From contig JADGOE010000002.1 in NCBI GenBank assembly GCA_017883135.1, forward strand, positions 36,580 through 100,579: a DNA stretch of 64,000 bases, read 5' to 3'. How positions within the stretch are numbered: the first letter of the stretch is position 1; every line of letters begins with the position of its first letter. The notes beneath the pieces are model-generated. The model was not told the origin of the DNA. It ran no database searches and saw only the letters and a program-made list of their open reading frames with translations. Of this stretch, positions 1-64,000 are shown piece after piece. The stretch comes from Acidimicrobiales bacterium. GTDB lineage: Bacteria > Actinomycetota > Acidimicrobiia > Acidimicrobiales > RAAP-2. A program made the position numbers and the translations under genes.

Positions 1-1518
1 GGCGATGGTCGATACCAGAGCGAGGCCGACCATGAGCGCCGCGGAGGTCTGGGCGGTCCGTCGGGGGCTGCGCATCGAGTTCTCCCGACCCAACCTCCCC
101 GAGACGCCGAGCACGCGGGCGAGGGGCAGGCCGATGGCACTGGCCATCGGCCTGGCGACGAGGGGAGCCAGCATGCCGGCACCGATAAAGATACTGATGG
201 CGCCGATGCCGACCAGTTGGATGGCGGGCTTGGTCAGCCCGAGGGTGAGGAGCGCCACCCCGACCAGGACGATCACCCCTCCGACCACGGTCCGCCGGCG
301 CGGCGAGCGGTCGTCCCCGGCCTGGCTGTCGGCGATGGCCGCGATCGGCGGAATGCGGACCGCCCGTCTGGCCGGGCTGATGGCCGACACCACTGTGACG
401 CCCACGCCGACGAGGAGGGCGGCTACCACGGCGCGGAATTGGAAGACCAGCGGGCCCGAGGGCACGGTGATCCCGAAGGCCTTCAGCAGTGCTTCGAGCC
501 CCACTGCAGCGAGGACCCCGAGGCCCAGCCCGATGAGGGACGCCACCAGCCCCACGATCCCGGCCTCGGCCAGTACGGAGCGGAACACCTGGCGCCGGCT
601 GGCGCCGAGGATCCTCAGCAGGGCGAGCTCACGTGTCCGCTGACCCACGATGATCGAGAAGGTGTTGAAGATGGTGAACCCGCCGACGAACAGGGCGATG
701 AAGGCGAAGATCAACAGTGCGGTCGAGAAGAAGGAGAGGGCCTGGTTGATGGAGCTGGACTGCTCGTTGGCGACGGTCTGGCCGGTCACGACCTCGACGC
801 CGTGGGGGAGCACTCGGGCGATCGACTTCTGGAGCTGGGCCAGGTCCACGCCCGGCTCGGCCAGCACGTCGACGGAGTCGTAGTAGCCGACCCGGTTGAA
901 CAGCTGCTGGGCCGTGGGGAGGTCGAACGCCGCGATCGTGGCACCGGCGAGGTTGTTGGCCGTGCCGAACTGGGCGATGCCCGAGACGGTGAAGGTCTGG
1001 GGCGGGCCGGCCAGCAGGATCCGGACGTGGTCGCCCACCGCGAAGTGGTACTTGCCCGCAGTGCCGGCGTCGACCACCACCTGGTGTGCGTTGGTGGGCG
1101 CTTTCCCCTGGCTCAGGCGCAGAGACGACAGCTGGGGGTTCGGATCGAAGGACAGCCCGATGGTGGGTGCGCCTCCGGTGGTGACGGCTTTGCCGTTCGG
1201 GGCGACGAACTGTGCATAGCCGCCGACGGCGCCATCGGCGTACTGGACCCCCGGCACCGAGCGCACCGTGTTGGCGATCGATTCCGGCACCGGATTGCGA
1301 ACGCTGGTGCCGGCAGTCCCGGTGAACGCGGCCGTCTCCCGCACCTCGAAGCTCACGTTCTTGTAGACATTTTCGAACAGCGTGGTGAATGTGGCGTGCA
1401 GCGTGTCGGTGAGGACCAGCGTTCCCGAGACGAACATCACGCCCAGCACGATGGCCAGGGCGGTCAGCGCCAGACGGAGCTTGTGCGCCAGCAGACCCTT
1501 GACGGTCGCCCGCCACAT
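1..1518 (-). CDS. FtsX-like ABC transporter permease (3' end outside window)
   Basis: This is the permease of a MacB/LolCDE-type ATP-driven efflux or lipoprotein-release exporter in the cytoplasmic membrane. The frame is open from an ATG at 1518 to the window edge (506 codons), so the ORF track misses it; the track entries here are other frames. It starts MWRATVKGLLAHKLRLALT, followed by a first membrane helix (ALAIVLGVMFVSGTL), a long extracytoplasmic stretch, and a helix cluster starting near FFSTALLIFAFIALFVGG with the FtsX hallmark RTRELALLRILGAS. It begins one base after the stop of the upstream ATPase, so the two are coupled. Family members are usually around 850 residues with a second FtsX domain, and the visible end is inside that second half. 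Substrate unknown. Confidence 0.88.
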   Translation of the reverse strand, partial: MWRATVKGLLAHKLRLALTALAIVLGVMFVSGTLVLTDTLHATFTTLFENVYKNVSFEVRETAAFTGTAGTSVRNPVPESIANTVRSVPGVQYADGAVGGYAQFVAPNGKAVTTGGAPTIGLSFDPNPQLSSLRLSQGKAPTNAHQVVVDAGTAGKYHFAVGDHVRILLAGPPQTFTVSGIAQFGTANNLAGATIAAFDLPTAQQLFNRVGYYDSVDVLAEPGVDLAQLQKSIARVLPHGVEVVTGQTVANEQSSSINQALSFFSTALLIFAFIALFVGGFTIFNTFSIIVGQRTRELALLRILGASRRQVFRSVLAEAGIVGLVASLIGLGLGVLAAVGLEALLKAFGITVPSGPLVFQFRAVVAALLVGVGVTVVSAISPARRAVRIPPIAAIADSQAGDDRSPRRRTVVGGVIVLVGVALLTLGLTKPAIQLVGIGAISIFIGAGMLAPLVARPMASAIGLPLARVLGVSGRLGRENSMRSPRRTAQTSAALMVGLALVSTIA

Positions 1519-1519
1519 C

Positions 1520-2286
1520 TCAGCTACCCAGCTCCTTCATCTGTTCGAGGATCGCCTCGGCCGTCGGAGAGGACAGATCGCCGACCACCTTGCCGTCGGC
1601 AAGGAAGACGACCCGGTCCGCGTGGGCCGCGCCGCGCGGGTCGTGGGTCACCATGGCGATGGTCTGGCCGAACTCGGTCACCGACTTGCGGAGGAATTCG
1701 AGCAGTTCGGCGGATGCGTTGGAGTCGAGGTTGCCGGTGGGCTCGTCGGCGAAGATGAGGTCCGGCCGGCCGATCAGTGCCCGGGCGCATGCGATCCGCT
1801 GCTGTTGGCCCCCCGACATCTCGTTGGGCCGATGCGAGAGCCGGTCGCCGATGGCCAGCTGATCGATCAGGTAGTCGAACCAGGCCTGGTCCACCGGCCG
1901 GCCAGGTCGGCCGGCCGGTGGATGTTCTCGCGGGCGGTCAGGGTCGGCACCAGGTTGAACGACTGGAAGACGAAGCCGATCCGGTCCCGGCGCAGCCTGG
2001 TCAGTCCGGCATCGTCAAGGGTGCCGACCTCCTCGGCACCCACGAAGACGTGGCCCGAGGTGGGGGTGTCCAGCCCTGCCATGCAGTGCATGAGGGTCGA
2101 CTTTCCCGAGCCCGACGGACCCATCACCGCGGTGAACCGGCCCCGCTCGAAGGCGATGTCGATGCCGTCGAGCGCCCTGACGACGGCATCGCCTTTGCCG
2201 TACGTCTTCACCAGATCGACGGCGTGGGCCGCCGGCCCCGGTGGTGGAGCCGCCGCGTCCGGTACTGCTTCGTCGGTGACTGTCAT
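1520..2286 (-). pseudogene. ABC transporter ATP-binding protein (LolD/MacB type), frameshifted
   Basis: ATPase partner of the downstream FtsX-like permease. The N-terminal piece (2286-1867 frame) carries Walker A GPSGSGKST at about residues 56-64 and the Q-loop FQSFNLVP. The C-terminal piece (1894-1520 frame) carries signature MSGGQQQR, Walker B LIFADEPTGNLDS and the H-loop VTHD. Together they make one normal-length ATPase. The frames switch near 1895-1910 within a GGCCGGCC run: frame one reads LAGRWTRPG where the family has LAGRxxDxAWxD, and the other frame then supplies VDQAWFDYL. Loss of one base explains it. It may be a real inactivating mutation or a base-calling error in a GC-rich repeat; since all other motifs are intact, an error or a very recent mutation seems more likely. 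Confidence 0.8.
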
Positions 2287-2482
2287 AGTGCTGGCCTTCC
2301 GTTACCAGATGCGGCGCGGTTGTCGCACCGAACCGACGTCGCATGCGGACGCGGGCCAGGCCAGTCGTCGGGACGCGGCGTCCGGCACGGACTCTACCGT
2401 GGCAAGGGCCGTTTGCCAGCTCGCTCGCAAGGTTCGCCGAAGGGCTGGCGGCAACCGACGAAGCAGCTGCTCTCGCGCGAAA

Positions 2483-3460
2483 TCAGGGGGCCGAGGCGTC
2501 GAGCAACCCGTACCGCCGGCGCACCGAGGTGTCGACCCGGGTGAAGGCCACATCGACCATGATGCCGATGAACACGATCACGATCATCATGGCCACCACC
2601 ACCGCATAGTCGCCGTAGGTCAACGCGTTCACCGTACGTCCGCCGAGGCTGAGCGGATTGATCGCGATGAGGAACTCGCCGGCCATGAGGGCGTGCCAGG
2701 CGAAGGCCCAACCCTGCTTCAGTCCACCGAGCACGCTGGGGAAGGCCGCCGGCAGCACCACGTGGCGCTCGAGGGCGACCCCCCGGGCCCCGAGGATTCG
2801 CCCGGCTCGCAGCAGGCCGGGTGGCACCTGATCGATGCCGCTGATGAAGCCGTTGGCGACGGCCGGGGCCGCCCCGAGCACCATCATCAAGACGATCGCC
2901 TTCCAGTTCTGGCCGAAGACCATGTAGCCGAGCGGGTACCAGAGCACAGACGGCATGGTCTGCATGCCGGTGATGAGCGAGCCGATGGCGGCCCGGAGTA
3001 CCGGTACCCGAGCCACGGAGGTCCCGACGATCCCCCCGACGATGACCACCAGTACGTACCCGAAAGCCGCCTGCTGCGCGGTGGCCCAGCAGGCCTGCCA
3101 GAACAGCGACGTGCCGAGCAGGTCCCAGAGCTGTCGGGCCACCGCCGATGGGGTCTGGAGGATGTGGGGTTGCCAGTGGGCCCACACCGCCAACTGCCAG
3201 ATCAACAGGATGAGAGCAAGGGCGATGAGCTTCGGCCAGGTCGCCCGCCACAGGCGGCGTGACAGCCGACCCTGGGCTGGCCGACCGACCTTGTCGAGCG
3301 CGTCGAGCCCGGCCAGGGCCTGGTCCAGCGAAGGTGCGGTGGGAGCGGCGGAGTTCCCATTCCCCATCGGGCCGTCTTGCGTCACACCGTTGGCCCCGGT
3401 CCGGCCGGCCGGGGAGGTCCCGCCGTGGTCGACCGTGGTCCGAGGTGGCTCACCGGCCAT
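2483..3460 (-). CDS. ABC transporter permease, sulfonate/nitrate/taurine class
   Basis: Membrane permease of an SsuC/TauC/NrtB-type uptake system, 325 residues. About six helices follow a roughly 70-residue Ala/Gly-rich cytoplasmic leader (first helix LIALALILLIWQLAVW). The family EAA-type loop is represented by RILGARGVALERHVVLPAAFPS. I place the start at the ATG at 3460, which overlaps the end of the ATPase gene by 11 bp. The ORF-track start at 3718 lies deep inside the ATPase gene and its extra residues are out-of-frame ATPase. Third gene of a binding-protein/ATPase/permease operon. The imported solute cannot be read from the permease alone. Confidence 0.9.
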   Translation of the reverse strand: MAGEPPRTTVDHGGTSPAGRTGANGVTQDGPMGNGNSAAPTAPSLDQALAGLDALDKVGRPAQGRLSRRLWRATWPKLIALALILLIWQLAVWAHWQPHILQTPSAVARQLWDLLGTSLFWQACWATAQQAAFGYVLVVIVGGIVGTSVARVPVLRAAIGSLITGMQTMPSVLWYPLGYMVFGQNWKAIVLMMVLGAAPAVANGFISGIDQVPPGLLRAGRILGARGVALERHVVLPAAFPSVLGGLKQGWAFAWHALMAGEFLIAINPLSLGGRTVNALTYGDYAVVVAMMIVIVFIGIMVDVAFTRVDTSVRRRYGLLDASAP

Positions 3461-4295
3461 GCCGGCCCACCTCCGATCGCAGCTGGTCGGTGACCGTCGC
3501 TGCGAGTGTGGCGATCTCCGGTGAGTCGATGCGGCGGGGCCGTGCCAGATCGACCGGAAAGGTGGCCGCCACCCGGCCCGGCCTACTGGTGAGCAGCACG
3601 ATCCGGTCGCCGAGGCGCGCCGCCTCCCGCACGTTGTGGGTGACGAAGAGAACGGTGAATCCCCGGTCGATCCACAGCGACTCGAGCTCGTCGTGGAGCA
3701 GGTCGCGGGTGATGGCATCGAGGGCGCCGAACGGCTCGTCCATCAACAGCAGTCCGGCATCCTGGGCCAGGGCGCGGGCGAGCGCCGCCCGCTGGCGCAT
3801 GCCGCCGGACAGCTCGTGGGGCCGCTTGGGCCCGAAGCCGCCGAGGTGGACCCGCTCGAGGAGGTCGTCGGCGACGGCCCGGCGCTCGGTCCGCCCCACC
3901 CCACGCAGGCGTAGGGGGAGCTCGACATTGGCAGCCACCGTGAGCCACGGGAAGAGCGCCGAGTCCTGAAACAGCATGGCGGTGCCAGTCCCGCCGGTCA
4001 GGCGCACCCCTGACCTGGTGGCCTCTCCGTCGACCGGCTCACCGACGGTGGTGACCTCGACGCTTCCCACGGTCGGCCGGTCGAGGCCGGCGATCAGATT
4101 CAACAGGGTGGTCTTCCCGCACCCCGAGGCCCCCACCAGGCAGACGAACTCACCGGGTTCGACACCGAGTGAGATGTCCGACAGGGCCACCACCCCGGTC
4201 GCTGCGTCACCGTGGCGCTTGGATACGCCGGTCAAGGTGACCGAGGGGGCCCGACCGTCGGGCCGCAAGGTGGGGGAGGGGGCGAGCGAGGTCAT
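3450..4295 (-). CDS. ABC transporter ATP-binding protein, SsuB/TauB type
   Basis: Cytoplasmic ATPase that powers the adjacent permease; 281 residues. Walker A is GASGCGKTT, the Q-loop FQDSALFPWL, the signature LSGGMRQR, Walker B LLLMDEPF and the switch His lies in VTHNVREA. The FPWLTVAANVELPL stretch is typical of the nitrate/sulfonate/taurine ATPases. The ATG overlaps the stop of the binding-protein gene as ATGA, and the gene's own stop overlaps the permease start, so translation is coupled across all three genes. Intact, in contrast to the frameshifted ATPase at 1520-2286. Confidence 0.93.
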   Translation of the reverse strand: MTSLAPSPTLRPDGRAPSVTLTGVSKRHGDAATGVVALSDISLGVEPGEFVCLVGASGCGKTTLLNLIAGLDRPTVGSVEVTTVGEPVDGEATRSGVRLTGGTGTAMLFQDSALFPWLTVAANVELPLRLRGVGRTERRAVADDLLERVHLGGFGPKRPHELSGGMRQRAALARALAQDAGLLLMDEPFGALDAITRDLLHDELESLWIDRGFTVLFVTHNVREAARLGDRIVLLTSRPGRVAATFPVDLARPRRIDSPEIATLAATVTDQLRSEVGRHGR

Positions 4296-5392
4296 GAACC
4301 GGCCAGCTTGGCCTTTCCGTCACTGATCAGGACCTTGTCGATTGGCCCCAGGTCGAAGATCCCGCTGATGTTGGTGGTCGGGAACCCGGCGGCTTTGGCG
4401 TGGACCAGGTCGGTCAGGATGGACGAGCCGATGGGGTCGTTGGTGAAGGTCATGTCCGCCCATGCCGAGGCCACTTCGGGCGCCTTCAATGCTTTGCCGG
4501 TCAGGGTGGCCAGCTGGGTGTTGGCGTCGGCCTGGGCCTGGGTCGGCGAGGCGTTGAGGAAGGCGGTAGTGGCCAGCTGGCCCTTCAAGAGGTCGGTCAC
4601 CACTGCTGGATGGGCGGACAGGAAGTCGGTGGTGACCACCAGCACGGTGGTGGCGAACAGGCCGTTGGGCCACTGGGTCTTCTCGTTCACCAGCACGTGG
4701 CCCTTGCCCTCAGCCACCATGCGGGTCGCCCACGGCTCGGGGACCCAGGCACCGGCGATGGTGCCGGCCTCGAACGAGGTGAGTGTGGTGGCATTGTCCT
4801 CGGGCAGGATGGTGACCTCGCCGCTACCCCCGTTGGGTCCCGGGTAGGTCAGCCCCTGCTTCGTCAGCCAGGTGCGGAGGGCGACGTCCTGGGTGTTGCC
4901 CAGCTGCGGGGTGGCGACGGTCTTGCCCTTGAGCTGGTTGGCCGAGGTGATCGACGGCGAGACTACGAGCGCCGCCCCGCCGGAGGTGGCACCAGAGATG
5001 ATCCTGACCGACTTCTGGCCCTGGGTATAGGCGGTGATCGCCGAGTTCGGGCCCATATAGGCGGCGTCCAACGAACCGGCCAGCAGCGCCGTCACTTCCG
5101 CAGGACCGGCGTTGTACGTCGACGTCTGGAGCGTGACATTGCTCGCCAGGTTCTTGGTGAAGATGCCCTGCTGAACACCGACGAGCGCCGCCGCATGGGT
5201 CAGGTTGGTGAGGTAGCCAAGTCGCAGCGTCACCGGGGTGTTGGAGGTGGTCGAAGAGCTGGCGCCGGTGGCGGTGGTGCTCGCACTGCCCGATGCGGAG
5301 CTGCATGACGCGGCGGTCAACGCAATGCCGATCAAGGCGCCGACCAGCGCTGACCGGCGAGATCGACGTGGCTGTTGGGACGGGAACTGCAT
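4292..5392 (-). CDS. ABC transporter substrate-binding lipoprotein, SsuA/NMT1-like
   Basis: Solute receptor of the operon, predicted to be tethered outside the membrane. From the ATG at 5392 (preceded by GGAGGATCCGC, a good ribosome site) it is 366 residues. A positive n-region and hydrophobic stretch end in a lipobox-like TAASC with the lipidated Cys at about residue 30, followed by a Ser/Thr linker. The mature part begins LRLGYLTNLTHAAALVGVQ, the usual opening of sulfonate/nitrate/taurine receptors, and has the MGPNSAITAYTQG and TSFEAGTIAGAWVPEPWA segments of the NMT1/SsuA fold. The track start at 5503 adds an Arg-rich tail unlike a signal peptide. Ligand most likely an alkanesulfonate or related small anion; this is inferred from family resemblance only. 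Confidence 0.88.
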   Translation of the reverse strand: MQFPSQQPRRSRRSALVGALIGIALTAASCSSASGSASTTATGASSSTTSNTPVTLRLGYLTNLTHAAALVGVQQGIFTKNLASNVTLQTSTYNAGPAEVTALLAGSLDAAYMGPNSAITAYTQGQKSVRIISGATSGGAALVVSPSITSANQLKGKTVATPQLGNTQDVALRTWLTKQGLTYPGPNGGSGEVTILPEDNATTLTSFEAGTIAGAWVPEPWATRMVAEGKGHVLVNEKTQWPNGLFATTVLVVTTDFLSAHPAVVTDLLKGQLATTAFLNASPTQAQADANTQLATLTGKALKAPEVASAWADMTFTNDPIGSSILTDLVHAKAAGFPTTNISGIFDLGPIDKVLISDGKAKLAGS

Positions 5393-5533
5393 GCGGATCC
5401 TCCATGTCGACGGCGGCGGGTGCGTGGTCCAGCGTCGGTCCGAACTCCCCACCCTGCCGTTGGTTCGCAGGAATCCGGACGGTCTGCGTCGAGGTCGATT
5501 CATCGAAACACCTGAGCCCGATGAACCCTCTTT

Positions 5534-5577
5534 CCCTATATATCTACCAAAAAGCTAGGAAAGGTCCTTGACGTCAA
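5534..5577 (-). promoter_or_regulatory. AT-rich regulatory element upstream of the uptake operon
   Basis: A strongly AT-rich stretch (tatatatctacc, aaaaagctagg) in otherwise GC-rich DNA, 140-185 bases before the binding-protein start. It ends in the perfect palindrome TTGACGTCAA (5568-5577), and on the minus strand TTGACG could serve as a -35 box. No well-spaced -10 is clear. It probably contains the promoter and an operator of the transport operon. Confidence 0.4.
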
Positions 5578-5671
5578 GTTAGCAGCAGCTGGCGCGCAAT
5601 TGCCAGCAGTTGTTTGATGAGGGGCCGGGGCCGGGTACGCGGTCCGCCGGGCCACCGGTTGCCCGGTGCAG

Positions 5672-6304
5672 CTACTCGCCCAGGCGGTCGAGGAGGCGTT
5701 GGCGGTGCACCGGCCATTCGCCGGGCAGCATGGAGAAGACGGCGGTGTCCCGGACCGTGCCGTCCGAAGCCGGGCGTTCCGCCCGGATCACACCGTCCAG
5801 GGTGCAGCCCAGCCGCTCGATGGCCGCCCTCGAGCGGACATTGCGGGAATCGGTCTGCAGCCGGACGGCCCGGACCTCCCACTCGTCGAAGGCGTGGCGC
5901 ATCATCAGCAGCTTGGCCTCGGTGTTGACCGATGTCCGTTGGGCGGAAGGATCGAGCCAGGTGTACCCGATGTTGGCCACATCGGGCCGGTCGTGGCGCC
6001 GCAACACCTCCGAGCCCGGGTAGAGCGACGACCAGTCCCAGGGGGTGAGCTCATAGAAGCGGGTGGAGCCCACGACCCGCCGGGCGTCGACCGACCAGGT
6101 GACGAAGGGGTACTGGTCTCCGGACTCCCTGTTGGCCAGGGCCAGCTCCACGTAGGCGACCATGCTCGGGCGGTCCCAGGGGACAGGGGTGAAGCCGAAC
6201 GTCGACCGGTCTTCGGTGGCAGCGGTCAGCAGTCCGTCGACATGGCCCAAGTCCATGGGCACCAGGTGGACGTGGCGGCCCTCGAGGGAGAAGAGATCGG
6301 ACAT
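5672..6304 (-). CDS. GNAT-family N-acetyltransferase (RimJ/RimL-like)
   Basis: A 210-residue acetyl-CoA-dependent N-acetyltransferase of the Acetyltransf_3/RimJ-RimL type. Visible features are the N-terminal strand HVHLVPMDLGHVDGLL, the central VGSTRFYELTPWD strand, IGYTWLDPSAQRTSVNTEAKLL (acetyl-CoA pyrophosphate-binding region, somewhat divergent from Q/RxxGxG/A) and the NVRSRAAIERLGCTLDGVIR motif universal in this subfamily. On the minus strand GACAAT lies six bases before the ATG and there is no ribosome-binding sequence, so the mRNA is probably leaderless. Acceptor substrate unknown; close homologues modify protein N-termini or small amines. It is monocistronic between the transport operon and fpg. 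Confidence 0.88.
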   Translation of the reverse strand: MSDLFSLEGRHVHLVPMDLGHVDGLLTAATEDRSTFGFTPVPWDRPSMVAYVELALANRESGDQYPFVTWSVDARRVVGSTRFYELTPWDWSSLYPGSEVLRRHDRPDVANIGYTWLDPSAQRTSVNTEAKLLMMRHAFDEWEVRAVRLQTDSRNVRSRAAIERLGCTLDGVIRAERPASDGTVRDTAVFSMLPGEWPVHRQRLLDRLGE

Positions 6305-6397
6305 GCGACCATTGTCCTCGATCCCTTCGGATGCCGCGTCCGGATGGATGCCGGTTTGGACGCCGGCCTGGACGCCGGGTGGACGCCGGTTGCCCGG

Positions 6398-7258
6398 CTA
6401 CTTGAGGAGGCGGGAGAGCCTGCGGCCGGCCAAGGGCCTGCCCCCGGTCTGGCACGTGGGGCAGTACTGCAGCGACCTGGTGGCGAACGAGACCTCCCGG
6501 ATGGTGTCGCCGCACGCCGGGCACGCCTCGCCGGTACGGCCATGGACCCGCAGGGCACGCTTCTTGTCGCCCTTCAGCTCGGACGGCTCGAGGTCCGACG
6601 ATCGCGCCACGGCCTCGCTGAGCACCCCCACCAAGGCGTCGTGCAGGCGGGCCACCTCGCCGGCATCGAGCCTGTTGGTCTTCTTGTAGGGCGAGAGCTC
6701 GGCGCGGTGCAGGGCCTCGTCGGAGTAGGCGTTGCCCACGCCGGCGATCAGCGACTGGGTGGTCAGCGCGGTCTTGAGGGTCGCCGACGTGTCGTGCATG
6801 AGTGTGGCCAGGCGGTCGACGGTGAACTCGGGCCCCAGCGGATCGATGCCCAAGCCGGCGACGGCGCCGATCTCGTCGGGTGACCCGACCACCCAAAGGG
6901 CCAACCGCTTCTCGGTGCCCATCTCGGTGACGTCGAATCCCGAGCCATCGTCCAGCCCGACCCGCAGGGCCAAGGGCCCCCGGCCCGGCCGGGCGGCGCG
7001 GGCCGGCACCTTGTCGTACCACCGGACCCAGCCGCCCCGGGCCAGGTGGAGCACCAGCCACAGGGTGTCGCACCCGACGCAGACGTACTTCCCCCGCCGT
7101 CGGACCTCGACGACGGTGCGGCCGACCAGGGCGTCGAGCGGGGGCGCCACCGTGCGCAGCGCCGCGAAGGAGGCCAGCTCGCACCGGTCGATGCGCCGGC
7201 CGGCCATGCGGCGCGCCAGCCCGGCAGCGAGGGTCTCGACCTCGGGCAGTTCGGGTAC
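6398..7258 (-). CDS. mutM: Fpg/Nei-family DNA glycosylase; start codon position reads GTA
   Basis: Base-excision repair glycosylase/AP lyase acting on oxidised bases. The family needs Pro2 (Schiff-base nucleophile) and Glu3 directly after the initiator Met. Here the in-frame sequence upstream of the track ATG (7207) reads (GTA)-PELPEVETL, exactly the family N-terminus, but the initiator position is GTA, with an in-frame TGA two codons earlier. Counting from that codon, the lysine of RRRGKYV is residue 57, as in E. coli Fpg. Other landmarks are the H2TH segment GVGNAYSDEALHRAELSP and a C-terminal zinc finger CPAC...CPTC. Starting at ATG 7207 would remove the catalytic residues. On the minus strand CACAAT lies six bases before GTA, matching the leaderless promoters seen elsewhere here. 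286 residues from GTA. The fpg versus nei assignment is not settled. Confidence 0.85.
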   Translation of the reverse strand, partial: VPELPEVETLAAGLARRMAGRRIDRCELASFAALRTVAPPLDALVGRTVVEVRRRGKYVCVGCDTLWLVLHLARGGWVRWYDKVPARAARPGRGPLALRVGLDDGSGFDVTEMGTEKRLALWVVGSPDEIGAVAGLGIDPLGPEFTVDRLATLMHDTSATLKTALTTQSLIAGVGNAYSDEALHRAELSPYKKTNRLDAGEVARLHDALVGVLSEAVARSSDLEPSELKGDKKRALRVHGRTGEACPACGDTIREVSFATRSLQYCPTCQTGGRPLAGRRLSRLLK

Positions 7259-7264
7259 AGGTCA

Positions 7265-7270
7265 ATTGTG
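7265..7270 (-). promoter_or_regulatory. putative -10 box of the fpg gene
   Basis: CACAAT on the minus strand ends exactly six bases before the GTA codon that precedes the catalytic Pro-Glu. The same geometry (box, six bases, start codon) appears before several intact genes in the window, which supports GTA as the intended start position. Confidence 0.4.
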
Positions 7271-7380
7271 GACCCTGGGCGACCGTAGTATCTGGTCCGC
7301 ACCGGCACCAGGTTCGAAATGGTCCGGTCGTGTCGGGTCCGAACGTGCGGGAACCTCCCCATCGGGTCCGGCAACACCTT

Positions 7381-7430
7381 CGACCCGCCCCACCCGACCG
7401 ACCCGAACCGAACCGACCCGCCCCATCCGA
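7381..7430. repeat. imperfect direct repeat in the ileS leader
   Basis: CGACCCGCCCCACCCGA at 7381-7397 recurs with one mismatch at 7414-7430, separated by short ccgaacc units. The stretch lies directly before the ileS ribosome-binding site. I could not find T-box conserved sequence in it. Confidence 0.6.
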
Positions 7431-7448
7431 CTCGAGAGGGAGTACCCG

Positions 7449-10400
7449 TTGTTCCGTCCGGTTCCCACCGACGCCGATTTCACCGTCCTCGAAGCCGAGG
7501 AGCTGGCTCGATGGAGCGAGCATCGCGTCTTCGAGCGCTCCATCGAGCTCCGGGTAGGGGCTGAGCCCTGGGTCTTCTATGAGGGTCCCCCGACGGCCAA
7601 CGGCCGGCCCGGGCTTCACCACGTCTGGGCCCGGGTCTACAAGGACCTGTTCTGCCGGTACCGGACCATGCGGGGCTATTCGGTCCCCCGCAAGGCCGGC
7701 TGGGACACCCACGGACTGCCGGTCGAGGTCGAGGTCGAAAAGCAGCTGGGCATCACCGCCAAGCGACAGATCGAAGAGGACGTGGGCATCGCCGAGTTCA
7801 CCCGGCTCTGCCGCGCGTCGGTCCGCAACTACGTGGACGAGTGGAAGGACCTGACCGAGCGCATCGGGTACTGGATCGACATCGACGCCGCCTACTGGAC
7901 GTTCTCGCCCGAGTACGTCGAGTCGGTGTGGTGGAACCTCAAGAGCCTCTGGGATCAGGGCCTGCTCTACGAGGACATCAAGGTCGTTCCCTACTGCCCT
8001 CGCTGTGGCACCGCGCTGAGCAGTCACGAGTTGGGTCAGCCCGACGTCTACCGGGAGGTGGAGGACGAGTCGGCCTACGTCCTGTTCCCGTTGCGGGACG
8101 AGGGAGATGCCGCCGAGCGCGTGCGCGCCGGTATCGGCCGGAGCTCGCTCGACGGGCTGGCCCTGGTGGCCTGGACCACGACCCCGTGGACTTTGCTGTC
8201 CAACACCGGCGCCGCGGTCGGGCCCGACCTCGAGTACGCCGTCGTCGGAGACGTCATCGTTGCCGCCGACCTGGTGGAGCGGGTGTTCGGCGAGGGAACC
8301 GTCGTCGGGCACACCGTGCCCGGGCGCGACCTGGTCGGCCTCCGCTACGACCGGCCGTTCGATGATGTGGAGCCGGCACCGGGGTCCGCCGGCCGAGACG
8401 GGTGGCGGGTGGTCGCCGGAGCGTTCGTGGAGGCTGACGAAGGGACCGGCATCGTCCACCTCGCCCCCGCCTTCGGCGAGATCGACCGCCAGGTGGGGCG
8501 CGAGAACGAACTTCCCACCCTCAACCCGGTGGGGCCCGACGGGTGCTTCACCGACGCGGTGGCATGGCTGGCCGGCCAGTCCGTTCGCGACACCAACGGC
8601 ACCGTCAACGATCGCCTCGAGGCGGCCGGGCGCTTGTTCCGCCGCCATCGACACGTCCACCCGTACCCGCACTGTTGGAGGTGCGGCACCGCCCTCATCT
8701 ACTGGGGCAAGCCCAGCTGGTACATCAAGACGTCCGACCGCAAGGCCGAACTGGTCGCCCAGAACCAGACCATCGGGTGGCATCCCGAGCACATCCGAGA
8801 CGGGCGGATGGGGGAGTGGCTGTCCAACAACGTCGACTGGGCGCTCTCCCGCGACCGCTTCTGGGGCACCCCGCTCCCGATCTGGAGATGCGACGAGGGC
8901 CATACCCACTGCGTGGGATCGTTGGCCGAGCTCTCCGATCTGGTGGGAGGTGACGTGTCGGACGTGGACCCCCACCGGCCGGACATCGATGCCGTCACGT
9001 TTCCTTGCAGCGAGTGCTCCGCCATGCCGGTGGCGGGTTCCGCCTCAGGGTCCGCCGCAGGGTCCGCCGAATCGGTCATGCGCCGGGTGGAGCCGGTCAT
9101 CGACGCCTGGTTCGACTCGGGCTCGATGCCCTCGGCCCAGTGGGGCTATCCGTTGGCCGAAGGATCGGCGGAGCAGTTCGTCTATCCGGCGGACTTCATC
9201 TGCGAGGCCATCGACCAGACCCGCGGGTGGTTCTACTCGCTGCTGGCGGTCAACACCCTGGTGCGGGAGTCCACCCCCTACCGCAACGTGCTCTGCCTCG
9301 GGCACATCGTGGATGCCGACGGTCGCAAGATGTCCAAGAGCGTCGGAAATGTCATCGACCCGTGGGAGATCCTGTCCACCCGGGGCGCGGACCCACTCCG
9401 CTGGTGGATGTTCTCCCAGGGCTCTCCCTGGACGCCGACCCGGGTCAGCTTCGAAGTGATCGATGCGGCGATGCGGGACTCGCTGCTGACGCTGTGGAAC
9501 ACCTGGTCGTTCTTTACCACCTACGCCTCGTTGAACGGCTTCGATCCGTCCAACCCCGCCGTCCCCGCGCCCGAGGACCGGTCGGTCCTCGACCGGTGGA
9601 TGCGGTCGCGCCTGTACGCAACGGTGGCCGTCGCCACCGAGGCACTCGACGGTTACGAGCCGTTCCCAGCAGCCACCGCCATCGCCGAGCTCATCGACGA
9701 TGTCTCGAACTGGTACGTGCGTCGCAGCCGACGTCGCTTCTGGCGCACCGATCCTGACGCCGACCCGGCCGATTCGTTGGGAGCCCAGGCCACCCTGCAC
9801 GAAGTGCTGGTGACGCTGTCCAGTCTGATGGCGCCGCTGTGCCCGTTCGTAGCCGACCGGATGTGGCGTGACCTCACCGGCGCCGCCGAGGACGACTCGG
9901 TCCATCTGGCCGACTGGCCCCTCGCTCGGCCGGAGGCGCTCGACCCCGCACTCGACGAAGGGATGGCCCTGGCCCGACGCCTGTCGTCGCTGGGTCGTGC
10001 CGCCCGTTCCGAGGCCGGGGTGAAGGTGCGCCAGCCGCTGGCACGCGCCTTGGTCTACCTGCCTCCCGGCAGCCCGACGCCGCCTCCGGGCATCGTGGAG
10101 GACGAGCTGAACGTGGACCTGGTGGAGGCCACCGGCGAGCTCGGCGAGGTGCTGGCCTACGAGTTGGTTCCCAACTTCAAACTGCTCGGTCCACGGATCG
10201 GGGCGCGGGTCCAGCAGCTGCGGGCGGCGATGAGCTCGGTGGACGGAGTGGCGGCCGCGGCCGACCTGGCAGCCGGCCGACCGGTCGTCGTGCAGCTCGA
10301 CGATGGATCGATCGAGCTCAGCGGGGAGGAGATCGAGCTGCGGGTGCGGGCACAGCCCGGTTTTGTAGTGTCGCGGGACGGGGCCGAGGTGGTGGCGCTC

Positions 10401-10685
10401 GACCTCACCCTCGACGAGGGACTGCGACGGCGCGGCCTCGCGCGTGAAGTGATCAGGAACGTCCAGGACCTTCGCAAGGCCACCGGCCTGGAGGTGTCGG
10501 ATTGGATCCACCTCCACCTGGTCGGCCTCGACGACGTCGCACCGCTGTTCGACCTGATCGGCCGCGAGGTCCTTGCCCGCTCCGTCGCCACCGGGCCGCC
10601 GGACGGTGCCGAGGTGGGCACGACCCTCGAGTTCGACGACGGGGAGACGGTGCGGGAGGCGACGGCGTGGGTGGTCAAGGCATGA
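7449..10685 (+). CDS. ileS: isoleucine--tRNA ligase
   Basis: Class I aminoacyl-tRNA synthetase charging tRNA-Ile; cytoplasmic and essential; 1078 residues. The HIGH motif is represented by GLHH (about residues 55-58, in the actinobacterial context PTANGRPGLHHVW) and the KMSKS motif is intact in DGRKMSKSVGN near residue 626. WDTHGLPVEVEVE and the cysteine pair YCPRCGTALSSHE are also present, as in the long archaeal/eukaryotic-type IleS found in actinobacteria. The start is a TTG at 7449 with GAGGGAG seven bases upstream; the track ORF extends backward into the fpg region with low-complexity sequence. It diverges from fpg across 190 bp. No T-box leader was found. Confidence 0.95.
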   Translation: MFRPVPTDADFTVLEAEELARWSEHRVFERSIELRVGAEPWVFYEGPPTANGRPGLHHVWARVYKDLFCRYRTMRGYSVPRKAGWDTHGLPVEVEVEKQLGITAKRQIEEDVGIAEFTRLCRASVRNYVDEWKDLTERIGYWIDIDAAYWTFSPEYVESVWWNLKSLWDQGLLYEDIKVVPYCPRCGTALSSHELGQPDVYREVEDESAYVLFPLRDEGDAAERVRAGIGRSSLDGLALVAWTTTPWTLLSNTGAAVGPDLEYAVVGDVIVAADLVERVFGEGTVVGHTVPGRDLVGLRYDRPFDDVEPAPGSAGRDGWRVVAGAFVEADEGTGIVHLAPAFGEIDRQVGRENELPTLNPVGPDGCFTDAVAWLAGQSVRDTNGTVNDRLEAAGRLFRRHRHVHPYPHCWRCGTALIYWGKPSWYIKTSDRKAELVAQNQTIGWHPEHIRDGRMGEWLSNNVDWALSRDRFWGTPLPIWRCDEGHTHCVGSLAELSDLVGGDVSDVDPHRPDIDAVTFPCSECSAMPVAGSASGSAAGSAESVMRRVEPVIDAWFDSGSMPSAQWGYPLAEGSAEQFVYPADFICEAIDQTRGWFYSLLAVNTLVRESTPYRNVLCLGHIVDADGRKMSKSVGNVIDPWEILSTRGADPLRWWMFSQGSPWTPTRVSFEVIDAAMRDSLLTLWNTWSFFTTYASLNGFDPSNPAVPAPEDRSVLDRWMRSRLYATVAVATEALDGYEPFPAATAIAELIDDVSNWYVRRSRRRFWRTDPDADPADSLGAQATLHEVLVTLSSLMAPLCPFVADRMWRDLTGAAEDDSVHLADWPLARPEALDPALDEGMALARRLSSLGRAARSEAGVKVRQPLARALVYLPPGSPTPPPGIVEDELNVDLVEATGELGEVLAYELVPNFKLLGPRIGARVQQLRAAMSSVDGVAAAADLAAGRPVVVQLDDGSIELSGEEIELRVRAQPGFVVSRDGAEVVALDLTLDEGLRRRGLAREVIRNVQDLRKATGLEVSDWIHLHLVGLDDVAPLFDLIGREVLARSVATGPPDGAEVGTTLEFDDGETVREATAWVVKA

Positions 10686-10701
10686 ACCTGGGTGGCGCGC
10701 G

Positions 10702-12258
10702 ATGACGGGTGCGGGTGCGGGGGAACAGTACGTGCTGGCGGTCGACTTGGGCACCGGGGGGCCGAAGGTGGCGGTGGTGTCGACCGGTGGCCGGATCGTC
10801 GCCCATGCAGCCGAGCCGGTCGCTCTCCACCTCCTCGACGGCGGGGGGGCGGAACAGGATCCGCACGAATGGTGGTCCGCCATCTGTGCTGCCGCCGGCC
10901 GGGCGCTGTCCGATGCGGCGGTGCCGAGCGAGGACCTGATCGGGGTGGGATGCACCTCCCAGTGGTCCGGGACGGTCGCCGTCGGTGCCGACGGGACCCC
11001 GCTCATGCGCTCGATCATCTGGATGGACTCGCGGGGGAACGAGGCCATCCGCAAGGTTGCCGGCGGCCCGGTCAACGTCATCGGCTACGACCCGCGAAAG
11101 ATCCTCCGATGGGTGCAGGTGACCGGGGGTGCGCCCGGGCTGTCGGGAAAGGACCCGGTATCCCACATCCTGTTCATCCGAGATGCGTTCCCCGACGTCT
11201 ACCGGGACACGGCCACCTTCCTCGAGCCGGTCGACTACCTCAACCTCAAGCTGACGGGGCGCACCTGCGCCTCGTTCGACTCGATCGCGGCCCACTGGGT
11301 GACAGACAATCGCACCATCGGCAGGGTCGTCTACGACGAGCGTCTGCTTGCGATCACCGGCCTCGAGCGCTCCAAGCTCCCTGACCTCGTGCCACCCGGC
11401 TCCATCGTGGGTGACCTGACCGCGGAGGCCGCGGCCGACCTGGGCGTGCCGGAAGGGCTGCCGGTGGCGGTGGGATCGGGTGACGTGCACTCCGCCGTGT
11501 TCGGCTCGGGTGCGGTGGCGGACTTCGAGGCCCACCTCTACATCGGCACCTCGTCGTGGATATCCGGCCACGTCCCGTTCAAGAAGACCGCTCCGACCAG
11601 CAACGTGGCCTCCATCCCTGCTGCGCTGCCCGGCAAGTACCTGATCGCCGACGAGCACGAGACGGCGGGGGCCTGTCTGACGTTCCTGCGGGACAACCTG
11701 GGGTTCGCCGACGACTTCGAAGCGATGAACGCCATGGTCGACTCGGTGGCGCCAGGCAGCGGTCGGGTGTTGTTCACCCCGTGGTTGAACGGCGAGCGGT
11801 CCCCGGTGGACGACCATACCGTTCGGGGCGGGTTCCACAACTTGTCGTTGACCACGTCGCGCCCCCAGATGGTCCGGGCCGTCTACGAGGGCGTGGCGTT
11901 CAACTCACGATGGCTGCTCGAGGCGGTGGAGCGCTTTGCGGGCTGCCGGTTCGAGTCATTGGCCTTCATCGGCGGCGGCGCCAGCTCCGAGCAGTGGTGT
12001 CAGATCCACGCCGACATCCTCGGTCGCGAGATCCGCCAGGTGGCCGAGCCGGTGCTTGCCAACGTGCGGGGTGCGGCCCTCATCACCTTGCTGGCCCTGG
12101 GCCGGGTGACCGTCGAGCAGATCCCGGCCATGGTCGAGGTCAGGCGGACGTTCACCCCTGACCGGTCGGCCGCACCCGAGTACGACCTGTTGTTCGCCGA
12201 GTTCGTGGCGCTGTACAAGCAGACCAAGGGCATCTTCAAGCGGCTGAACAGGTTCTGA
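10702..12258 (+). CDS. FGGY-family carbohydrate kinase (xylulokinase-like)
   Basis: ATP-dependent sugar or polyol kinase, 518 residues from the ATG at 10702. The N-terminal phosphate-1 motif is YVLAVDLGTGGPKVAVV. The first FGGY domain has WMDSRGNEAIRK, the second has VAVGSGDVHSAVFGSGAV and the FIGGGASSEQWCQIHADILGREI block that forms the adenosine site. A downstream kinase would normally sit with a transporter or isomerase; none is present, so the substrate (xylulose, ribulose, glycerol or another) cannot be assigned. It follows ileS by 16 bases and could be read through from it. Confidence 0.88.
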   Translation: MTGAGAGEQYVLAVDLGTGGPKVAVVSTGGRIVAHAAEPVALHLLDGGGAEQDPHEWWSAICAAAGRALSDAAVPSEDLIGVGCTSQWSGTVAVGADGTPLMRSIIWMDSRGNEAIRKVAGGPVNVIGYDPRKILRWVQVTGGAPGLSGKDPVSHILFIRDAFPDVYRDTATFLEPVDYLNLKLTGRTCASFDSIAAHWVTDNRTIGRVVYDERLLAITGLERSKLPDLVPPGSIVGDLTAEAAADLGVPEGLPVAVGSGDVHSAVFGSGAVADFEAHLYIGTSSWISGHVPFKKTAPTSNVASIPAALPGKYLIADEHETAGACLTFLRDNLGFADDFEAMNAMVDSVAPGSGRVLFTPWLNGERSPVDDHTVRGGFHNLSLTTSRPQMVRAVYEGVAFNSRWLLEAVERFAGCRFESLAFIGGGASSEQWCQIHADILGREIRQVAEPVLANVRGAALITLLALGRVTVEQIPAMVEVRRTFTPDRSAAPEYDLLFAEFVALYKQTKGIFKRLNRF

Positions 12259-12261
12259 GGG

Positions 12262-12293
12262 TCAGCCGCCCGGCGAATCAGCCGCCCGGCGAA
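12262..12293. repeat. perfect 2 x 16-bp tandem repeat
   Basis: The 16-mer tcagccgcccggcgaa is repeated head to tail. It spans the stop codon of the minus-strand methyltransferase gene (tca at 12278-12280), so the stop and last codons were duplicated. The repeat lies in the gap between that gene and the converging FGGY kinase. Confidence 0.85.
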
Positions 12294-12982
12294 CGGGTCG
12301 TGCCGACGAAGAGCAGGTCGAAGGCGATCGTGTGGAGTGCGGTCGGTGACGAGGACCAACTGTTCTTCCGGTCGAGCCAGTACCCGAAGGTGGGGAAGAG
12401 CTGGGTGATCCGGCGGCTGGGGATCCGGATCACGTGGAGGACCAGGGCGAGGTAGTACGCGGCGATGTAGCCCAAGGCCTCGAACGTCCCGCCGAAGACC
12501 TCGACCTCCCCGTCTTCGAAGACGCCCGAACAGAGCTGCTTCAATCCTTCTGCGGTGTAGCGCCAGTAGTCGTGGTCGTCGTGGCGGGGGACGGTCGAGG
12601 GCACGGACACGATCACCGTCCCGCCGGGCTTGAGGATTCGGCCGAGCTCCTCGACCACGGCGTGTGGTTGCGGGACGTGTTCCAGAAGCTCGAGGGAGAG
12701 CACGGTGTCGACTGAGTGGTCGGCGATGGGGAGCCTGGCCGCATCGGAGGCGAAGTCGACGTTGGAGAGCACCCGCAGGTCGGTGGCCAGGTACCGGCAG
12801 GAGCAGTCGGGCTCGAACCTCCGCACCACCCCGCAGCCCACGTTGACCACGATGGCATCTTCGGGAAGCCGCTCGAGGTGTTCGTTGATGAACCGGTCGC
12901 GCCGGGTGATGGCGCCGTTCTTGCCTCCGCCGCCGGACGAGGAGAGGAGCCTCCCCAGATAGCCGTTCGCTTGCTTGGACAC
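12278..12982 (-). CDS. class I SAM-dependent methyltransferase (type 11)
   Basis: Small-molecule methyltransferase of the Methyltransf_11 fold, 234 residues from the GTG at 12982. SAM-binding motif I is VVNVGCGVV, the acidic end of the second strand YLATDLR, then ARLPIADHSVDTVLSLELLEHV and the post-motif LKPGGTVIVSVPS. The C-terminal half (DYWRYTAEGLKQL) resembles methyltransferases of sugar or lipid modification. The track start at 13078 has a better ribosome-binding sequence (AGGTGAG) but adds 32 poorly protein-like residues, so the start is uncertain. Convergent with the FGGY kinase. Substrate unknown. Confidence 0.8.
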   Translation of the reverse strand: MSKQANGYLGRLLSSSGGGGKNGAITRRDRFINEHLERLPEDAIVVNVGCGVVRRFEPDCSCRYLATDLRVLSNVDFASDAARLPIADHSVDTVLSLELLEHVPQPHAVVEELGRILKPGGTVIVSVPSTVPRHDDHDYWRYTAEGLKQLCSGVFEDGEVEVFGGTFEALGYIAAYYLALVLHVIRIPSRRITQLFPTFGYWLDRKNSWSSSPTALHTIAFDLLFVGTTRSPGG

Positions 12983-13152
12983 CGGACAACACTCCGCTTC
13001 GGATAGGCCGACGCTCGGACCACGGCCCGGGGCAAGGAGGATCGTAACCTCGGGCGAACCTGGTCCCCGACAGGACATGCCTCACCTGCTGCGCGCCCAG
13101 GTCCTGGTGGTGCGCGTCGCGGGTCCCGGCGGCCCGGGTCGATCCTCAGGAT

Positions 13153-13184
13153 CGCATCATGATGCGTAGGAGTGATGTTATGAT
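13153..13184 (+). promoter_or_regulatory. vapBC promoter with 14-bp operator palindrome
   Basis: CGCATCATGATGCG (13153-13166) is a perfect palindrome at the -35 position, and TATGAT (13179-13184) is a near-consensus -10 box six bases before the antitoxin ATG. VapB/RHH antitoxins normally repress their own promoter through such palindromes. There is no Shine-Dalgarno sequence, so the transcript should be leaderless. Confidence 0.65.
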
Positions 13185-13190
13185 GACCAC

Positions 13191-13454
13191 ATGCGTACGA
13201 CGGTCAACATCGATGACCACCTGCTGGCCGAGGCGAAGGTCGTGGCCGCTCGAGGGCATCGCTCGCTCGGTCGGGTGATCGACGACGCCCTGCGGGTGAT
13301 GTTGGCCGAGCGGTCGGCGCCCCTGTCGGAGCCGGTGCGGGTGGTACTGCCCACCGACGGCGGCACCGGTGTGCAGCCCGGCGTCGACCTCGAGGACAAG
13401 GAGTCCCTCGCCGAGCTGCTCGGGGAGAACTCACCGTTCGATGCTGCTCGTTGA
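13191..13454 (+). CDS. VapB-like antitoxin (ribbon-helix-helix)
   Basis: An 87-residue antitoxin. The N-terminus MRTTVNIDDHLLAEAKVVAA is a typical ribbon-helix-helix strand-helix pattern, followed by LGRVIDDALRVML; the acidic C-terminus (DLEDKESLAELLGENSPFD) would wrap the toxin active site. It overlaps the PIN toxin ORF by 14 bp, the usual antitoxin-first arrangement. Expected to neutralise the toxin and repress the shared promoter through the palindrome at 13153-13166. Confidence 0.85.
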   Translation: MRTTVNIDDHLLAEAKVVAARGHRSLGRVIDDALRVMLAERSAPLSEPVRVVLPTDGGTGVQPGVDLEDKESLAELLGENSPFDAAR

Positions 13455-13872
13455 CGTCAACCTCCTCGTCTATGCCCGACGGGAGGAAAGCATCCGGCAT
13501 CACGAGTACCGGCAGTGGCTCGAGGAGTGCCTCGGCGGTTCCGAACCGGTCGGAGTCAGCGAGCTCGTGCTGAGCGGGTTCCTCCGGATCGTGACCAATC
13601 ACCGGATCTACAAGGACCCGACTCCGATGAGCGCCGCGATCGAGTTCTGTGAGGTGGTGCTGGCCGCCCCCGCGGCGACGCCGGTTCGCCCGGGGCCGCG
13701 GCACTGGCCCCTCTTCGTCGACCTGTGTAGCCGGGCCGGTGCCAAGGGCAACCTGGTGCCGGACGCGTACCTAGCTGCTCTGGCGCTCGAGCACGGCGCC
13801 ACGCTGGTGACCGCAGATCGCGGGTTCCACCGGTACCCTGACGTCCGCGTGCATCATCCGCTGGGGAGTTGA
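13441..13872 (+). CDS. VapC-like PIN-domain ribonuclease toxin
   Basis: A 143-residue PIN-domain RNase; members typically cleave tRNA or rRNA in a magnesium-dependent reaction. The start is the ATG at 13441 (MLLVDVNLLVYA), not the track start at 13369. The acidic catalytic set is visible: Asp5 in LLVDVN, Glu in VGVSELVLSGFLRI, Asp in GNLVPDAYLAALALEHG and Asp in TLVTADRGFHRYPDV. The TNHRIYKDPTP segment and the length match the VapC clade with an RHH antitoxin. Its last 19 bp overlap the converging TetR gene. Appears intact. Confidence 0.87.
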   Translation: MLLVDVNLLVYARREESIRHHEYRQWLEECLGGSEPVGVSELVLSGFLRIVTNHRIYKDPTPMSAAIEFCEVVLAAPAATPVRPGPRHWPLFVDLCSRAGAKGNLVPDAYLAALALEHGATLVTADRGFHRYPDVRVHHPLGS

Positions 13873-14480
13873 GCCCCCCGACCGCCGCCGCGGCCCGAGC
13901 CTGAGGGCGGCGGCCCTGAGCCCCGCCTCACCTTGCGCATGCGGTCGAGATAGCCCTCGACCATCGATTCGACCGCAGCGAAGTCCGCGTCGATCTCCCG
14001 CTTGGACCTCGAACCGAACCGACCTCCCGCTTCGCTGCCGGCAAAGCCGAGGACGACCGTGCTGATGACCCGCTCGGTGCGGGCCACGTCGGGCTCGGCG
14101 ATCCCAGCCTCACGAAGGGCCCGGTAGACGGCGTCTCGCACCGTGAGAGCGCCGGTCGTCGCTGCCGGTCGTTGGAGCAGCAGGGCAAAGACGGCGGGGT
14201 GGCGCTGCGCGGTGCCGCGGATCGCCTGGGCCATCCACCGCAGACGTTCGCGCCAGGCCATCGTCTCCGGTGGCAGGGGAACATCGGTAAGGAGGAGTTC
14301 GACCAGGCCGTCCAAGAGGTCGGCCTTGTTGGCCACGTGCCGGTAGAGCGCCATCGGCGTGACCCCCCCCAGGCTCCGCGCCACTCCCTGCATGGTCACC
14401 GCTCTGAGCCCGCTCTCATCGGCGAGGAGCAACCCGGCCTCCAGCACCGACGAACGGTCGATCTGGAGCGGACGTCCCAT
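13854..14480 (-). CDS. TetR-family transcriptional regulator
   Basis: A 208-residue one-component repressor. The N-terminal helix-turn-helix runs through VLEAGLLLADESGLRAVTMQGVARSLGGVTPMALYRHV; the remaining helices (from WRERLRWMAQAIRGTAQRHPAV) match the TetR_C ligand domain of drug- or metabolite-sensing members. The C-terminal tail is Gly/Pro/Ser-rich and disordered. The gene diverges from the ATP-grasp gene across an AT-rich 190-bp region with inverted repeats, so autoregulation and control of the ATP-grasp gene are plausible. Ligand unknown. Confidence 0.88.
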   Translation of the reverse strand: MGRPLQIDRSSVLEAGLLLADESGLRAVTMQGVARSLGGVTPMALYRHVANKADLLDGLVELLLTDVPLPPETMAWRERLRWMAQAIRGTAQRHPAVFALLLQRPAATTGALTVRDAVYRALREAGIAEPDVARTERVISTVVLGFAGSEAGGRFGSRSKREIDADFAAVESMVEGYLDRMRKVRRGSGPPPSGSGRGGGRGAQLPSG

Positions 14481-14511
14481 CCGACAAGTGTTTCATCTGC
14501 TCAGGAGATTT

Positions 14512-14556
14512 GTATACGGGTTATGTATATATTGTATGTGTAAGACATATAGTTAT
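14512..14556. promoter_or_regulatory. AT-rich divergent promoter/operator region
   Basis: The stretch gtatacgggttatgtatata continuing to gacatatagttat is far more AT-rich than its surroundings. It contains GTATAC and the inverted repeat TATGT-gtaag-ACATA. Its position between the tetR start (14480) and the ATP-grasp start (14673) makes it the likely TetR operator, but I cannot define the exact site. Confidence 0.45.
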
Positions 14557-14575
14557 TTCCGAAGTGAAAGGCAAT

Positions 14576-14608
14576 GCGCCGGCGTTCCGGCTAGCGCCGG
14601 CGTTCCGG
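14576..14608. repeat. 15-bp direct repeat
   Basis: gcgccggcgttccgg occurs at 14576-14590 and again at 14594-14608, separated by cta. It lies in the 5' leader of the ATP-grasp gene; each unit is itself partly palindromic (gccggc). Function unknown. Confidence 0.75.
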
Positions 14609-14672
14609 GCGACCAGGGCGGGGCCGGCGCACCGGGCGGTCGAGGTGCTCCGGTCGAGACAGGGGACCAGCA

Positions 14673-17760
<3,088 letters not shown>

Positions 17761-17790
17761 TAGCGGGCGAACGCGATGTGGCGCTCGCCG

Positions 17791-17829
17791 TTAGGTAAGA
17801 AGGAGTTCCGAGGTCGACGCTACGTACAT
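17791..17829 (-). CDS. leuL: leuA leader peptide MYVASTSELLLT
   Basis: A 12-codon ORF not in the track as its own entry. GGAAGG stands four bases before its ATG. The codons before Thr-stop are CTC CTT CTT, three leucines in a row using codons that are uncommon in this GC-rich genome. Ribosome stalling at these codons under leucine shortage would let the leader avoid the terminator at 17729-17760, as in classical leu operon attenuation. An in-frame ATG four codons upstream (MEGI-) lacks a ribosome site. Confidence 0.82.
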   Translation of the reverse strand: MYVASTSELLLT

Positions 17830-17839
17830 GATGCCTTCC

Positions 17840-17868
17840 ATGGTGCCAGGACCGCCTCGGCACGTCAA
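17840..17868 (-). promoter_or_regulatory. leuA promoter
   Basis: Minus-strand TTGACG (17868-17863), a 17-base spacer and CACCAT (17845-17840). Transcription would begin just before the leader peptide's ribosome site. The -35 is good and the -10 weak; placement is supported by the leader gene immediately downstream. Confidence 0.5.
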
Positions 17869-17972
17869 GGGCACGGCTCTGGTGCGGTGCGCGGGCGAGG
17901 CCTCTGACGGCGCGGTGCAGTAGCGGTGGAGCAGGGACGTGACCGGGGTGCGTCCGGGGTGCGACCGACGGT

Positions 17973-19340
17973 TCAGATCCGCTCGAAGTTGCGGGCCAGC
18001 TCCCAGTCGGTGACCACCGAGTTGGCCTTGGCCCACTCTTGGCGGGCGGTGTTGAGCAGGTGGTGGTGGACCTCGGGCCCGAAGGCCTCGGCTGCCACCT
18101 CGCTCGCGGCCAGGGTGTCGATCGCCTCGGCCAGGGTGGCGGGGATGCGGGGCACCTCGGGTGCCTTGTACGCATTGCCGGTGAAGGCCGGCTCGAGTTC
18201 GAGCCCGTGGTCGATACCCCACAGCCCACCGGCGATGGCTGCGGCCAGTGCGATGTACGGGTTCACGTCGGCGCCGGGTATCCGGCTCTCCACCCGCCGC
18301 CCGGCTCCGGCCCCGACCGCCCGGAACCCGCAGGTGCGGTTGTCCTCTCCCCACACCACGGCTGTCGGCGCCCACGAGTCGGGCACGTAGCGTCGATAGG
18401 AATTCACGTAGGGGGCGAAGCACCACGCCAGCTGCTGGGCCGCGTGGATCTGGCCGGCCACCCACTGCTGGCCTTTGGTGGAGAAGCCCGACGGCGAGGA
18501 CTCCCCGTCGGCGGGTGCCATGAGAGGAGTGTCGGTGGTGGCATCCCACAGGCTGGTGTGGATGTGACAGGACGAGCCGGCGGACTCCATGGACCACTTG
18601 GCCATGAAGGTGGCCGCCCGGCCGAACCCCGAGGCGATCTCCTTCACGCCGTTCTTGAAGACCAGATGTCGGTCGGCCACCTCGAGCGCCCCGCCGTAGG
18701 TGATGTTGATCTCGTGCTGGCCGATGCCCGCCTCACCCTTGGAGAACTCGATGGGGATGCCGGCTTCGACCATCTGGTTGCGGATCCGCCCGATGATGTA
18801 CTCCTCGCGCGAGGTCTGCAGCAGCTGGTAGTCCTCGATGGTGTCGGCGTGGGGCACCAGCCCCTGCCAGTTCTTTTGGGCGGCCTCGGCGAACGAGTCG
18901 AGGAAGAGGTAGAACTCGAGCTCGGTGGCACACTTGACCTCGAGGCCCCGTTCGGCCGCACGTTCGAGCTGGCGGCGAAGGATCCGACGCGGTGAGACCT
19001 CGACCGGTTCCCCGTCCATGGTGAGCAGGTCGCAGAGCACCATCGCACTGCCCGGCAACCAGGGCAGTGGCCGCACCGTCAGGGGGTCGATCACCGCGTT
19101 GACGTCGCCGTAGCCGGTCTCCCACGTGGCGAACTGGTAGCCGGGCAGGGGATCCATGTCCACGTCACAGGCAAGCAGGTAGTCGCAGGCCTCGATCCCG
19201 TGGTCCAACACGTGCTCGAGGAAGAATGTGCCGGTCACCCGCTTTCCCACCGGGCGGCCCTGCAGGTCGGGAAAGGCCACCACGACCGTATCGATGTCAC
19301 CCGAACGGATCTGATGAGGGAGGGTTGCGAGGGTCATCAT
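17973..19340 (-). CDS. glutamine synthetase-family protein, gamma-glutamylpolyamine synthetase-like
   Basis: ATP-dependent ligase of the glutamine synthetase fold, 455 residues from the ATG at 19340 (472 if from 19391). It shows the beta-grasp N-terminus IDTVVVAFPDLQGRPVGKR, the metal-binding Glu region ATELEFYLF, GEAGIGQHEINITYG, the HIHTSLW block with the catalytic-site His, and RVESRIPGADVNPYIALAAAI. These match the PuuA/GlnA3-like clade that glutamylates amines rather than ammonia; the adenylylation loop typical of GlnA-I is not obvious. Lies 58 bases after an SDR gene on the same strand and opposite PuuD-like and aldehyde dehydrogenase genes, which supports a polyamine or amine catabolic role. 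The exact amine is unknown. Confidence 0.83.
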   Translation of the reverse strand: MMTLATLPHQIRSGDIDTVVVAFPDLQGRPVGKRVTGTFFLEHVLDHGIEACDYLLACDVDMDPLPGYQFATWETGYGDVNAVIDPLTVRPLPWLPGSAMVLCDLLTMDGEPVEVSPRRILRRQLERAAERGLEVKCATELEFYLFLDSFAEAAQKNWQGLVPHADTIEDYQLLQTSREEYIIGRIRNQMVEAGIPIEFSKGEAGIGQHEINITYGGALEVADRHLVFKNGVKEIASGFGRAATFMAKWSMESAGSSCHIHTSLWDATTDTPLMAPADGESSPSGFSTKGQQWVAGQIHAAQQLAWCFAPYVNSYRRYVPDSWAPTAVVWGEDNRTCGFRAVGAGAGRRVESRIPGADVNPYIALAAAIAGGLWGIDHGLELEPAFTGNAYKAPEVPRIPATLAEAIDTLAASEVAAEAFGPEVHHHLLNTARQEWAKANSVVTDWELARNFERI

Positions 19341-19398
19341 GGAAGCACTTTGCTCCAGCGGGGGCGTCTCGTCCAGCCCATCTGCCGACATCGGGCCG

Positions 19399-20175
19399 CT
19401 ACTCGGGCGTGACGTAGGCCGCGGTGATGCCCCCGTCGACCACCAGAGCGGATCCGGTGACGAACGAGGCGTCGTCCGACGCAAGGAACAGCGCCGCCTT
19501 GGCGATCTCCTCGGGGCGCCCGAACCGCCCGATGGGAATGTGCACCAGGCGCCGTTGGCGGCGGGCCGGATCGGCCAGCAGCTCGGCCAGCAGCGGCGTC
19601 TCGATCGGCCCCGGGCAGATCGAGTTGGCCCGGATCCCCTTGCGGGCGTACTCGACGGCCACCTCGCGGGTCATGGCCAACACCCCACCCTTGGACGCGG
19701 TGTAGGCGATCTGTGCGGTGGCCGCCCCCATCAGGGCCACGAAGGAGGCCACGTTGACGATGGAGCCACCCCCTGAGTCCAGCATGGCCGGTATGGCGGC
19801 CCGGCATCCGAGCCAGACCCCCTTGAGGTTGACCTCCATCACTTTCTGCCACGTCGCGGGAGGCGTGTCGAGGACACCGCCGTCGTCATCGGGAAAGATC
19901 CCTGCGTTGTTGAAGAGCACGTGCAGGCCGCCGTAGGTGTCGACCGCGGTGCGGACCATGGCCTCGACCTGACCCTCGTCGGAGACGTCCGTGGCAACCG
20001 CCGTGGCGGAGCCGCCGGCGGCGATGATCTCGGCTACCGCCGATTCGGCCTGGTCGGCGACCACATCGGCCACCACCACCTTGGCCCCTTCGGCTGCGAA
20101 GAGCGCCGCGGCAACACGTCCGATGCCACTTCCCGCGCCGGTGATCACCGCCACTTTGCCGTCGAGTCGTGCCAT
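19399..20175 (-). CDS. SDR-family NAD(P)-dependent oxidoreductase
   Basis: Classical short-chain dehydrogenase of 258 residues from the ATG at 20175 (GGAGG six bases upstream). The cofactor motif is TGAGSGIG, then NNAG (LFNNAGIF), the catalytic Ser in IVNVASFVALMG, YTASK with the active Tyr and Lys, and ICPGPIETPLL. An acidic residue at the end of strand 2 (VVVADV) suggests NAD. The longer track ORF is read-through upstream. First gene of the pair with the glutamine synthetase-like gene; it might oxidise an alcohol or amine-derived intermediate, but no PuuB-type amine oxidase is present and I do not claim it replaces one. Confidence 0.9.
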   Translation of the reverse strand: MARLDGKVAVITGAGSGIGRVAAALFAAEGAKVVVADVVADQAESAVAEIIAAGGSATAVATDVSDEGQVEAMVRTAVDTYGGLHVLFNNAGIFPDDDGGVLDTPPATWQKVMEVNLKGVWLGCRAAIPAMLDSGGGSIVNVASFVALMGAATAQIAYTASKGGVLAMTREVAVEYARKGIRANSICPGPIETPLLAELLADPARRQRRLVHIPIGRFGRPEEIAKAALFLASDDASFVTGSALVVDGGITAAYVTPE

Positions 20176-20219
20176 TGGAGCCTCCATCCCGTGTGCAGTC
20201 GGTTCCGACCTGGGTCGAC

Positions 20220-20245
20220 CTGGCTGGTCCGGCCGGACCAGCCAG
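20220..20245. promoter_or_regulatory. perfect 26-bp palindrome between divergent operons
   Basis: The half-site CTGGCTGGTCCGG is followed immediately by its exact reverse complement. It lies 45 bases before the SDR start and 57 before the PuuD-like start, the position expected of a shared operator for divergent promoters. A terminator is unlikely because both flanking genes point away from it. Confidence 0.6.
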
Positions 20246-20301
20246 CTCGCCCGGTGGCGAACCTTATCGGGGCGGCACGGAGCGGTGGAATACTGGCGAC
20301 C

Positions 20302-21057
20302 ATGACGCCGGCACCACCCCGCCCTCTGATCGGGGTGTCCATGTACCGCCAGGTCACAAGGTGGTGGTCGTGGGACCGCGACGCAGCGCTTGTGCCCGGT
20401 GCCTACCTCGACCTGGTGGAGGCCGCCGGCGGTCAACCGGTGCTCGTGCCTCCGATGGGCGATGCCACCGACGGACCCGGCCAGCCTGCAGGCACGGGGA
20501 TGACCGCGAGGCTCGACGGCCTGCTCTCCGCCCTCGACGGCCTGGTCCTGATCGGCGGGGGTGACGTCGATGCCGGTCGGTACGGGCAGGACCCCGACCC
20601 CCGTAACGGCGGCACCAGCCACCGGCGGGACGAGCTCGAGCTCGGGCTGCTGGCTGGGGCGCTGGACAGGGACCTGCCGGTGTTGGCCGTCTGCCGGGGC
20701 GTACAGCTGCTCAACGTCCACCTCGGGGGCGACCTGGTCCAGCAGCTGCCCGACCTCCTCGGAACGAACAACCACCAACCCCGGCCCGGCGCCTTCGGCT
20801 CGGTGGCGGTCGTCACCGAGGAGGGCAGCGCCGTGCGCAGACTCCTCGGTGCGCGGGTGAACGTCTTGTGCAGCCACCATCAGGCCATCGGCGAGCTGGG
20901 CCGCGACCTGGTGGTGACCGCGAGAAGCAAAGATGGGGTGATCGAGGCTGTCGAGCTGCCCGGCCACCGGTTCGTGGTGGGCGTGCAGTGGCATCCCGAG
21001 GAGTTCGCCGACCGCCGACTGTTCGATGCACTGGTCGACGCGGCGCGGACCCGGTAG
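20302..21057 (+). CDS. gamma-glutamyl-gamma-aminobutyrate hydrolase family protein (PuuD-like)
   Basis: Class I glutamine amidotransferase-fold hydrolase, 251 residues from the ATG at 20302. The nucleophile Cys is in PVLAVCRGVQLLNVHLGG and the His-Glu pair in VGVQWHPEEF; an N-terminal PLIGVSMYR and LIGGGDVDAGRY are typical of peptidase C26/PuuD proteins. PuuD releases GABA (or another acid) from its gamma-glutamyl conjugate. It lies opposite the PuuA-like ligase and 29 bases before an aldehyde dehydrogenase, completing three of the four steps of the Puu scheme. The track ORF start at 19921 is too far upstream. Confidence 0.88.
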   Translation: MTPAPPRPLIGVSMYRQVTRWWSWDRDAALVPGAYLDLVEAAGGQPVLVPPMGDATDGPGQPAGTGMTARLDGLLSALDGLVLIGGGDVDAGRYGQDPDPRNGGTSHRRDELELGLLAGALDRDLPVLAVCRGVQLLNVHLGGDLVQQLPDLLGTNNHQPRPGAFGSVAVVTEEGSAVRRLLGARVNVLCSHHQAIGELGRDLVVTARSKDGVIEAVELPGHRFVVGVQWHPEEFADRRLFDALVDAARTR

Positions 21058-21086
21058 CGAGGACCATCGGTCGAGGAGGAGCAGGG

Positions 21087-22478
21087 ATGAGCAACGTCAC
21101 CAGCGTGATCAACCCGGCAACGGAGGCCACCATCGCGGAGACCCCCATCCAGGGGGTGGACGAAGTCGACGCCGCAGTGGCCCGATCGCTTGGAGCCGGC
21201 CCGGCCTGGAGGGCGATGGCACCCGCTGACAGGGCCCGCCTGATGCGCCGGTTCGCGGCCCAAGTAGAGGAGCACGGCGAGGAGCTGGCCCAGCTCGAGA
21301 CCGCCAACGTGGGCAAGGCCATCGGCGAGAGCCGCGACGAGGTGGGCATGGTGGCCGAGGTGTTGTACTTCTACGCCGGAGCGGTGGACAAGCACCGGGG
21401 TGCCACGGTACCGGTGGCCGGGGGGGTCGACATGACCTTCCACGAGCCCCTGGGCGTGGTGGCGGCCATCGTCCCGTGGAACTTCCCGATCGCCATCACC
21501 TCCTGGAAGGTCGGCCCCGCGTTGGCTACGGGGAACACCATCATCGTGAAGCCCGCGGAGATCACGCCCCTCACCGCACTGCGCCTGGCCGACCTGGCCC
21601 TCGATGCCGGCATTCCCGAGGGAGTGCTCCAGGTGGTGACGGGGAAGGGCTCGGTCATCGGGACCCGCCTGAGCGAGCACCCCGATGTGGCCAAGGTGGC
21701 CTTCACCGGCTCCACCGAAGTGGGACGCGAGGTGATGGCCCGGGCGTCGGGGACCATCAAACGGGTCACCCTCGAGCTGGGGGGGAAGTCGGCCTCGGTC
21801 ATCTTCGCCAACGCCGATCTGGAGCGGGCCGCGGCGGCCACCCCCGGTGGTGTGTTCGCCAACGCCGGCCAGGACTGTTGCGCACGCAGTCGGGTGCTGG
21901 TGCAGCGGCCGGTGTTCGAGCGGTATCTCGGGCTGCTGGCCGATGCGGTGGACGCCTGGACGGTGGGTGATCCGACGGATCCGGCCATCAAGATGGGGCC
22001 AATGGTCACCGAGGCCCACCGCAAGGTGGTCGCGGGCTACCTGGCCGAAGGGATGGGGGAGCCTGGCGGGGGGCCGGTCCCGACCCACACGTCGGGGAGA
22101 GTGCCCGATGGTCCGGGCTTCTGGTTTCCGCCCACCGTGGTTGCCCCGGCCGGCGTCGACTGGCGCATGGACCGCGAGGAGATCTTCGGTCCGGTGGTGG
22201 CGGTCATCCCCTTCGAGGACGAGGAGGAAGCGGTCCGACTGGCCAACGACACCCCCTACGGGCTGTCCGGCACCATCTGGACACGGGACGGGGCACGCTC
22301 CCTGCGCATGGCCCGGGCCGTGCAGGCCGGCAACCTCTCGGTGAATTCGAACAGCTCGGTGCGGGTGCAGACCAGCTTCGGCGGCATGAAGCAGTCGGGG
22401 TTCGGCCGCGAACTCGGGCTCGAGGCACTAGCTTCCTACAGCGATGTGAAGAACGTCTTCGTGTCCACCGACGGGTGA
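21087..22478 (+). CDS. aldehyde dehydrogenase family protein
   Basis: NAD(P)-dependent aldehyde dehydrogenase of 463 residues; ATG at 21087 with a purine-rich GAGGAGGAGCAGGG ribosome site. The oxyanion Asn lies in IVPWNFPIAI, the cofactor segment is FTGSTEVGREV, the general base Glu in TLELGGKSASV, and the nucleophilic Cys in AGQDCCARSRVLV. EEIFGPVVAVIPF and GGMKQSGFGRELG are further family blocks. Its place in the operon with the PuuD-like hydrolase suggests oxidation of a gamma-glutamylaminoaldehyde or free aminoaldehyde (PuuC- or PatD-like). Confidence 0.9.
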   Translation: MSNVTSVINPATEATIAETPIQGVDEVDAAVARSLGAGPAWRAMAPADRARLMRRFAAQVEEHGEELAQLETANVGKAIGESRDEVGMVAEVLYFYAGAVDKHRGATVPVAGGVDMTFHEPLGVVAAIVPWNFPIAITSWKVGPALATGNTIIVKPAEITPLTALRLADLALDAGIPEGVLQVVTGKGSVIGTRLSEHPDVAKVAFTGSTEVGREVMARASGTIKRVTLELGGKSASVIFANADLERAAAATPGGVFANAGQDCCARSRVLVQRPVFERYLGLLADAVDAWTVGDPTDPAIKMGPMVTEAHRKVVAGYLAEGMGEPGGGPVPTHTSGRVPDGPGFWFPPTVVAPAGVDWRMDREEIFGPVVAVIPFEDEEEAVRLANDTPYGLSGTIWTRDGARSLRMARAVQAGNLSVNSNSSVRVQTSFGGMKQSGFGRELGLEALASYSDVKNVFVSTDG

Positions 22479-22596
22479 CGCACGCGGTTCGAGGATCAGC
22501 AGGACCTGAGCGACCGTTCGGAGCGATGGCACCCCGAGGTGGGTGTCATCGGGACGACGGCCCGATGAGCGTCGGAACCAGGGGGCAGTAGGAGGC

Positions 22597-24726
22597 ATGT
22601 CGGGCAACTCCGAGCCACCGGGCGATGGTCGCCTGCTGCAGTCCGGCGATGAGGCCGGCACCGCCCCCGGCGACCGCCGATTCAGACCGGATATCGAAGG
22701 ACTGAGGGCCGTCGCCATCGTGCTGGTGGTGCTGTACCACGCCGGCCTTCGGGGGCTGAGCGGGGGCTACATCGGCGTGGATGTCTTCTTCGTGATCTCC
22801 GGATTCGTCATCACCGGGGTGCTCCTCCGGGAGCAGGCCGCCACCCATCGGACTTCGATCCTCGCTTTCTACGGGCGTCGATGCCGTCGCATCATTCCGG
22901 CCGCGACGCTGGCGATCGTCGTCACGGTCGTCGCGACCTACGCGGTGCTGGGGGTCGTCGACGGCAACCAGACCGCGATCGACGCGCGATGGGCGGCGAT
23001 CTTCCTCGCCAACTTCCACTTTGCCTCGGTGGGGACGAACTACCTCTCCGCGCAGCTGCCGCCCTCTCCGCTCCAGAACTTCTGGTCACTTGCCGTCGAG
23101 GAGCAGTTCTACCTCGTCTACCCGACGATCTTTCTGGTGCTCTCTGCGGTCCGGAGCCGACTGTCGCTGCGGGCGCGACTGGCCATCGGTCTGACCGCGA
23201 CCATCGTTGCCTCGTTCACCTTCTCCGTGATCCAGACGGCCTCCAACCCGACGGTCGCCTTCTTCTCTCCCTTCACCCGGGCATGGGAGCTCGCGCTCGG
23301 CGCATTGATCGCGGTGGGGACGGAGTGGCTCCTCGAAGTTCCCGAGGTCATCGGCTCGATCATGACCTGGGCCGGGTTGGGGGCCATCGGGCTCGCCGCT
23401 GTCATGTTCACCAGCAACACCCCCTACCCGGGGTGGCAGGCAGCCCTCCCGGTCATCGGAACGGCACTGGTCATCGCCGGCGGGGCCGCTACGCCCCGGT
23501 GGGCAGCTGAGGGCCTCCTGAAGGTGACCCCGTTCCGGTGGCTCGGAAAACTCTCCTACTCGCTGTACCTGTGGCACTGGCCGATCCTGATCATCGCGGC
23601 GGAATCGGTCGGCAAGACCAGTCTGCCGTTCAGCCAGAACCTGGTGTGGTTGCTGGTCGCCCTGCTTGCTTCGATCGTGAGCTACAACCTGGTCGAGAAC
23701 CCCATCCGACACTCCACGTTCGTCGGCGCCAGACGTTGGGCACCGATCGGCCTTGGCGTCGCGTTGATCGCGGTCTCCTTCGGGGTGGCCACCGTCGGGC
23801 TCGGCGACCATGCGAGCACGGCCTCGACTCCTCGAGGGACCGTTCATCCCGGCCGGGTGCACCCCACCACCTCGGGCACCCCCGATCCATCGACGTTCGT
23901 GGCGAACCTGGTCCGAGTAGCGCCCCTCATCCGGGTGCTTCCGGCAGACCTGACCCCCTCGCTGGCCGGGGTCCGCACCGATTGGGGAGGCCCTGGACCG
24001 CTCTGCTGGCCTGCACTGGGCCAGACCAGCATCCCCGCGTGCGTGTTCGGCGATCCGCACGGAACCCGCACCATGGTGCTGTACGGGGACTCGCATGCGG
24101 CGATGTGGTTCGATGCCGTCAACGTCATCGCGGTCATGTCCCACTGGAAGCTGGTCTACCTCGGAAAGGGCGACTGCCCTGCCGACATGCTCACCTACGA
24201 GAACCCTCCCGGATGGGGTCGGGCCGGCGGCGAGTACTCGGTGTGCGATCAGTGGCACCGCTTCGCACTCGACCGGATAAGTCGGCTTCACCCGGATCTC
24301 GTGGTGATCACCCAGGAGGTGCGTGGAAAGCCTGACGGCAAGGGCTACAGCGCCCACCAGTGGCAACAGGGATTGGAGACCACGTTCGATCGACTCGGGG
24401 TAGCGAAGAGCAAGATCGTGGTGTTGGGCAACATCCCGATCCTTCCGCAGGCCGGCCCGCAGTGCCTGGCCAGGAACAGTGCCGCGGTGCAGAAGTGTTC
24501 GGGTCCCGTTGTCCAGTACTCGACCGTGTTCAACCGAGCCGAGCGCGCCGCCACGGCGAGCAAGGGGGCGCGGTACATCGATGTGACGCCATGGTTCTGT
24601 TCGACGATCTGCACGGCGATCATCGGGAAGTACCAGGTGTACTGGGACGATTATCACATCGCGGCCACCTACTCGTTCGTGCTCGAAGGGGTCCTCACCC
24701 AGTCGCTCGGCCTCTCCACGGCTTGA
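22597..24726 (+). CDS. acyltransferase family protein with C-terminal SGNH domain (OafA/YrhL-like)
   Basis: A 709-residue membrane O-acyltransferase. After an approximately 25-residue cytoplasmic start comes FRPDIEGLRAVAIVLVVLYHAG, the family hallmark with the essential His, then GGYIGVDVFFVISGFVITG and about ten further helices (for example RWLGKLSYSLYLWHWPILI). The extracytoplasmic C-terminus is an SGNH hydrolase-like domain: block I YGDSHAAMWFDA with the Ser, and WDDYHIAATYS with Asp-x-x-His. Such fused proteins transfer acetyl groups to exported polysaccharide, peptidoglycan or lipids. The ribosome site GGAGG sits only one base before ATG. Monocistronic. Confidence 0.92.
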   Translation: MSGNSEPPGDGRLLQSGDEAGTAPGDRRFRPDIEGLRAVAIVLVVLYHAGLRGLSGGYIGVDVFFVISGFVITGVLLREQAATHRTSILAFYGRRCRRIIPAATLAIVVTVVATYAVLGVVDGNQTAIDARWAAIFLANFHFASVGTNYLSAQLPPSPLQNFWSLAVEEQFYLVYPTIFLVLSAVRSRLSLRARLAIGLTATIVASFTFSVIQTASNPTVAFFSPFTRAWELALGALIAVGTEWLLEVPEVIGSIMTWAGLGAIGLAAVMFTSNTPYPGWQAALPVIGTALVIAGGAATPRWAAEGLLKVTPFRWLGKLSYSLYLWHWPILIIAAESVGKTSLPFSQNLVWLLVALLASIVSYNLVENPIRHSTFVGARRWAPIGLGVALIAVSFGVATVGLGDHASTASTPRGTVHPGRVHPTTSGTPDPSTFVANLVRVAPLIRVLPADLTPSLAGVRTDWGGPGPLCWPALGQTSIPACVFGDPHGTRTMVLYGDSHAAMWFDAVNVIAVMSHWKLVYLGKGDCPADMLTYENPPGWGRAGGEYSVCDQWHRFALDRISRLHPDLVVITQEVRGKPDGKGYSAHQWQQGLETTFDRLGVAKSKIVVLGNIPILPQAGPQCLARNSAAVQKCSGPVVQYSTVFNRAERAATASKGARYIDVTPWFCSTICTAIIGKYQVYWDDYHIAATYSFVLEGVLTQSLGLSTA

Positions 24727-24877
24727 GCCGGAAACACTGCCTCGGCACCGCAGAGGGCCTGCGAATGATCGGCGGACGGCGACATCGACGTGACCAACCA
24801 GCATCGGACTTTCTGCGGGCACTCGAGCGGCGTGGCATCCTGCGGGCTGTGACGGCTGCCGGCAACCAGCGATCGAG

Positions 24878-25651
24878 GTGGAGGGGTTGAGCATCCACGC
24901 CGGCCGGGTCGCCGTCATCACCGGGGCGAGCCGTGGCCTCGGTGCCGGCATGGCCGAGACGTTTGCCGGCCAGGGGATGCATCTGGGCCTGTGCGCCCGT
25001 GCCCGGCCGGAATCGCCCGACTGGGCCCCCGCCCTGACGGCATCGGTCGATGTGACCGACGCCGACGCGGTCGATGCCTTTGCCGGTGCGGTGGCCGAGC
25101 GTTTCGGTCGGATCGATCTGTGGGTGAACAACGCAGGGGTCCTCGCCCCGATCGGCCCGCTTGCCGATGCCGACCCCGAAGAAGTGCGTCGGCACTTCGA
25201 TGCCAACGTGCTGGGCGTCGTCCACGGCACGGGCGCCTTTGCCCGACAGGTGAGGGGCCAGCCCGAGGGCGGAGTCCTGGTCAACATCTCGTCGGGGGCG
25301 GCGGCTACCCCCTATGAGGGATGGGCCGTCTACTGCGCTTCGAAGGCAGCGGTCGAGATGCTCACCGAGGTCGTTGCACTCGAGGAGCTCCCAGCCGGCC
25401 TGAGGGCCTACGCCCTGGCGCCGGGCGTGGTGGACACCGACATGCAGACCCTCATCCGTTCGAGCACGGAGGAGGCGTTCCCCGATGTCCGGCGTTTCCG
25501 ACGTCTCAAGCAGGAGGGCCGGTTCAATTCGGCCGATTGGGTGGCACGGTTCATCCTCGATCGCTGCCTGGGTGCAGCGGGCTCGGACGGTCCAGCAGAC
25601 GTTGCCGGTGCAGTGCGCCTCCGGGTGCCAGACGAACCGGGTGGAATCTAG
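24878..25651 (+). CDS. SDR-family oxidoreductase
   Basis: A 257-residue short-chain dehydrogenase. TGASRGLGAGMAETF is the cofactor loop, VNNAGVLAPIG follows, and the active site has ISSGAAATPYEGWAVYCASKAAVEML. LAPGVVDTDMQTLIR is the conserved post-active-site segment. It resembles the benzil reductase/YIR035C-type SDRs. The start may be the GTG at 24878 or a TTG at 24887 that has GGAGGGG just before it. The 151 bases upstream hold no gene I can support. Substrate unknown. Confidence 0.87.
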   Translation: MEGLSIHAGRVAVITGASRGLGAGMAETFAGQGMHLGLCARARPESPDWAPALTASVDVTDADAVDAFAGAVAERFGRIDLWVNNAGVLAPIGPLADADPEEVRRHFDANVLGVVHGTGAFARQVRGQPEGGVLVNISSGAAATPYEGWAVYCASKAAVEMLTEVVALEELPAGLRAYALAPGVVDTDMQTLIRSSTEEAFPDVRRFRRLKQEGRFNSADWVARFILDRCLGAAGSDGPADVAGAVRLRVPDEPGGI

Positions 25652-25858
25652 AAAGGGAAGCCCCCGTCCCTGTAGCCCCGGCAGGGCAATGGCCTCGTGG
25701 AGGTTGTCTGTCTTGGCTTCAATCATTGGGATCATGCCGACGAATCGGATATGGACTTCGGTATGAGCCATCGAAGAATGGCCCAAGCGGTGTGCACGCC
25801 CTTGCTAGGCCCCCGCGCCTTGGCGCACGGCATCGAAGCGGCAACTGGTAACGCCAGG

Positions 25859-25864
25859 TAACGT
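25859..25864 (+). promoter_or_regulatory. -10 box of the small membrane peptide gene
   Basis: TAACGT, seven bases before the ATG at 25872, with no ribosome-binding sequence between. Same leaderless geometry as at 26130 and elsewhere. Confidence 0.45.
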
Positions 25865-25871
25865 CGCGGAC

Positions 25872-25997
25872 ATGTCCGAACGTTCCCGCAAGATCGCCAA
25901 GCCGGCGGCGTTGGGCGTGCTGGCCACCGTGGCCACCATGGCCAGCGTCTGGTGGTTCGCGTTGAGGCCCCGGCGCAAGGTGAAGCTCGACAAGTAG
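25872..25997 (+). CDS. small single-pass membrane protein (41 residues)
   Basis: An ORF too short for the track: MSERSRKIAKPAALGV opens with a basic cytoplasmic segment, a helix of about 20 residues follows (through TVATMASVWWFAL), and it ends with the very basic RPRRKVKLDK. Basic residues on both sides of one helix suggest a small anchored protein. A TAACGT box seven bases before the ATG gives it a plausible leaderless promoter, matching other genes here. The family is unknown to me and I assign no function. Confidence 0.6.
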   Translation: MSERSRKIAKPAALGVLATVATMASVWWFALRPRRKVKLDK

Positions 25998-26129
25998 GGA
26001 CGAACCCGGCAAATGCTCCGGGCGACTCATCGCAAGCAGATCTTCCGTCGGGCGTCGGCCGGCGAGCCCCTGGCCAGAACCTCGGCCGCAGGGCCCACCT
26101 GGGCCGGCCTCGCTCAATCCCCTACCCGG

Positions 26130-26135
26130 TAACCT
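26130..26135 (+). promoter_or_regulatory. -10 box of the MFS transporter gene
   Basis: TAACCT exactly six bases before the GTG start at 26142; no Shine-Dalgarno sequence. Indicates a leaderless transcript and supports GTG as the start. Confidence 0.5.
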
Positions 26136-26141
26136 CGGCCG

Positions 26142-27422
26142 GTGACACTGGCATCGCTTCGCCCGCTGCGTTCGCGGAACTTCGCCCTCATCTGGTCGGC
26201 AGCGTTGGTGTCCAACGTGGGCTCGTGGATGCAGACCGTGGCCCTCGGGGTGCTGGTCTTTGCCCGCACCGGTCAGCCCGGGTGGACCGGCCTGGTCGCC
26301 GCCGCCGGCTTCCTTCCGATTGGCCTCCTCGCTCCCCTCGGCGGCGCATTGGCCGACCGGCTCGATCGTCGGCGCTGGTTGATCGTCACCACGCTGGCCG
26401 AGATGTCCTTCGCCGCGGTGCTGGCGGTGTTGGCCGCCGTCGGGCGTGACACGCCGGCAGTGCTGGTCATCCTGGCGTTTCTGGGCGGGGCGTCCGGTGC
26501 GATCGGGTTTCCGGCGTATCAGGCGATGGTCCCTGACCTGGTGCCTCACGAGGACCTGCTCGGCGCGGTGTCGCTGTCGTCGGCCCAGTTCAACCTCGGG
26601 CGGGTCATCGGACCGGCGTTGGCAGGCCTGGCCCTGCTCTCGCACAACTACGCCCTGGTCTTCGGCATCAACGCCGCATCGTTTGCCGCTGTGGTGGTGG
26701 CGTTGACGATGGTGCGGCTGCCCAAGCCGTTGGGGCAGGCCGGTGCGGTCCGGATCGTGGCCCGCATCGTGGAGGGTGCACGAGCGGCGATGGCCGAGCC
26801 GGGTTGTCGATCTGCGATCGGGCTCATCGCGGTGGTGGCCCTGCTCGCCTCGCCGTTCATCGCGCTGGTGGCGGCCATGTCCGGCGTCCTCCACCGGAAC
26901 GGTGTGGGTGTCCCGGTGGGGACCGCGGTGCTGGTCACCGCCCAGGGAGTCGGCGCAGTCATCGGCGCCTTGACCCTGCCGTCGCTGGCGGCTCGGATCG
27001 GCCGGGTGACCATGCTGCGGACCGCTCTGTTCGTGCTGCCGGTGCTGCTGGTCGGTTACGGGCTGGCCCCGACCTTGTGGTCGGCGGCGCTCGCCCTGTT
27101 GGCGGTGGGTGCCGCCTACATCGCCGTCCTTTCCGGACTGAACACGGTGGTCCAGTTGCGTGCCCCTGCCGAGGCCCGAGGCCGCATCCTGAGCATCTAC
27201 ATGATGGGCCTGGGGATCGTCTATCCGATCGGGGCGGTACTCCAGGGGTGGATCGCCGATCACCTGGGCATCAAGGCGGTGACGGTGGGCGGGGCGGTGC
27301 TCCTCCTCGGGGGGATGGCGGCGCTCACGGCACTTCGTCCGCGGGTGTTCACCGCACTCCGTGATCCGACGACGACCACCACCTCCGTCGTGTCCCTGCT
27401 TCCGACCGACGAGCTCCCGTGA
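26142..27422 (+). CDS. MFS transporter (EntS/MFS_3-like exporter)
   Basis: A 426-residue, 12-helix major facilitator. SNVGSWMQTVALGVLVF in helix 1 and LADRLDRRRWLI (the A-like motif between helices 2 and 3) are typical of the MFS_3/enterobactin-exporter group; INAASFAAVVVAL and the helices from VVALLASPFIAL onward complete the fold. It starts with GTG and overlaps the acyl-CoA ligase gene by four bases (GTGA), so the two form an operon. Such exporters move siderophores, drugs or acylated metabolites; the partner ligase suggests an acid-derived substrate but does not prove it. Confidence 0.9.
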   Translation: MTLASLRPLRSRNFALIWSAALVSNVGSWMQTVALGVLVFARTGQPGWTGLVAAAGFLPIGLLAPLGGALADRLDRRRWLIVTTLAEMSFAAVLAVLAAVGRDTPAVLVILAFLGGASGAIGFPAYQAMVPDLVPHEDLLGAVSLSSAQFNLGRVIGPALAGLALLSHNYALVFGINAASFAAVVVALTMVRLPKPLGQAGAVRIVARIVEGARAAMAEPGCRSAIGLIAVVALLASPFIALVAAMSGVLHRNGVGVPVGTAVLVTAQGVGAVIGALTLPSLAARIGRVTMLRTALFVLPVLLVGYGLAPTLWSAALALLAVGAAYIAVLSGLNTVVQLRAPAEARGRILSIYMMGLGIVYPIGAVLQGWIADHLGIKAVTVGGAVLLLGGMAALTALRPRVFTALRDPTTTTTSVVSLLPTDELP

Positions 27423-28795
27423 GCCCAGGGGTCACCGTGGAGGTCCTGACCGCAGCCAATGCCGAGGACGCGCAAAGGCGCGCCGCCGGAGCCCTGATCG
27501 CGGCCGGTTTGCAGGCCGGTGACCGGGTGGCCTTCTGTCTCCCTTCCTCGGCGGCGCTGTTGTGCGCCGTGCTCGGGGCACTGCGCATCGGCGTGGTCCC
27601 CGTGCTCTTGAACGCCACGCTCCTCGAGGGCGAGCGGGACCTGCTGGTCGCGGACGCCGACCCCTCGATGGTCGTCGCCGACACAGCCCGACTGGCCGAG
27701 CTCGATACCGAGTCGCCGGTGCCCCTGGCGCCCTATCCACTGGCCCGGCCGATGCACTACACGTCGGGTACCACCGGTCGGGCCAAGGGGGTGTGGTCGG
27801 GCCTGTGGGACACCGCCACCGCGGAGGCGGCGTTCGCCGATGAGGCCGACCTGTGGTCGTTCGGACCCGACGACGTGCATCTGGTCTGCTCCCCGATGTA
27901 CCACTCGGTGTCGATCCGGTTCGCCGGGGGGACCTTGCTCCGGGGTGGCACCTGCCTCGTCCTCGGTCGGTTCGACGCAGATGTGGCCCGCCAGGCCCTC
28001 GAGGGCCGGTTCGGCCCGGTGCCGACCACCACCTTCGTGGCGCCCTCGTCCCTGCGCCGCCTGCTGGACACCGGCGGCGACCCACCCGCACGGTTCGACT
28101 CGCTGCGCCTGCTGGTCCACGCGGGCTCGCCCTGCCCCCCCTCGCTCAAGCGGGATGCCCTGGCCGCGGTGGGCCCGGGCGTCCTGTGGGAGTTCTACGG
28201 CTCTACCGAGGGCCAGTTCACCGTGTGCCCGCCCGACGAGTGGTCTGCCCGCCCCGGCACCGTCGGCCGGGCCCGCCCCGGCCGCACCCTCTCGGTGGAC
28301 GGGGACGGGACGATCTGGTGTCGTCCCCCCGGGTTCGCCCGCTTCATCTACTGGCGGGACGAGGCCAAGACGGCGTCGGCCTGGCGCGACGGAGCCTTCA
28401 CCGTCGGAGACCTGGGGCGGCTCGACTCCGATGGCTACCTCTTCCTCGACGGGCGCCGGGACGACCTGATCATCACCGGGGGGGTCAACGTCTACCCGGC
28501 CGAGGTGGAGGCGGCTCTCATCGAGCTGGAGGGCGTCGCCGAGGTGGCGGTCTTCGGGCTTCCCGACGAGCGATGGGGCCAGCGGGTGTGTGCCGCCCTG
28601 GTGCCTGCCGCTTCGGCGGCTTCCGCTGCGAGCGGATCCCCCCGACGGCTGGTCGAGGCCGCCAGGGCCCACGCCGAGGCCCGGTTGGCCGGCTACAAGC
28701 GGCCCAAGCAGTACGAGGTGGTCGATGCCCTGCCACGGACGGCCACCGGCAAGCTGCAGAGGAGCTTGATCCCGGAACTTCTCGACAGGGGCTGA
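27419..28795 (+). CDS. AMP-binding acyl-CoA synthetase/ligase
   Basis: ANL-superfamily adenylating enzyme of 458 residues, on the short side (MenE-like length). The phosphate-binding loop is MHYTSGTTGRAKG, the A5-type motif LWEFYGSTEGQ, the hinge region GDLGRLDSDGYLFLDGRRDD, and the catalytic Lys near the end in LPRTATGKLQR. It adenylates a carboxylic acid and passes it to CoA. The start GTG overlaps the MFS gene stop. Substrate is not deducible; an aryl or medium-chain acid is plausible. Confidence 0.9.
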   Translation: MSPGVTVEVLTAANAEDAQRRAAGALIAAGLQAGDRVAFCLPSSAALLCAVLGALRIGVVPVLLNATLLEGERDLLVADADPSMVVADTARLAELDTESPVPLAPYPLARPMHYTSGTTGRAKGVWSGLWDTATAEAAFADEADLWSFGPDDVHLVCSPMYHSVSIRFAGGTLLRGGTCLVLGRFDADVARQALEGRFGPVPTTTFVAPSSLRRLLDTGGDPPARFDSLRLLVHAGSPCPPSLKRDALAAVGPGVLWEFYGSTEGQFTVCPPDEWSARPGTVGRARPGRTLSVDGDGTIWCRPPGFARFIYWRDEAKTASAWRDGAFTVGDLGRLDSDGYLFLDGRRDDLIITGGVNVYPAEVEAALIELEGVAEVAVFGLPDERWGQRVCAALVPAASAASAASGSPRRLVEAARAHAEARLAGYKRPKQYEVVDALPRTATGKLQRSLIPELLDRG

Positions 28796-28868
28796 CCCGC
28801 CGCCCCATCGCCGCCGAGTGACGCTTCACTCCACTGCCGGTGGGAAGAATGTGGGGAATACTGAGGAG

Positions 28869-30272
28869 ATGCATCCTGTCGATTCCGGCCCCCCGATCGC
28901 CACGATCAACCCGACCAACGGGGAGCTGCTCCAGTCCTTCGAGCCGTATGACGCGGCAACGGTGGAGTCGCGCCTGGCGGTGGCGGCTGGGGCCGCGTCC
29001 CGGTGGTCGAGGAGCACCTTCGCCGAGCGGTCGCGTCTGCTGATCACCGCGGCCGAGCTGCTTGAAGGGGAGCTTCCCGACATCGCCCACGTGGTCACCA
29101 CGGAGATGGGGAAGCCGTTCGCCCAGGCCAAGGGAGAGGTGGCCAAGTGCGCCAGCGGGTTCCGCTGGTTCGCCGAGCACGCCGAGGCCCTCCTCACCGA
29201 CGAAGAGATCCTGGTCGACGCCTCGCTGGGACTGGTCACCTACCAGCCACTGGGCGTCGTGCTGGCGATCATGCCATGGAACTTTCCGCTCTGGCAGGTG
29301 GCGCGCTTCATCGCGCCGGCGGTGATGGTGGGAAACGTCGGCCTGCTGAAGCACGCCCCGAACGTGCCGCGGACCGCCCTGTTGCTTGAGGACCTGTTCC
29401 TTCGGGCCGGCGCCCCCGACGGGGTGCTCCAGACCTTGCTGATCGGCACCGACCAGGTGCCGGCCATCATCGCCGATCCGAGGGTTGCCGCGGTGACCCT
29501 CACCGGCAGTGTCGGTGCCGGCCGGGCGGTGGCGGCACAGGCCGGCGCGGCCGGCAAGAAGGTGGTGCTCGAACTGGGGGGCAGCGATCCGTTCATCGTG
29601 CTCCCGTCGGCCGATCTCGAGCGGGCAGCTGCGGTGGGCGTGCAGGCCCGGGTGCAGAACGCCGGGCAGTCGTGCATTGCCGCCAAGCGGTTCATCGTCC
29701 ACCGCGACGTCGCGGCCGCCTTCACCGAAAGGTTCGTTTCCGGCATGGGCGCGGCCTCGGTGGGCGATCCGTTCGACCCGGCCACCGAGGTCGGGCCGAT
29801 GGTCAACGCCGCGGCCCGCGACACAATCGCCGCCCAGGTCGAGGACGCCCGGGCCAAGGGTGCCACCATCCTGTGCGGGGGCGAGCGTGTCGTTGGTCCT
29901 GAGGGTGCTGATCACCCCGGCTACTTCTACCGCCCCACCGTGATCACCGGGATGACCCCGGACATGCGGGTGGCCTCCGAGGAGGTGTTCGGGCCGGTGG
30001 CCCTCCTCTATGTGGTGGCCGACGCCGACGAGGCGCTGGCGGTGGCCAACGGGACCGAGTTCGGCCTCGGGTCGAGCGTGTGGACCGACGACCCCGACGA
30101 ACAGCAACGGTTCGTCAACGACCTCGACGCGGGGCAGGTCTTCGTCAACGGCATGGTCGTCTCCATGCCCCAGCTCCCCTTCGGGGGGATCAAGAGCTCG
30201 GGAATCGGGCGGGAGCTCTCCGCCCACGGCCTCCACGAGTTCTGCAATGTGAAGTCGGTGTGGATCGCCTGA
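28869..30272 (+). CDS. succinate-semialdehyde dehydrogenase-like aldehyde dehydrogenase
   Basis: A 467-residue NAD(P) aldehyde dehydrogenase, GabD/Sad-like. Motifs are IMPWNFPLWQVARF, LTGSVGAGRAVA, VVLELGGSDPFIV with the general base Glu, and NAGQSCIAAKRFIV with the catalytic Cys; INPTNGELL at the start is typical of succinate-semialdehyde dehydrogenases. The end, FGGIKSSGIGRELSAHGL, is conserved. The ATG at 28869 is preferred; GTGs at 28851 and 28818 are possible. Its stop overlaps the cysteine desulfurase start by one base. It could serve GABA catabolism together with the PuuD-like branch 8 kb upstream. Confidence 0.88.
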   Translation: MHPVDSGPPIATINPTNGELLQSFEPYDAATVESRLAVAAGAASRWSRSTFAERSRLLITAAELLEGELPDIAHVVTTEMGKPFAQAKGEVAKCASGFRWFAEHAEALLTDEEILVDASLGLVTYQPLGVVLAIMPWNFPLWQVARFIAPAVMVGNVGLLKHAPNVPRTALLLEDLFLRAGAPDGVLQTLLIGTDQVPAIIADPRVAAVTLTGSVGAGRAVAAQAGAAGKKVVLELGGSDPFIVLPSADLERAAAVGVQARVQNAGQSCIAAKRFIVHRDVAAAFTERFVSGMGAASVGDPFDPATEVGPMVNAAARDTIAAQVEDARAKGATILCGGERVVGPEGADHPGYFYRPTVITGMTPDMRVASEEVFGPVALLYVVADADEALAVANGTEFGLGSSVWTDDPDEQQRFVNDLDAGQVFVNGMVVSMPQLPFGGIKSSGIGRELSAHGLHEFCNVKSVWIA

Positions 30273-31438
30273 TGGCAGGGGGGCGGGCCTACCTCGATCA
30301 CGCCGCCACCACACCGATGCGCCCCGAGGCGGTCGAGGCCATGCTGCCCTATCTGGCCGACGACTTCGCCAACCCGTCGGGGAGCCACGCCGAGTCCCGG
30401 CGGGCCCGGGCGGCGGTGGAGGACGCCCGTGACCAGGTGGCCGAGTGGCTCGGTGCCGGCCCCGGTGAGGTGGTGTTCACCTCGGGCGGTACCGAGGCGG
30501 ACAATCTGGCTGTCTCGGGGGCGTGGGAGGCGATGGTCGCCACCCGGTCGACGCCCCCGACGGTGCTGGTGTGCTCGGCCATGGAGCACCACGCCGTCCT
30601 CAACACGTGTCGGGCCCTGGCCCGGCGAACCGGGGCCGAGTTGCGGGAGGTGCGACCCGGCAAGGACGGGATCATCGATCTCGACGCCCTGGCCGAGGCG
30701 TGCACCCCCGAGGTGGGCATGGTGTCGGTGATGGCGGTGAACAACGAGATCGGCACCGTCCAGCCCATCGACTCGGTGGCGTCGGTGGTCCGCCAGCGGT
30801 CGCCGTCCGCTCTCCTCCACACCGACGCCGTCCAGGCGGTGCCCTGGCTCGACCTGCGCGGGTTGACCGCCCGGGCCGACCTGGTGGCGGTGAGCGCGCA
30901 CAAGTTCGGGGGGCCGAAGGGGGTCGGGGCCCTGGTGGTCCGCAACGGCGTCGAGGTGCGCGCCCTCATCCACGGTGGCGGCCACGAGCGCGAACGCCGC
31001 AGCGGCACCTACAATGTGGCCGGCATCGTGGCCATGGCAACCGCACTGGCCGTCACCGTCTCGGAACGGCAGCGCACGGTGGATCGGGTGACCCCGATGC
31101 GTGATCGCCTGGGCGACCGGCTGCTCGACGCGGTGGCCCGAACCCGCGAGACCGGCGACCGGGCCGACCGGACCGCAGGCCATCTGCACCTTCGCTTTGC
31201 CGGCGTGGAGAGCGAGGCCCTGGTCGTCCTGCTCGACGAGGCCGGCGTGGCGGTGTCGGCCGGCGCAGCCTGCTCGAGCGGAGCGGTGGAGGCCAGCCAC
31301 GTGCTGGAGTCGATGGGCTTCGACCGTGAGGAGGCCGGCAGCGGCATTCGGTTCTCCCTCGGGACGACCACCACCGAGGCGGACATCGACCTCGCCCTGG
31401 CCGTGGTGCCGGGCGCCGTCGCACAACTGAGAGACTGA
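30272..31438 (+). CDS. cysteine desulfurase (NifS/IscS type)
   Basis: PLP enzyme that takes sulfur from cysteine as a persulfide; 388 residues from the ATG at 30272 (track start 30080 is too early). It begins AYLDHAATTPMRPEAVEAM; PLP contacts include TSGGTEADNLAV, HTDAVQAV and the Schiff-base Lys in VSAHKFGGPKG. The persulfide Cys lies in VSAGAACSSGAVEAS. It is followed four bases later by mnmA, so it very likely feeds sulfur to tRNA 2-thiouridine synthesis; this gene order is common in actinobacteria. Confidence 0.93.
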   Translation: MAGGRAYLDHAATTPMRPEAVEAMLPYLADDFANPSGSHAESRRARAAVEDARDQVAEWLGAGPGEVVFTSGGTEADNLAVSGAWEAMVATRSTPPTVLVCSAMEHHAVLNTCRALARRTGAELREVRPGKDGIIDLDALAEACTPEVGMVSVMAVNNEIGTVQPIDSVASVVRQRSPSALLHTDAVQAVPWLDLRGLTARADLVAVSAHKFGGPKGVGALVVRNGVEVRALIHGGGHERERRSGTYNVAGIVAMATALAVTVSERQRTVDRVTPMRDRLGDRLLDAVARTRETGDRADRTAGHLHLRFAGVESEALVVLLDEAGVAVSAGAACSSGAVEASHVLESMGFDREEAGSGIRFSLGTTTTEADIDLALAVVPGAVAQLRD

Positions 31439-31442
31439 CGGG

Positions 31443-34731
<3,289 letters not shown>

Positions 34732-34861
34732 AGCGCGGCAACGGACCGGCTTCTATTCCGCGGACCGAAACCGGGTGAACAGGTTGGAGGGACCCCATAG
34801 CGGCCCCGCCGAGGCCCCACGGGATCCGGCGACCCTCCACCTGTCGAAGAGAAGCGTTCGG

Positions 34862-34867
34862 TAGCCT
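34862..34867 (+). promoter_or_regulatory. -10 box of the PASTA kinase gene
   Basis: TAGCCT, twelve bases before the ATG at 34880. No ribosome-binding sequence is visible, so the leader would be only a few bases long. Confidence 0.35.
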
Positions 34868-34879
34868 TGGGCAACAATC

Positions 34880-36835
34880 ATGCCGAGTATCACCGACTCC
34901 ATCGGGCGTGTCCTCGGCGGCCGCTACCGACTGGTCACCGCCCTTGGTACCGGCGCGTCCGCACACGTGTACCTGGCCGACGACGTCTCCCTCCACCGCC
35001 GGGTGGCCATCAAGGTCCTCCACCCGGCACTGGCCGGCGATGTCGCCTTCCTCAGGCGCTTCCGGGCCGAGGCGCGGGCCGTGGCGGCGCTCAACCATCC
35101 GAACATCCTGCAGGTCTACGACTGGGGCGAGGAGGACGGTGAGCCCTACCTGGTGCTGGAGTACCTGGCCGGGGGGAGCCTCCGCCAGGTCTACGACACC
35201 GGTGTGCTGCTCACGCCCGAACAGGCGGTACAGGTGGGGCTCGAAGCCGCGGCCGGCCTCGACTACGCCCACCGTCGCGGCCTGATCCACCGCGACATCA
35301 AGCCGGCCAACCTCCTCTTCGACGCCGACCGCCGCCTCCGGATCGCGGACTTCGGGCTGGCCCGGGCGCTGGCCGAGGCGGCGTGGACCGAGCCGGACGG
35401 CGCCATCTTGGGGACCGCCCGGTACGCGGCCCCCGAGCAGGTCGAAGGGTGGGTGCTCGACGGCAAGGCCGATGTCTACTCGCTGGCCCTGGTGCTCTAC
35501 GAAGGGGTGACCGGCGAGGCGCCCTTCATCGGTGACACCACGGTGGCCACCCTGATGGCCAGGGTGGGCGCCCTGCTGCCCGAGCACGCGGCGCTTGGGC
35601 TCCTCAACGACGTGCTGGTGTGGGCGGCCGCCCCCGACCCGGCCGAGCGCTATGACGCCGCCCAGCTCACGCTGCGACTACAAGCCCTTGCGGTGGCCCT
35701 GCCCGCGCCTGCGCCACTGCCCATCGTGGATGCGGTTCCGGTCGAGGAGGCCGGCGAGGTGGACAGCGCCATGGTCCGGCCGGCCCGACGACCGCTCCTC
35801 GGCGTCGACGTGCAGGACGCCACCGAGCTGGGAACCCCCGAAGTGGCCGAGTCGCGCCCCAGCCTGGCGGGGCGCCAGGCTGAGCCCGCAGCGGAAGGGG
35901 ACGATGAGCCTCGGGCTCGGCGACGGTGGCCATGGGTGGTGGCCACGATGGTGGCGACGGCCGGTCTGATCGCGGGCGGCATCGTCCTCGCCGTGGAGAA
36001 GAAGGTCTTCACCCCCAGCCATCCGGTGCCCCTCCTGGTCGGGAAGTCGCTGGCCGCGGCCGGAAAGACAGTGAGTGGCGACCACTTCACGGTCCACCCG
36101 ACCGGCCACCGGTTCAGCATCACCCTGGGCGCGGGCCTGATACTCGACCAACAGCCTCAGCCCCGCAGGGGTGGCCCGGCGGTGACCGCCAAGGAAGGAT
36201 CGGTCATTGGCGTGGTGGTCTCGGCCGGGCCGCCGCCGGTGGCCATCCCCAACCTCACCACCTTCACCAGCTGCAACGATGCCGTGCAAGCCCTGCAGGC
36301 CGTCCATCTGGTCGGAGCGTGCCCGGCCTCTGCGGCGCAGTACAGCTCGACGGTGGTGGCCGGCGCCATCTTCAGCACCACACCGGCCGGCTCCGCCCCC
36401 TACGGTTCGACGGTGACCATCATCACCTCCAAGGGGCACGCGCCGGTGGCCGTCCCGCCGGTGACCGGACCCGGGTCGACCTACGCGACCGCATCGGCTG
36501 CCCTCACCGCGGCCGGGTTCGTCCCGGCCCAGGGCAAGCAGTACAGCGCCACGGTACCTACCGGACAGATCATCGGCACCACGCCGGACGGCACTGCCGG
36601 TCCCCAGGCGTTCGGCTCCACGGTGACCGTCAACCTGTCGCTCGGTCCGCAGCCGGTCACCGTCCCCGATCTCACCGGAAGCTCGGTGGCCAACGCCACC
36701 GCCGCCTTGCAGGCGCTCGGGCTCCAGGTCGCCGGCCCCTACGGCCCGCCGGGCTCGCACAAGGTGCTCTCGACCGATCCGGTGGCGGGGACATCCGTAC
36801 TGCCCGGGACCACCGTCAACGTGTACACGCTTTGA
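34880..36835 (+). CDS. PASTA-domain Ser/Thr protein kinase (PknB-like)
   Basis: A 651-residue transmembrane kinase that senses cell-wall fragments. The kinase domain has the Gly-rich loop LGTGASAHVYLA, Lys in VAIKVLHP, the catalytic loop LIHRDIKPANLLF, DFG in IADFGLARA, and GTARYAAPEQVEG. A juxtamembrane linker rich in Pro/Ala/Arg precedes one helix at about 349-372 (WVVATMVATAGLIAGGIVLAV). Four extracellular PASTA repeats of about 65 residues follow; the third and fourth (for example VTVPDLTGSSVANATAALQALGL) fit the consensus best. No FtsZ-cluster genes are nearby, unlike canonical pknB. The stop overlaps the next ORF. Confidence 0.94.
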   Translation: MPSITDSIGRVLGGRYRLVTALGTGASAHVYLADDVSLHRRVAIKVLHPALAGDVAFLRRFRAEARAVAALNHPNILQVYDWGEEDGEPYLVLEYLAGGSLRQVYDTGVLLTPEQAVQVGLEAAAGLDYAHRRGLIHRDIKPANLLFDADRRLRIADFGLARALAEAAWTEPDGAILGTARYAAPEQVEGWVLDGKADVYSLALVLYEGVTGEAPFIGDTTVATLMARVGALLPEHAALGLLNDVLVWAAAPDPAERYDAAQLTLRLQALAVALPAPAPLPIVDAVPVEEAGEVDSAMVRPARRPLLGVDVQDATELGTPEVAESRPSLAGRQAEPAAEGDDEPRARRRWPWVVATMVATAGLIAGGIVLAVEKKVFTPSHPVPLLVGKSLAAAGKTVSGDHFTVHPTGHRFSITLGAGLILDQQPQPRRGGPAVTAKEGSVIGVVVSAGPPPVAIPNLTTFTSCNDAVQALQAVHLVGACPASAAQYSSTVVAGAIFSTTPAGSAPYGSTVTIITSKGHAPVAVPPVTGPGSTYATASAALTAAGFVPAQGKQYSATVPTGQIIGTTPDGTAGPQAFGSTVTVNLSLGPQPVTVPDLTGSSVANATAALQALGLQVAGPYGPPGSHKVLSTDPVAGTSVLPGTTVNVYTL

Positions 36836-37143
36836 GCCGCGCCCAAGCGGTCTGCGAGCTGTGCGAGGCCGCCCGCATCACCGAGTGGTTCCACGAGGAC
36901 GACACCTGCTGGGTGGCCGACTGTGAGGTGTGCGGGGTGCCGATGGTGGTGTGGAAGCAGCACGGCAACGAACCACCCGAGTCCGAGGTCGAGCACATGC
37001 TGACCCAGCTGGGCCTGGTGGCAGACGTCCGCCTGGGGTCCGGCGAGTGGTCCTACGACCGGGTCATGCGCCAGATCCCCGATCACTTCCACGCCCATGC
37101 CCGCGATCCGAACTGGTGGTTCCGCCGGTTCGGACGCCGGTGA
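36832..37143 (+). CDS. small CxxC protein, HIT-like
   Basis: A 103-residue protein starting at a TTG that overlaps the kinase stop (TTGA), in a frame buried within a longer track ORF. It has two Cys pairs, VCELCEAARITEW and DCEVCGVPMVVW, and a His-rich end, IPDHFHAHARDPNWW. Cys pairs plus an HxHxR-type cluster suggest metal binding; the layout recalls small HIT-domain-like actinobacterial proteins, but the full HIT triad HxHxH is not present. No function assigned. Co-transcribed with the kinase by overlap. Confidence 0.65.
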   Translation: MSRAQAVCELCEAARITEWFHEDDTCWVADCEVCGVPMVVWKQHGNEPPESEVEHMLTQLGLVADVRLGSGEWSYDRVMRQIPDHFHAHARDPNWWFRRFGRR

Positions 37144-37167
37144 TCAACCCGTGACGACGAGGGCACC

Positions 37168-38298
37168 GTGATCAAGTACCTGGGGTCCAAACGCCGGCTG
37201 GTGCCCGCGCTCACCGTGCTGGCCGAGGCGTCAGGGGCCCGCAGCGGGCTCGACCTCTTCACCGGCACCACGCGTGTGGCCCAGGCGTGGAAGCGGATCG
37301 GGCTGACCATGACCGCGGTGGACAGCTCACGCTTCGCCCACGTGCTGGCCCGGTGCTACGTGGCCACCGACCCGCGGGCCGAACCGGGCCTCGGTGCCGC
37401 GGTGGCCGACGCCGTCGACGCACTGAACGCACTGCCGGGCAGGCCCGGGTACGTCACTGCCACCTTTTGTACGTCCTCGCGGTACTTCCGGCCCGAGAAC
37501 GGCGCCCGCATCGATGCGGTGCGCGACGCCATCGAGGCCGACTACGCCGGCACCGTTCTCTGGCCGGTGCTGCTCACCAGCCTGCTCGAGGCCGCCGACC
37601 GGGTCGATTCGACCACCGGCCTGCAGATGGCCTACCTGAAGCAGTGGGCGGCGCGGGCCCACCTGCCGCTCAGGCTGCGGGTCCCCGACCTGCTGGCCGG
37701 GCCGGGGCGCGCCCTCCGGGGGGATGCGTGCGCGCTGGCCGGCTCCAGCGAGCTGGGCGAGGTGGACCTGGCCTACCTCGATCCCCCCTACAACCAGCAC
37801 CGCTACGACTCCAACTACCACGTGTGGGAGACCATCGTCGCCTGGGACGCGCCTCCCCACTACGGCGTGGCCTGCAAGCGCGAGGACTTGCGGGACCCGT
37901 CGACGCGCAGTGTCTTCAACGGCCGCCGCACCATGCCGGCAGCTCTGGCCCGGGTGATCGCCTCGGTCCGGGCCGAGGTGGTGATCCTCTCCTACAACAA
38001 CGAGGCGTGGTTGGACTATGAAGAACTGCACCAGCTCTGTTCCGCCCGGGGCCACGTCGAGGTGCTGGCGTTCGACTCGGCCCGGTACGTCGGGGCGAGG
38101 ATCGGGATCCACAACCCGGCCGGTCGGAAAGTGGGCACCGTCTCCCACCTCCGCAACACCGAGTACGTGCTGGTGGCCGGTCCTCGGGCCCGGGTCCGGT
38201 CGATGGTGGACGCGGTGGTGGCAGCCGGGCTGGGCGTGCCGGTGGATCGGCCGGTTCCGGTTGCGGCCCTCCACCCCGGCGGTGCACTTCCGGTTTGA
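37168..38298 (+). CDS. D12-class DNA adenine N6-methyltransferase
   Basis: A 376-residue DNA methyltransferase (MethyltransfD12/Dam type), GTG start. Motif order is alpha: MIKYLGSKRRLVPAL (motif X), DLFTGTTRVAQAWKRIG (motif I, FxGxT form), and catalytic motif IV DLAYLDPPYNQHRYDSNYH. No endonuclease or specificity subunit is nearby, so it is a solitary methylase for epigenetic marking or a remnant of a restriction system. Target sequence unknown. It lies 24 bases after the CxxC gene on the same strand. Confidence 0.88.
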   Translation: MIKYLGSKRRLVPALTVLAEASGARSGLDLFTGTTRVAQAWKRIGLTMTAVDSSRFAHVLARCYVATDPRAEPGLGAAVADAVDALNALPGRPGYVTATFCTSSRYFRPENGARIDAVRDAIEADYAGTVLWPVLLTSLLEAADRVDSTTGLQMAYLKQWAARAHLPLRLRVPDLLAGPGRALRGDACALAGSSELGEVDLAYLDPPYNQHRYDSNYHVWETIVAWDAPPHYGVACKREDLRDPSTRSVFNGRRTMPAALARVIASVRAEVVILSYNNEAWLDYEELHQLCSARGHVEVLAFDSARYVGARIGIHNPAGRKVGTVSHLRNTEYVLVAGPRARVRSMVDAVVAAGLGVPVDRPVPVAALHPGGALPV

Positions 38299-38400
38299 CC
38301 GGGGCGTGAGGGTCCTGCCAACGTGGGCGCAGAAAGTTTCGCGTGGCCGGCTCGCATCGAGGTCACGACCAACAGGCACCGAGAGTAGGGGACCGAGGAC

Positions 38401-39279
38401 ATGGGAGCACTGAACGGACGGATCGCGATCATCACGGGGGCGGGTCGCGGCATCGGTCGGGAGCATGCCCTGCTGTTCGCCTCCGAGGGTGCCAAATTGG
38501 TGGTCAACGACCTGGGGGGTGCGATCGACGGCTCGGGCGACGACCGCTCGCCCGCCCAACAGGTGGTCGACGAGATCAAGGCCGCCGGTGGCGAGGCGGT
38601 GGCCAACGCCGACGACATCACCGATTGGGAGGGCGGGAAGCGCCTGATCGACACGGCCGTCGAGACCTTCGGGGACCTCCACGTGCTGGTCAACAACGCC
38701 GGCATCCTGCGTGACCGGGTGCTGGTCAACATGTCCGAGGCCGAGTGGGACTCGGTGATCCACGTGCACCTGAAGGGGCACTTCGTCCCGACCAGGCATG
38801 CCGCTGCCTACTGGCGCGAACAGACCAAGGCCGGTGTCGAGGTCAAGGCGTCGGTGATCAACACCTCGTCGACGTCGGGCCTGCTGGGCAACCCCGGGCA
38901 GTCCAACTACGGAGCGGCCAAGGCCGGTATTGCCGCGTTCACCACCATCGCCGCCGACGAGCTGGTGCGTTACGGGGTGCGGGTGAACGCCATCGCCCCG
39001 GCGGCCCGCACCCGGATGACCGAGCAGACCCCGGGTCTGTCCGACATCGTGCAGGCTCCGACCGACGCCTCGGTGTTCGACACCTGGGACCCCGCCAACA
39101 TCTCGCCGCTGGTGGCCTACCTGGCCACCGAGGGCTGCCCTTCGACCGGCAAGGTCTACTTCGTCCAAGGCGGCCAGGTCCGACTGTTCCAGCCCTGGAC
39201 GATGACCGACTCCTTGGACAAGGACGATCGCTGGACGGTGGCGGAGCTGCAGGCGGAGATGCACCGGCTCGGAGGCTGA
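38401..39279 (+). CDS. SDR-family oxidoreductase (17-beta-HSD4-like)
   Basis: A 292-residue SDR of the multifunctional-enzyme type. ITGAGRGIGREHALLFA is the cofactor loop, followed by VVNDLGGAIDGSG (long loop typical of 17-beta-HSD4/FabG-like hydroxyacyl-CoA dehydrogenases) and NNAGILRDRVLVNMSEAEWD. The active site has INTSSTSGLLGNPGQSNYGAAKAG with Tyr and Lys. It probably reduces or oxidises a 3-hydroxyacyl-CoA or steroid side-chain intermediate. The next gene follows after three bases, so it is co-transcribed with the MFS exporter; an SCP2 lipid carrier lies just beyond. Confidence 0.9.
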   Translation: MGALNGRIAIITGAGRGIGREHALLFASEGAKLVVNDLGGAIDGSGDDRSPAQQVVDEIKAAGGEAVANADDITDWEGGKRLIDTAVETFGDLHVLVNNAGILRDRVLVNMSEAEWDSVIHVHLKGHFVPTRHAAAYWREQTKAGVEVKASVINTSSTSGLLGNPGQSNYGAAKAGIAAFTTIAADELVRYGVRVNAIAPAARTRMTEQTPGLSDIVQAPTDASVFDTWDPANISPLVAYLATEGCPSTGKVYFVQGGQVRLFQPWTMTDSLDKDDRWTVAELQAEMHRLGG

Positions 39280-39282
39280 GCG

Positions 39283-40998
39283 GTGTCCCGGGTCGAGGGA
39301 CCCGGTCGACCAGCGGATGACCGGAAGTTCGATGCCGGTGAGGTGATCGACGCCGAGGCCATGCTCAGCGGCACCGGTGCGGGGGCCGAGGGCGGCATCG
39401 TCGTCCCGTGGCCGCTCTTGTTCCGGCATAGGATCCACCGGCGGGTGGCCCGCTCCGAGCGCTACCAGTGGTGGGTGCTGTGGACGGTGTTGGCCGGACT
39501 GCTGTCGGTCAACATCACCTTCACCGTCTTTGTGGTGGCACTGCCCCAGGTGGCCCAACAGCTGCACACGTCGGTGTCCACCCTCACCTGGACGTCCACC
39601 GGGCCCCTGCTTGCGTTCGGTGTGGCCGCCCCCATCCTCGGCAAGCTCGGCGACCTGCGGGGCTACCGGCGGCTGTACCTGTGGGGGTTGTCGGGCGCCG
39701 CACTGAGCGTGGTCCTCACCGCTTCCGCGCCGACGGCCGGCGTGCTGATCGGGGCCCGCCTGTTCGACGGGGTGCAGGGAGCGGCCACCGGAGCGGCCTC
39801 GATGGCCCTGGTGCTCCAGGCCTTCTCCCACGAGGACCGGGTCAAGGCCATGGGCTGGTGGGCACTGGTCGGGGCCGGCGGACCCGTCCTCGGAGTGACC
39901 ATCGGCGCCCCGATCATCCAGTACTTCGGTTGGCGGGTCCTGTTCTGGGGGGAGCTCCCCCTGATGGCCATGGCCGCGGTGCTGGCCGTCGTGGTGCTGC
40001 CCGCTCACGACCGTCCGGAGGCCTCGACCACCGACGTCGCGCCGGCCGAGGAGGTCGATACGGGCCAGGTGAGGCCGGTGGGCAGCGTGGGCCCGGTGGG
40101 CAGCGTGGCCGGCACGGCCGCAGCAGGACAGGTCCCCGAACAGCACTCCGGGCCGGCCGCGCCGGTGAGCCCGTGGCGCCAGCTCGACTGGGTGGGGTCG
40201 GCCACTCTGTCCACGTCGGTCACCCTCGGGCTGCTGGCCCTCAACGTGGCGCCTTCGTGGGGGTTCGCCGCGCCACCGACCCTGGCCGTCTTCGCTCTGA
40301 GCCTGGTGGCCGGCGTGGTGTTCGTCCTCCACGAGCGCCGCGCCCCCCGGCCCCTCATCCCCCTCCGCTACTTCCGCATGCGCAACTTCGTCTTCCCCCT
40401 GGGAGCGCGGGCGTTCACCAACTTCTCCTACATGGGGGGCTTTTTCCTGTTTCCCATCTTGATGGAGCGGGTCTACGGCTACAGCGAGACCCGCGCGGGC
40501 CTGGTGTCGACGGCCCGGCCGCTGATGTTCTCCATCGTGGCGCCCATCGCCGGGTATGCCGCGGTCAAGGTGGGGGAGCGCTTCTCCATCGTCGCCGGCG
40601 CCCTCACCCTGACCGCCTCGATGCTGGTGTTCACCCAGCTCGGGGCGCAGCCTTCGCTGGCGGTCATTCTGGTGGCCCTTGCCCTGTCCGGCGTGGGCAA
40701 CGGCATCTCCACACCGTCGACGGCATCCTCCGCGTCGAACGAGGTGGCTCCCGACGAGCTAGGGGTGATGAGTGCCGCCCAGCAGCTGATCACCCAGATC
40801 GGCATCGTGGCCGGCATCCAGGTGATGGTGACCGTCCAGGCGTCGGGTCACGGCGGGGTGGGCTCCCTCGCCTCGTTCCACCGCGCCTACGCGGTGGGGG
40901 CCGTGGTGGCAGTGCTGGCCGCGATCTGTGGGTTCTTCGTGCGCAACACCCCCCGCACCGGGAGGGACCAGGTGATCCCGGAGGTACCGGTCGGCTGA
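39283..40998 (+). CDS. MFS transporter, DHA2/EmrB-like
   Basis: A 571-residue drug:H+ antiporter-type exporter with 12-14 helices, GTG start. The N-terminal cytoplasmic 65 residues are unusually long. Helix 1 has WTVLAGLLSVNITFTVFVVALP, and LGKLGDLRGYRRLYLWG is motif A; GARLFDGVQGAATGAAS and AVGGGP-like WWALVGAGGPVLGV match motif C. A cytoplasmic loop contains a short GPVGSV-type repeat. The SDR gene ends three bases upstream. It is convergent with the SCP2 gene, with only four bases between stops. Confidence 0.9.
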   Translation: MSRVEGPGRPADDRKFDAGEVIDAEAMLSGTGAGAEGGIVVPWPLLFRHRIHRRVARSERYQWWVLWTVLAGLLSVNITFTVFVVALPQVAQQLHTSVSTLTWTSTGPLLAFGVAAPILGKLGDLRGYRRLYLWGLSGAALSVVLTASAPTAGVLIGARLFDGVQGAATGAASMALVLQAFSHEDRVKAMGWWALVGAGGPVLGVTIGAPIIQYFGWRVLFWGELPLMAMAAVLAVVVLPAHDRPEASTTDVAPAEEVDTGQVRPVGSVGPVGSVAGTAAAGQVPEQHSGPAAPVSPWRQLDWVGSATLSTSVTLGLLALNVAPSWGFAAPPTLAVFALSLVAGVVFVLHERRAPRPLIPLRYFRMRNFVFPLGARAFTNFSYMGGFFLFPILMERVYGYSETRAGLVSTARPLMFSIVAPIAGYAAVKVGERFSIVAGALTLTASMLVFTQLGAQPSLAVILVALALSGVGNGISTPSTASSASNEVAPDELGVMSAAQQLITQIGIVAGIQVMVTVQASGHGGVGSLASFHRAYAVGAVVAVLAAICGFFVRNTPRTGRDQVIPEVPVG

Positions 40999-41002
40999 CC
41001 CG

Positions 41003-41410
41003 CTACTCGGTCATCGCCTGGATGCGTGCGCCGATCTCCGCCGCGGTGGGGTCGGGGGTGATCGACTGCAGGGCCATCAGCTTGGCGATGTCCCCCTCCA
41101 CCTTGATCTTGCCCTGCATGAAGGCCTGGATGCCGGCTTGGGGATTGCCTTCGACGAGAATGGCCTTGGCGATGTCGTAGGCCAGGGTGACCTTGAGGTC
41201 CGCCGGGTCGATGTGGCCGGTGTCGACCACCAGCTCGCCGCCGCTGGTGTCGGCGTGGGCGTGCACGGCTCCCTCGCCGAAGGGGACCTCGATGATGACC
41301 AGGTTCATCCTGATCGAGTGGTCGATGCTGGCACCTTGGCCGTTGAACTCCGCACGGATGGACTGCGCCTCGGCCAGCCATTCGTCGCTCAGAAACAGAT
41401 AGGTGGCCAT
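41003..41410 (-). CDS. SCP2 sterol-binding domain protein
   Basis: A 135-residue sterol carrier protein 2-like domain standing alone. The sequence MATYLFLSDEWLAEAQSIRAE is the familiar opening of actinobacterial homologues, and DLKVTLAYDIAKAILVEGNPQAGIQAFMQGKIKVEGD is the SCP2 lipid-pocket core. These proteins bind fatty acyl or sterol ligands in the cytoplasm. AAGGAG lies about ten bases before the ATG. Position next to the SDR and exporter suggests lipid or steroid metabolism. Confidence 0.9.
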   Translation of the reverse strand: MATYLFLSDEWLAEAQSIRAEFNGQGASIDHSIRMNLVIIEVPFGEGAVHAHADTSGGELVVDTGHIDPADLKVTLAYDIAKAILVEGNPQAGIQAFMQGKIKVEGDIAKLMALQSITPDPTAAEIGARIQAMTE

Positions 41411-41582
41411 CGGTGTCCTGCTCCTTGCCCCTCAGTGGGATCGTCCGACGGTCAACTGTAGCCGCCAGGCCCCTGGCACCTCCGTATGGAACCTCGGTCG
41501 GCGGTGACGCTGACGGGCTCCTGTTCTTTGACCTGTCGAAGCTCGGCGGGCTGGCAGAGAACGCAAGTGACGGACGAGAATC

Positions 41583-41603
41583 TGTACAACTTTCCGGTAC
41601 ACT
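41583..41603 (+). promoter_or_regulatory. phd/relE promoter and operator
   Basis: TGTACA (41583-41588) and GGTACA (41597-41602) form an inverted pair (TGTAC-N9-GTACA); TGTACA is the core bound by YefM/Phd antitoxins. TACACT (41598-41603) is a -10 box six bases before the antitoxin ATG, so binding would block it. Leaderless. Confidence 0.6.
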
Positions 41604-41609
41604 GCACCC

Positions 41610-41903
41610 ATGGCAGATGTCGTGGTTCCGACGAGCGAGGTCAGAGCCGCCCTGGGGAAGATTACGAGGGGCTTTGACGCCGGCGATACCGAGCCGGTGT
41701 TCTTCGGTTCGCATCGGCGCCCCCAGGCCGTGTTGGTGCCCATCGCCACTTGGGAAAAGCTGGTAGCACGCGCCGAGGACGAGCTGGATCTCGATCTCGC
41801 CCGGCGGCGCATTGCCGACCGGCGCCCGTGGCTCAGTGAGGATGAACTCGGCGCGGCCCTTGACCGGATAGCCGAAGGAGACTCCGCGCAGAAGCCGGCA
41901 TGA
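41610..41903 (+). CDS. Phd/YefM-type antitoxin
   Basis: A 97-residue antitoxin. MADVVVPTSEVRAALGKITR is the N-terminal DNA-binding Phd/YefM fold, then TEPVFFGSHRRPQAVLVPIATWEKL (dimer strand-helix), and an acidic, amphipathic toxin-binding tail (SEDELGAALDRIAEGD). The stop overlaps the toxin start as ATGA. Likely autoregulates via the TGTACA-type operator just upstream. Confidence 0.85.
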   Translation: MADVVVPTSEVRAALGKITRGFDAGDTEPVFFGSHRRPQAVLVPIATWEKLVARAEDELDLDLARRRIADRRPWLSEDELGAALDRIAEGDSAQKPA

Positions 41904-42276
41904 GCGGCCCGACCAGGCCGGCTCGCCATCGGCTGCTCGCCCACCCATCCATCGCTGACGACTTGGCTGCCCTCGCAGCGTTTGGACCGGAGGTCGTCGC
42001 GGTACTTCGCGTGGTACTCGACGACCTCGCTCATGGTCGGGTGACCGGCAAGGCTCTCGGCGTCCGCAACGTGAGCGGTGACCTGACCGGCCTCGCAGCG
42101 TGAAGTTCGATCTGCCCGGTAGCGCAACTCGGCGCTTCCGACTGGTCTACGGGGACATTGATGCCAACACGCGCGGCTTGCTGGCCATTGGCGCCCGAGA
42201 CGAGCACGCCATCTATCGGACGGCTGTTGAGCGAGTGGAGGCCGGGTCAGAAGAGGGTGAGATCGAGGATGCCTGA
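41900..42276 (+). pseudogene. RelE/ParE-like toxin, frameshifted
   Basis: First reading frame: 67 codons to a stop at 42103, covering HRLLAHPSIADDLAALAAFGPEV, the start of a RelE/YafQ-type RNase. From 42100 the next frame reads VKFDLPGSATRRFRLVYGDID and ends LLAIGARDEHAIYRTAVERV, stop 42276. Members of the family continue SGDLTGLARVKFDLP without a break. Here GGCCTCGCAGCGTGAAG lacks one base between the two. Restoring it gives a normal-length toxin. Either the toxin is inactivated, leaving its antitoxin intact, or this is a sequence error. The second piece is not in the ORF track. Confidence 0.8.
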
Positions 42277-42500
42277 TCCCCGCCTTCTCATCGGCGATCG
42301 GCCGGAACCTATCCGGTCTTGACCGGCGACAGCCATCGGCGGGCACTCGGTCCGACGGTGCAGCTGGACGATTGCAGTGACCCGGACCTGATCCCACAGG
42401 GACATCCATGAAGATGACCCGACCAGGGTGGCTCTGGTCGACCAACCACTTCCGAGCGCGAGGGGTCGCCCGGCCGTTGGGCACGCCCCGGCACGACCGG

Positions 42501-42506
42501 TAGCAT
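42501..42506 (+). promoter_or_regulatory. -10 box of the hydrolase-gatCAB operon
   Basis: TAGCAT, eight bases before the GTG start at 42515, without a ribosome-binding sequence. Would produce a leaderless or near-leaderless message for the operon. Confidence 0.45.
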
Positions 42507-42514
42507 CCGGTTCC

Positions 42515-43288
42515 GTGACTGCTCCGATCATCCCAGGCTGCGAGCCGTGGTCGTCCGTCGGCGGACCCCACGGCGTACTCGTGCTCCACGGCTTTACCGG
42601 CAACCCCCAGTCGATGCGGCCCTTGGCCGAAGCGGTGGCGGCGGCCGGGTTCACCGTGGAGATGCCGCTGCTCCCCGGCCACGGCACCTCCGTCGAGGAT
42701 CTGGTTCCCACCCGGTGGGAGGACTGGTCCGGTGCGGCAGAGGCCGCGTACCGGGCCCTGGTCGGCCGGTGCGACAAGGTGGTGGTGACCGGCCTGTCGA
42801 TGGGAGGGACCCTGACCTGCTGGCTGGCCGAGCACCATCCCGAGATCGCCGGCATCGCCGTGGTCAACCCGCTGATCGATCCGCCGACCGCCGAGTTCCG
42901 CGACGGCGTACGCGGCCTGCTGGATGCGGGGACCGAGGTGATCGACGGCATCGGCTCGGACATCGCGATGGAGGGTGCGAGCGAAGCCGCCTACCAGGGC
43001 ACGCCGCTGGCCGCCGTCCTCTCCTTGTTCGAGGGCGTCGACGAGGTCTTCGCCAAGCTGGGTGACATCAAGTGCCCCACCCTGGTGCTGTCCAGCCGCG
43101 AGGACCATGTGGTGGCCATCGAGTCCGGTGACGTCCTCGAGCGGTCGGTCGGGGGCCCGAGCGAGCGGGTCTTCCTCGAGCGCAGCTACCACGTGGCCAC
43201 CCTCGACTGGGATGCCCCGCTGATCGAGGAGCGGGTGGTGGGCTTCGCCGGCGAGGTCCTGGGCGGCCCCGGCCACGCGGCCTCGTGA
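42515..43288 (+). CDS. alpha/beta hydrolase (carboxylesterase/monoglyceride lipase-like)
   Basis: A 257-residue serine hydrolase. GVLVLHGFTGNPQSM forms the oxyanion region, VVTGLSMGGTLTCWLA carries the nucleophile Ser in GLSMG, the acid is likely Asp in SSREDHVV, and the His lies in RSYHVATLDWD. The arrangement fits Est30-type carboxylesterases. GTG at 42515, six to eight bases after a TAGCAT box. Its stop overlaps the gatC ATG by one base. Cytoplasmic; substrate unknown, and the link to gatCAB is positional only. Confidence 0.9.
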   Translation: MTAPIIPGCEPWSSVGGPHGVLVLHGFTGNPQSMRPLAEAVAAAGFTVEMPLLPGHGTSVEDLVPTRWEDWSGAAEAAYRALVGRCDKVVVTGLSMGGTLTCWLAEHHPEIAGIAVVNPLIDPPTAEFRDGVRGLLDAGTEVIDGIGSDIAMEGASEAAYQGTPLAAVLSLFEGVDEVFAKLGDIKCPTLVLSSREDHVVAIESGDVLERSVGGPSERVFLERSYHVATLDWDAPLIEERVVGFAGEVLGGPGHAAS

Positions 43289-43596
43289 TGGCGGAGCCGG
43301 GGCGCCTCACCCGCGAGGACGTGGCCCATGTGGCCGCGCTGGCCCGCCTCCATCTGAGTGACGCGGAGCTCGATCTCTTCACCGGGCAGTTGGCCGAGGT
43401 GCTCGATCACGCCTCGGATGTGGCCTCACTCGATCTGGCCGGTGTGGCCCCCACCGCCCACGCCATGGCGGTGACCAACGTGCTGCGGCCCGACGAGGTG
43501 CGCCCGGGCCTGGACCGCGACGAGGTGCTGGGCCAGGCACCCTCGGTGGAGGACCACCGGTTCCGGGTGCCGCGCATCCCCGGCGAGGCGCCGTGA
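43288..43596 (+). CDS. gatC: Asp-tRNA(Asn)/Glu-tRNA(Gln) amidotransferase subunit C
   Basis: A 102-residue GatC, the belt subunit that stabilises GatA-Gat[23 protein letters not shown] is the family opening and [21 protein letters not shown] the conserved middle; the C-terminal RVPRI is standard. Overlaps the hydrolase gene by one base and gatA by four. A GTG at 43285 is an alternative start. Confidence 0.94.
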
Positions 43597-45059
43597 CCCC
43601 GCGCCGGCCTGCAGCCGAACAGGCCGCCATGGTCAGCTCGGGGGAGTGGTCGGCCGTCGACATCCTCGAGCAGCACCTCGCTGCCATCGAGGCAGGCGAC
43701 GGCGCGGTCCACGCGTTCAACCTGGTGACCGCCGACCTGGCCCGCGAGCAGGCGGTCGAGGTCGACCGGAAGGTGGCAGCCGGCGAGGATCCGGGCCTGT
43801 TGGCCGGGGTGCCGGTGGCCCTCAAGGACAACCTGTGCACCCGGGGCGTGCCCACCACCTGCTCGTCGCGCATCCTCGAGGGATGGCGGCCCCCCTATGA
43901 CGCCACCGTGGTGACCCGACTGCGGGAGGCGGGCGCGGTGATGGTGGGCAAGACCAACATGGACGAGTTCGCCATGGGCTCTTCGACGGAGACCTCGGCG
44001 TTCGGTCCGACCCGGAACCCGCACGACACCAGCCGGGTGCCCGGCGGCTCCTCGGGAGGCTCTGCCGCCGCAGTGGCGGCCGGGTTCGCACCCCTGGCCC
44101 TCGGCTCGGACACCGGTGGTTCCATCCGCCAACCGGCGGCCCTGTGCGGGGTGGTCGGCATGAAGCCCACCTACGGCACGGTCTCCCGCTACGGGCTGGT
44201 GGCGTTCGCCAGCTCGCTCGACCAGATCGGCCCGTTGGCCACTTCGGTTGCCGATGCCGCCCTGCTGTTCGACGTCATCGGCGGCAACGACCTCCTCGAC
44301 TCCACCTCGCTCCACCGTCCTACGCCGCGGGCCCTGGCAGTCCTCGACGACGGCGTCGACGGCCTGACCGTCGGCGTGCTGTCCGAGTTCCTCGACGGGG
44401 CCGCCCCCGACGTGGTGGCCCGGGTCCACCAGGCGGCCGAGGCCCTGGCCGGCGCAGGCGCCCGGGTCGAGGAGGTGTCGGTCCCAGAGGTGGCCTTCGG
44501 GCTGTCCGCCTACTACCTGATCGCCCCGGGGGAGGCATCGTCCAACCTGGCCCGCTACGACGGGGTCCGCTACGGGCTTCGGGTCGACGCCGAGGACGTC
44601 GCCGCGATGAACACCGCCACCCGGTCGGCCGGGTTCGGGGCGGAAGTCAAGCGCCGGATCATGCTCGGCACCTACGTGCTCTCGGCCGGGTACATGGACG
44701 CCTATTACAACCAGGCACTGCGGGTGCGCACCCGGATCATCGAAGGGTTCACCCGCGCCTATCACCACTGCGACGTGCTGCTCGGCCCCACCGCCCCGAC
44801 CACCGCGTTCGCCCTGGGGGCGAAGGTGGACGACCCCCTCACCATGTACCTGTCCGACGTCTGCACCATCCCGTCCAACCTGGCCGGCCATCCAGCCATC
44901 AGCGTCCCGTTCGGAACGGGCGACGACGGCCTGCCGGTCGGCGTCCAGCTGCTCGGGCCGGCTCTCTCCGAGGGCACCGTCTTGAAGGTGGCGGCCGTGG
45001 TGGAGGCGGCAGCGCCGCCGCTCGCCGCGCCGGTACTTGTCGAGGGGACACCGACGTGA
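43593..45059 (+). CDS. gatA: Asp-tRNA(Asn)/Glu-tRNA(Gln) amidotransferase subunit A
   Basis: Amidase subunit that releases ammonia from glutamine for transamidation of misacylated tRNA; 488 residues. The Ser-cisSer-Lys centre is visible: Lys in [16 protein letters not shown], then [15 protein letters not shown] and [20 protein letters not shown] with the two catalytic serines. [21 protein letters not shown] and [17 protein letters not shown] are GatA hallmarks. GTG start overlapping gatC; stop overlapping gatB as GTGA. Confidence 0.96.
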
Positions 45060-46507
45060 AGCCCGGATGGGAGATGGTGATCGGGCTCGAGGTGCACTGC
45101 GAGCTGAAGACGGCCACCAAGCTGTTCTGCGGATGTCCCAACATGTTCGGGGACGAGGCCAACACCAACGTGTGCCCGGTGTGCCTGGGCCTTCCGGGCT
45201 CGCTCCCGGTGCTCAACCAGAAGGCGGTCGAGCTGGCGATGGCCATCGGCACCGCCCTCAACTGCGAGATCCTGCCCTCGACCTTCCACCGGAAGAACTA
45301 CTTCTACCCCGACCAGGCCAAGGACTACCAGATCAGCCAGTACGACGAGCCGATCAACGTGAACGGACACCTCGACCTCCCCGACGGGTCGCGGGTGGGC
45401 ATCGAACGGGCCCACATGGAAGAGGACACCGGAAAGACGAGCCATGCCGGCTCCTCCGGTCGGATCCACGGGTCCGACTACTCGTTGGTCGACTACAACC
45501 GGTCCGGGGTGCCGCTGGTCGAGATCGTGAGCGCCCCCGACATGCGCTCGTCAGCCCAGGCCCGCGCGTATGCCGGCGAACTGCGAGCGGTGCTGGTCGC
45601 CTCCGGCGCGTCCGACGGCAAGATGGAGGAAGGGTCGATGCGGGTCGACGCCAACGTGTCGGTCCGCCGCTCGGTCGACGATCCCTTCGGCACCCGGTGC
45701 GAGATCAAGAACCTCAACTCGGTGCGCTCGCTGGGACGGGCCATCGAGTACGAGGCGGACCGCCAGATCGCCCTCATCGAGGCCGGCGAGGTCGTGGTGC
45801 AGCAGACCCGACACTGGGACGAGGATGCGGGCCGCACCGTGACCCTGCGCTCGAAGGAGGACGCCTACGACTACCGGTACTTCCTCGAGCCGGACCTGGT
45901 CCCCCTGGTGCCGGACGCCGAATGGATCGATGCGGTGGCCGACACCCTGGGGATGATGCCGGCGGTGCGCCGGGCCCGCCTGGTCAGGCTGCTCGAGGAG
46001 TCCGGCGGCGCGTCCGAGTCCCAGCTGGACCAGGTGGCGACCGTGGTCGACCTCAGACTGGACGACCTGGTGGTGTCCGCTGTGGCCGGAGGGGTGTCGT
46101 CGGGGCTGGCCCTGGCCCGCACGGCCAACGAGGCGGCCAACGATGCCGACGCGGCCCGCCGCCTCGACCCCGCCGCCTACCTGGCCCTGTTGACCATGGA
46201 GGCCGCCGGCACCGTGAGCGCCACCCAGGCCAAGGCGGTGCTGGCCGACCTGCTGGTGCGGGGAGGGGGCGATCCGGCAGCGATGGCCAAGGCCAAGGGC
46301 TTCGAGGCCATGTCCGAGGACTCGCTGGCGTCGACCGTGGCCGAGGTGGTGGTCGCCCATCCCGACGAGTGGGGCCGGTACTGCGAAGGCGGGGAGAAGG
46401 GTGACAAGCTGGCCGGCTTCTTCACCGGCCTGGTCATGAAGGCCACCCGCGGTCAGGCCAACGGCAAGGCCGTGGCAACCGAGCTGCAGCGCCTACGCGG
46501 CGGCTGA
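45056..46507 (+). CDS. gatB: Asp-tRNA(Asn)/Glu-tRNA(Gln) amidotransferase subunit B
   Basis: The kinase/tRNA-binding subunit that activates the Glu or Asp side chain with ATP; 483 residues from the GTG at 45056. [22 protein letters not shown] starts the cradle domain, with a zinc site of CGCP and [29 protein letters not shown] and [13 protein letters not shown] follow. The helical and YqeY tail domains end the protein. The track start at 44144 reads into gatA. Its last 15 bp overlap the convergent GH43 gene. Confidence 0.96.
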
Positions 46508-47695
46508 CCAGAGGGGGAGGCCCCCCAGGAGGTCGAGGGCCTGGGGGGGCCCGCCGGCGGCGAGGTAGGGCCCAGAGGGCAGCCAGCCGAGGCGGGTGAT
46601 GTAGACGGGCCGGGGCGGGACGTCGACCTTGGGTGCGAGCGAGCGCCGGGGGCTGTAGAGCATCCACACGCCGCTCGAGTCCACGAAGATCGACGCCTCG
46701 CCGGGACCGTCCCCCTGGGCGTTGGTGCCGAGGAGGGGCAGGGCGGAGGTGTCGGCGCAGGGGCCCTGGGGCTCGGCACACCGGGCCGCCCCGACGCCGT
46801 AGGCCGGCTGATTGAACCAATTGCCCGAGTAGAGGACCCAGTAGGTGCCGCCAGCCCGCACCATGTCGGGGGCTTCGACGATGGTTCCCTGCCAGGGCTC
46901 GTCGGGGTGCATGAGAACGGCCGGCCGGCCGGTGAGGCTGAGCCCGTCGGCGGCCAGGGGCTGGGACCACAGCTCGGTGGGGGTGGCGGCCCCTGCGATG
47001 TTCTGGTCCGACTTCCACAGCATCCAGTTGGTGCCGTCGGCATCGGTGAACACCCGGGGGTCGATATCGCCGCCCAGGTCGAGCTGGCAGATGAACGGGT
47101 CCGCTGCCGGGGTGAAGGGGCCGGTGGGGGAGGGTCCCACCGCGCTGCCGATGCACTGGGCCGACGGGCTGGTGCCCTTGACCATGGCGGTGAAGTACAG
47201 CACGTAGCCCGACCCGAAGCGGTGGATGTCCGGGGCCCACGTGAATCCCGGAACCGCCCAGTCGGGGAGGTGCGGCAGGGCGTCGGTCACCGGGGCCCAG
47301 GTGGTGAAGTCGGTGCTGGAGGCCACCGGGACGTTGAGCGCGGGAGGGCCCCCCAGGCCGCTGGTGTACATGAAGTAGCGGCCTTCGGTGGCGTAGAGCA
47401 GCGGGTCCGACTGGTTCTGGCCCGAGTCGACAAGCAAGCCCGGTGAGGCGGGCCCGGGGTTCGAGGGAGGATGGAGGGCGGCCGCCGCAAGTACCGACGG
47501 GGCGGGCGTGGTCGGGCGGCCGGCGGCGCTGGCCCGGGCGGGGAGCGAGCCGGCCCCCGACGAAGCTGCCACTGCGCCCACCGCCACCGCGATCGCAACC
47601 GCAACCGCAACGGCGATCGCGAGGACCGCCAGCCGATGGTTCGGTCGTCCGAACTCCCTTCCCTCGGCACGGTGCCGGTTGAAGCTGCTGCTCAT
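46493..47695 (-). CDS. secreted glycoside hydrolase family 43-like protein
   Basis: A 400-residue exported glycosidase. The N-terminus has basic residues followed by a long AVAVAIAVAVGAV-type signal helix, then a Pro/Ala/Ser linker. The catalytic five-blade propeller has QSDPLLYATEGRYFMYTSG (general-base Asp), WAPDIHRFGSGYVLYF, DIDPRVFTDADGTNWMLWK (pKa-modulating Asp) and TIVEAPDMVRAGGTYWVLYSG (acid Glu). These fit arabinan/xylan-acting GH43 enzymes. Convergent with gatB with a 15-bp overlap, so the last residues (LPLWSAAA) may be extra. No sugar regulon is visible nearby. Confidence 0.85.
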   Translation of the reverse strand: MSSSFNRHRAEGREFGRPNHRLAVLAIAVAVAVAIAVAVGAVAASSGAGSLPARASAAGRPTTPAPSVLAAAALHPPSNPGPASPGLLVDSGQNQSDPLLYATEGRYFMYTSGLGGPPALNVPVASSTDFTTWAPVTDALPHLPDWAVPGFTWAPDIHRFGSGYVLYFTAMVKGTSPSAQCIGSAVGPSPTGPFTPAADPFICQLDLGGDIDPRVFTDADGTNWMLWKSDQNIAGAATPTELWSQPLAADGLSLTGRPAVLMHPDEPWQGTIVEAPDMVRAGGTYWVLYSGNWFNQPAYGVGAARCAEPQGPCADTSALPLLGTNAQGDGPGEASIFVDSSGVWMLYSPRRSLAPKVDVPPRPVYITRLGWLPSGPYLAAGGPPQALDLLGGLPLWSAAA

Positions 47696-48229
47696 GCGGG
47701 CGAGTGCCCCCTTGGCGTGTTGTCGAGGAGCACCGGCCCGCCTCGCTGCTCGTGGCGAACAGCAACGCTACCGCCCTTCGGCGCCACCGGTGAGGACTTG
47801 CTGGGGAAGACCGGTGGACATCCGCGGGGGAACTGGGGACGGATGGAGAAATGTTGAGGAAAAGGTAGGGATTTCGCGGCGCGCTCTTGACCCCGGTCAG
47901 GCGGTCGATCACAGTGTCAATTGTTCGGTAGCTGAAGCTCCATCGAGTTCGGAGACGAGGTCCGGAGGAAGGGTCGCAAGGCCACTCCTGAGGTCCGAGT
48001 CGAAGGCGCGGTGGGACCGTAGGCGACCGGCATGGTGGTCCGGCGACGGGCCGGAGCACCCTCTCGGGGGAGCATCGGTTCGGTGCCTGCCGCAGGGTCG
48101 TCCGACACGACTCGGCGCGGGTGAGGCTGTGTCCGTCGAGTGCGTGGCCCCGAGGAGCTCGGGCGGCTTCGGTCGTTCGGTTACTCGGGGCTGCGTCGCG
48201 TCCGGGCCGAAGTCGGTCGTGGCGACGGC
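47696..48229. other. 534-bp intergenic stretch without a supported gene
   Basis: Between the GH43 start and the end of the CDF gene. A 63-codon minus-strand ORF (47917-48108) lacks a ribosome site, recognisable motif or family. The most AT-rich part, around 47850-47945, may hold the GH43 promoter region, but no clear boxes were found. No repeat or RNA structure stood out. Confidence 0.5.
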
Positions 48230-49144
48230 TCAGTGGCGGTGGGCCGTTCCACCCGTCGGCGGGGTGGCTTCCATGCGGCACGGGTCCTGATCGTCGTTGC
48301 ACCGCTCGCACTCGAGCTCGAGGGTGCTGTGGGCGATGGAGAACGGCCCGGCGATGGCCGTCTTCACCTGGTCGCCGACCACCTGGGCCTCCTCCAGCGT
48401 GGGGTGGCCGGTCAGGACCAGGTGGGCAGAGAGCACCCGCATCTCACTGGACAGGCTCCAGACATGGAGATCATGGACCTCGCCGACCCCGTCAACGGCT
48501 GCCATGGTGGCTGTGAGCTCGGGGAGGTCCACATCGGACGGGGTCGACTCGAGGAGGACGGCGACGCTGTCTTTGAACACTCCGGATGCCTGGTAGACGA
48601 TGATCGCCGCCACCGCCAGCGCGGACGCCGGGTCGAGCCAGGTGGAGGAGGGCACGAACAGAAGGGCCACGGCCGCGACGATGACCGCCAGCGACGCCAA
48701 CGCGTCGCCCACCATGTGCAGCAGTGCCGAGCGCATGTTGAGATCGTTGGACCGGTCGCGGAGCACCAGGGCAGCCAGCCCATTGACCACCAGGCCGAAG
48801 GATGCGACCACCACCACGATGCCGGCCCGGACGTGTTCGGGATGTCCGAAGCGATGGATGCTGGCGACAACGATGAGCACGGTCACCATGGCGATGAGCG
48901 CGGCGTTCGCCAGGGCGGCCAAAATGGTGGCCCGATGGTTCCCGAACGAACGGGCGGCACTCGGCGGCTGCAGCGCCAGCCTGACGGCGACCAGCGAGAG
49001 GGCCAGGGCGCCGACATCGGTGAGGTTGTGGCCCGCATCTGCCAGCAGGCCCGACGAGTGGGCCACCGTGGCGAACACCACCTGGGCGACCACCAGCCCG
49101 GCGTTCATTGCGAGGCTGAAGGCGAGTCGTCGAGTTCTGGTCAT
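48230..49144 (-). CDS. cation diffusion facilitator (CDF) metal exporter
   Basis: A 304-residue Zn/Cd/Co-type proton antiporter with six helices, from the ATG at 49144 (MTRTRRLAFSLAMNAG). Metal-site motif in helix 2 is SGLLADAGHNLTDVGAL (HxxxD) and in helix 5 LLHMVGDALASL (HxxxD). The C-terminal cytoplasmic domain has VHDLHVWSLSSEMRVLSAHLVL, the CDF metal-chaperone-like fold, and ends in a Cys/His-rich tail (ECERCNDDQDPC). The track start at 49225 adds residues with no support. The 22-bp island repeat begins 29 bases upstream of its start. Confidence 0.92.
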   Translation of the reverse strand: MTRTRRLAFSLAMNAGLVVAQVVFATVAHSSGLLADAGHNLTDVGALALSLVAVRLALQPPSAARSFGNHRATILAALANAALIAMVTVLIVVASIHRFGHPEHVRAGIVVVVASFGLVVNGLAALVLRDRSNDLNMRSALLHMVGDALASLAVIVAAVALLFVPSSTWLDPASALAVAAIIVYQASGVFKDSVAVLLESTPSDVDLPELTATMAAVDGVGEVHDLHVWSLSSEMRVLSAHLVLTGHPTLEEAQVVGDQVKTAIAGPFSIAHSTLELECERCNDDQDPCRMEATPPTGGTAHRH

Positions 49145-49172
49145 GGGCAACCGTCCCGGCCAGCCTACCGGC

Positions 49173-49194
49173 GCCGACCCCGTGCCCGATAGCC
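49173..49194. repeat. left 22-bp direct repeat of the accessory island
   Basis: gccgaccccgtgcccgat followed by agcc, identical to 51974-51995. The right copy overlaps the -10 box (TAGCCT) of the DUF218 gene; this copy has no gene behind it in that orientation. Together they bracket 2.8 kb of accessory DNA. Confidence 0.75.
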
Positions 49195-49230
49195 GGTAGT
49201 GAGTCAGTTTGACTTCGTCAGGCACGGACG

Positions 49231-49236
49231 TAGGTT
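49231..49236 (+). promoter_or_regulatory. -10 box of the 62-residue membrane protein gene
   Basis: TAGGTT, six bases before the ATG at 49243 and no ribosome site. This decides for the ATG over the TTG at 49237 chosen in the track. Confidence 0.45.
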
Positions 49237-49242
49237 TTGACC

Positions 49243-49431
49243 ATGAAGATCACCAAGAAGCAGGTTGCTCAGGTGGTCGGAGCGGGAGCGGTCGGCATCT
49301 TGGGGGCTTGGGCCATCAAGGAAGTCGCTGGCCGCGCCGTCGAGCAGAGCATCGTCGGCGCCATCCTCCTGATGGTTGCCCACGAAGCCCTCAACGCCCC
49401 CGTCTCCAACTGGGTCTACGACCAGATCTGA
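49243..49431 (+). CDS. small membrane protein (62 residues)
   Basis: MKITKKQVAQVVGAGAVGILGAW begins with a basic segment and a glycine-rich helix; a second hydrophobic stretch is SIVGAILLMVAHEALNA, ending with SNWVYDQI. Probably two membrane-associated helices. The small size, lysine-rich start and leaderless TAGGTT promoter are visible facts. I do not recognise the family. It is the first gene inside the left island repeat and differs from its neighbours by lower GC. Confidence 0.6.
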   Translation: MKITKKQVAQVVGAGAVGILGAWAIKEVAGRAVEQSIVGAILLMVAHEALNAPVSNWVYDQI

Positions 49432-49556
49432 CTGCCCACAATTTCAAGGCCGACCATCACCGTGCCGATGGCATTGGGTAGATACGTTTACGCGGATAGA
49501 GCAACCAGGGAGACAAGAACCTCAGGAGATGCGTAGACTGACTGTTGCGCTTACAA

Positions 49557-49578
49557 CGAATCACGATGGTGTGATTCG
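49557..49578. promoter_or_regulatory. 22-bp inverted repeat before the DUF5678-like gene
   Basis: CGAATCAC and its exact complement GTGATTCG separated by GATGGT, ending 17 bases before the ATG at 49596. Upstream GTTG-cgctta-CAAC forms another small inverted pair. Likely an operator for the two-gene unit. Confidence 0.5.
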
Positions 49579-49595
49579 ATGAAGGGACTTGCACG

Positions 49596-49805
49596 ATGAC
49601 CACGCTGACCGCAAAGACGATCCAACAGGAACCGCTGGTTCTGGATGATCTGTCCAAGTACCGAGGTAGTTGGGTCGCAATCCGTGATGGCCACGTGATT
49701 GACAGTGGGCTGGATCCCGTCGAGCTGCGGGATCGTGAGAACGTGAAGGAAAGCGACGTGTTCCTTCTGGTTCCGAGCGAGCAAGCCAGCACACTCTTCC
49801 TGTAG
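49596..49805 (+). CDS. DUF5678-like small protein
   Basis: A 69-residue protein. DLSKYRGSWVAIRDGHVIDSG is the recognisable core: a KYxGxWVAxxDGxVxxxG pattern seen in the DUF5678 family of bacteria and archaea. The rest (NVKESDVFLLVPSEQ) predicts one helix and a final strand. No catalytic residues are visible. It ends five bases before a retropepsin-like protease gene, so they form a unit. GC content is clearly lower than the surrounding chromosome. Function unknown. Confidence 0.7.
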   Translation: MTTLTAKTIQQEPLVLDDLSKYRGSWVAIRDGHVIDSGLDPVELRDRENVKESDVFLLVPSEQASTLFL

Positions 49806-49810
49806 TCCTC

Positions 49811-50278
49811 GTGCCAGCAGCCCAACCGTTCTGCATCCCCTACCGATCACTGGTTGACGGGGATACTCAGCGGCCGTACCTCTGGATGATGGTTACAGGA
49901 CCATCGGGCCGCAGCGGTTCGGTGTCGGGAATCGTGGATTCCGGTGCCGACTCCACATCACTTCCGTTTGGTTATGCCTCGCTGCTTGGATACACGACAG
50001 CGACCCTCCAGGACCGACCTTTTGTCCAGGCGGGAGGGACGGGGATGGCCTCGTTGGCACTGGAGCCATGCACCATGCACGTGCCGGAGATTCCTGGCAC
50101 TGTGATCGAGTTCTACCCGCAGTTCATCCAAGGGTCACAGATGGTCCTTTGGAGACGGCAGGACTTCATGAAGCACTTCGACGTAACCATTCGGGAGTCA
50201 GCACAATCCTTCACGGTCACCGCCGTGGACCCCAATGCGCCGGAAGCCGCAACTCCTGGGTTTACACCGGTCCCCTAG
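49811..50278 (+). CDS. retropepsin-like aspartic protease
   Basis: A 155-residue single-domain aspartyl protease-like protein, GTG start. The catalytic motif is GIVDSGADSTSLPFG (DSG form of DTG/DSG); a beta-rich body and GTGMASLALEPC near the flap position fit the retropepsin fold, which works as a dimer. There is no signal peptide, so it acts in the cytoplasm. Its only neighbour in the unit is the DUF5678-like gene. Target unknown. An auxiliary role in stress or defence is possible but not shown by the sequence. Confidence 0.7.
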   Translation: MPAAQPFCIPYRSLVDGDTQRPYLWMMVTGPSGRSGSVSGIVDSGADSTSLPFGYASLLGYTTATLQDRPFVQAGGTGMASLALEPCTMHVPEIPGTVIEFYPQFIQGSQMVLWRRQDFMKHFDVTIRESAQSFTVTAVDPNAPEAATPGFTPVP

Positions 50279-50307
50279 TCCAGCAACCCGGCGATCTCCC
50301 ACACTGA

Positions 50308-50605
50308 TCACACGTGGTCGGCAACACCTGCGGCCATGGCCGGCGTCGTCGGCTTGCCGAACTTCTTGGTCAGCGTCTGGTGGGGGCGGACGAAGTTATA
50401 GGGCATGTAGTGGAGGCTCACCGCGTGGGCCAGGTTCTCCACATTCTTTGAGAACCCCTTCGTCAGCCGGGTGAACCGGCACATCCCCATCCGCATCCCG
50501 ATGGTTCTGCCGCTCGACGTAGCTGGTAGAGATTCGGTCGGTGTCACCGGCGATGATCTCGATGTCGATACCGGTGCACGCGGGCGGGCTGTAGGTACGG
50601 GCCGG
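50308..50605 (-). pseudogene. IS1-type transposase remnant
   Basis: The last 60 or so residues of an InsB-like DDE transposase: CRFTRLTKGFSKNVENLAHAVSLHYM and YNFVRPHQTL, ending TPAMAAGVADHV. Further upstream in a shifted frame come TYSPPACTGIDIEIIAGDTD and ISTSYVERQN, the segment that precedes it in intact IS1-like proteins. One frameshift separates the pieces at about 50500 and the N-terminal two-thirds is gone. No terminal inverted repeats were found. It is a scar of an old insertion inside the island. Confidence 0.75.
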
Positions 50606-50704
50606 GCTGCCGGTATTAGGTCAGATCCAGCAAGTCCGGTGCGACAGGGGACTGAGTAGAGCGGTAGGTCGATACTGCCCTATTTGCACCCCGGCACGCC
50701 CTGC

Positions 50705-51172
50705 CTACCTCTTCTGACCCATCGCTGAACTCGCGGCACCGACGAGATTGGCAGCTGCTCGCAGGAGCTTGCGCACTTGTGGTGTCTCGAGCAGAGTCGC
50801 TCCATAGTGGGACGCATCCTTCAGATCGAGTGCCGTGGCGACTGCACCGGCGGCCTCGCGTGCGCGACGCGAACGGACCGTTTCGTCCCCATCTCCGAAG
50901 CGCACTGTCGCCACTAGTCCAATCGCATCCCGATGGTTCTGCCCTCTAGACCGCTCGCCGAGTAGTCGACAGCACAGAGCATCGCTTGCCGCAATAGAAG
51001 CGAGCACCGCCAACCCTGCTGCGACGTGGTTGTAGTCGTAGTCGTCCGGGCGTCCCGTGTCCGACATCACAGTCCGGGCCACCTCCAAGTAGGCCTGTGC
51101 CTGCCGATAGCGGGCCCGAGCCTCCTCGGCCGTGCAGGGTCGGCGACGCGACGTGGACACCCGGGGGCTCAC
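50705..51172 (-). CDS. HEPN-like protein, candidate toxin
   Basis: A 155-residue, mostly helical protein. TAEEARARYRQAQAYLEVARTVM and HVAAGLAVLASIAASDALCCRLLGE read as amphipathic helices, and RSRGQNHRDAIGLV supplies an R-X5-H arrangement of the HEPN Rx4-6H RNase motif. It lies 28 bases downstream of a nucleotidyltransferase gene on the same strand, the standard order of MNT/HEPN pairs. If active it would cut RNA. The family call rests on the helix pattern, this motif and the partner, not on a strong family match. Confidence 0.6.
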   Translation of the reverse strand: MSPRVSTSRRRPCTAEEARARYRQAQAYLEVARTVMSDTGRPDDYDYNHVAAGLAVLASIAASDALCCRLLGERSRGQNHRDAIGLVATVRFGDGDETVRSRRAREAAGAVATALDLKDASHYGATLLETPQVRKLLRAAANLVGAASSAMGQKR

Positions 51173-51200
51173 GACACGCGCCGGGAAGTGCGTGGGCGGT

Positions 51201-51827
51201 TCATGCTGAGGCCTCGAAGAGATCCGCCACTGGGGCGCCGTAGAGCATGATGCCGTCGTTCTCGATTTCGCTGATCAGATCTTCTTTGCTCGCTGCGTAG
51301 CGTCGGAGCGACTGCACGGACCAATCGAGGACATGAAGGTGGTTGCCGGTCCAACCTCGCACCTGGGTGCGTAGCTCGAGCGCCTGGGGTACCCAGCATC
51401 GCCGGCGCACACCGGAAGTCATTGTCGGTCGCACGAGCAGAATGTCGATGTCACTTTCCGCATCTCCATCGAGCCGGGCCGCAGAGCCGAAGAGGAGACT
51501 CGACACCGGCGTGGGATCCCAGAAAGCCAGGGTTTCCCTGAGGCGCTTCAGGAGGACATCGTTTGCATCAAGGGCGGCACGGACAGCTGGGAAGAGGACG
51601 TGGTGGTGGTTGAGCGAGTACAGGGTCCTCCCGCCAAGCTCCTCACGAGCGCAGAGGCCGTGGTGAGAAATTCGTTCCAGGGCTCTGCGTACGCCAGCCG
51701 GCGTGCCGAGTGCGGTGGTTCGGCTCACCTGGGCCGCCGAGGCAGGCTGCGATCGTCCGTCGAGTGCGCGGAGAATCGGCATGGTCAGGCTTCCGGTCAA
51801 TGCGCGCCCCGGTTCAGTGAGATCCAC
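51201..51827 (-). CDS. wHTH-nucleotidyltransferase antitoxin-like protein (MNT)
   Basis: A 208-residue fusion. The N-terminus (about 1-85: MPILRALDGRSQPASAAQVSRT, then GVRRALERISHHGLCAREE and RTLYSLN) reads like a MarR/ArsR-type winged helix. The C-terminus holds LLFGSAARLDGDAESDIDILLV, an exact GSX10DXD minimal nucleotidyltransferase motif. MNT antitoxins of HEPN toxins can adenylylate or bind the toxin. Start is the GTG at 51827: a TATCAT box ends six bases before it on the minus strand, with no ribosome site, whereas the track ORF start (52439) is inside another gene's region. A repeat-rich operator covers the promoter. Confidence 0.75.
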   Translation of the reverse strand: MDLTEPGRALTGSLTMPILRALDGRSQPASAAQVSRTTALGTPAGVRRALERISHHGLCAREELGGRTLYSLNHHHVLFPAVRAALDANDVLLKRLRETLAFWDPTPVSSLLFGSAARLDGDAESDIDILLVRPTMTSGVRRRCWVPQALELRTQVRGWTGNHLHVLDWSVQSLRRYAASKEDLISEIENDGIMLYGAPVADLFEASA

Positions 51828-51832
51828 GTTGG

Positions 51833-51869
51833 TATGATACTCAAATATCAGTAATGATACAAGAGTATC
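51833..51869 (-). promoter_or_regulatory. MNT/HEPN promoter and operator
   Basis: Two copies of atgatac, 20 bases apart (51834, 51854), and the inverted pair GATACTC (51836-51842)/GAGTATC (51863-51869). On the minus strand TATCAT, within the first copy, is six bases before the GTG. A repressor bound here would block transcription; the winged-helix domain of the gene product is the obvious candidate. Confidence 0.55.
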
Positions 51870-51973
51870 CCAAGAGAGAGTCGATCGTCCGACGTGTCGG
51901 TTCGGTCGGCATGCGTGTGCGGCGGTGGTCTGGGTGGGGCGTCTCGCCCAGATCACCGGACTTCCCAACTGAG

Positions 51974-51995
51974 GCCGACCCCGTGCCCGATAGCC
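51974..51995. repeat. right 22-bp direct repeat of the accessory island
   Basis: Identical to 49173-49194. This copy includes the upstream region and most of the -10 box of the DUF218 gene, so it looks like the original site and the left copy like the duplicate. Confidence 0.75.
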
Positions 51996-51996
51996 T
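51991..51996 (+). promoter_or_regulatory. -10 box of the DUF218 gene
   Basis: TAGCCT, six bases before the GTG at 52003, no ribosome site; overlaps the end of the right island repeat. Confidence 0.5.
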
Positions 51997-52002
51997 GCTC
52001 CG

Positions 52003-52554
52003 GTGACCTTCTTGCCGTCGACGGTGCGAGGGTGGGTGTTCACCACCCTCTTCGTGGGGGTCGTGGTGCTGATCGTCGCATTCGTACCTCTGACGGCTCG
52101 GCTGTTCGTGTGGCCGCCGACCGACCGGCCCACCACCGCCGATGCCGTGATCGCCCTGGGGGGCGACCCGGGGCAGCTCCGGGCCAAGCAGGCCGTCTCG
52201 CTGGCCCGGTCGGGCCATGCACCGGTGGCGGTGATCTCACTGGGTGGAGTACAGCCAGTCCCTTGCCCCCGGCCGGTAGCCCGCATCCGGATCATCTGCT
52301 TTCGGGCAGATCCCCTCAACACCCGGGGTGAGGCCGAGTACGTCGCCCTGCTTGCCGCCCAGCGCCACTGGCACCGGATCATCGTCGTCTCCGAGCGGAG
52401 CCAGGCCACCCGTGCCCGGCTGCTGTTCAAACGGTGCACCTCGGTCCAGCTGGAGATGGTCCCGGTCGTCGACCCCAGGGTCCGGCTCTTCTACGACGTG
52501 GCCTACGAGTGGGGGGCACTGGCCAAGGCAGAGCTGCTGGTTCGGTCGTGCTGA
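52003..52554 (+). CDS. DUF218/YdcF-like membrane-anchored protein
   Basis: A 183-residue protein of the YdcF/SanA/ElyC group. One N-terminal helix (VFTTLFVGVVVLIVAFVPL) anchors a domain with ADAVIALGGDPGQLRAKQAVSLARSG, the DUF218 signature, then DPLNTRGEAEYVALLAAQRHWHRIIVVSERSQATRA, where the TRGEA and SxxxxxRA positions form the usual pocket. Homologues affect envelope polymer or lipid-carrier metabolism in poorly understood ways. Leaderless GTG start. It is the first gene after the island and adjoins the polysaccharide locus. Confidence 0.85.
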   Translation: MTFLPSTVRGWVFTTLFVGVVVLIVAFVPLTARLFVWPPTDRPTTADAVIALGGDPGQLRAKQAVSLARSGHAPVAVISLGGVQPVPCPRPVARIRIICFRADPLNTRGEAEYVALLAAQRHWHRIIVVSERSQATRARLLFKRCTSVQLEMVPVVDPRVRLFYDVAYEWGALAKAELLVRSC

Positions 52555-52601
52555 CCTGGGGCGGATCGAACCCGGATCCTCGGGCGCTCGCGTGCTCACG
52601 C

Positions 52602-52607
52602 TAGGGT
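52602..52607 (+). promoter_or_regulatory. -10 box before the short Arg-rich ORF
   Basis: TAGGGT, seven bases before the GTG at 52615, same leaderless geometry as the neighbours. Confidence 0.4.
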
Positions 52608-52614
52608 GCCCGGC

Positions 52615-52734
52615 GTGAAGCGAGATGTCGGCTGTCGGCGGTTGCCCTGCGCTGCATCGGTCGTCGGCGGTCGGCTCGGCCCCCGGCGGACCCGCCGGGA
52701 CCGGCGCGAGCGGCGCGGGCGGACCGCCCGATGA
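52615..52734 (+). CDS. short Arg-rich upstream ORF (39 codons)
   Basis: GTG at 52615 opens a frame that ends at TGA 52732-52734, overlapping the glycosyltransferase ATG as ATGA. The product is highly basic (RRTRRDRRERRGRTAR). The glycosyltransferase itself has no ribosome site, so its translation may depend on ribosomes ending here. Whether the peptide does anything else is unknown; it could be only a coupling leader. Confidence 0.4.
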   Translation: MKRDVGCRRLPCAASVVGGRLGPRRTRRDRRERRGRTAR

Positions 52735-53642
52735 TCTATGTGGTGACGGTCCACTGGCGCTCGCCGCAGTGGATCACCCCCCAGCTCGCCTACCTCCACC
52801 GCAATATCTCCGCGCCGTTCCGGGTGTTCGCCGACCTCAACAGGATCGAGGACCGCTCACTTTGGAAGGGGTTCGATCACGTGGAGGACCTGCGCGGTCC
52901 CCACGGCGAGAAGCTCAACGTGCTCGCCCGCATGGTGGCCGAGGAGGCCAAGCCGAGTGACACCATCATCTTCCTCGACAGCGACGCCTTCCCGATCAGA
53001 CCGCTCGACCGGTGGCTCGAGGACACCCTCGAGGTGCACCCCCTGATAGCCGTCCAGCGCCAGGAGAACTTCGGCGATCTGCGACCCCACCCGAGCTTCT
53101 GCGCGACGACGGTGGGCTTTTGGACCGACATCAGCGGCGACTGGAACCGTGACGTGTGGACCACACCGTCCGGCTTCGCCCTCGCAGACGCCGGCACCCA
53201 GGTGCTCAACGCACTGGAGGAACGGTCCGTCGACTGGCTCCCCCTGGTGCGGACCAACACCCACGACTCCCATCCGTTGTGGTTCGGCGTCTACGGGCAC
53301 TACATCTACCATCACGGTGCCGGATCGCGGAGGAAGTGGAGCGTCATCGACGACCAGAAGGTGTTCACCGACGCCAGCAAGTCGGACCCGAGCCTCGGGT
53401 CGCTGAGCACAAAGGTTCGCCAGGACCCCACCAGGTTGCTTCGCCTCCGGCCCCGCGACCTCGAGGTACTGCCGGCCGCGTCGGCTCGCACCGTCCGCCA
53501 GATCCGCAAGCGGCTGCTGCTGTCGGCCAACGAGCGCAAGTCCGACCGGGTGTTCGCCCGCCTGACCACCGACCCCACCTTCTATCGCCGGTTCGACGAT
53601 TCGTTTCCGGACCCGGCACCGCGGACCCCTGGCGGTCGCTGA
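52731..53642 (+). CDS. glycosyltransferase-like protein
   Basis: A 303-residue cytoplasmic protein starting MIYVVTVHWRSPQWITPQL. The stretch TIIFLDSDAFPIRPLDRWLED carries a DxD-type metal/nucleotide-sugar motif typical of GT-A glycosyltransferases, and ISAPFRVFADLN before it fits the Rossmann-like half. HPLWFGVYGHYIYHHGAGSR is a conserved-looking C-terminal patch. No signal peptide. It resembles uncharacterised actinobacterial glycosyltransferases and starts the polysaccharide region. Acceptor and donor unknown. Confidence 0.75.
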   Translation: MIYVVTVHWRSPQWITPQLAYLHRNISAPFRVFADLNRIEDRSLWKGFDHVEDLRGPHGEKLNVLARMVAEEAKPSDTIIFLDSDAFPIRPLDRWLEDTLEVHPLIAVQRQENFGDLRPHPSFCATTVGFWTDISGDWNRDVWTTPSGFALADAGTQVLNALEERSVDWLPLVRTNTHDSHPLWFGVYGHYIYHHGAGSRRKWSVIDDQKVFTDASKSDPSLGSLSTKVRQDPTRLLRLRPRDLEVLPAASARTVRQIRKRLLLSANERKSDRVFARLTTDPTFYRRFDDSFPDPAPRTPGGR

Positions 53643-53646
53643 GCGC

Positions 53647-54978
53647 CTACGAAGCGGTGCTCGCCGGTTCGCGGCCGAGATCGCGGCTGTTGGCCATGGC
53701 CACCGCGGCCAGCTGGGACCGGACGCCGAGCTTCCGCAGGATCGACCGGATGTGCGAACGCACGGTGGTCAAGGATACGACCAGGTCTACGGCCATGTCC
53801 TGGGCGGATCGTCCCATGGTGAGGAAGAACAGCACTCGACGCTCGCTGGCCGTGAGCTTCATGAGCGCCTCCATCCGGGGCGGGACGTCGCGGGACCCGC
53901 TCTGAGCGGCCCATGCGCCGGTGGCCACGTCGGTGCTGGCGAACCCTCGCAGTTCGGCCGGTAGCTCATCGAGGTCGAAGAGGACGCTTGCCCCCTGCTC
54001 GAAGCAGCCCGCCAGCGCGCCGGCCCCGGCACCGGCGCTGACCGCAAGGACAGCCACCCCCCGTGACCGGTACGCCCCGGCCAGCTGGGTCGGAACGCAC
54101 CAGGAACTGGTAGGCCACGTGGTGCGTTCACTCGCCGGCTCCGCGCCGACCACCAGGACCACCAGGTCGAGTCCGACGCCTTCGATATCGAGGATGAGGT
54201 CGTCGTCGGCGGTCTGTGAGATCACACCGGCCTTGAACCCGAGGCGTTCGGCCGATGAGCAAGCGGCCACGGCGGCCATCCCCGGGGTGCGGGGGTTGGG
54301 GGGGCTCGGGTCGATGACCAGCACGGTGCCCCGGGCGTGCTCGGTGCCGTGGTGCGGCGATCGGTCGTCGTGGCGGGTGCCGTACCCGGCCAGACGCATG
54401 GTGGAGTACCGGACGACGGTGCGGTGACGCAGGCGCGGGGGCGGCACCGGAACCCTGGTGCCGGGGGAGTCACCGTTGAGGGCCAACGGCGCGCCTACCG
54501 CGCGACCCTGCCCGGCGGTCAGGTTTCGCAGCAGCCTGTCCACGGTCACGATCGTCGTCGAGGGAATCGTCCCCACCCGGGTCCGGCGGGCCCTGGTGGC
54601 TGCCCTGTCAGCAGCCAGCGGCCTTCCTGCATCGGTCGATGACGAACCGGGGCGATCGCCGGCGCCTCCTGCGGGGAGCAGGCCCTGCCCGATCGCCCGG
54701 GCCAATCGCTCGCCCAGCGTCCTCGGGAGGACCGCCTCGGCATCGGGGCCGAAGGCGATCGCCACCCGTGAGAGGCCGTAGGGGCAGATACGGTCGCCGG
54801 GCCGGACGGTCTGCTCGATCCTCGAGATGGCCCGTTCGAGGGCTGGCGACCTCCCGGGGGCCTCGCGATCGACCTTGCCGCGAACCCCCGACCGCAGGTC
54901 GACATGGGCCACGGTACGACTTGCGCGATCCCTGAGCACCACGGGATCTGCGGTCACACTTCGCACGTCGATCGACAT
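53647..54978 (-). CDS. LuxR-type regulator with degenerate GGDEF-like and receiver-like regions
   Basis: A 443-residue regulator. ATG at 54978 has GGGGGA three bases before it. The N-terminus (about 10-100) resembles a GGDEF domain (RIEQTVRPGDRICPYGLSRVAIAFG) in which GGDEF reads GLSRV, so no cyclase activity is expected. A Pro/Arg-rich linker leads to a receiver-like region (GTVLVIDPSPPN to FDLDELPAELRGF) without a clear phosphoacceptor triad. The C-terminus is a LuxR helix-turn-helix, LTASERRVLFFLTMGRSAQDMA to TVRSHIRSILRKLGVRSQL. Lies between the glycosyltransferase (convergent) and the polysaccharide operon, so it is a candidate local regulator. Confidence 0.8.
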   Translation of the reverse strand: MSIDVRSVTADPVVLRDRASRTVAHVDLRSGVRGKVDREAPGRSPALERAISRIEQTVRPGDRICPYGLSRVAIAFGPDAEAVLPRTLGERLARAIGQGLLPAGGAGDRPGSSSTDAGRPLAADRAATRARRTRVGTIPSTTIVTVDRLLRNLTAGQGRAVGAPLALNGDSPGTRVPVPPPRLRHRTVVRYSTMRLAGYGTRHDDRSPHHGTEHARGTVLVIDPSPPNPRTPGMAAVAACSSAERLGFKAGVISQTADDDLILDIEGVGLDLVVLVVGAEPASERTTWPTSSWCVPTQLAGAYRSRGVAVLAVSAGAGAGALAGCFEQGASVLFDLDELPAELRGFASTDVATGAWAAQSGSRDVPPRMEALMKLTASERRVLFFLTMGRSAQDMAVDLVVSLTTVRSHIRSILRKLGVRSQLAAVAMANSRDLGREPASTAS

Positions 54979-55125
54979 TGTTCCCCCGAGCACCGCCCGT
55001 TCGTCTCAACGGCACAAGGCCTCGCCTCGCGGTACGCCCCTGCGCAAGCCCATCCTAGCCGCTGGAACCGTTTCGGCAAGGGTGATCTCATCATCTTTGA
55101 CGAGATCGGCCCACCCATCAAGCGA

Positions 55126-55839
55126 TCAGGCCGGATCGGGCTGCCCCGAGCCGCCGGCATTCGTGGCAGAGGAACGGCCGACCTGCCCCGATGCCCCCTG
55201 GTTCGATGGACGGAGGTGGAGCATCCCATCCACCAACAGGACCGTGCCGACCCCGAAGACCGCTCCGCCGAGGGCGTCGCTGGGGAAGTGCCAGCGCAGC
55301 CCGATGACCGCCCAGGTCATCAGGGCGACCACCACCAACCCGATCACCACCACTGCCGGGCGGATCCGGCGGGGCACGGCGAGGACCCAGGCTGTTGCCA
55401 GCGCGGCCAGGGCGGTCACGTTGCCCGACGGGTAGCTGAGCACCCCCTGGTAGTGGCGCCCCACCAGTGGCTTGAGCACGTACTCGACCAGCACGACGGC
55501 CAGCAGCGGACCGGCCAGGCAGGCCGCAGCTCGCCTGGCGTCCCGGCGGACCGAGACCAGTGCTGCCAGTAGCGACCCCACCACCACGACAGCCGGCGCC
55601 CCGAGGTCGGTGATCCGGATGAGCGTCGACGAGCCGGCCGACTTGGCCATCACGGTGAATCCCCATCGGTCCAGTGCGTTGGGTCCGGGGCGGGCGTGCA
55701 CGACGAGGGCCGCCAGCACGGACCAACCGACCAGGACGGCACCGACCACCGTCTCCCTCCGGCCGGAGCGCCCTGGTGGCGCGGCACCGACAACGGAGTG
55801 CTGGTCCTCAGGGATGGGCGATCTCCCGGAACCAGGCAA
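55126..55839 (-). CDS. PAP2-family phosphatase-like membrane protein
   Basis: A 237-residue, six-helix protein of the lipid phosphatase/haloperoxidase superfamily. Motif 1 is KPLVGRHYQG (K...R), motif 2 YPSGN, and motif 3 LRWHFPSDALGG. In catalytically active members motif 2 is PSGH; here the general-acid His is replaced by Asn, while the nucleophilic His of motif 3 is present. The start overlaps the epimerase gene by 32 bp, placing it last in the polysaccharide operon, where a PAP2 enzyme would normally recycle undecaprenyl diphosphate. Activity is doubtful. Confidence 0.85.
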   Translation of the reverse strand: MPGSGRSPIPEDQHSVVGAAPPGRSGRRETVVGAVLVGWSVLAALVVHARPGPNALDRWGFTVMAKSAGSSTLIRITDLGAPAVVVVGSLLAALVSVRRDARRAAACLAGPLLAVVLVEYVLKPLVGRHYQGVLSYPSGNVTALAALATAWVLAVPRRIRPAVVVIGLVVVALMTWAVIGLRWHFPSDALGGAVFGVGTVLLVDGMLHLRPSNQGASGQVGRSSATNAGGSGQPDPA

Positions 55840-56749
55840 CCGTGGCCCGCAGCCCCGCTTCGAGGCCCACCGGTTCGACGGCGGGGAAGAGGGTCCTCAC
55901 CCGGCTCTGGTCGGCCTGGGAGTCGCGGACGTCGCCGCCCCGCGGCTCGGCGTGGTCGCGGGTGAGGGGTTTGCCGAGGATCTCCTCGAGGAGATCGATG
56001 AGATCGAGCAGCGAGACCCGGGTGCCGAAGGCCAGGTTGACCGGATCGGGGTAGGTCACCCGGCGGAGGACGGCATCGGTCAGAACGGCGGTCACGCTGC
56101 CCACGTAGGTGAAGTCGCGGGTCTGTCGGCCGTCGCCGTGCACCGGCAACGGCTCCCCCCGCAGCGCGGAGGCAACGAAGGTGGGTACGACGGCTGCGTA
56201 GGCGTGGTCAGCGGCCTGCAGCGGCCCGAAGACGTTGAAGAAGCGGAAGGCCAGGACGGGCAGGTCGAAGGACCGGCCGTAGGCGAGAGTCGCGGCCTCG
56301 GCGGCCAACTTGCCGGCCGCGTAGGGGCTGACCGGCATGGTCGCCATGTCCTCGCGCTTGGGAAGGGTCGGATTGGCGCCGTAGACCGAAGACGAGGACG
56401 CCACCAACACCTGGGGCCGACCTCGGCGCCGGGCGGCCTCGAGCACCTCCATGGTGCCGGTGGCGTTGGTCAGGTGGCTGGCCATCGGATCGGCCAGCGA
56501 GCGGGGCACCGACGGCCGGGCAGCCAGGTGCACGACGGCATCGACTCCTTCGAACACCTGGTCGAGGAGTGCGCCGTCGAGGATCGAGCCCTCGACCAGT
56601 TCGACGTCCGGCACCGGGGCCAGGTTGTCGGCGTAGCCGGTCGAGAGGTCGTCGAGCGCCACCACGTGCCCGATGCCTGGCTCGGCAAGCAGGGCACGGC
56701 ACAGGTTGGCACCGATGAACCCCGCCCCCCCGGTGACGACAACCCTCAC
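55808..56749 (-). CDS. NAD-dependent epimerase/dehydratase (NDP-sugar 4-epimerase-like)
   Basis: A 313-residue extended SDR. The cofactor loop is VVVTGGAGFIGANLCRAL, followed by VHLAARPSVPRSL, active-site Ser-Ser in VASSSSVYG and Tyr-Lys in SPYAAGKLAAE, and FRFFNVFGPLQ. These match UDP-glucose/GlcNAc 4-epimerases and related enzymes. GTG start, 86 bases after the sugar dehydrogenase gene. It likely makes a nucleotide sugar for the local polysaccharide. Confidence 0.9.
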   Translation of the reverse strand: MRVVVTGGAGFIGANLCRALLAEPGIGHVVALDDLSTGYADNLAPVPDVELVEGSILDGALLDQVFEGVDAVVHLAARPSVPRSLADPMASHLTNATGTMEVLEAARRRGRPQVLVASSSSVYGANPTLPKREDMATMPVSPYAAGKLAAEAATLAYGRSFDLPVLAFRFFNVFGPLQAADHAYAAVVPTFVASALRGEPLPVHGDGRQTRDFTYVGSVTAVLTDAVLRRVTYPDPVNLAFGTRVSLLDLIDLLEEILGKPLTRDHAEPRGGDVRDSQADQSRVRTLFPAVEPVGLEAGLRATVAWFREIAHP

Positions 56750-56835
56750 GGCCGTTCTGTCTTCGTTGCGGCGGGGTGCCCGGTGTCGGGGTCAACTTTG
56801 CCCGATGACCTCAGTGTGTGGTCCACCGGCGGAGG

Positions 56836-58104
56836 TTACAGGCGTTCGACGGTCGGGCCGTCGAGCCGGTTCCGCGTGTCGAACACATAGGCGGCGTGGG
56901 TCCGGACCAGGTCGTAGTCGAACGAGTCGTGATCGGTGATGATGACGGTCGCATCGGCGGCCGCCAGCTCGTCGGCCGTGAGCTCCACCAGAGGGTAGGG
57001 CAGCGAGTCGCCGGCCAGGTGGGGGTCGACCACTCGCACCTCGGCGCCCAGAGCGGCGAGGGACTGGGCGATGGCGGTCCCGGGCGCCTCGCGGGCGTCA
57101 CCGGTGTTCCGTTTGTAGGCAAGCCCCAGCAGCAGGATCCGCGAGCCGTTGACGGCCAGGCCCCTCCGGTTGAAGCCCAGCATCAGGCGGCGCACGACGT
57201 AGTCGGGCATGTGCTCGTTGACGTCGTTGGCCAGCTCGACGAAGCGGAACGGTTGGCCGAGGCTCCGCCGTACTTTCCACGAGAGGTAACTGGGGTCGAT
57301 GGGCAGGCAGTGGCCGCCGACACCGGGCCCGGGGGTGAACCGCAGGTAGCCGAATGGTTTGGTCGACGCGGCGTCGATGGCCTCCCACACGTCGATGTCG
57401 AGCTCCGCGGCGAACATGGCCAGCTCGTTGACCAGCGCGATGTTGACGTGGCGGAAGGTGTTCTCGAGCAGCTTGGTGAGCTCGGCCTCGCGGGTGCCCG
57501 ACACGGGGACCGTCCGGTCGACGATCCGATCGTAGAACCCGCGTACCGCGTGCAGCGAGGCCTCGTCGATGCCGGACACCACCTTCGGCGTGGTCTCGAG
57601 GCTCCAGGTGGGATTGCCGGGATCGATCCGTTCGGGGCTGTAGCCCAGGTGGAACTCACTTCCGGCAACCAGGCCCGAACCTTCCTCGAGGAGGGGGGCC
57701 ACCAGCTCCTCGGTGGTCCCGGGGTAGCTCGTTGACTCGAGCACCACCGTGCCTCCGTGGCGCAGGTGGGGTGCGATGGTGGACGCCGCTGCCTCGACAT
57801 AGGACAGGTTCGGGGCGCCGTCGTGGAGCGGCGTGGGCACGTCGATCACCGCGACATCGAAGCCGGCCAGCCGTACGAGGTCGTCCGTGGGCTCGAAGCG
57901 CCCGGAGGCGAGCGCCCGGGCCAGGCGCTCGTCGGTGATGTCCTCGATGTAGGAGTCGCCATCTGCCAGGCGCTTGATGCGGTCAGCGTCGAGGTCGAAC
58001 CCGACTACGTCGAACCCGACCTCTGCCGCCCGCAGGGCGAGTGGCAGACCGACGTAGCCCTGACCGACGACGACCAGCTTGGTCCGCTCGTTTCCCGGAC
58101 TCAC
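56836..58104 (-). CDS. UDP-N-acetyl-hexosamine 6-dehydrogenase-like (WbpA/UDP-sugar dehydrogenase)
   Basis: A 422-residue enzyme oxidising C6 of a UDP-sugar in two steps. KLVVVGQGYVGLPLALRAAEVG binds NAD; EKLLENTFRHVNIALVNELAMF-like (here TKLLENTFRHVNI) and the catalytic Cys in GPGVGGHCLPIDPSYLSW are diagnostic. The LENTFR form resembles the WbpA/TviB/MnaB type acting on GlcNAc or ManNAc rather than the plain UDP-glucose enzyme. Start is a GTG at 58104, 23 bases after the CapD-like gene; the track start (58206) is inside that gene. Confidence 0.9.
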   Translation of the reverse strand: MSPGNERTKLVVVGQGYVGLPLALRAAEVGFDVVGFDLDADRIKRLADGDSYIEDITDERLARALASGRFEPTDDLVRLAGFDVAVIDVPTPLHDGAPNLSYVEAAASTIAPHLRHGGTVVLESTSYPGTTEELVAPLLEEGSGLVAGSEFHLGYSPERIDPGNPTWSLETTPKVVSGIDEASLHAVRGFYDRIVDRTVPVSGTREAELTKLLENTFRHVNIALVNELAMFAAELDIDVWEAIDAASTKPFGYLRFTPGPGVGGHCLPIDPSYLSWKVRRSLGQPFRFVELANDVNEHMPDYVVRRLMLGFNRRGLAVNGSRILLLGLAYKRNTGDAREAPGTAIAQSLAALGAEVRVVDPHLAGDSLPYPLVELTADELAAADATVIITDHDSFDYDLVRTHAAYVFDTRNRLDGPTVERL

Positions 58105-58126
58105 CCGTTGTTGGTCGGGAACGGGC

Positions 58127-60178
58127 TCATGCCGGGACTTGTTCGGGGATCTCGACCGGCACCTTGGACGGAACCGGCTGGCGGGATGAGCTCTGCGCGA
58201 TGTCATCGGACCCGGACAGGAGGTCTAGTTGCTGGGCCGGTCGAGATCCCGGATGATCCGGACTGGCCGTCAGGTTGGACGATGCCACGCTGAACAGCAG
58301 GGTCCGCACCGATTCGGCGTCGCGGCAGGCGATCGCCCCGCACAGCTCCTTCAGCCCGGCGGAGAACTCCTTGGAGGAGGCGGAGATGGGGATCAGCTGG
58401 TTGATATAGGGATGGTGGGTCGTGAGCACTTCCTCGTCAGGCGTCCGGAGCTCCTCGTCGAGCTTCTCCCCTGGCCGGATGCCGACGATCTGGATCGGGA
58501 TGTCGACGCCGACCTGGTACCCCGAGAGGCGGATCATCCGCTCGGCCAGGTCGACGATGCGGACGGGCTCGCCCATTTCGAGCATGAACACCTCGCCACC
58601 GCCGTCGGACAGCACCGAGGACTCGAGGACGAGCTGCACCGCCTCTTCGACGCTCATGAAGAAGCGGGTCATCCGGGCATCGGTCACGGTGACCGGGCCT
58701 CCATCGGCGATCTGGCGGGTGAAGGTGGGGATGACGCTGCCGCGGCTGCCGAGCACGTTCCCGAACCGCACCGTGCAGTAGGAAGCTCCGCTCGGCGCCC
58801 GGGACAGGACGATCTGCTCGGCGAGGCGCTTGGAAGCTCCCATGACGCTGGACGGCCGCACCGCTTTGTCCGTCGAGATCTGCACGAAGCGCTGAGCGCC
58901 CACGGCGGTGGCTGCCTCCACGACGTTGAGGGTGCCGAAGACGTTGGTGCTGGCTGCTGCGATGGGGTGATGCTCGAGTACGGGAACGTGCTTGTGGGCA
59001 GCCGCGTGGAACACCACCTCGGGGCGGAACCGCTTGAACGCCTCGAAGACGGCGGAGCGATCGGTGATGTCGACGAGTGCCTGCTCGCAGCTGACCCGGA
59101 CGGTGGCCGCGGTGTCGTGGAGGTGCGTCTCGTCGTGGTCGAGGAGGATGAGCACGGCTGGGTCGAGCTCGGCCACCTGGCGGCAGATCTCCGAGCCGAT
59201 GGAACCGCCGGCACCGGTGACCAGCACGCGGCGACCGGCCAGCGAGCGGCGGACCAGGTCGAGGTCGATCGGCACCGGGGTGCGGCCCAACAGGTCCTCG
59301 ATGCGCGGCTCGCGGGCCGTGCGGACCGAGGCGGCGTGGCCGGTCCTGTTGACCAGGTGGCTCACGCCCGGCAGCACCTTCATGGTCAGGCCGGCGAACT
59401 CACAGGCCCGCAGTACCTGCTCGACCAGTTCCGGGGGCGGATTGGGAATGGCGAGCAGCACCTGTTGGAGCGAGTAGCGGCTGGTCGAGGCCGGGATGTC
59501 GTCGATCGATCCGACCACCGGAACCCCCAGCATGGACAGGCCGTGGGCTCGCGTGTCGTCGTCGAAGACGGCGACGGGGACCAGCCCGGCACCCGGGCTG
59601 CGCAGCATCTCCCTGATGGCGGCGGCACCGGCGTCGCGACTGCCCACGATGGCCACCCGAAGCCCGACCCGGCGCGATCCCCGTTGCCAGGCGAACAGCC
59701 GCGTATGGAACCGCAGGATCCCCATGCCGGCGGTGGCGAACATGCACCCGACGACGATGACCGTCACCGGCACCGTCCCGATCTTGATGCTGCGCCCGAG
59801 AGGATAGGCCAACACGAGGAAGCAGACGATCACCGTGGCAGAGAGCACCAGCTGGCGGGCCTCTTCGGCTCCGGCGTGCCTCCACATGCGACCGTAGAGC
59901 CCGAAGACGTGGTTGGCCGCGAGGGTGACGATCAGTGCGACGAAGACGAATGTGGCAAAGTGCTGCCAGTAGTAGGCCGGCGCCCTGTCGCGGAAGTAGG
60001 TGACTTCGGCCAAGCCGTACCCGGCCACGACGCAGACCGCGTCGAGGAGGGTGAACACCAGGCGGGACCGTATCCGGCTGACCCGCATGGCGAGGTTCGG
60101 CCTGTCGGGATGTGCCGACTCCGGGACAGATGCATCCCCACGCTGCTCTGCAAATTCGTGCTCAGGCACAGAAACCAT
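58127..60178 (-). CDS. polysaccharide biosynthesis protein, CapD/WbpM-like NDP-sugar 4,6-dehydratase
   Basis: A 683-residue membrane enzyme from the ATG at 60178 (GGGGGCAATCGA before it; 60205 is another option). Four N-terminal helices include LLDAVCVVAGYGLAEV; a CoA_binding-like domain has RVAIVGSRDAGAAAI. The extended-SDR catalytic domain has RRVLVTGAGGSIGSEICRQ, VFHAAAHKHVPVLE, then ISTDKAVRPSSVMGASKRLAE; the Met-x3-Lys replaces Tyr-x3-Lys as in FlaA1/WbpM dehydratases. MTRFFMSVEEAVQLV is also family-typical. First gene of the four-gene minus-strand operon; probably makes a 4-keto-6-deoxy UDP-HexNAc. Confidence 0.92.
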   Translation of the reverse strand: MVSVPEHEFAEQRGDASVPESAHPDRPNLAMRVSRIRSRLVFTLLDAVCVVAGYGLAEVTYFRDRAPAYYWQHFATFVFVALIVTLAANHVFGLYGRMWRHAGAEEARQLVLSATVIVCFLVLAYPLGRSIKIGTVPVTVIVVGCMFATAGMGILRFHTRLFAWQRGSRRVGLRVAIVGSRDAGAAAIREMLRSPGAGLVPVAVFDDDTRAHGLSMLGVPVVGSIDDIPASTSRYSLQQVLLAIPNPPPELVEQVLRACEFAGLTMKVLPGVSHLVNRTGHAASVRTAREPRIEDLLGRTPVPIDLDLVRRSLAGRRVLVTGAGGSIGSEICRQVAELDPAVLILLDHDETHLHDTAATVRVSCEQALVDITDRSAVFEAFKRFRPEVVFHAAAHKHVPVLEHHPIAAASTNVFGTLNVVEAATAVGAQRFVQISTDKAVRPSSVMGASKRLAEQIVLSRAPSGASYCTVRFGNVLGSRGSVIPTFTRQIADGGPVTVTDARMTRFFMSVEEAVQLVLESSVLSDGGGEVFMLEMGEPVRIVDLAERMIRLSGYQVGVDIPIQIVGIRPGEKLDEELRTPDEEVLTTHHPYINQLIPISASSKEFSAGLKELCGAIACRDAESVRTLLFSVASSNLTASPDHPGSRPAQQLDLLSGSDDIAQSSSRQPVPSKVPVEIPEQVPA

Positions 60179-60349
60179 TCGATTGCCCCCATTCGAACCA
60201 ACCATCGCCTGCCGCCCCGGCGAATTCGAAGTACAAACACCCCTGGCTATACGCACCCGGCACCCGCCCGCCGGTGTGGCCCCGCATCCCTCCAATTCGT
60301 CACTTCACTATACATCAACCTGCACAATTCACCAGGTGCAGATCGACAA

Positions 60350-60365
60350 TTCGCAGAAATGCGAA
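60350..60365. promoter_or_regulatory. inverted repeat TTCGCA-GAAA-TGCGAA
   Basis: Six-base perfect arms around a GAAA loop, 172 bases upstream of the CapD-like ATG. Could be an operator half pair or an RNA hairpin in the minus-strand leader. Confidence 0.5.
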
Positions 60366-60418
60366 CTGCTGCCGACCTCACCCGACCCTCCCCCTGACGA
60401 GCCCGTTAGCGCAGCCCG

Positions 60419-60449
60419 TCGCGCAGGGCTCACGGTGTGCCCTGCGCGA
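60419..60449. promoter_or_regulatory. 11-bp-arm inverted repeat
   Basis: TCGCGCAGGGC and its perfect complement GCCCTGCGCGA flank nine bases. There is no T-tract on either strand, so it does not look like a terminator. It sits between the two divergent promoters. Confidence 0.6.
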
Positions 60450-60481
60450 GACGACATTACAGCGGCGACGCTTTTTGGACC

Positions 60482-60499
60482 ATCCCCAATATTGGGGAT
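60482..60499. promoter_or_regulatory. perfect 18-bp palindrome ATCCCCAATATTGGGGAT
   Basis: Symmetric site lacking a central spacer, 186 bases before the Wzz-like ATG. Length and symmetry suit a dimeric regulator such as a LuxR-type helix-turn-helix protein. Confidence 0.65.
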
Positions 60500-60685
60500 C
60501 GACGGCAGGTGAGGTGCAAAGGGGGTCCGGCGCACGGCCCGGTCTCAGCGACGACCGGAACCAGGGGTAGATCCGCCGTGTCGACGCACGCGGAATCCGA
60601 CGACGGACCCCCGTGGGGTGCTGTCCGATAGGGCCAGGTCGGGTATATGATTTCGCCTCTACGTCGGACAGGGAGTGGGAGATCA

Positions 60686-62362
60686 ATGGAGCCAATCGAC
60701 TTTGTGGGGGCCCTGCGGCGTAGCTGGCGCCTCCTGTTGGCGCTCGGCCTGATCGGTGCGGTCATCGCCGTCCTGATGCCGGTGAGCCACCCAGCGAAGA
60801 AGCAGGGCGTCATGCCGTGGCAGTCCAGCACCGTCGTCGGGTCTGCTCCCAACGGTGGCGGCAACCTGGTCGGTGGTGCGGTCACCAGTGCACAGATCCA
60901 GTTCTATGCCACCAGCGAAGTAGTCATGCAGGCCACGGCCAAGTCGGTGGGCCTGAATGTGCCGGCATACTTGCTTTCCGAGTACATGACAGCGGCGATT
61001 GGCAACGCGCCTCCCGCCGGAAGCTCGTCGACTTCGAGCACGACAGCGCCGAAGAGGGGCAGCACGTCCAGCCTGGTCACCCTTACCGGGCACGCAAAGA
61101 CGGCTGCGGACGCGATCAGCCTGGCCAACGCCTATGCGACGGTTGTCGGGAACTACCTGGGCGACGTCGCATTCATGCACCTGTACCTGTCGGGAAAGCT
61201 GAACGCGTCGAACGTGTCGACCACGACGACAACGGCACCGAAGTCGGACCCCTCGAACTCGATCGCGGCCACCGGATACGAGGTGCAGGTGCCTGCCCAG
61301 TTCGCGGTGCGAACCGCGAAGAGCTCAGCCGGGGTGGGCGGCAGCCGGAAGGTGCGGGGCCTCGTCGGGCTGGCCGTCGGCGTGGCGATCGGGGCCGGGA
61401 TCGTACTGCTGCGCGAGGTGCTCGACAGGCATCTGAGAAGTGCGGCGCGAGCGGCGGAGGTCTTCGGGTTTCCGGTGGTGGCGGAGATGCCGTCCAGCTC
61501 GAAGGTGGGGACGGTGGGGGAGGAGCAGGACCCGGGCATCGACGTGGTGACCGACCCGGGTTCGCCGAGGGCCGAGGCGTACCGGATGCTGCGGATGTCG
61601 GTGCTCTTCGAGGGACTGGCACCCACAGCGGGCCCGACCAATGGCGCGGGGTACGGGATGGTGCTCGGTGGCGGGCTGCTGCCGTCGGCGATCACACCGA
61701 CCGAGGCGCCTACGGCGCCGATCCCAGGGAGCCGCAAGGTGGTGCTGGTGGTGTCGGCCGCAACCGAGCCGTCCCGCCCATTTGTGGCAGCAAATCTGGC
61801 CGCCGCGTACGCGGAAGCGGGCCAGCAGGTCGTGGTCATCAGCACGGGGGACGTCGAAGGAGGTCCTCTGGGTAGCTCGGCCGCAGGACTTGCCGAGGAG
61901 ATCGGAACCGAGGACGTCCGGGCCCAGTTGGAGCCCTCGACGCTCGAGCATGTGTTCCGGCTGCCACTGCGCCCGTTCATCAAGAACAGCGGGCAGCTGG
62001 TGACCCGGGCCCCGGCGGTGCTCGACGCGGCCCGCCGGCTGTCGGACGTGGTCATCGTGGAAGCACCGCCACTGCTCGCCTTCCACCATGCCGAAGCGCT
62101 GTGTCACGCGGTCGACGTGGTGCTCGTGGTGGGTGAGTGTGGCTCGACCACCTTCGACGAGGCCCGGCGCGCCGGTGACCTGCTCCGCCGCAGGGGGGCC
62201 CCGGTGCTTGGCGTGGTGGTGACCAACGTGCACCTCAGCCGCCGGGACATCCGCCATGCGGGGCAAGCCGGCCCCCCGTTGACCGCGAGCCCGTCGGGTC
62301 GCGACGAGGTTCTGGCGGTTGCGGGCGTGAGCGGTCCCTCCGCGACACAGACCCAGGTCTGA
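60686..62362 (+). CDS. Wzz-like chain-length/tyrosine-kinase-family protein with degenerate P-loop
   Basis: A 558-residue protein of the polysaccharide co-polymerase/BY-kinase family. ATG at 60686 with GGGAG shortly before. The Wzz half starts MEPIDFVGALRRSWRLLLALG and is closed by a second helix (VRGLVGLAVGVAIGAGIVLLREV). The cytoplasmic half follows the BY-kinase layout: PRAEAYRMLRMSVLF, then VVLVVSAATEPSRPFVAANLAAAY where kinases have a GxxGxGKS/TT Walker A; the Gly and Lys are missing. The Walker A' segment reads VVVISTGDVE rather than a DxD, while VVIVEAPPLL resembles Walker B. No tyrosine cluster at the end. Probably a structural, non-phosphorylating regulator of chain length. Confidence 0.85.
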   Translation: MEPIDFVGALRRSWRLLLALGLIGAVIAVLMPVSHPAKKQGVMPWQSSTVVGSAPNGGGNLVGGAVTSAQIQFYATSEVVMQATAKSVGLNVPAYLLSEYMTAAIGNAPPAGSSSTSSTTAPKRGSTSSLVTLTGHAKTAADAISLANAYATVVGNYLGDVAFMHLYLSGKLNASNVSTTTTTAPKSDPSNSIAATGYEVQVPAQFAVRTAKSSAGVGGSRKVRGLVGLAVGVAIGAGIVLLREVLDRHLRSAARAAEVFGFPVVAEMPSSSKVGTVGEEQDPGIDVVTDPGSPRAEAYRMLRMSVLFEGLAPTAGPTNGAGYGMVLGGGLLPSAITPTEAPTAPIPGSRKVVLVVSAATEPSRPFVAANLAAAYAEAGQQVVVISTGDVEGGPLGSSAAGLAEEIGTEDVRAQLEPSTLEHVFRLPLRPFIKNSGQLVTRAPAVLDAARRLSDVVIVEAPPLLAFHHAEALCHAVDVVLVVGECGSTTFDEARRAGDLLRRRGAPVLGVVVTNVHLSRRDIRHAGQAGPPLTASPSGRDEVLAVAGVSGPSATQTQV

Positions 62363-62386
62363 CCTCGAGCCGGGAGCACCAACCTC

Positions 62387-63724
62387 ATGCTCATCGCGGC
62401 TCAAGTACCGTCCGAGCCGTTCGTCGCTGTCGTCATCGGCGTCGCCCTGTTCGGGCTTGGTCGCGTGGTCATCCGGCGGGTGGCATACGCCGAGGCCAAA
62501 CCGTGGCTGATCAAGGTGATGACGATCGGCCTGGTCCTCCACCTGCTGGCCGCCCCGACCCAGATCTTCGTCGTCGACCACGTCTACCACGGCATCGCCG
62601 ACTGGATCCGCTACACCCACCAGGGCGCCCTGCTCGCCCCTGACTTCCGCCACTTCAACTTCACGCTGTCCGGGGCCGACGTGCGCCAGATCGTCAACGA
62701 CGGTTCAGTCAGCATCGCGACCGGAATCGTGATGACCATTGTCGGCGTCAATCAGTTGGCCACGTTCCTCGTCTTCAGCTGGCTCTCCTTCATCGGCGCC
62801 ATGTTCTTCTACCGGGCCTACAGCCTGACGTTCGCCGGTGCCGACGATCGGCGCTACGCGTGGATGCTGTTCCTGTTGCCGTCGCTGATCTTCTGGACGG
62901 CGGACGTCAGCAAGGAATCGATCATGATGTTGGGGCTGGGCCTGACCGCGTACGGTGCCGCCAAAATTCTGGCTCGCCAGCGTGGCGGGTTCGCACTGGT
63001 CGTACCCGGTGTCGTCATCGGGTACTACATCCGCCCCAACGAGATGCTGCTGGTGCTGGGCGGCTTTGCCGTGGCGATGATGATCCCCACCGCTGCAGCG
63101 CGCCAGAACCTCGGCGGGTTGCGTCGCATGCTGGGACTGGCCTTCCTCGGTCTGTTGTTGGCAGTGTCGGGGTACCTCACCCTGCACTACCTGCACGGCG
63201 GCGCCGGGGGGACGTTGTCGTTGCAGCAGACCAACTCCAACAACCAGGGCGCCGGCCTCGGGTTCGGAAGCAGCGGCGTGCCGTACTCGACCAGCCCGGT
63301 GACATTTCCACGGGACGTCTACGAGATGCTGTTCAACCCGCTGCCGTTCAACGCACACGGCATGGGCGAGCTGGTAGCCGCCGTGGAGAACACGGTCATC
63401 ATCGGGCTGATCCTGATGTCGCTGCGACAGCTGCGGATGTTGCCGCGGGCCGCCTTCGCCCGGCCGTACCTGATGCTGTGCGCCGTCTACAGCGCGGCCT
63501 TCATCTACGCCTTCGCGGCCCTGGGGAACCTGGGCCTGATCGAACGTGAGCGGGTCATGCTCCTGCCGTTCCTGCTGGTGCTGCTGTGTACCCCGCGGGC
63601 ACCTCGCGGAGCGCCTCCCCGCTACGAGTGGGAGTTGCGGCGCCGGGCCCGCCTCCGCCTCCGCCAGTCCGCAGAGAGGCTGAGGAGTGGTCGGCCGGGC
63701 ACGCCGGTTCCCACCAACGGATGA
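62387..63724 (+). CDS. polytopic membrane protein of the polysaccharide locus
   Basis: A 445-residue protein with about 10 helices, such as VVIGVALFGLGRVVI, WMLFLLPSLIFWTADVSKES and ALVVPGVVIGYYIRPNEMLLVL, and a large loop rich in Gly/Asn/Ser (QQTNSNNQGAGLGFGSSG). The C-terminal tail is very basic (RRRARLRLRQSAERLRSGR). It starts 24 bases after the Wzz-like gene, which is where a Wzy-like polymerase or GT-C glycosyltransferase often lies. No diagnostic Wzy motif is visible; the polymerase role is inferred from position only. Confidence 0.7.
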   Translation: MLIAAQVPSEPFVAVVIGVALFGLGRVVIRRVAYAEAKPWLIKVMTIGLVLHLLAAPTQIFVVDHVYHGIADWIRYTHQGALLAPDFRHFNFTLSGADVRQIVNDGSVSIATGIVMTIVGVNQLATFLVFSWLSFIGAMFFYRAYSLTFAGADDRRYAWMLFLLPSLIFWTADVSKESIMMLGLGLTAYGAAKILARQRGGFALVVPGVVIGYYIRPNEMLLVLGGFAVAMMIPTAAARQNLGGLRRMLGLAFLGLLLAVSGYLTLHYLHGGAGGTLSLQQTNSNNQGAGLGFGSSGVPYSTSPVTFPRDVYEMLFNPLPFNAHGMGELVAAVENTVIIGLILMSLRQLRMLPRAAFARPYLMLCAVYSAAFIYAFAALGNLGLIERERVMLLPFLLVLLCTPRAPRGAPPRYEWELRRRARLRLRQSAERLRSGRPGTPVPTNG

Positions 63725-63899
63725 TCGAAGGCTCTGTGCAACCGCACTGAGCACCGTAATTACCACGAGGAGTAGGGATGGCCCATATTCCTCTCCTAAT
63801 GTGGTTCGAGACGGTTGCCTACGGCCGATGCGTTTGTTACCGTAATCACGGCAACGAGAGTTGCGCGCAGTGCTACCTATTCAACGACCGGGGGGACCC

Positions 63900-64000
63900 A
63901 TGGACATGTTCAAGACCGTCATCAAATCAGCGCTTGCTGCGTCGCTTGCAGCCGGTGGGCTGGTCGCACTTGCATCCGTACCGGCAGCAGCCGGGGGCGT
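63900..64000 (+). CDS. secreted protein, N-terminus only (3' end outside window)
   Basis: ATG at 63900, with a second in-frame ATG at 63906 (MFKTVIKSALAASLAAGG). The Lys-containing start, the Ala/Leu-rich helix and ASVPAAAGG form a clear signal peptide with an AxA cleavage site. GGGGG lies shortly before the first ATG. The mature product is beyond the edge of the window, so function cannot be stated; it follows the polysaccharide genes across 175 AT-rich bases containing two copies of ACCGTAAT. Confidence 0.65.
   Translation, partial: MDMFKTVIKSALAASLAAGGLVALASVPAAAGG

Follow-up and report, generated by a model that had tools for sequence, protein, structure and literature searches.

A GTA codon at the ancestral start site of an Fpg/Nei-family DNA glycosylase gene in an Acidimicrobiales genome: a possible recent start-loss allele

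When a DNA glycosylase gene carries GTA exactly where its catalytic residues call for an initiator, is the enzyme still translated from that codon, has the start been lost by mutation, or is the base wrong? This question is raised by an Fpg/Nei-family gene in a 64,000-nucleotide stretch of Acidimicrobiales DNA, hereafter the window. The initial annotation had pointed out that the frame encodes PELPEVETL directly after a GTA codon, that a TGA stop stands two codons upstream, and that Lys falls at residue 57, all of which we confirmed on the minus-strand sequence. That strand reads CACAAT, TGA, CCT (7261-7259) and GTA, and from 7258 onward GTA CCC GAA CTG CCC GAG GTC GAG ACC, in an intact, uninterrupted frame that closes with TAG at 6398-6400 (Table 1). 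With GTA taken as residue 1, the catalytic Pro2 sits directly after it, Glu3 is next, and the catalytic Lys is residue 57; the predicted N-terminal peptide of a product started at 7258 is PELPEVETLAAGLAR. An N-terminal extension from an upstream in-frame start is ruled out by the TGA, and a TTG that overlaps the start region sits in another frame, with a programmed frameshift finding no support. No GTG or TTG occurs in frame between codons 1 and 18. It was also correctly noted that starting at the ATG deletes the nucleophilic Pro: this ATG lies past both Pro2 and Glu3, and the resulting 269-aa open reading frame (ORF) would lack the two residues. The protein could now start there, at the first in-frame standard start, and have a non-catalytic role, but this ATG is preceded by no visible leader or Shine-Dalgarno context, PELPEV is conserved in all orthologues, and the Met itself is replaced by Ile in one of them, so that we regard such a start as very improbable.

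Table 1. Positions, in the window, of the glycosylase gene and of the elements around its start
Feature	Positions	Strand	Evidence
Gene for Fpg/Nei-family DNA glycosylase (286 codons; ancestral start site through TAG)	6398..7258	-	Three Pfam models; PDB relatives; five close orthologues
GTA at ancestral start codon; derived base A (plus-strand T) at 7256	7256..7258	-	GTG/ATG there in 29/29 aligned homologues
In-frame TGA stop, two codons 5' of GTA	7262..7264	-	Sequence; TGA likewise in G007, G010, G012
ATG, codon 18, first in-frame standard start	7205..7207	-	ORF list; G012 has Ile instead of this Met
CACAAT, 6 nt 5' of start codon; putative leaderless -10 box	7265..7270	-	Kept in five close orthologues; similar box in 18/30 loci

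The frame is not a chance one, since three Pfam domains match it over their cut-offs, namely Fapy_DNA_glyco (1e-18), H2TH (6e-19) and zf-FPG_IleRS (6e-8). The best relatives of known structure in the Protein Data Bank (PDB) are Fpg/MutM proteins. Features shared with the Fpg/Nei (MutM/endonuclease VIII) glycosylases are the PELPEVE N-terminus with Pro right after the initiator, Lys57, the H2TH domain, and a CxxC-CxxC zinc finger with Arg. The N-terminal domain, H2TH and zinc finger were all found, and Pro, Glu and Lys57 belong to the protein if translation starts at 7258. The gene differs from these enzymes in having GTA rather than ATG or GTG as its start codon, and in scoring below the NCBIfam equivalog cut-offs for Nei2 and for fpg, the curated fpg models being missed at 153.8 versus 203.3 (TIGR00577) and 167.2 versus 212 (PRK01103). 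Because these curated thresholds were not reached, we call the protein a divergent member of the Fpg/Nei superfamily.

We searched 172 genomes of the same family and found five close orthologues (66-81% identity), together with many distant homologues. The orthologue comparison proposed in the initial annotation, which had asked whether GTG stands at this site, gave a clear answer: the codon aligned to the GTA is GTG in four of the five close orthologues (G007, G010, G036 and G038) and ATG in the fifth (G012), and 24 more distant homologues, whose loci were oriented and aligned, carry one of these two codons at the very same place. GTA was conserved in none of these relatives, all orthologues have PELPEV as their first residues, and the 40 bases 5' of the start are almost identical among the close orthologues, including CACAAT six bases before it. 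Since GTG or ATG and CACAAT lie at the same place in the relatives, the alignment shows that the GTA codon site is the ancestral start, probably a leaderless one, and that the A is derived. The G-to-A change that had been suspected is thus borne out by the orthologues, while inactivation by it, discussed below, is a tentative reading.

The gene was said to have the same geometry as the leaderless promoters of this genome, a claim that was supported, albeit not proven. An A/T-rich NANNNT hexamer was found 5-7 nt before the start in 18 of 30 loci, the window counted, and a Shine-Dalgarno-like sequence in only 2 of the 30; CACAAT stands at exactly 6 nt in all five close orthologues, as it does in the window, where no Shine-Dalgarno sequence accompanies it. 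Distances from a strict TANNNT to RTG, taken over 240 kb of three genomes, had a modest peak at 6-8 nt, and the loose motif [CT]ANNNT gave codon-frame periodicity only. A consensus promoter scan gave no match, and the folding of the RNA downstream of GTA was not unusual (z = 0.96). Taken together, the conserved box, its spacing and the scarcity of Shine-Dalgarno-like sequences suggest that the start at 7258 is probably leaderless. The leaderless genes of Mycobacterium smegmatis likewise lack a Shine-Dalgarno sequence and place a -10-like box some 6 nt from the start codon (PMC4633059). They require ATG or GTG at the 5' end, however, and this rule is obeyed by all relatives of the glycosylase gene, whereas the window gene has GTA.

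Standing first on a leaderless mRNA, GUA might nevertheless act as a weak, non-canonical initiator that gives a low level of DNA glycosylase. The conserved frame, catalytic residues and promoter, along with detectable purifying selection, are in keeping with such use, and rare starts do exist: sigR of the actinobacterium Streptomyces starts with GTC, as proven by mutagenesis and protein data (PMC5472188), which gives a precedent in Actinobacteria for initiation at a GTN codon that is not GTG. In sigR, however, a ribosome-binding site is present and translation has been proven (PMC5472188), whereas the window gene has no leader and its start is predicted from sequence. When all 64 codons were placed at the leaderless 5' end in M. 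smegmatis, a codon other than ATG or GTG was seen in only 547 of 343,242 selected reads (PMC4633059), and because only these two codons start leaderless mRNAs in mycobacteria, GTA is unlikely to work well as a start here. The literature searched yielded a single bacterial GTA start, itself an atypical case: avrE in one Pseudomonas strain, a gene that its authors list as probably non-functional (PMC3411506). GTA is conserved in none of the aligned relatives and turned up in no other Fpg/Nei gene of the 84,980-species scan described below, and the selection signal mostly predates the change. Initiation at GTA is hence improbable in our judgement, and the least supported of the options that had been put forward.

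A rare start may also occur in infC of this genome, which encodes initiation factor 3 (IF3). At L091 position 1249 (G000:C78, about 15147), no ATG, GTG or TTG precedes the conserved N-terminus ITTNEPRIND, and the sequence fits ATC, a start reported for infC of Streptomyces (PMC5472188). From this fit and the missing NTG codon, the lineage probably uses one rare start, in the autoregulated IF3 gene; this too has been counted in favor of a working GTA. Judging from the published work, IF3 itself should discriminate against GUA.

We then asked how often GTA occurs at this position. In a sample of 397 genomes of the phylum, PELPEVE was preceded by ATG, GTG or TTG in 249, and by a codon not ending in G in five, of which four were unrelated proteins or frames and the fifth was the window gene. 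A second pattern for PELPEMQA-type relatives, applied to 298 genomes of the order, yielded one chance match only; the five matches other than the window gene in the phylum and order scans were thus all set aside as unrelated proteins or chance frames. Across 84,980 genomes, one per species, in a scan that may omit the window's own genome and very near ones, GTA plus PELPEVE matched 14 times, never in an Fpg/Nei gene: all 14, in other species, were unrelated proteins or chance frames. With a single case in these scans, GTA by any cause is uncommon at the Fpg/Nei start; this holds alike for working GTA starts, dead GTA alleles and errors giving GTA, and the scan by itself favors none of the three.

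Evidence on selection bears on all of these readings. In a codon model of six orthologues, omega was 0.12 on the window branch versus 0.08 elsewhere, which is not different, and omega = 1 on the window branch was rejected (2 delta lnL about 19). The glycosylase thus worked through most of the period after the lineage parted from G007, and, because purifying selection acted on the gene's own branch, any loss is recent. This result leaves three options: the lesion is recent, the base is wrong, or the gene still works from GTA. A second Fpg gene, starting with ATG, is present on contig C3 of the same genome, and most congeners have no close orthologue of the window glycosylase, its presence in the genus being patchy. 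The orthologue of G037, which belongs to a neighbouring genus, lies on the minus strand of L087 (G037:C42:36000-42000); it keeps its GTG start and promoter, and homology ends after about 110 residues, which marks it as truncated. The second Fpg gene, the patchy presence and the truncated copy together show that loss of the orthologue is tolerated in this group.

We favor a recent, real start-loss mutation (GTG to GTA) of a dispensable gene, although we would put it at just under an even chance. The codon at 7258-7256 is the conserved start site of a probably leaderless glycosylase gene whose frame and promoter are otherwise intact; in this reading, its ancestral GTG was destroyed by one recent transition in this lineage. 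mRNA would still be made from the CACAAT promoter and would begin at or near GUA, with which the initiator tRNA (anticodon CAU) should pair poorly. As a Shine-Dalgarno sequence that might assist is also missing, hardly any full-length enzyme, if any, would be expected, and initiation at the codon-18 ATG would yield a product that lacks the nucleophile. The gene may then be a young start-loss allele, null or nearly so, and its loss would be tolerable because a second Fpg gene is kept on another contig and many congeners have no orthologue. It resembles other start-loss alleles, or young pseudogenes, in that the frame is intact and only the initiator, conserved in relatives, has changed, as may be compared with the GTA of avrE (PMC3411506). 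A start codon not ending in G, found for this gene alone among the 397 phylum genomes, speaks for start loss. Against it, no further lesion accompanies the GTA: the frame is intact, the key residues are present, and omega is 0.12; neither relaxed selection nor further decay was seen, which still fits a very recent loss. Given the lack of a second lesion and the rejection of omega = 1, a start loss must indeed be very recent.

An error of one base in the consensus would leave the same picture as start loss. The base at 7256 may be a consensus or strain-mixture error in the draft, in which case GTG stands there in the organism itself and the gene works normally. The draft comprises 126 contigs, the glycosylase looks functional in every other respect, and another gene of the window is frameshifted. 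On the other hand, isolated substitution errors are rare in consensus sequence, GTA by any cause appeared in no other Fpg/Nei gene of the species scan, and nothing at the 7256 site marks it as error-prone. An error is accordingly a real possibility, held to be less probable than start loss and more so than a working GTA; this ranking reflects judgements, not calculations. The frameshifted gene, about 5 kb away from the glycosylase (1520-2286, minus strand), encodes an ABC-transporter ATPase of the LolD/MacB type; it is split into two frames and is whole in eight congeners. Its break at 1891-1921 falls in an inverted repeat, absent from G007, whose 13-bp arms match perfectly across a 5-nt loop, and can be either a real template-switch mutation or a library artefact. 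Since single-gene lesions or errors therefore occur elsewhere in the window, the argument that the GTA must be meaningful is weakened.

The finding is ordinary in kind, and the exact case was seen once. Because the Fpg/Nei nucleophile is the residue after the initiator, it marks the exact translation start and allows genomes to be screened for unusual initiators; screened in this way, they held no second Fpg/Nei gene with GTA, which sets an upper limit on the frequency of GTA as a fixed start. Should GTA prove to work here, the AUG/GUG rule for leaderless mRNAs would need revision for this lineage. Otherwise, the lesson is a practical one: a gene caller would list the shortened protein from the ATG, from which the active site is removed.

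Several minor observations were made around the locus. A comparison of the starts of neighbouring genes with those of G007 and G010 was too noisy to be informative, as open non-coding frames in high-GC DNA mimic genes. In G036 and G038 (loci L006 and L007), an inverted repeat, GTCCA-CAA-TGGAC, surrounds CACAAT and extends over the start region as a possible operator; the window keeps only a shorter GGTC...GACC of it, at 7259-7275. Upstream of the glycosylase, the conserved block contains TAGTAT (plus strand, 7286-7291), a plausible -10 box for the divergent ileS, and from its position there, a single short region may hold the divergent promoters of both genes.
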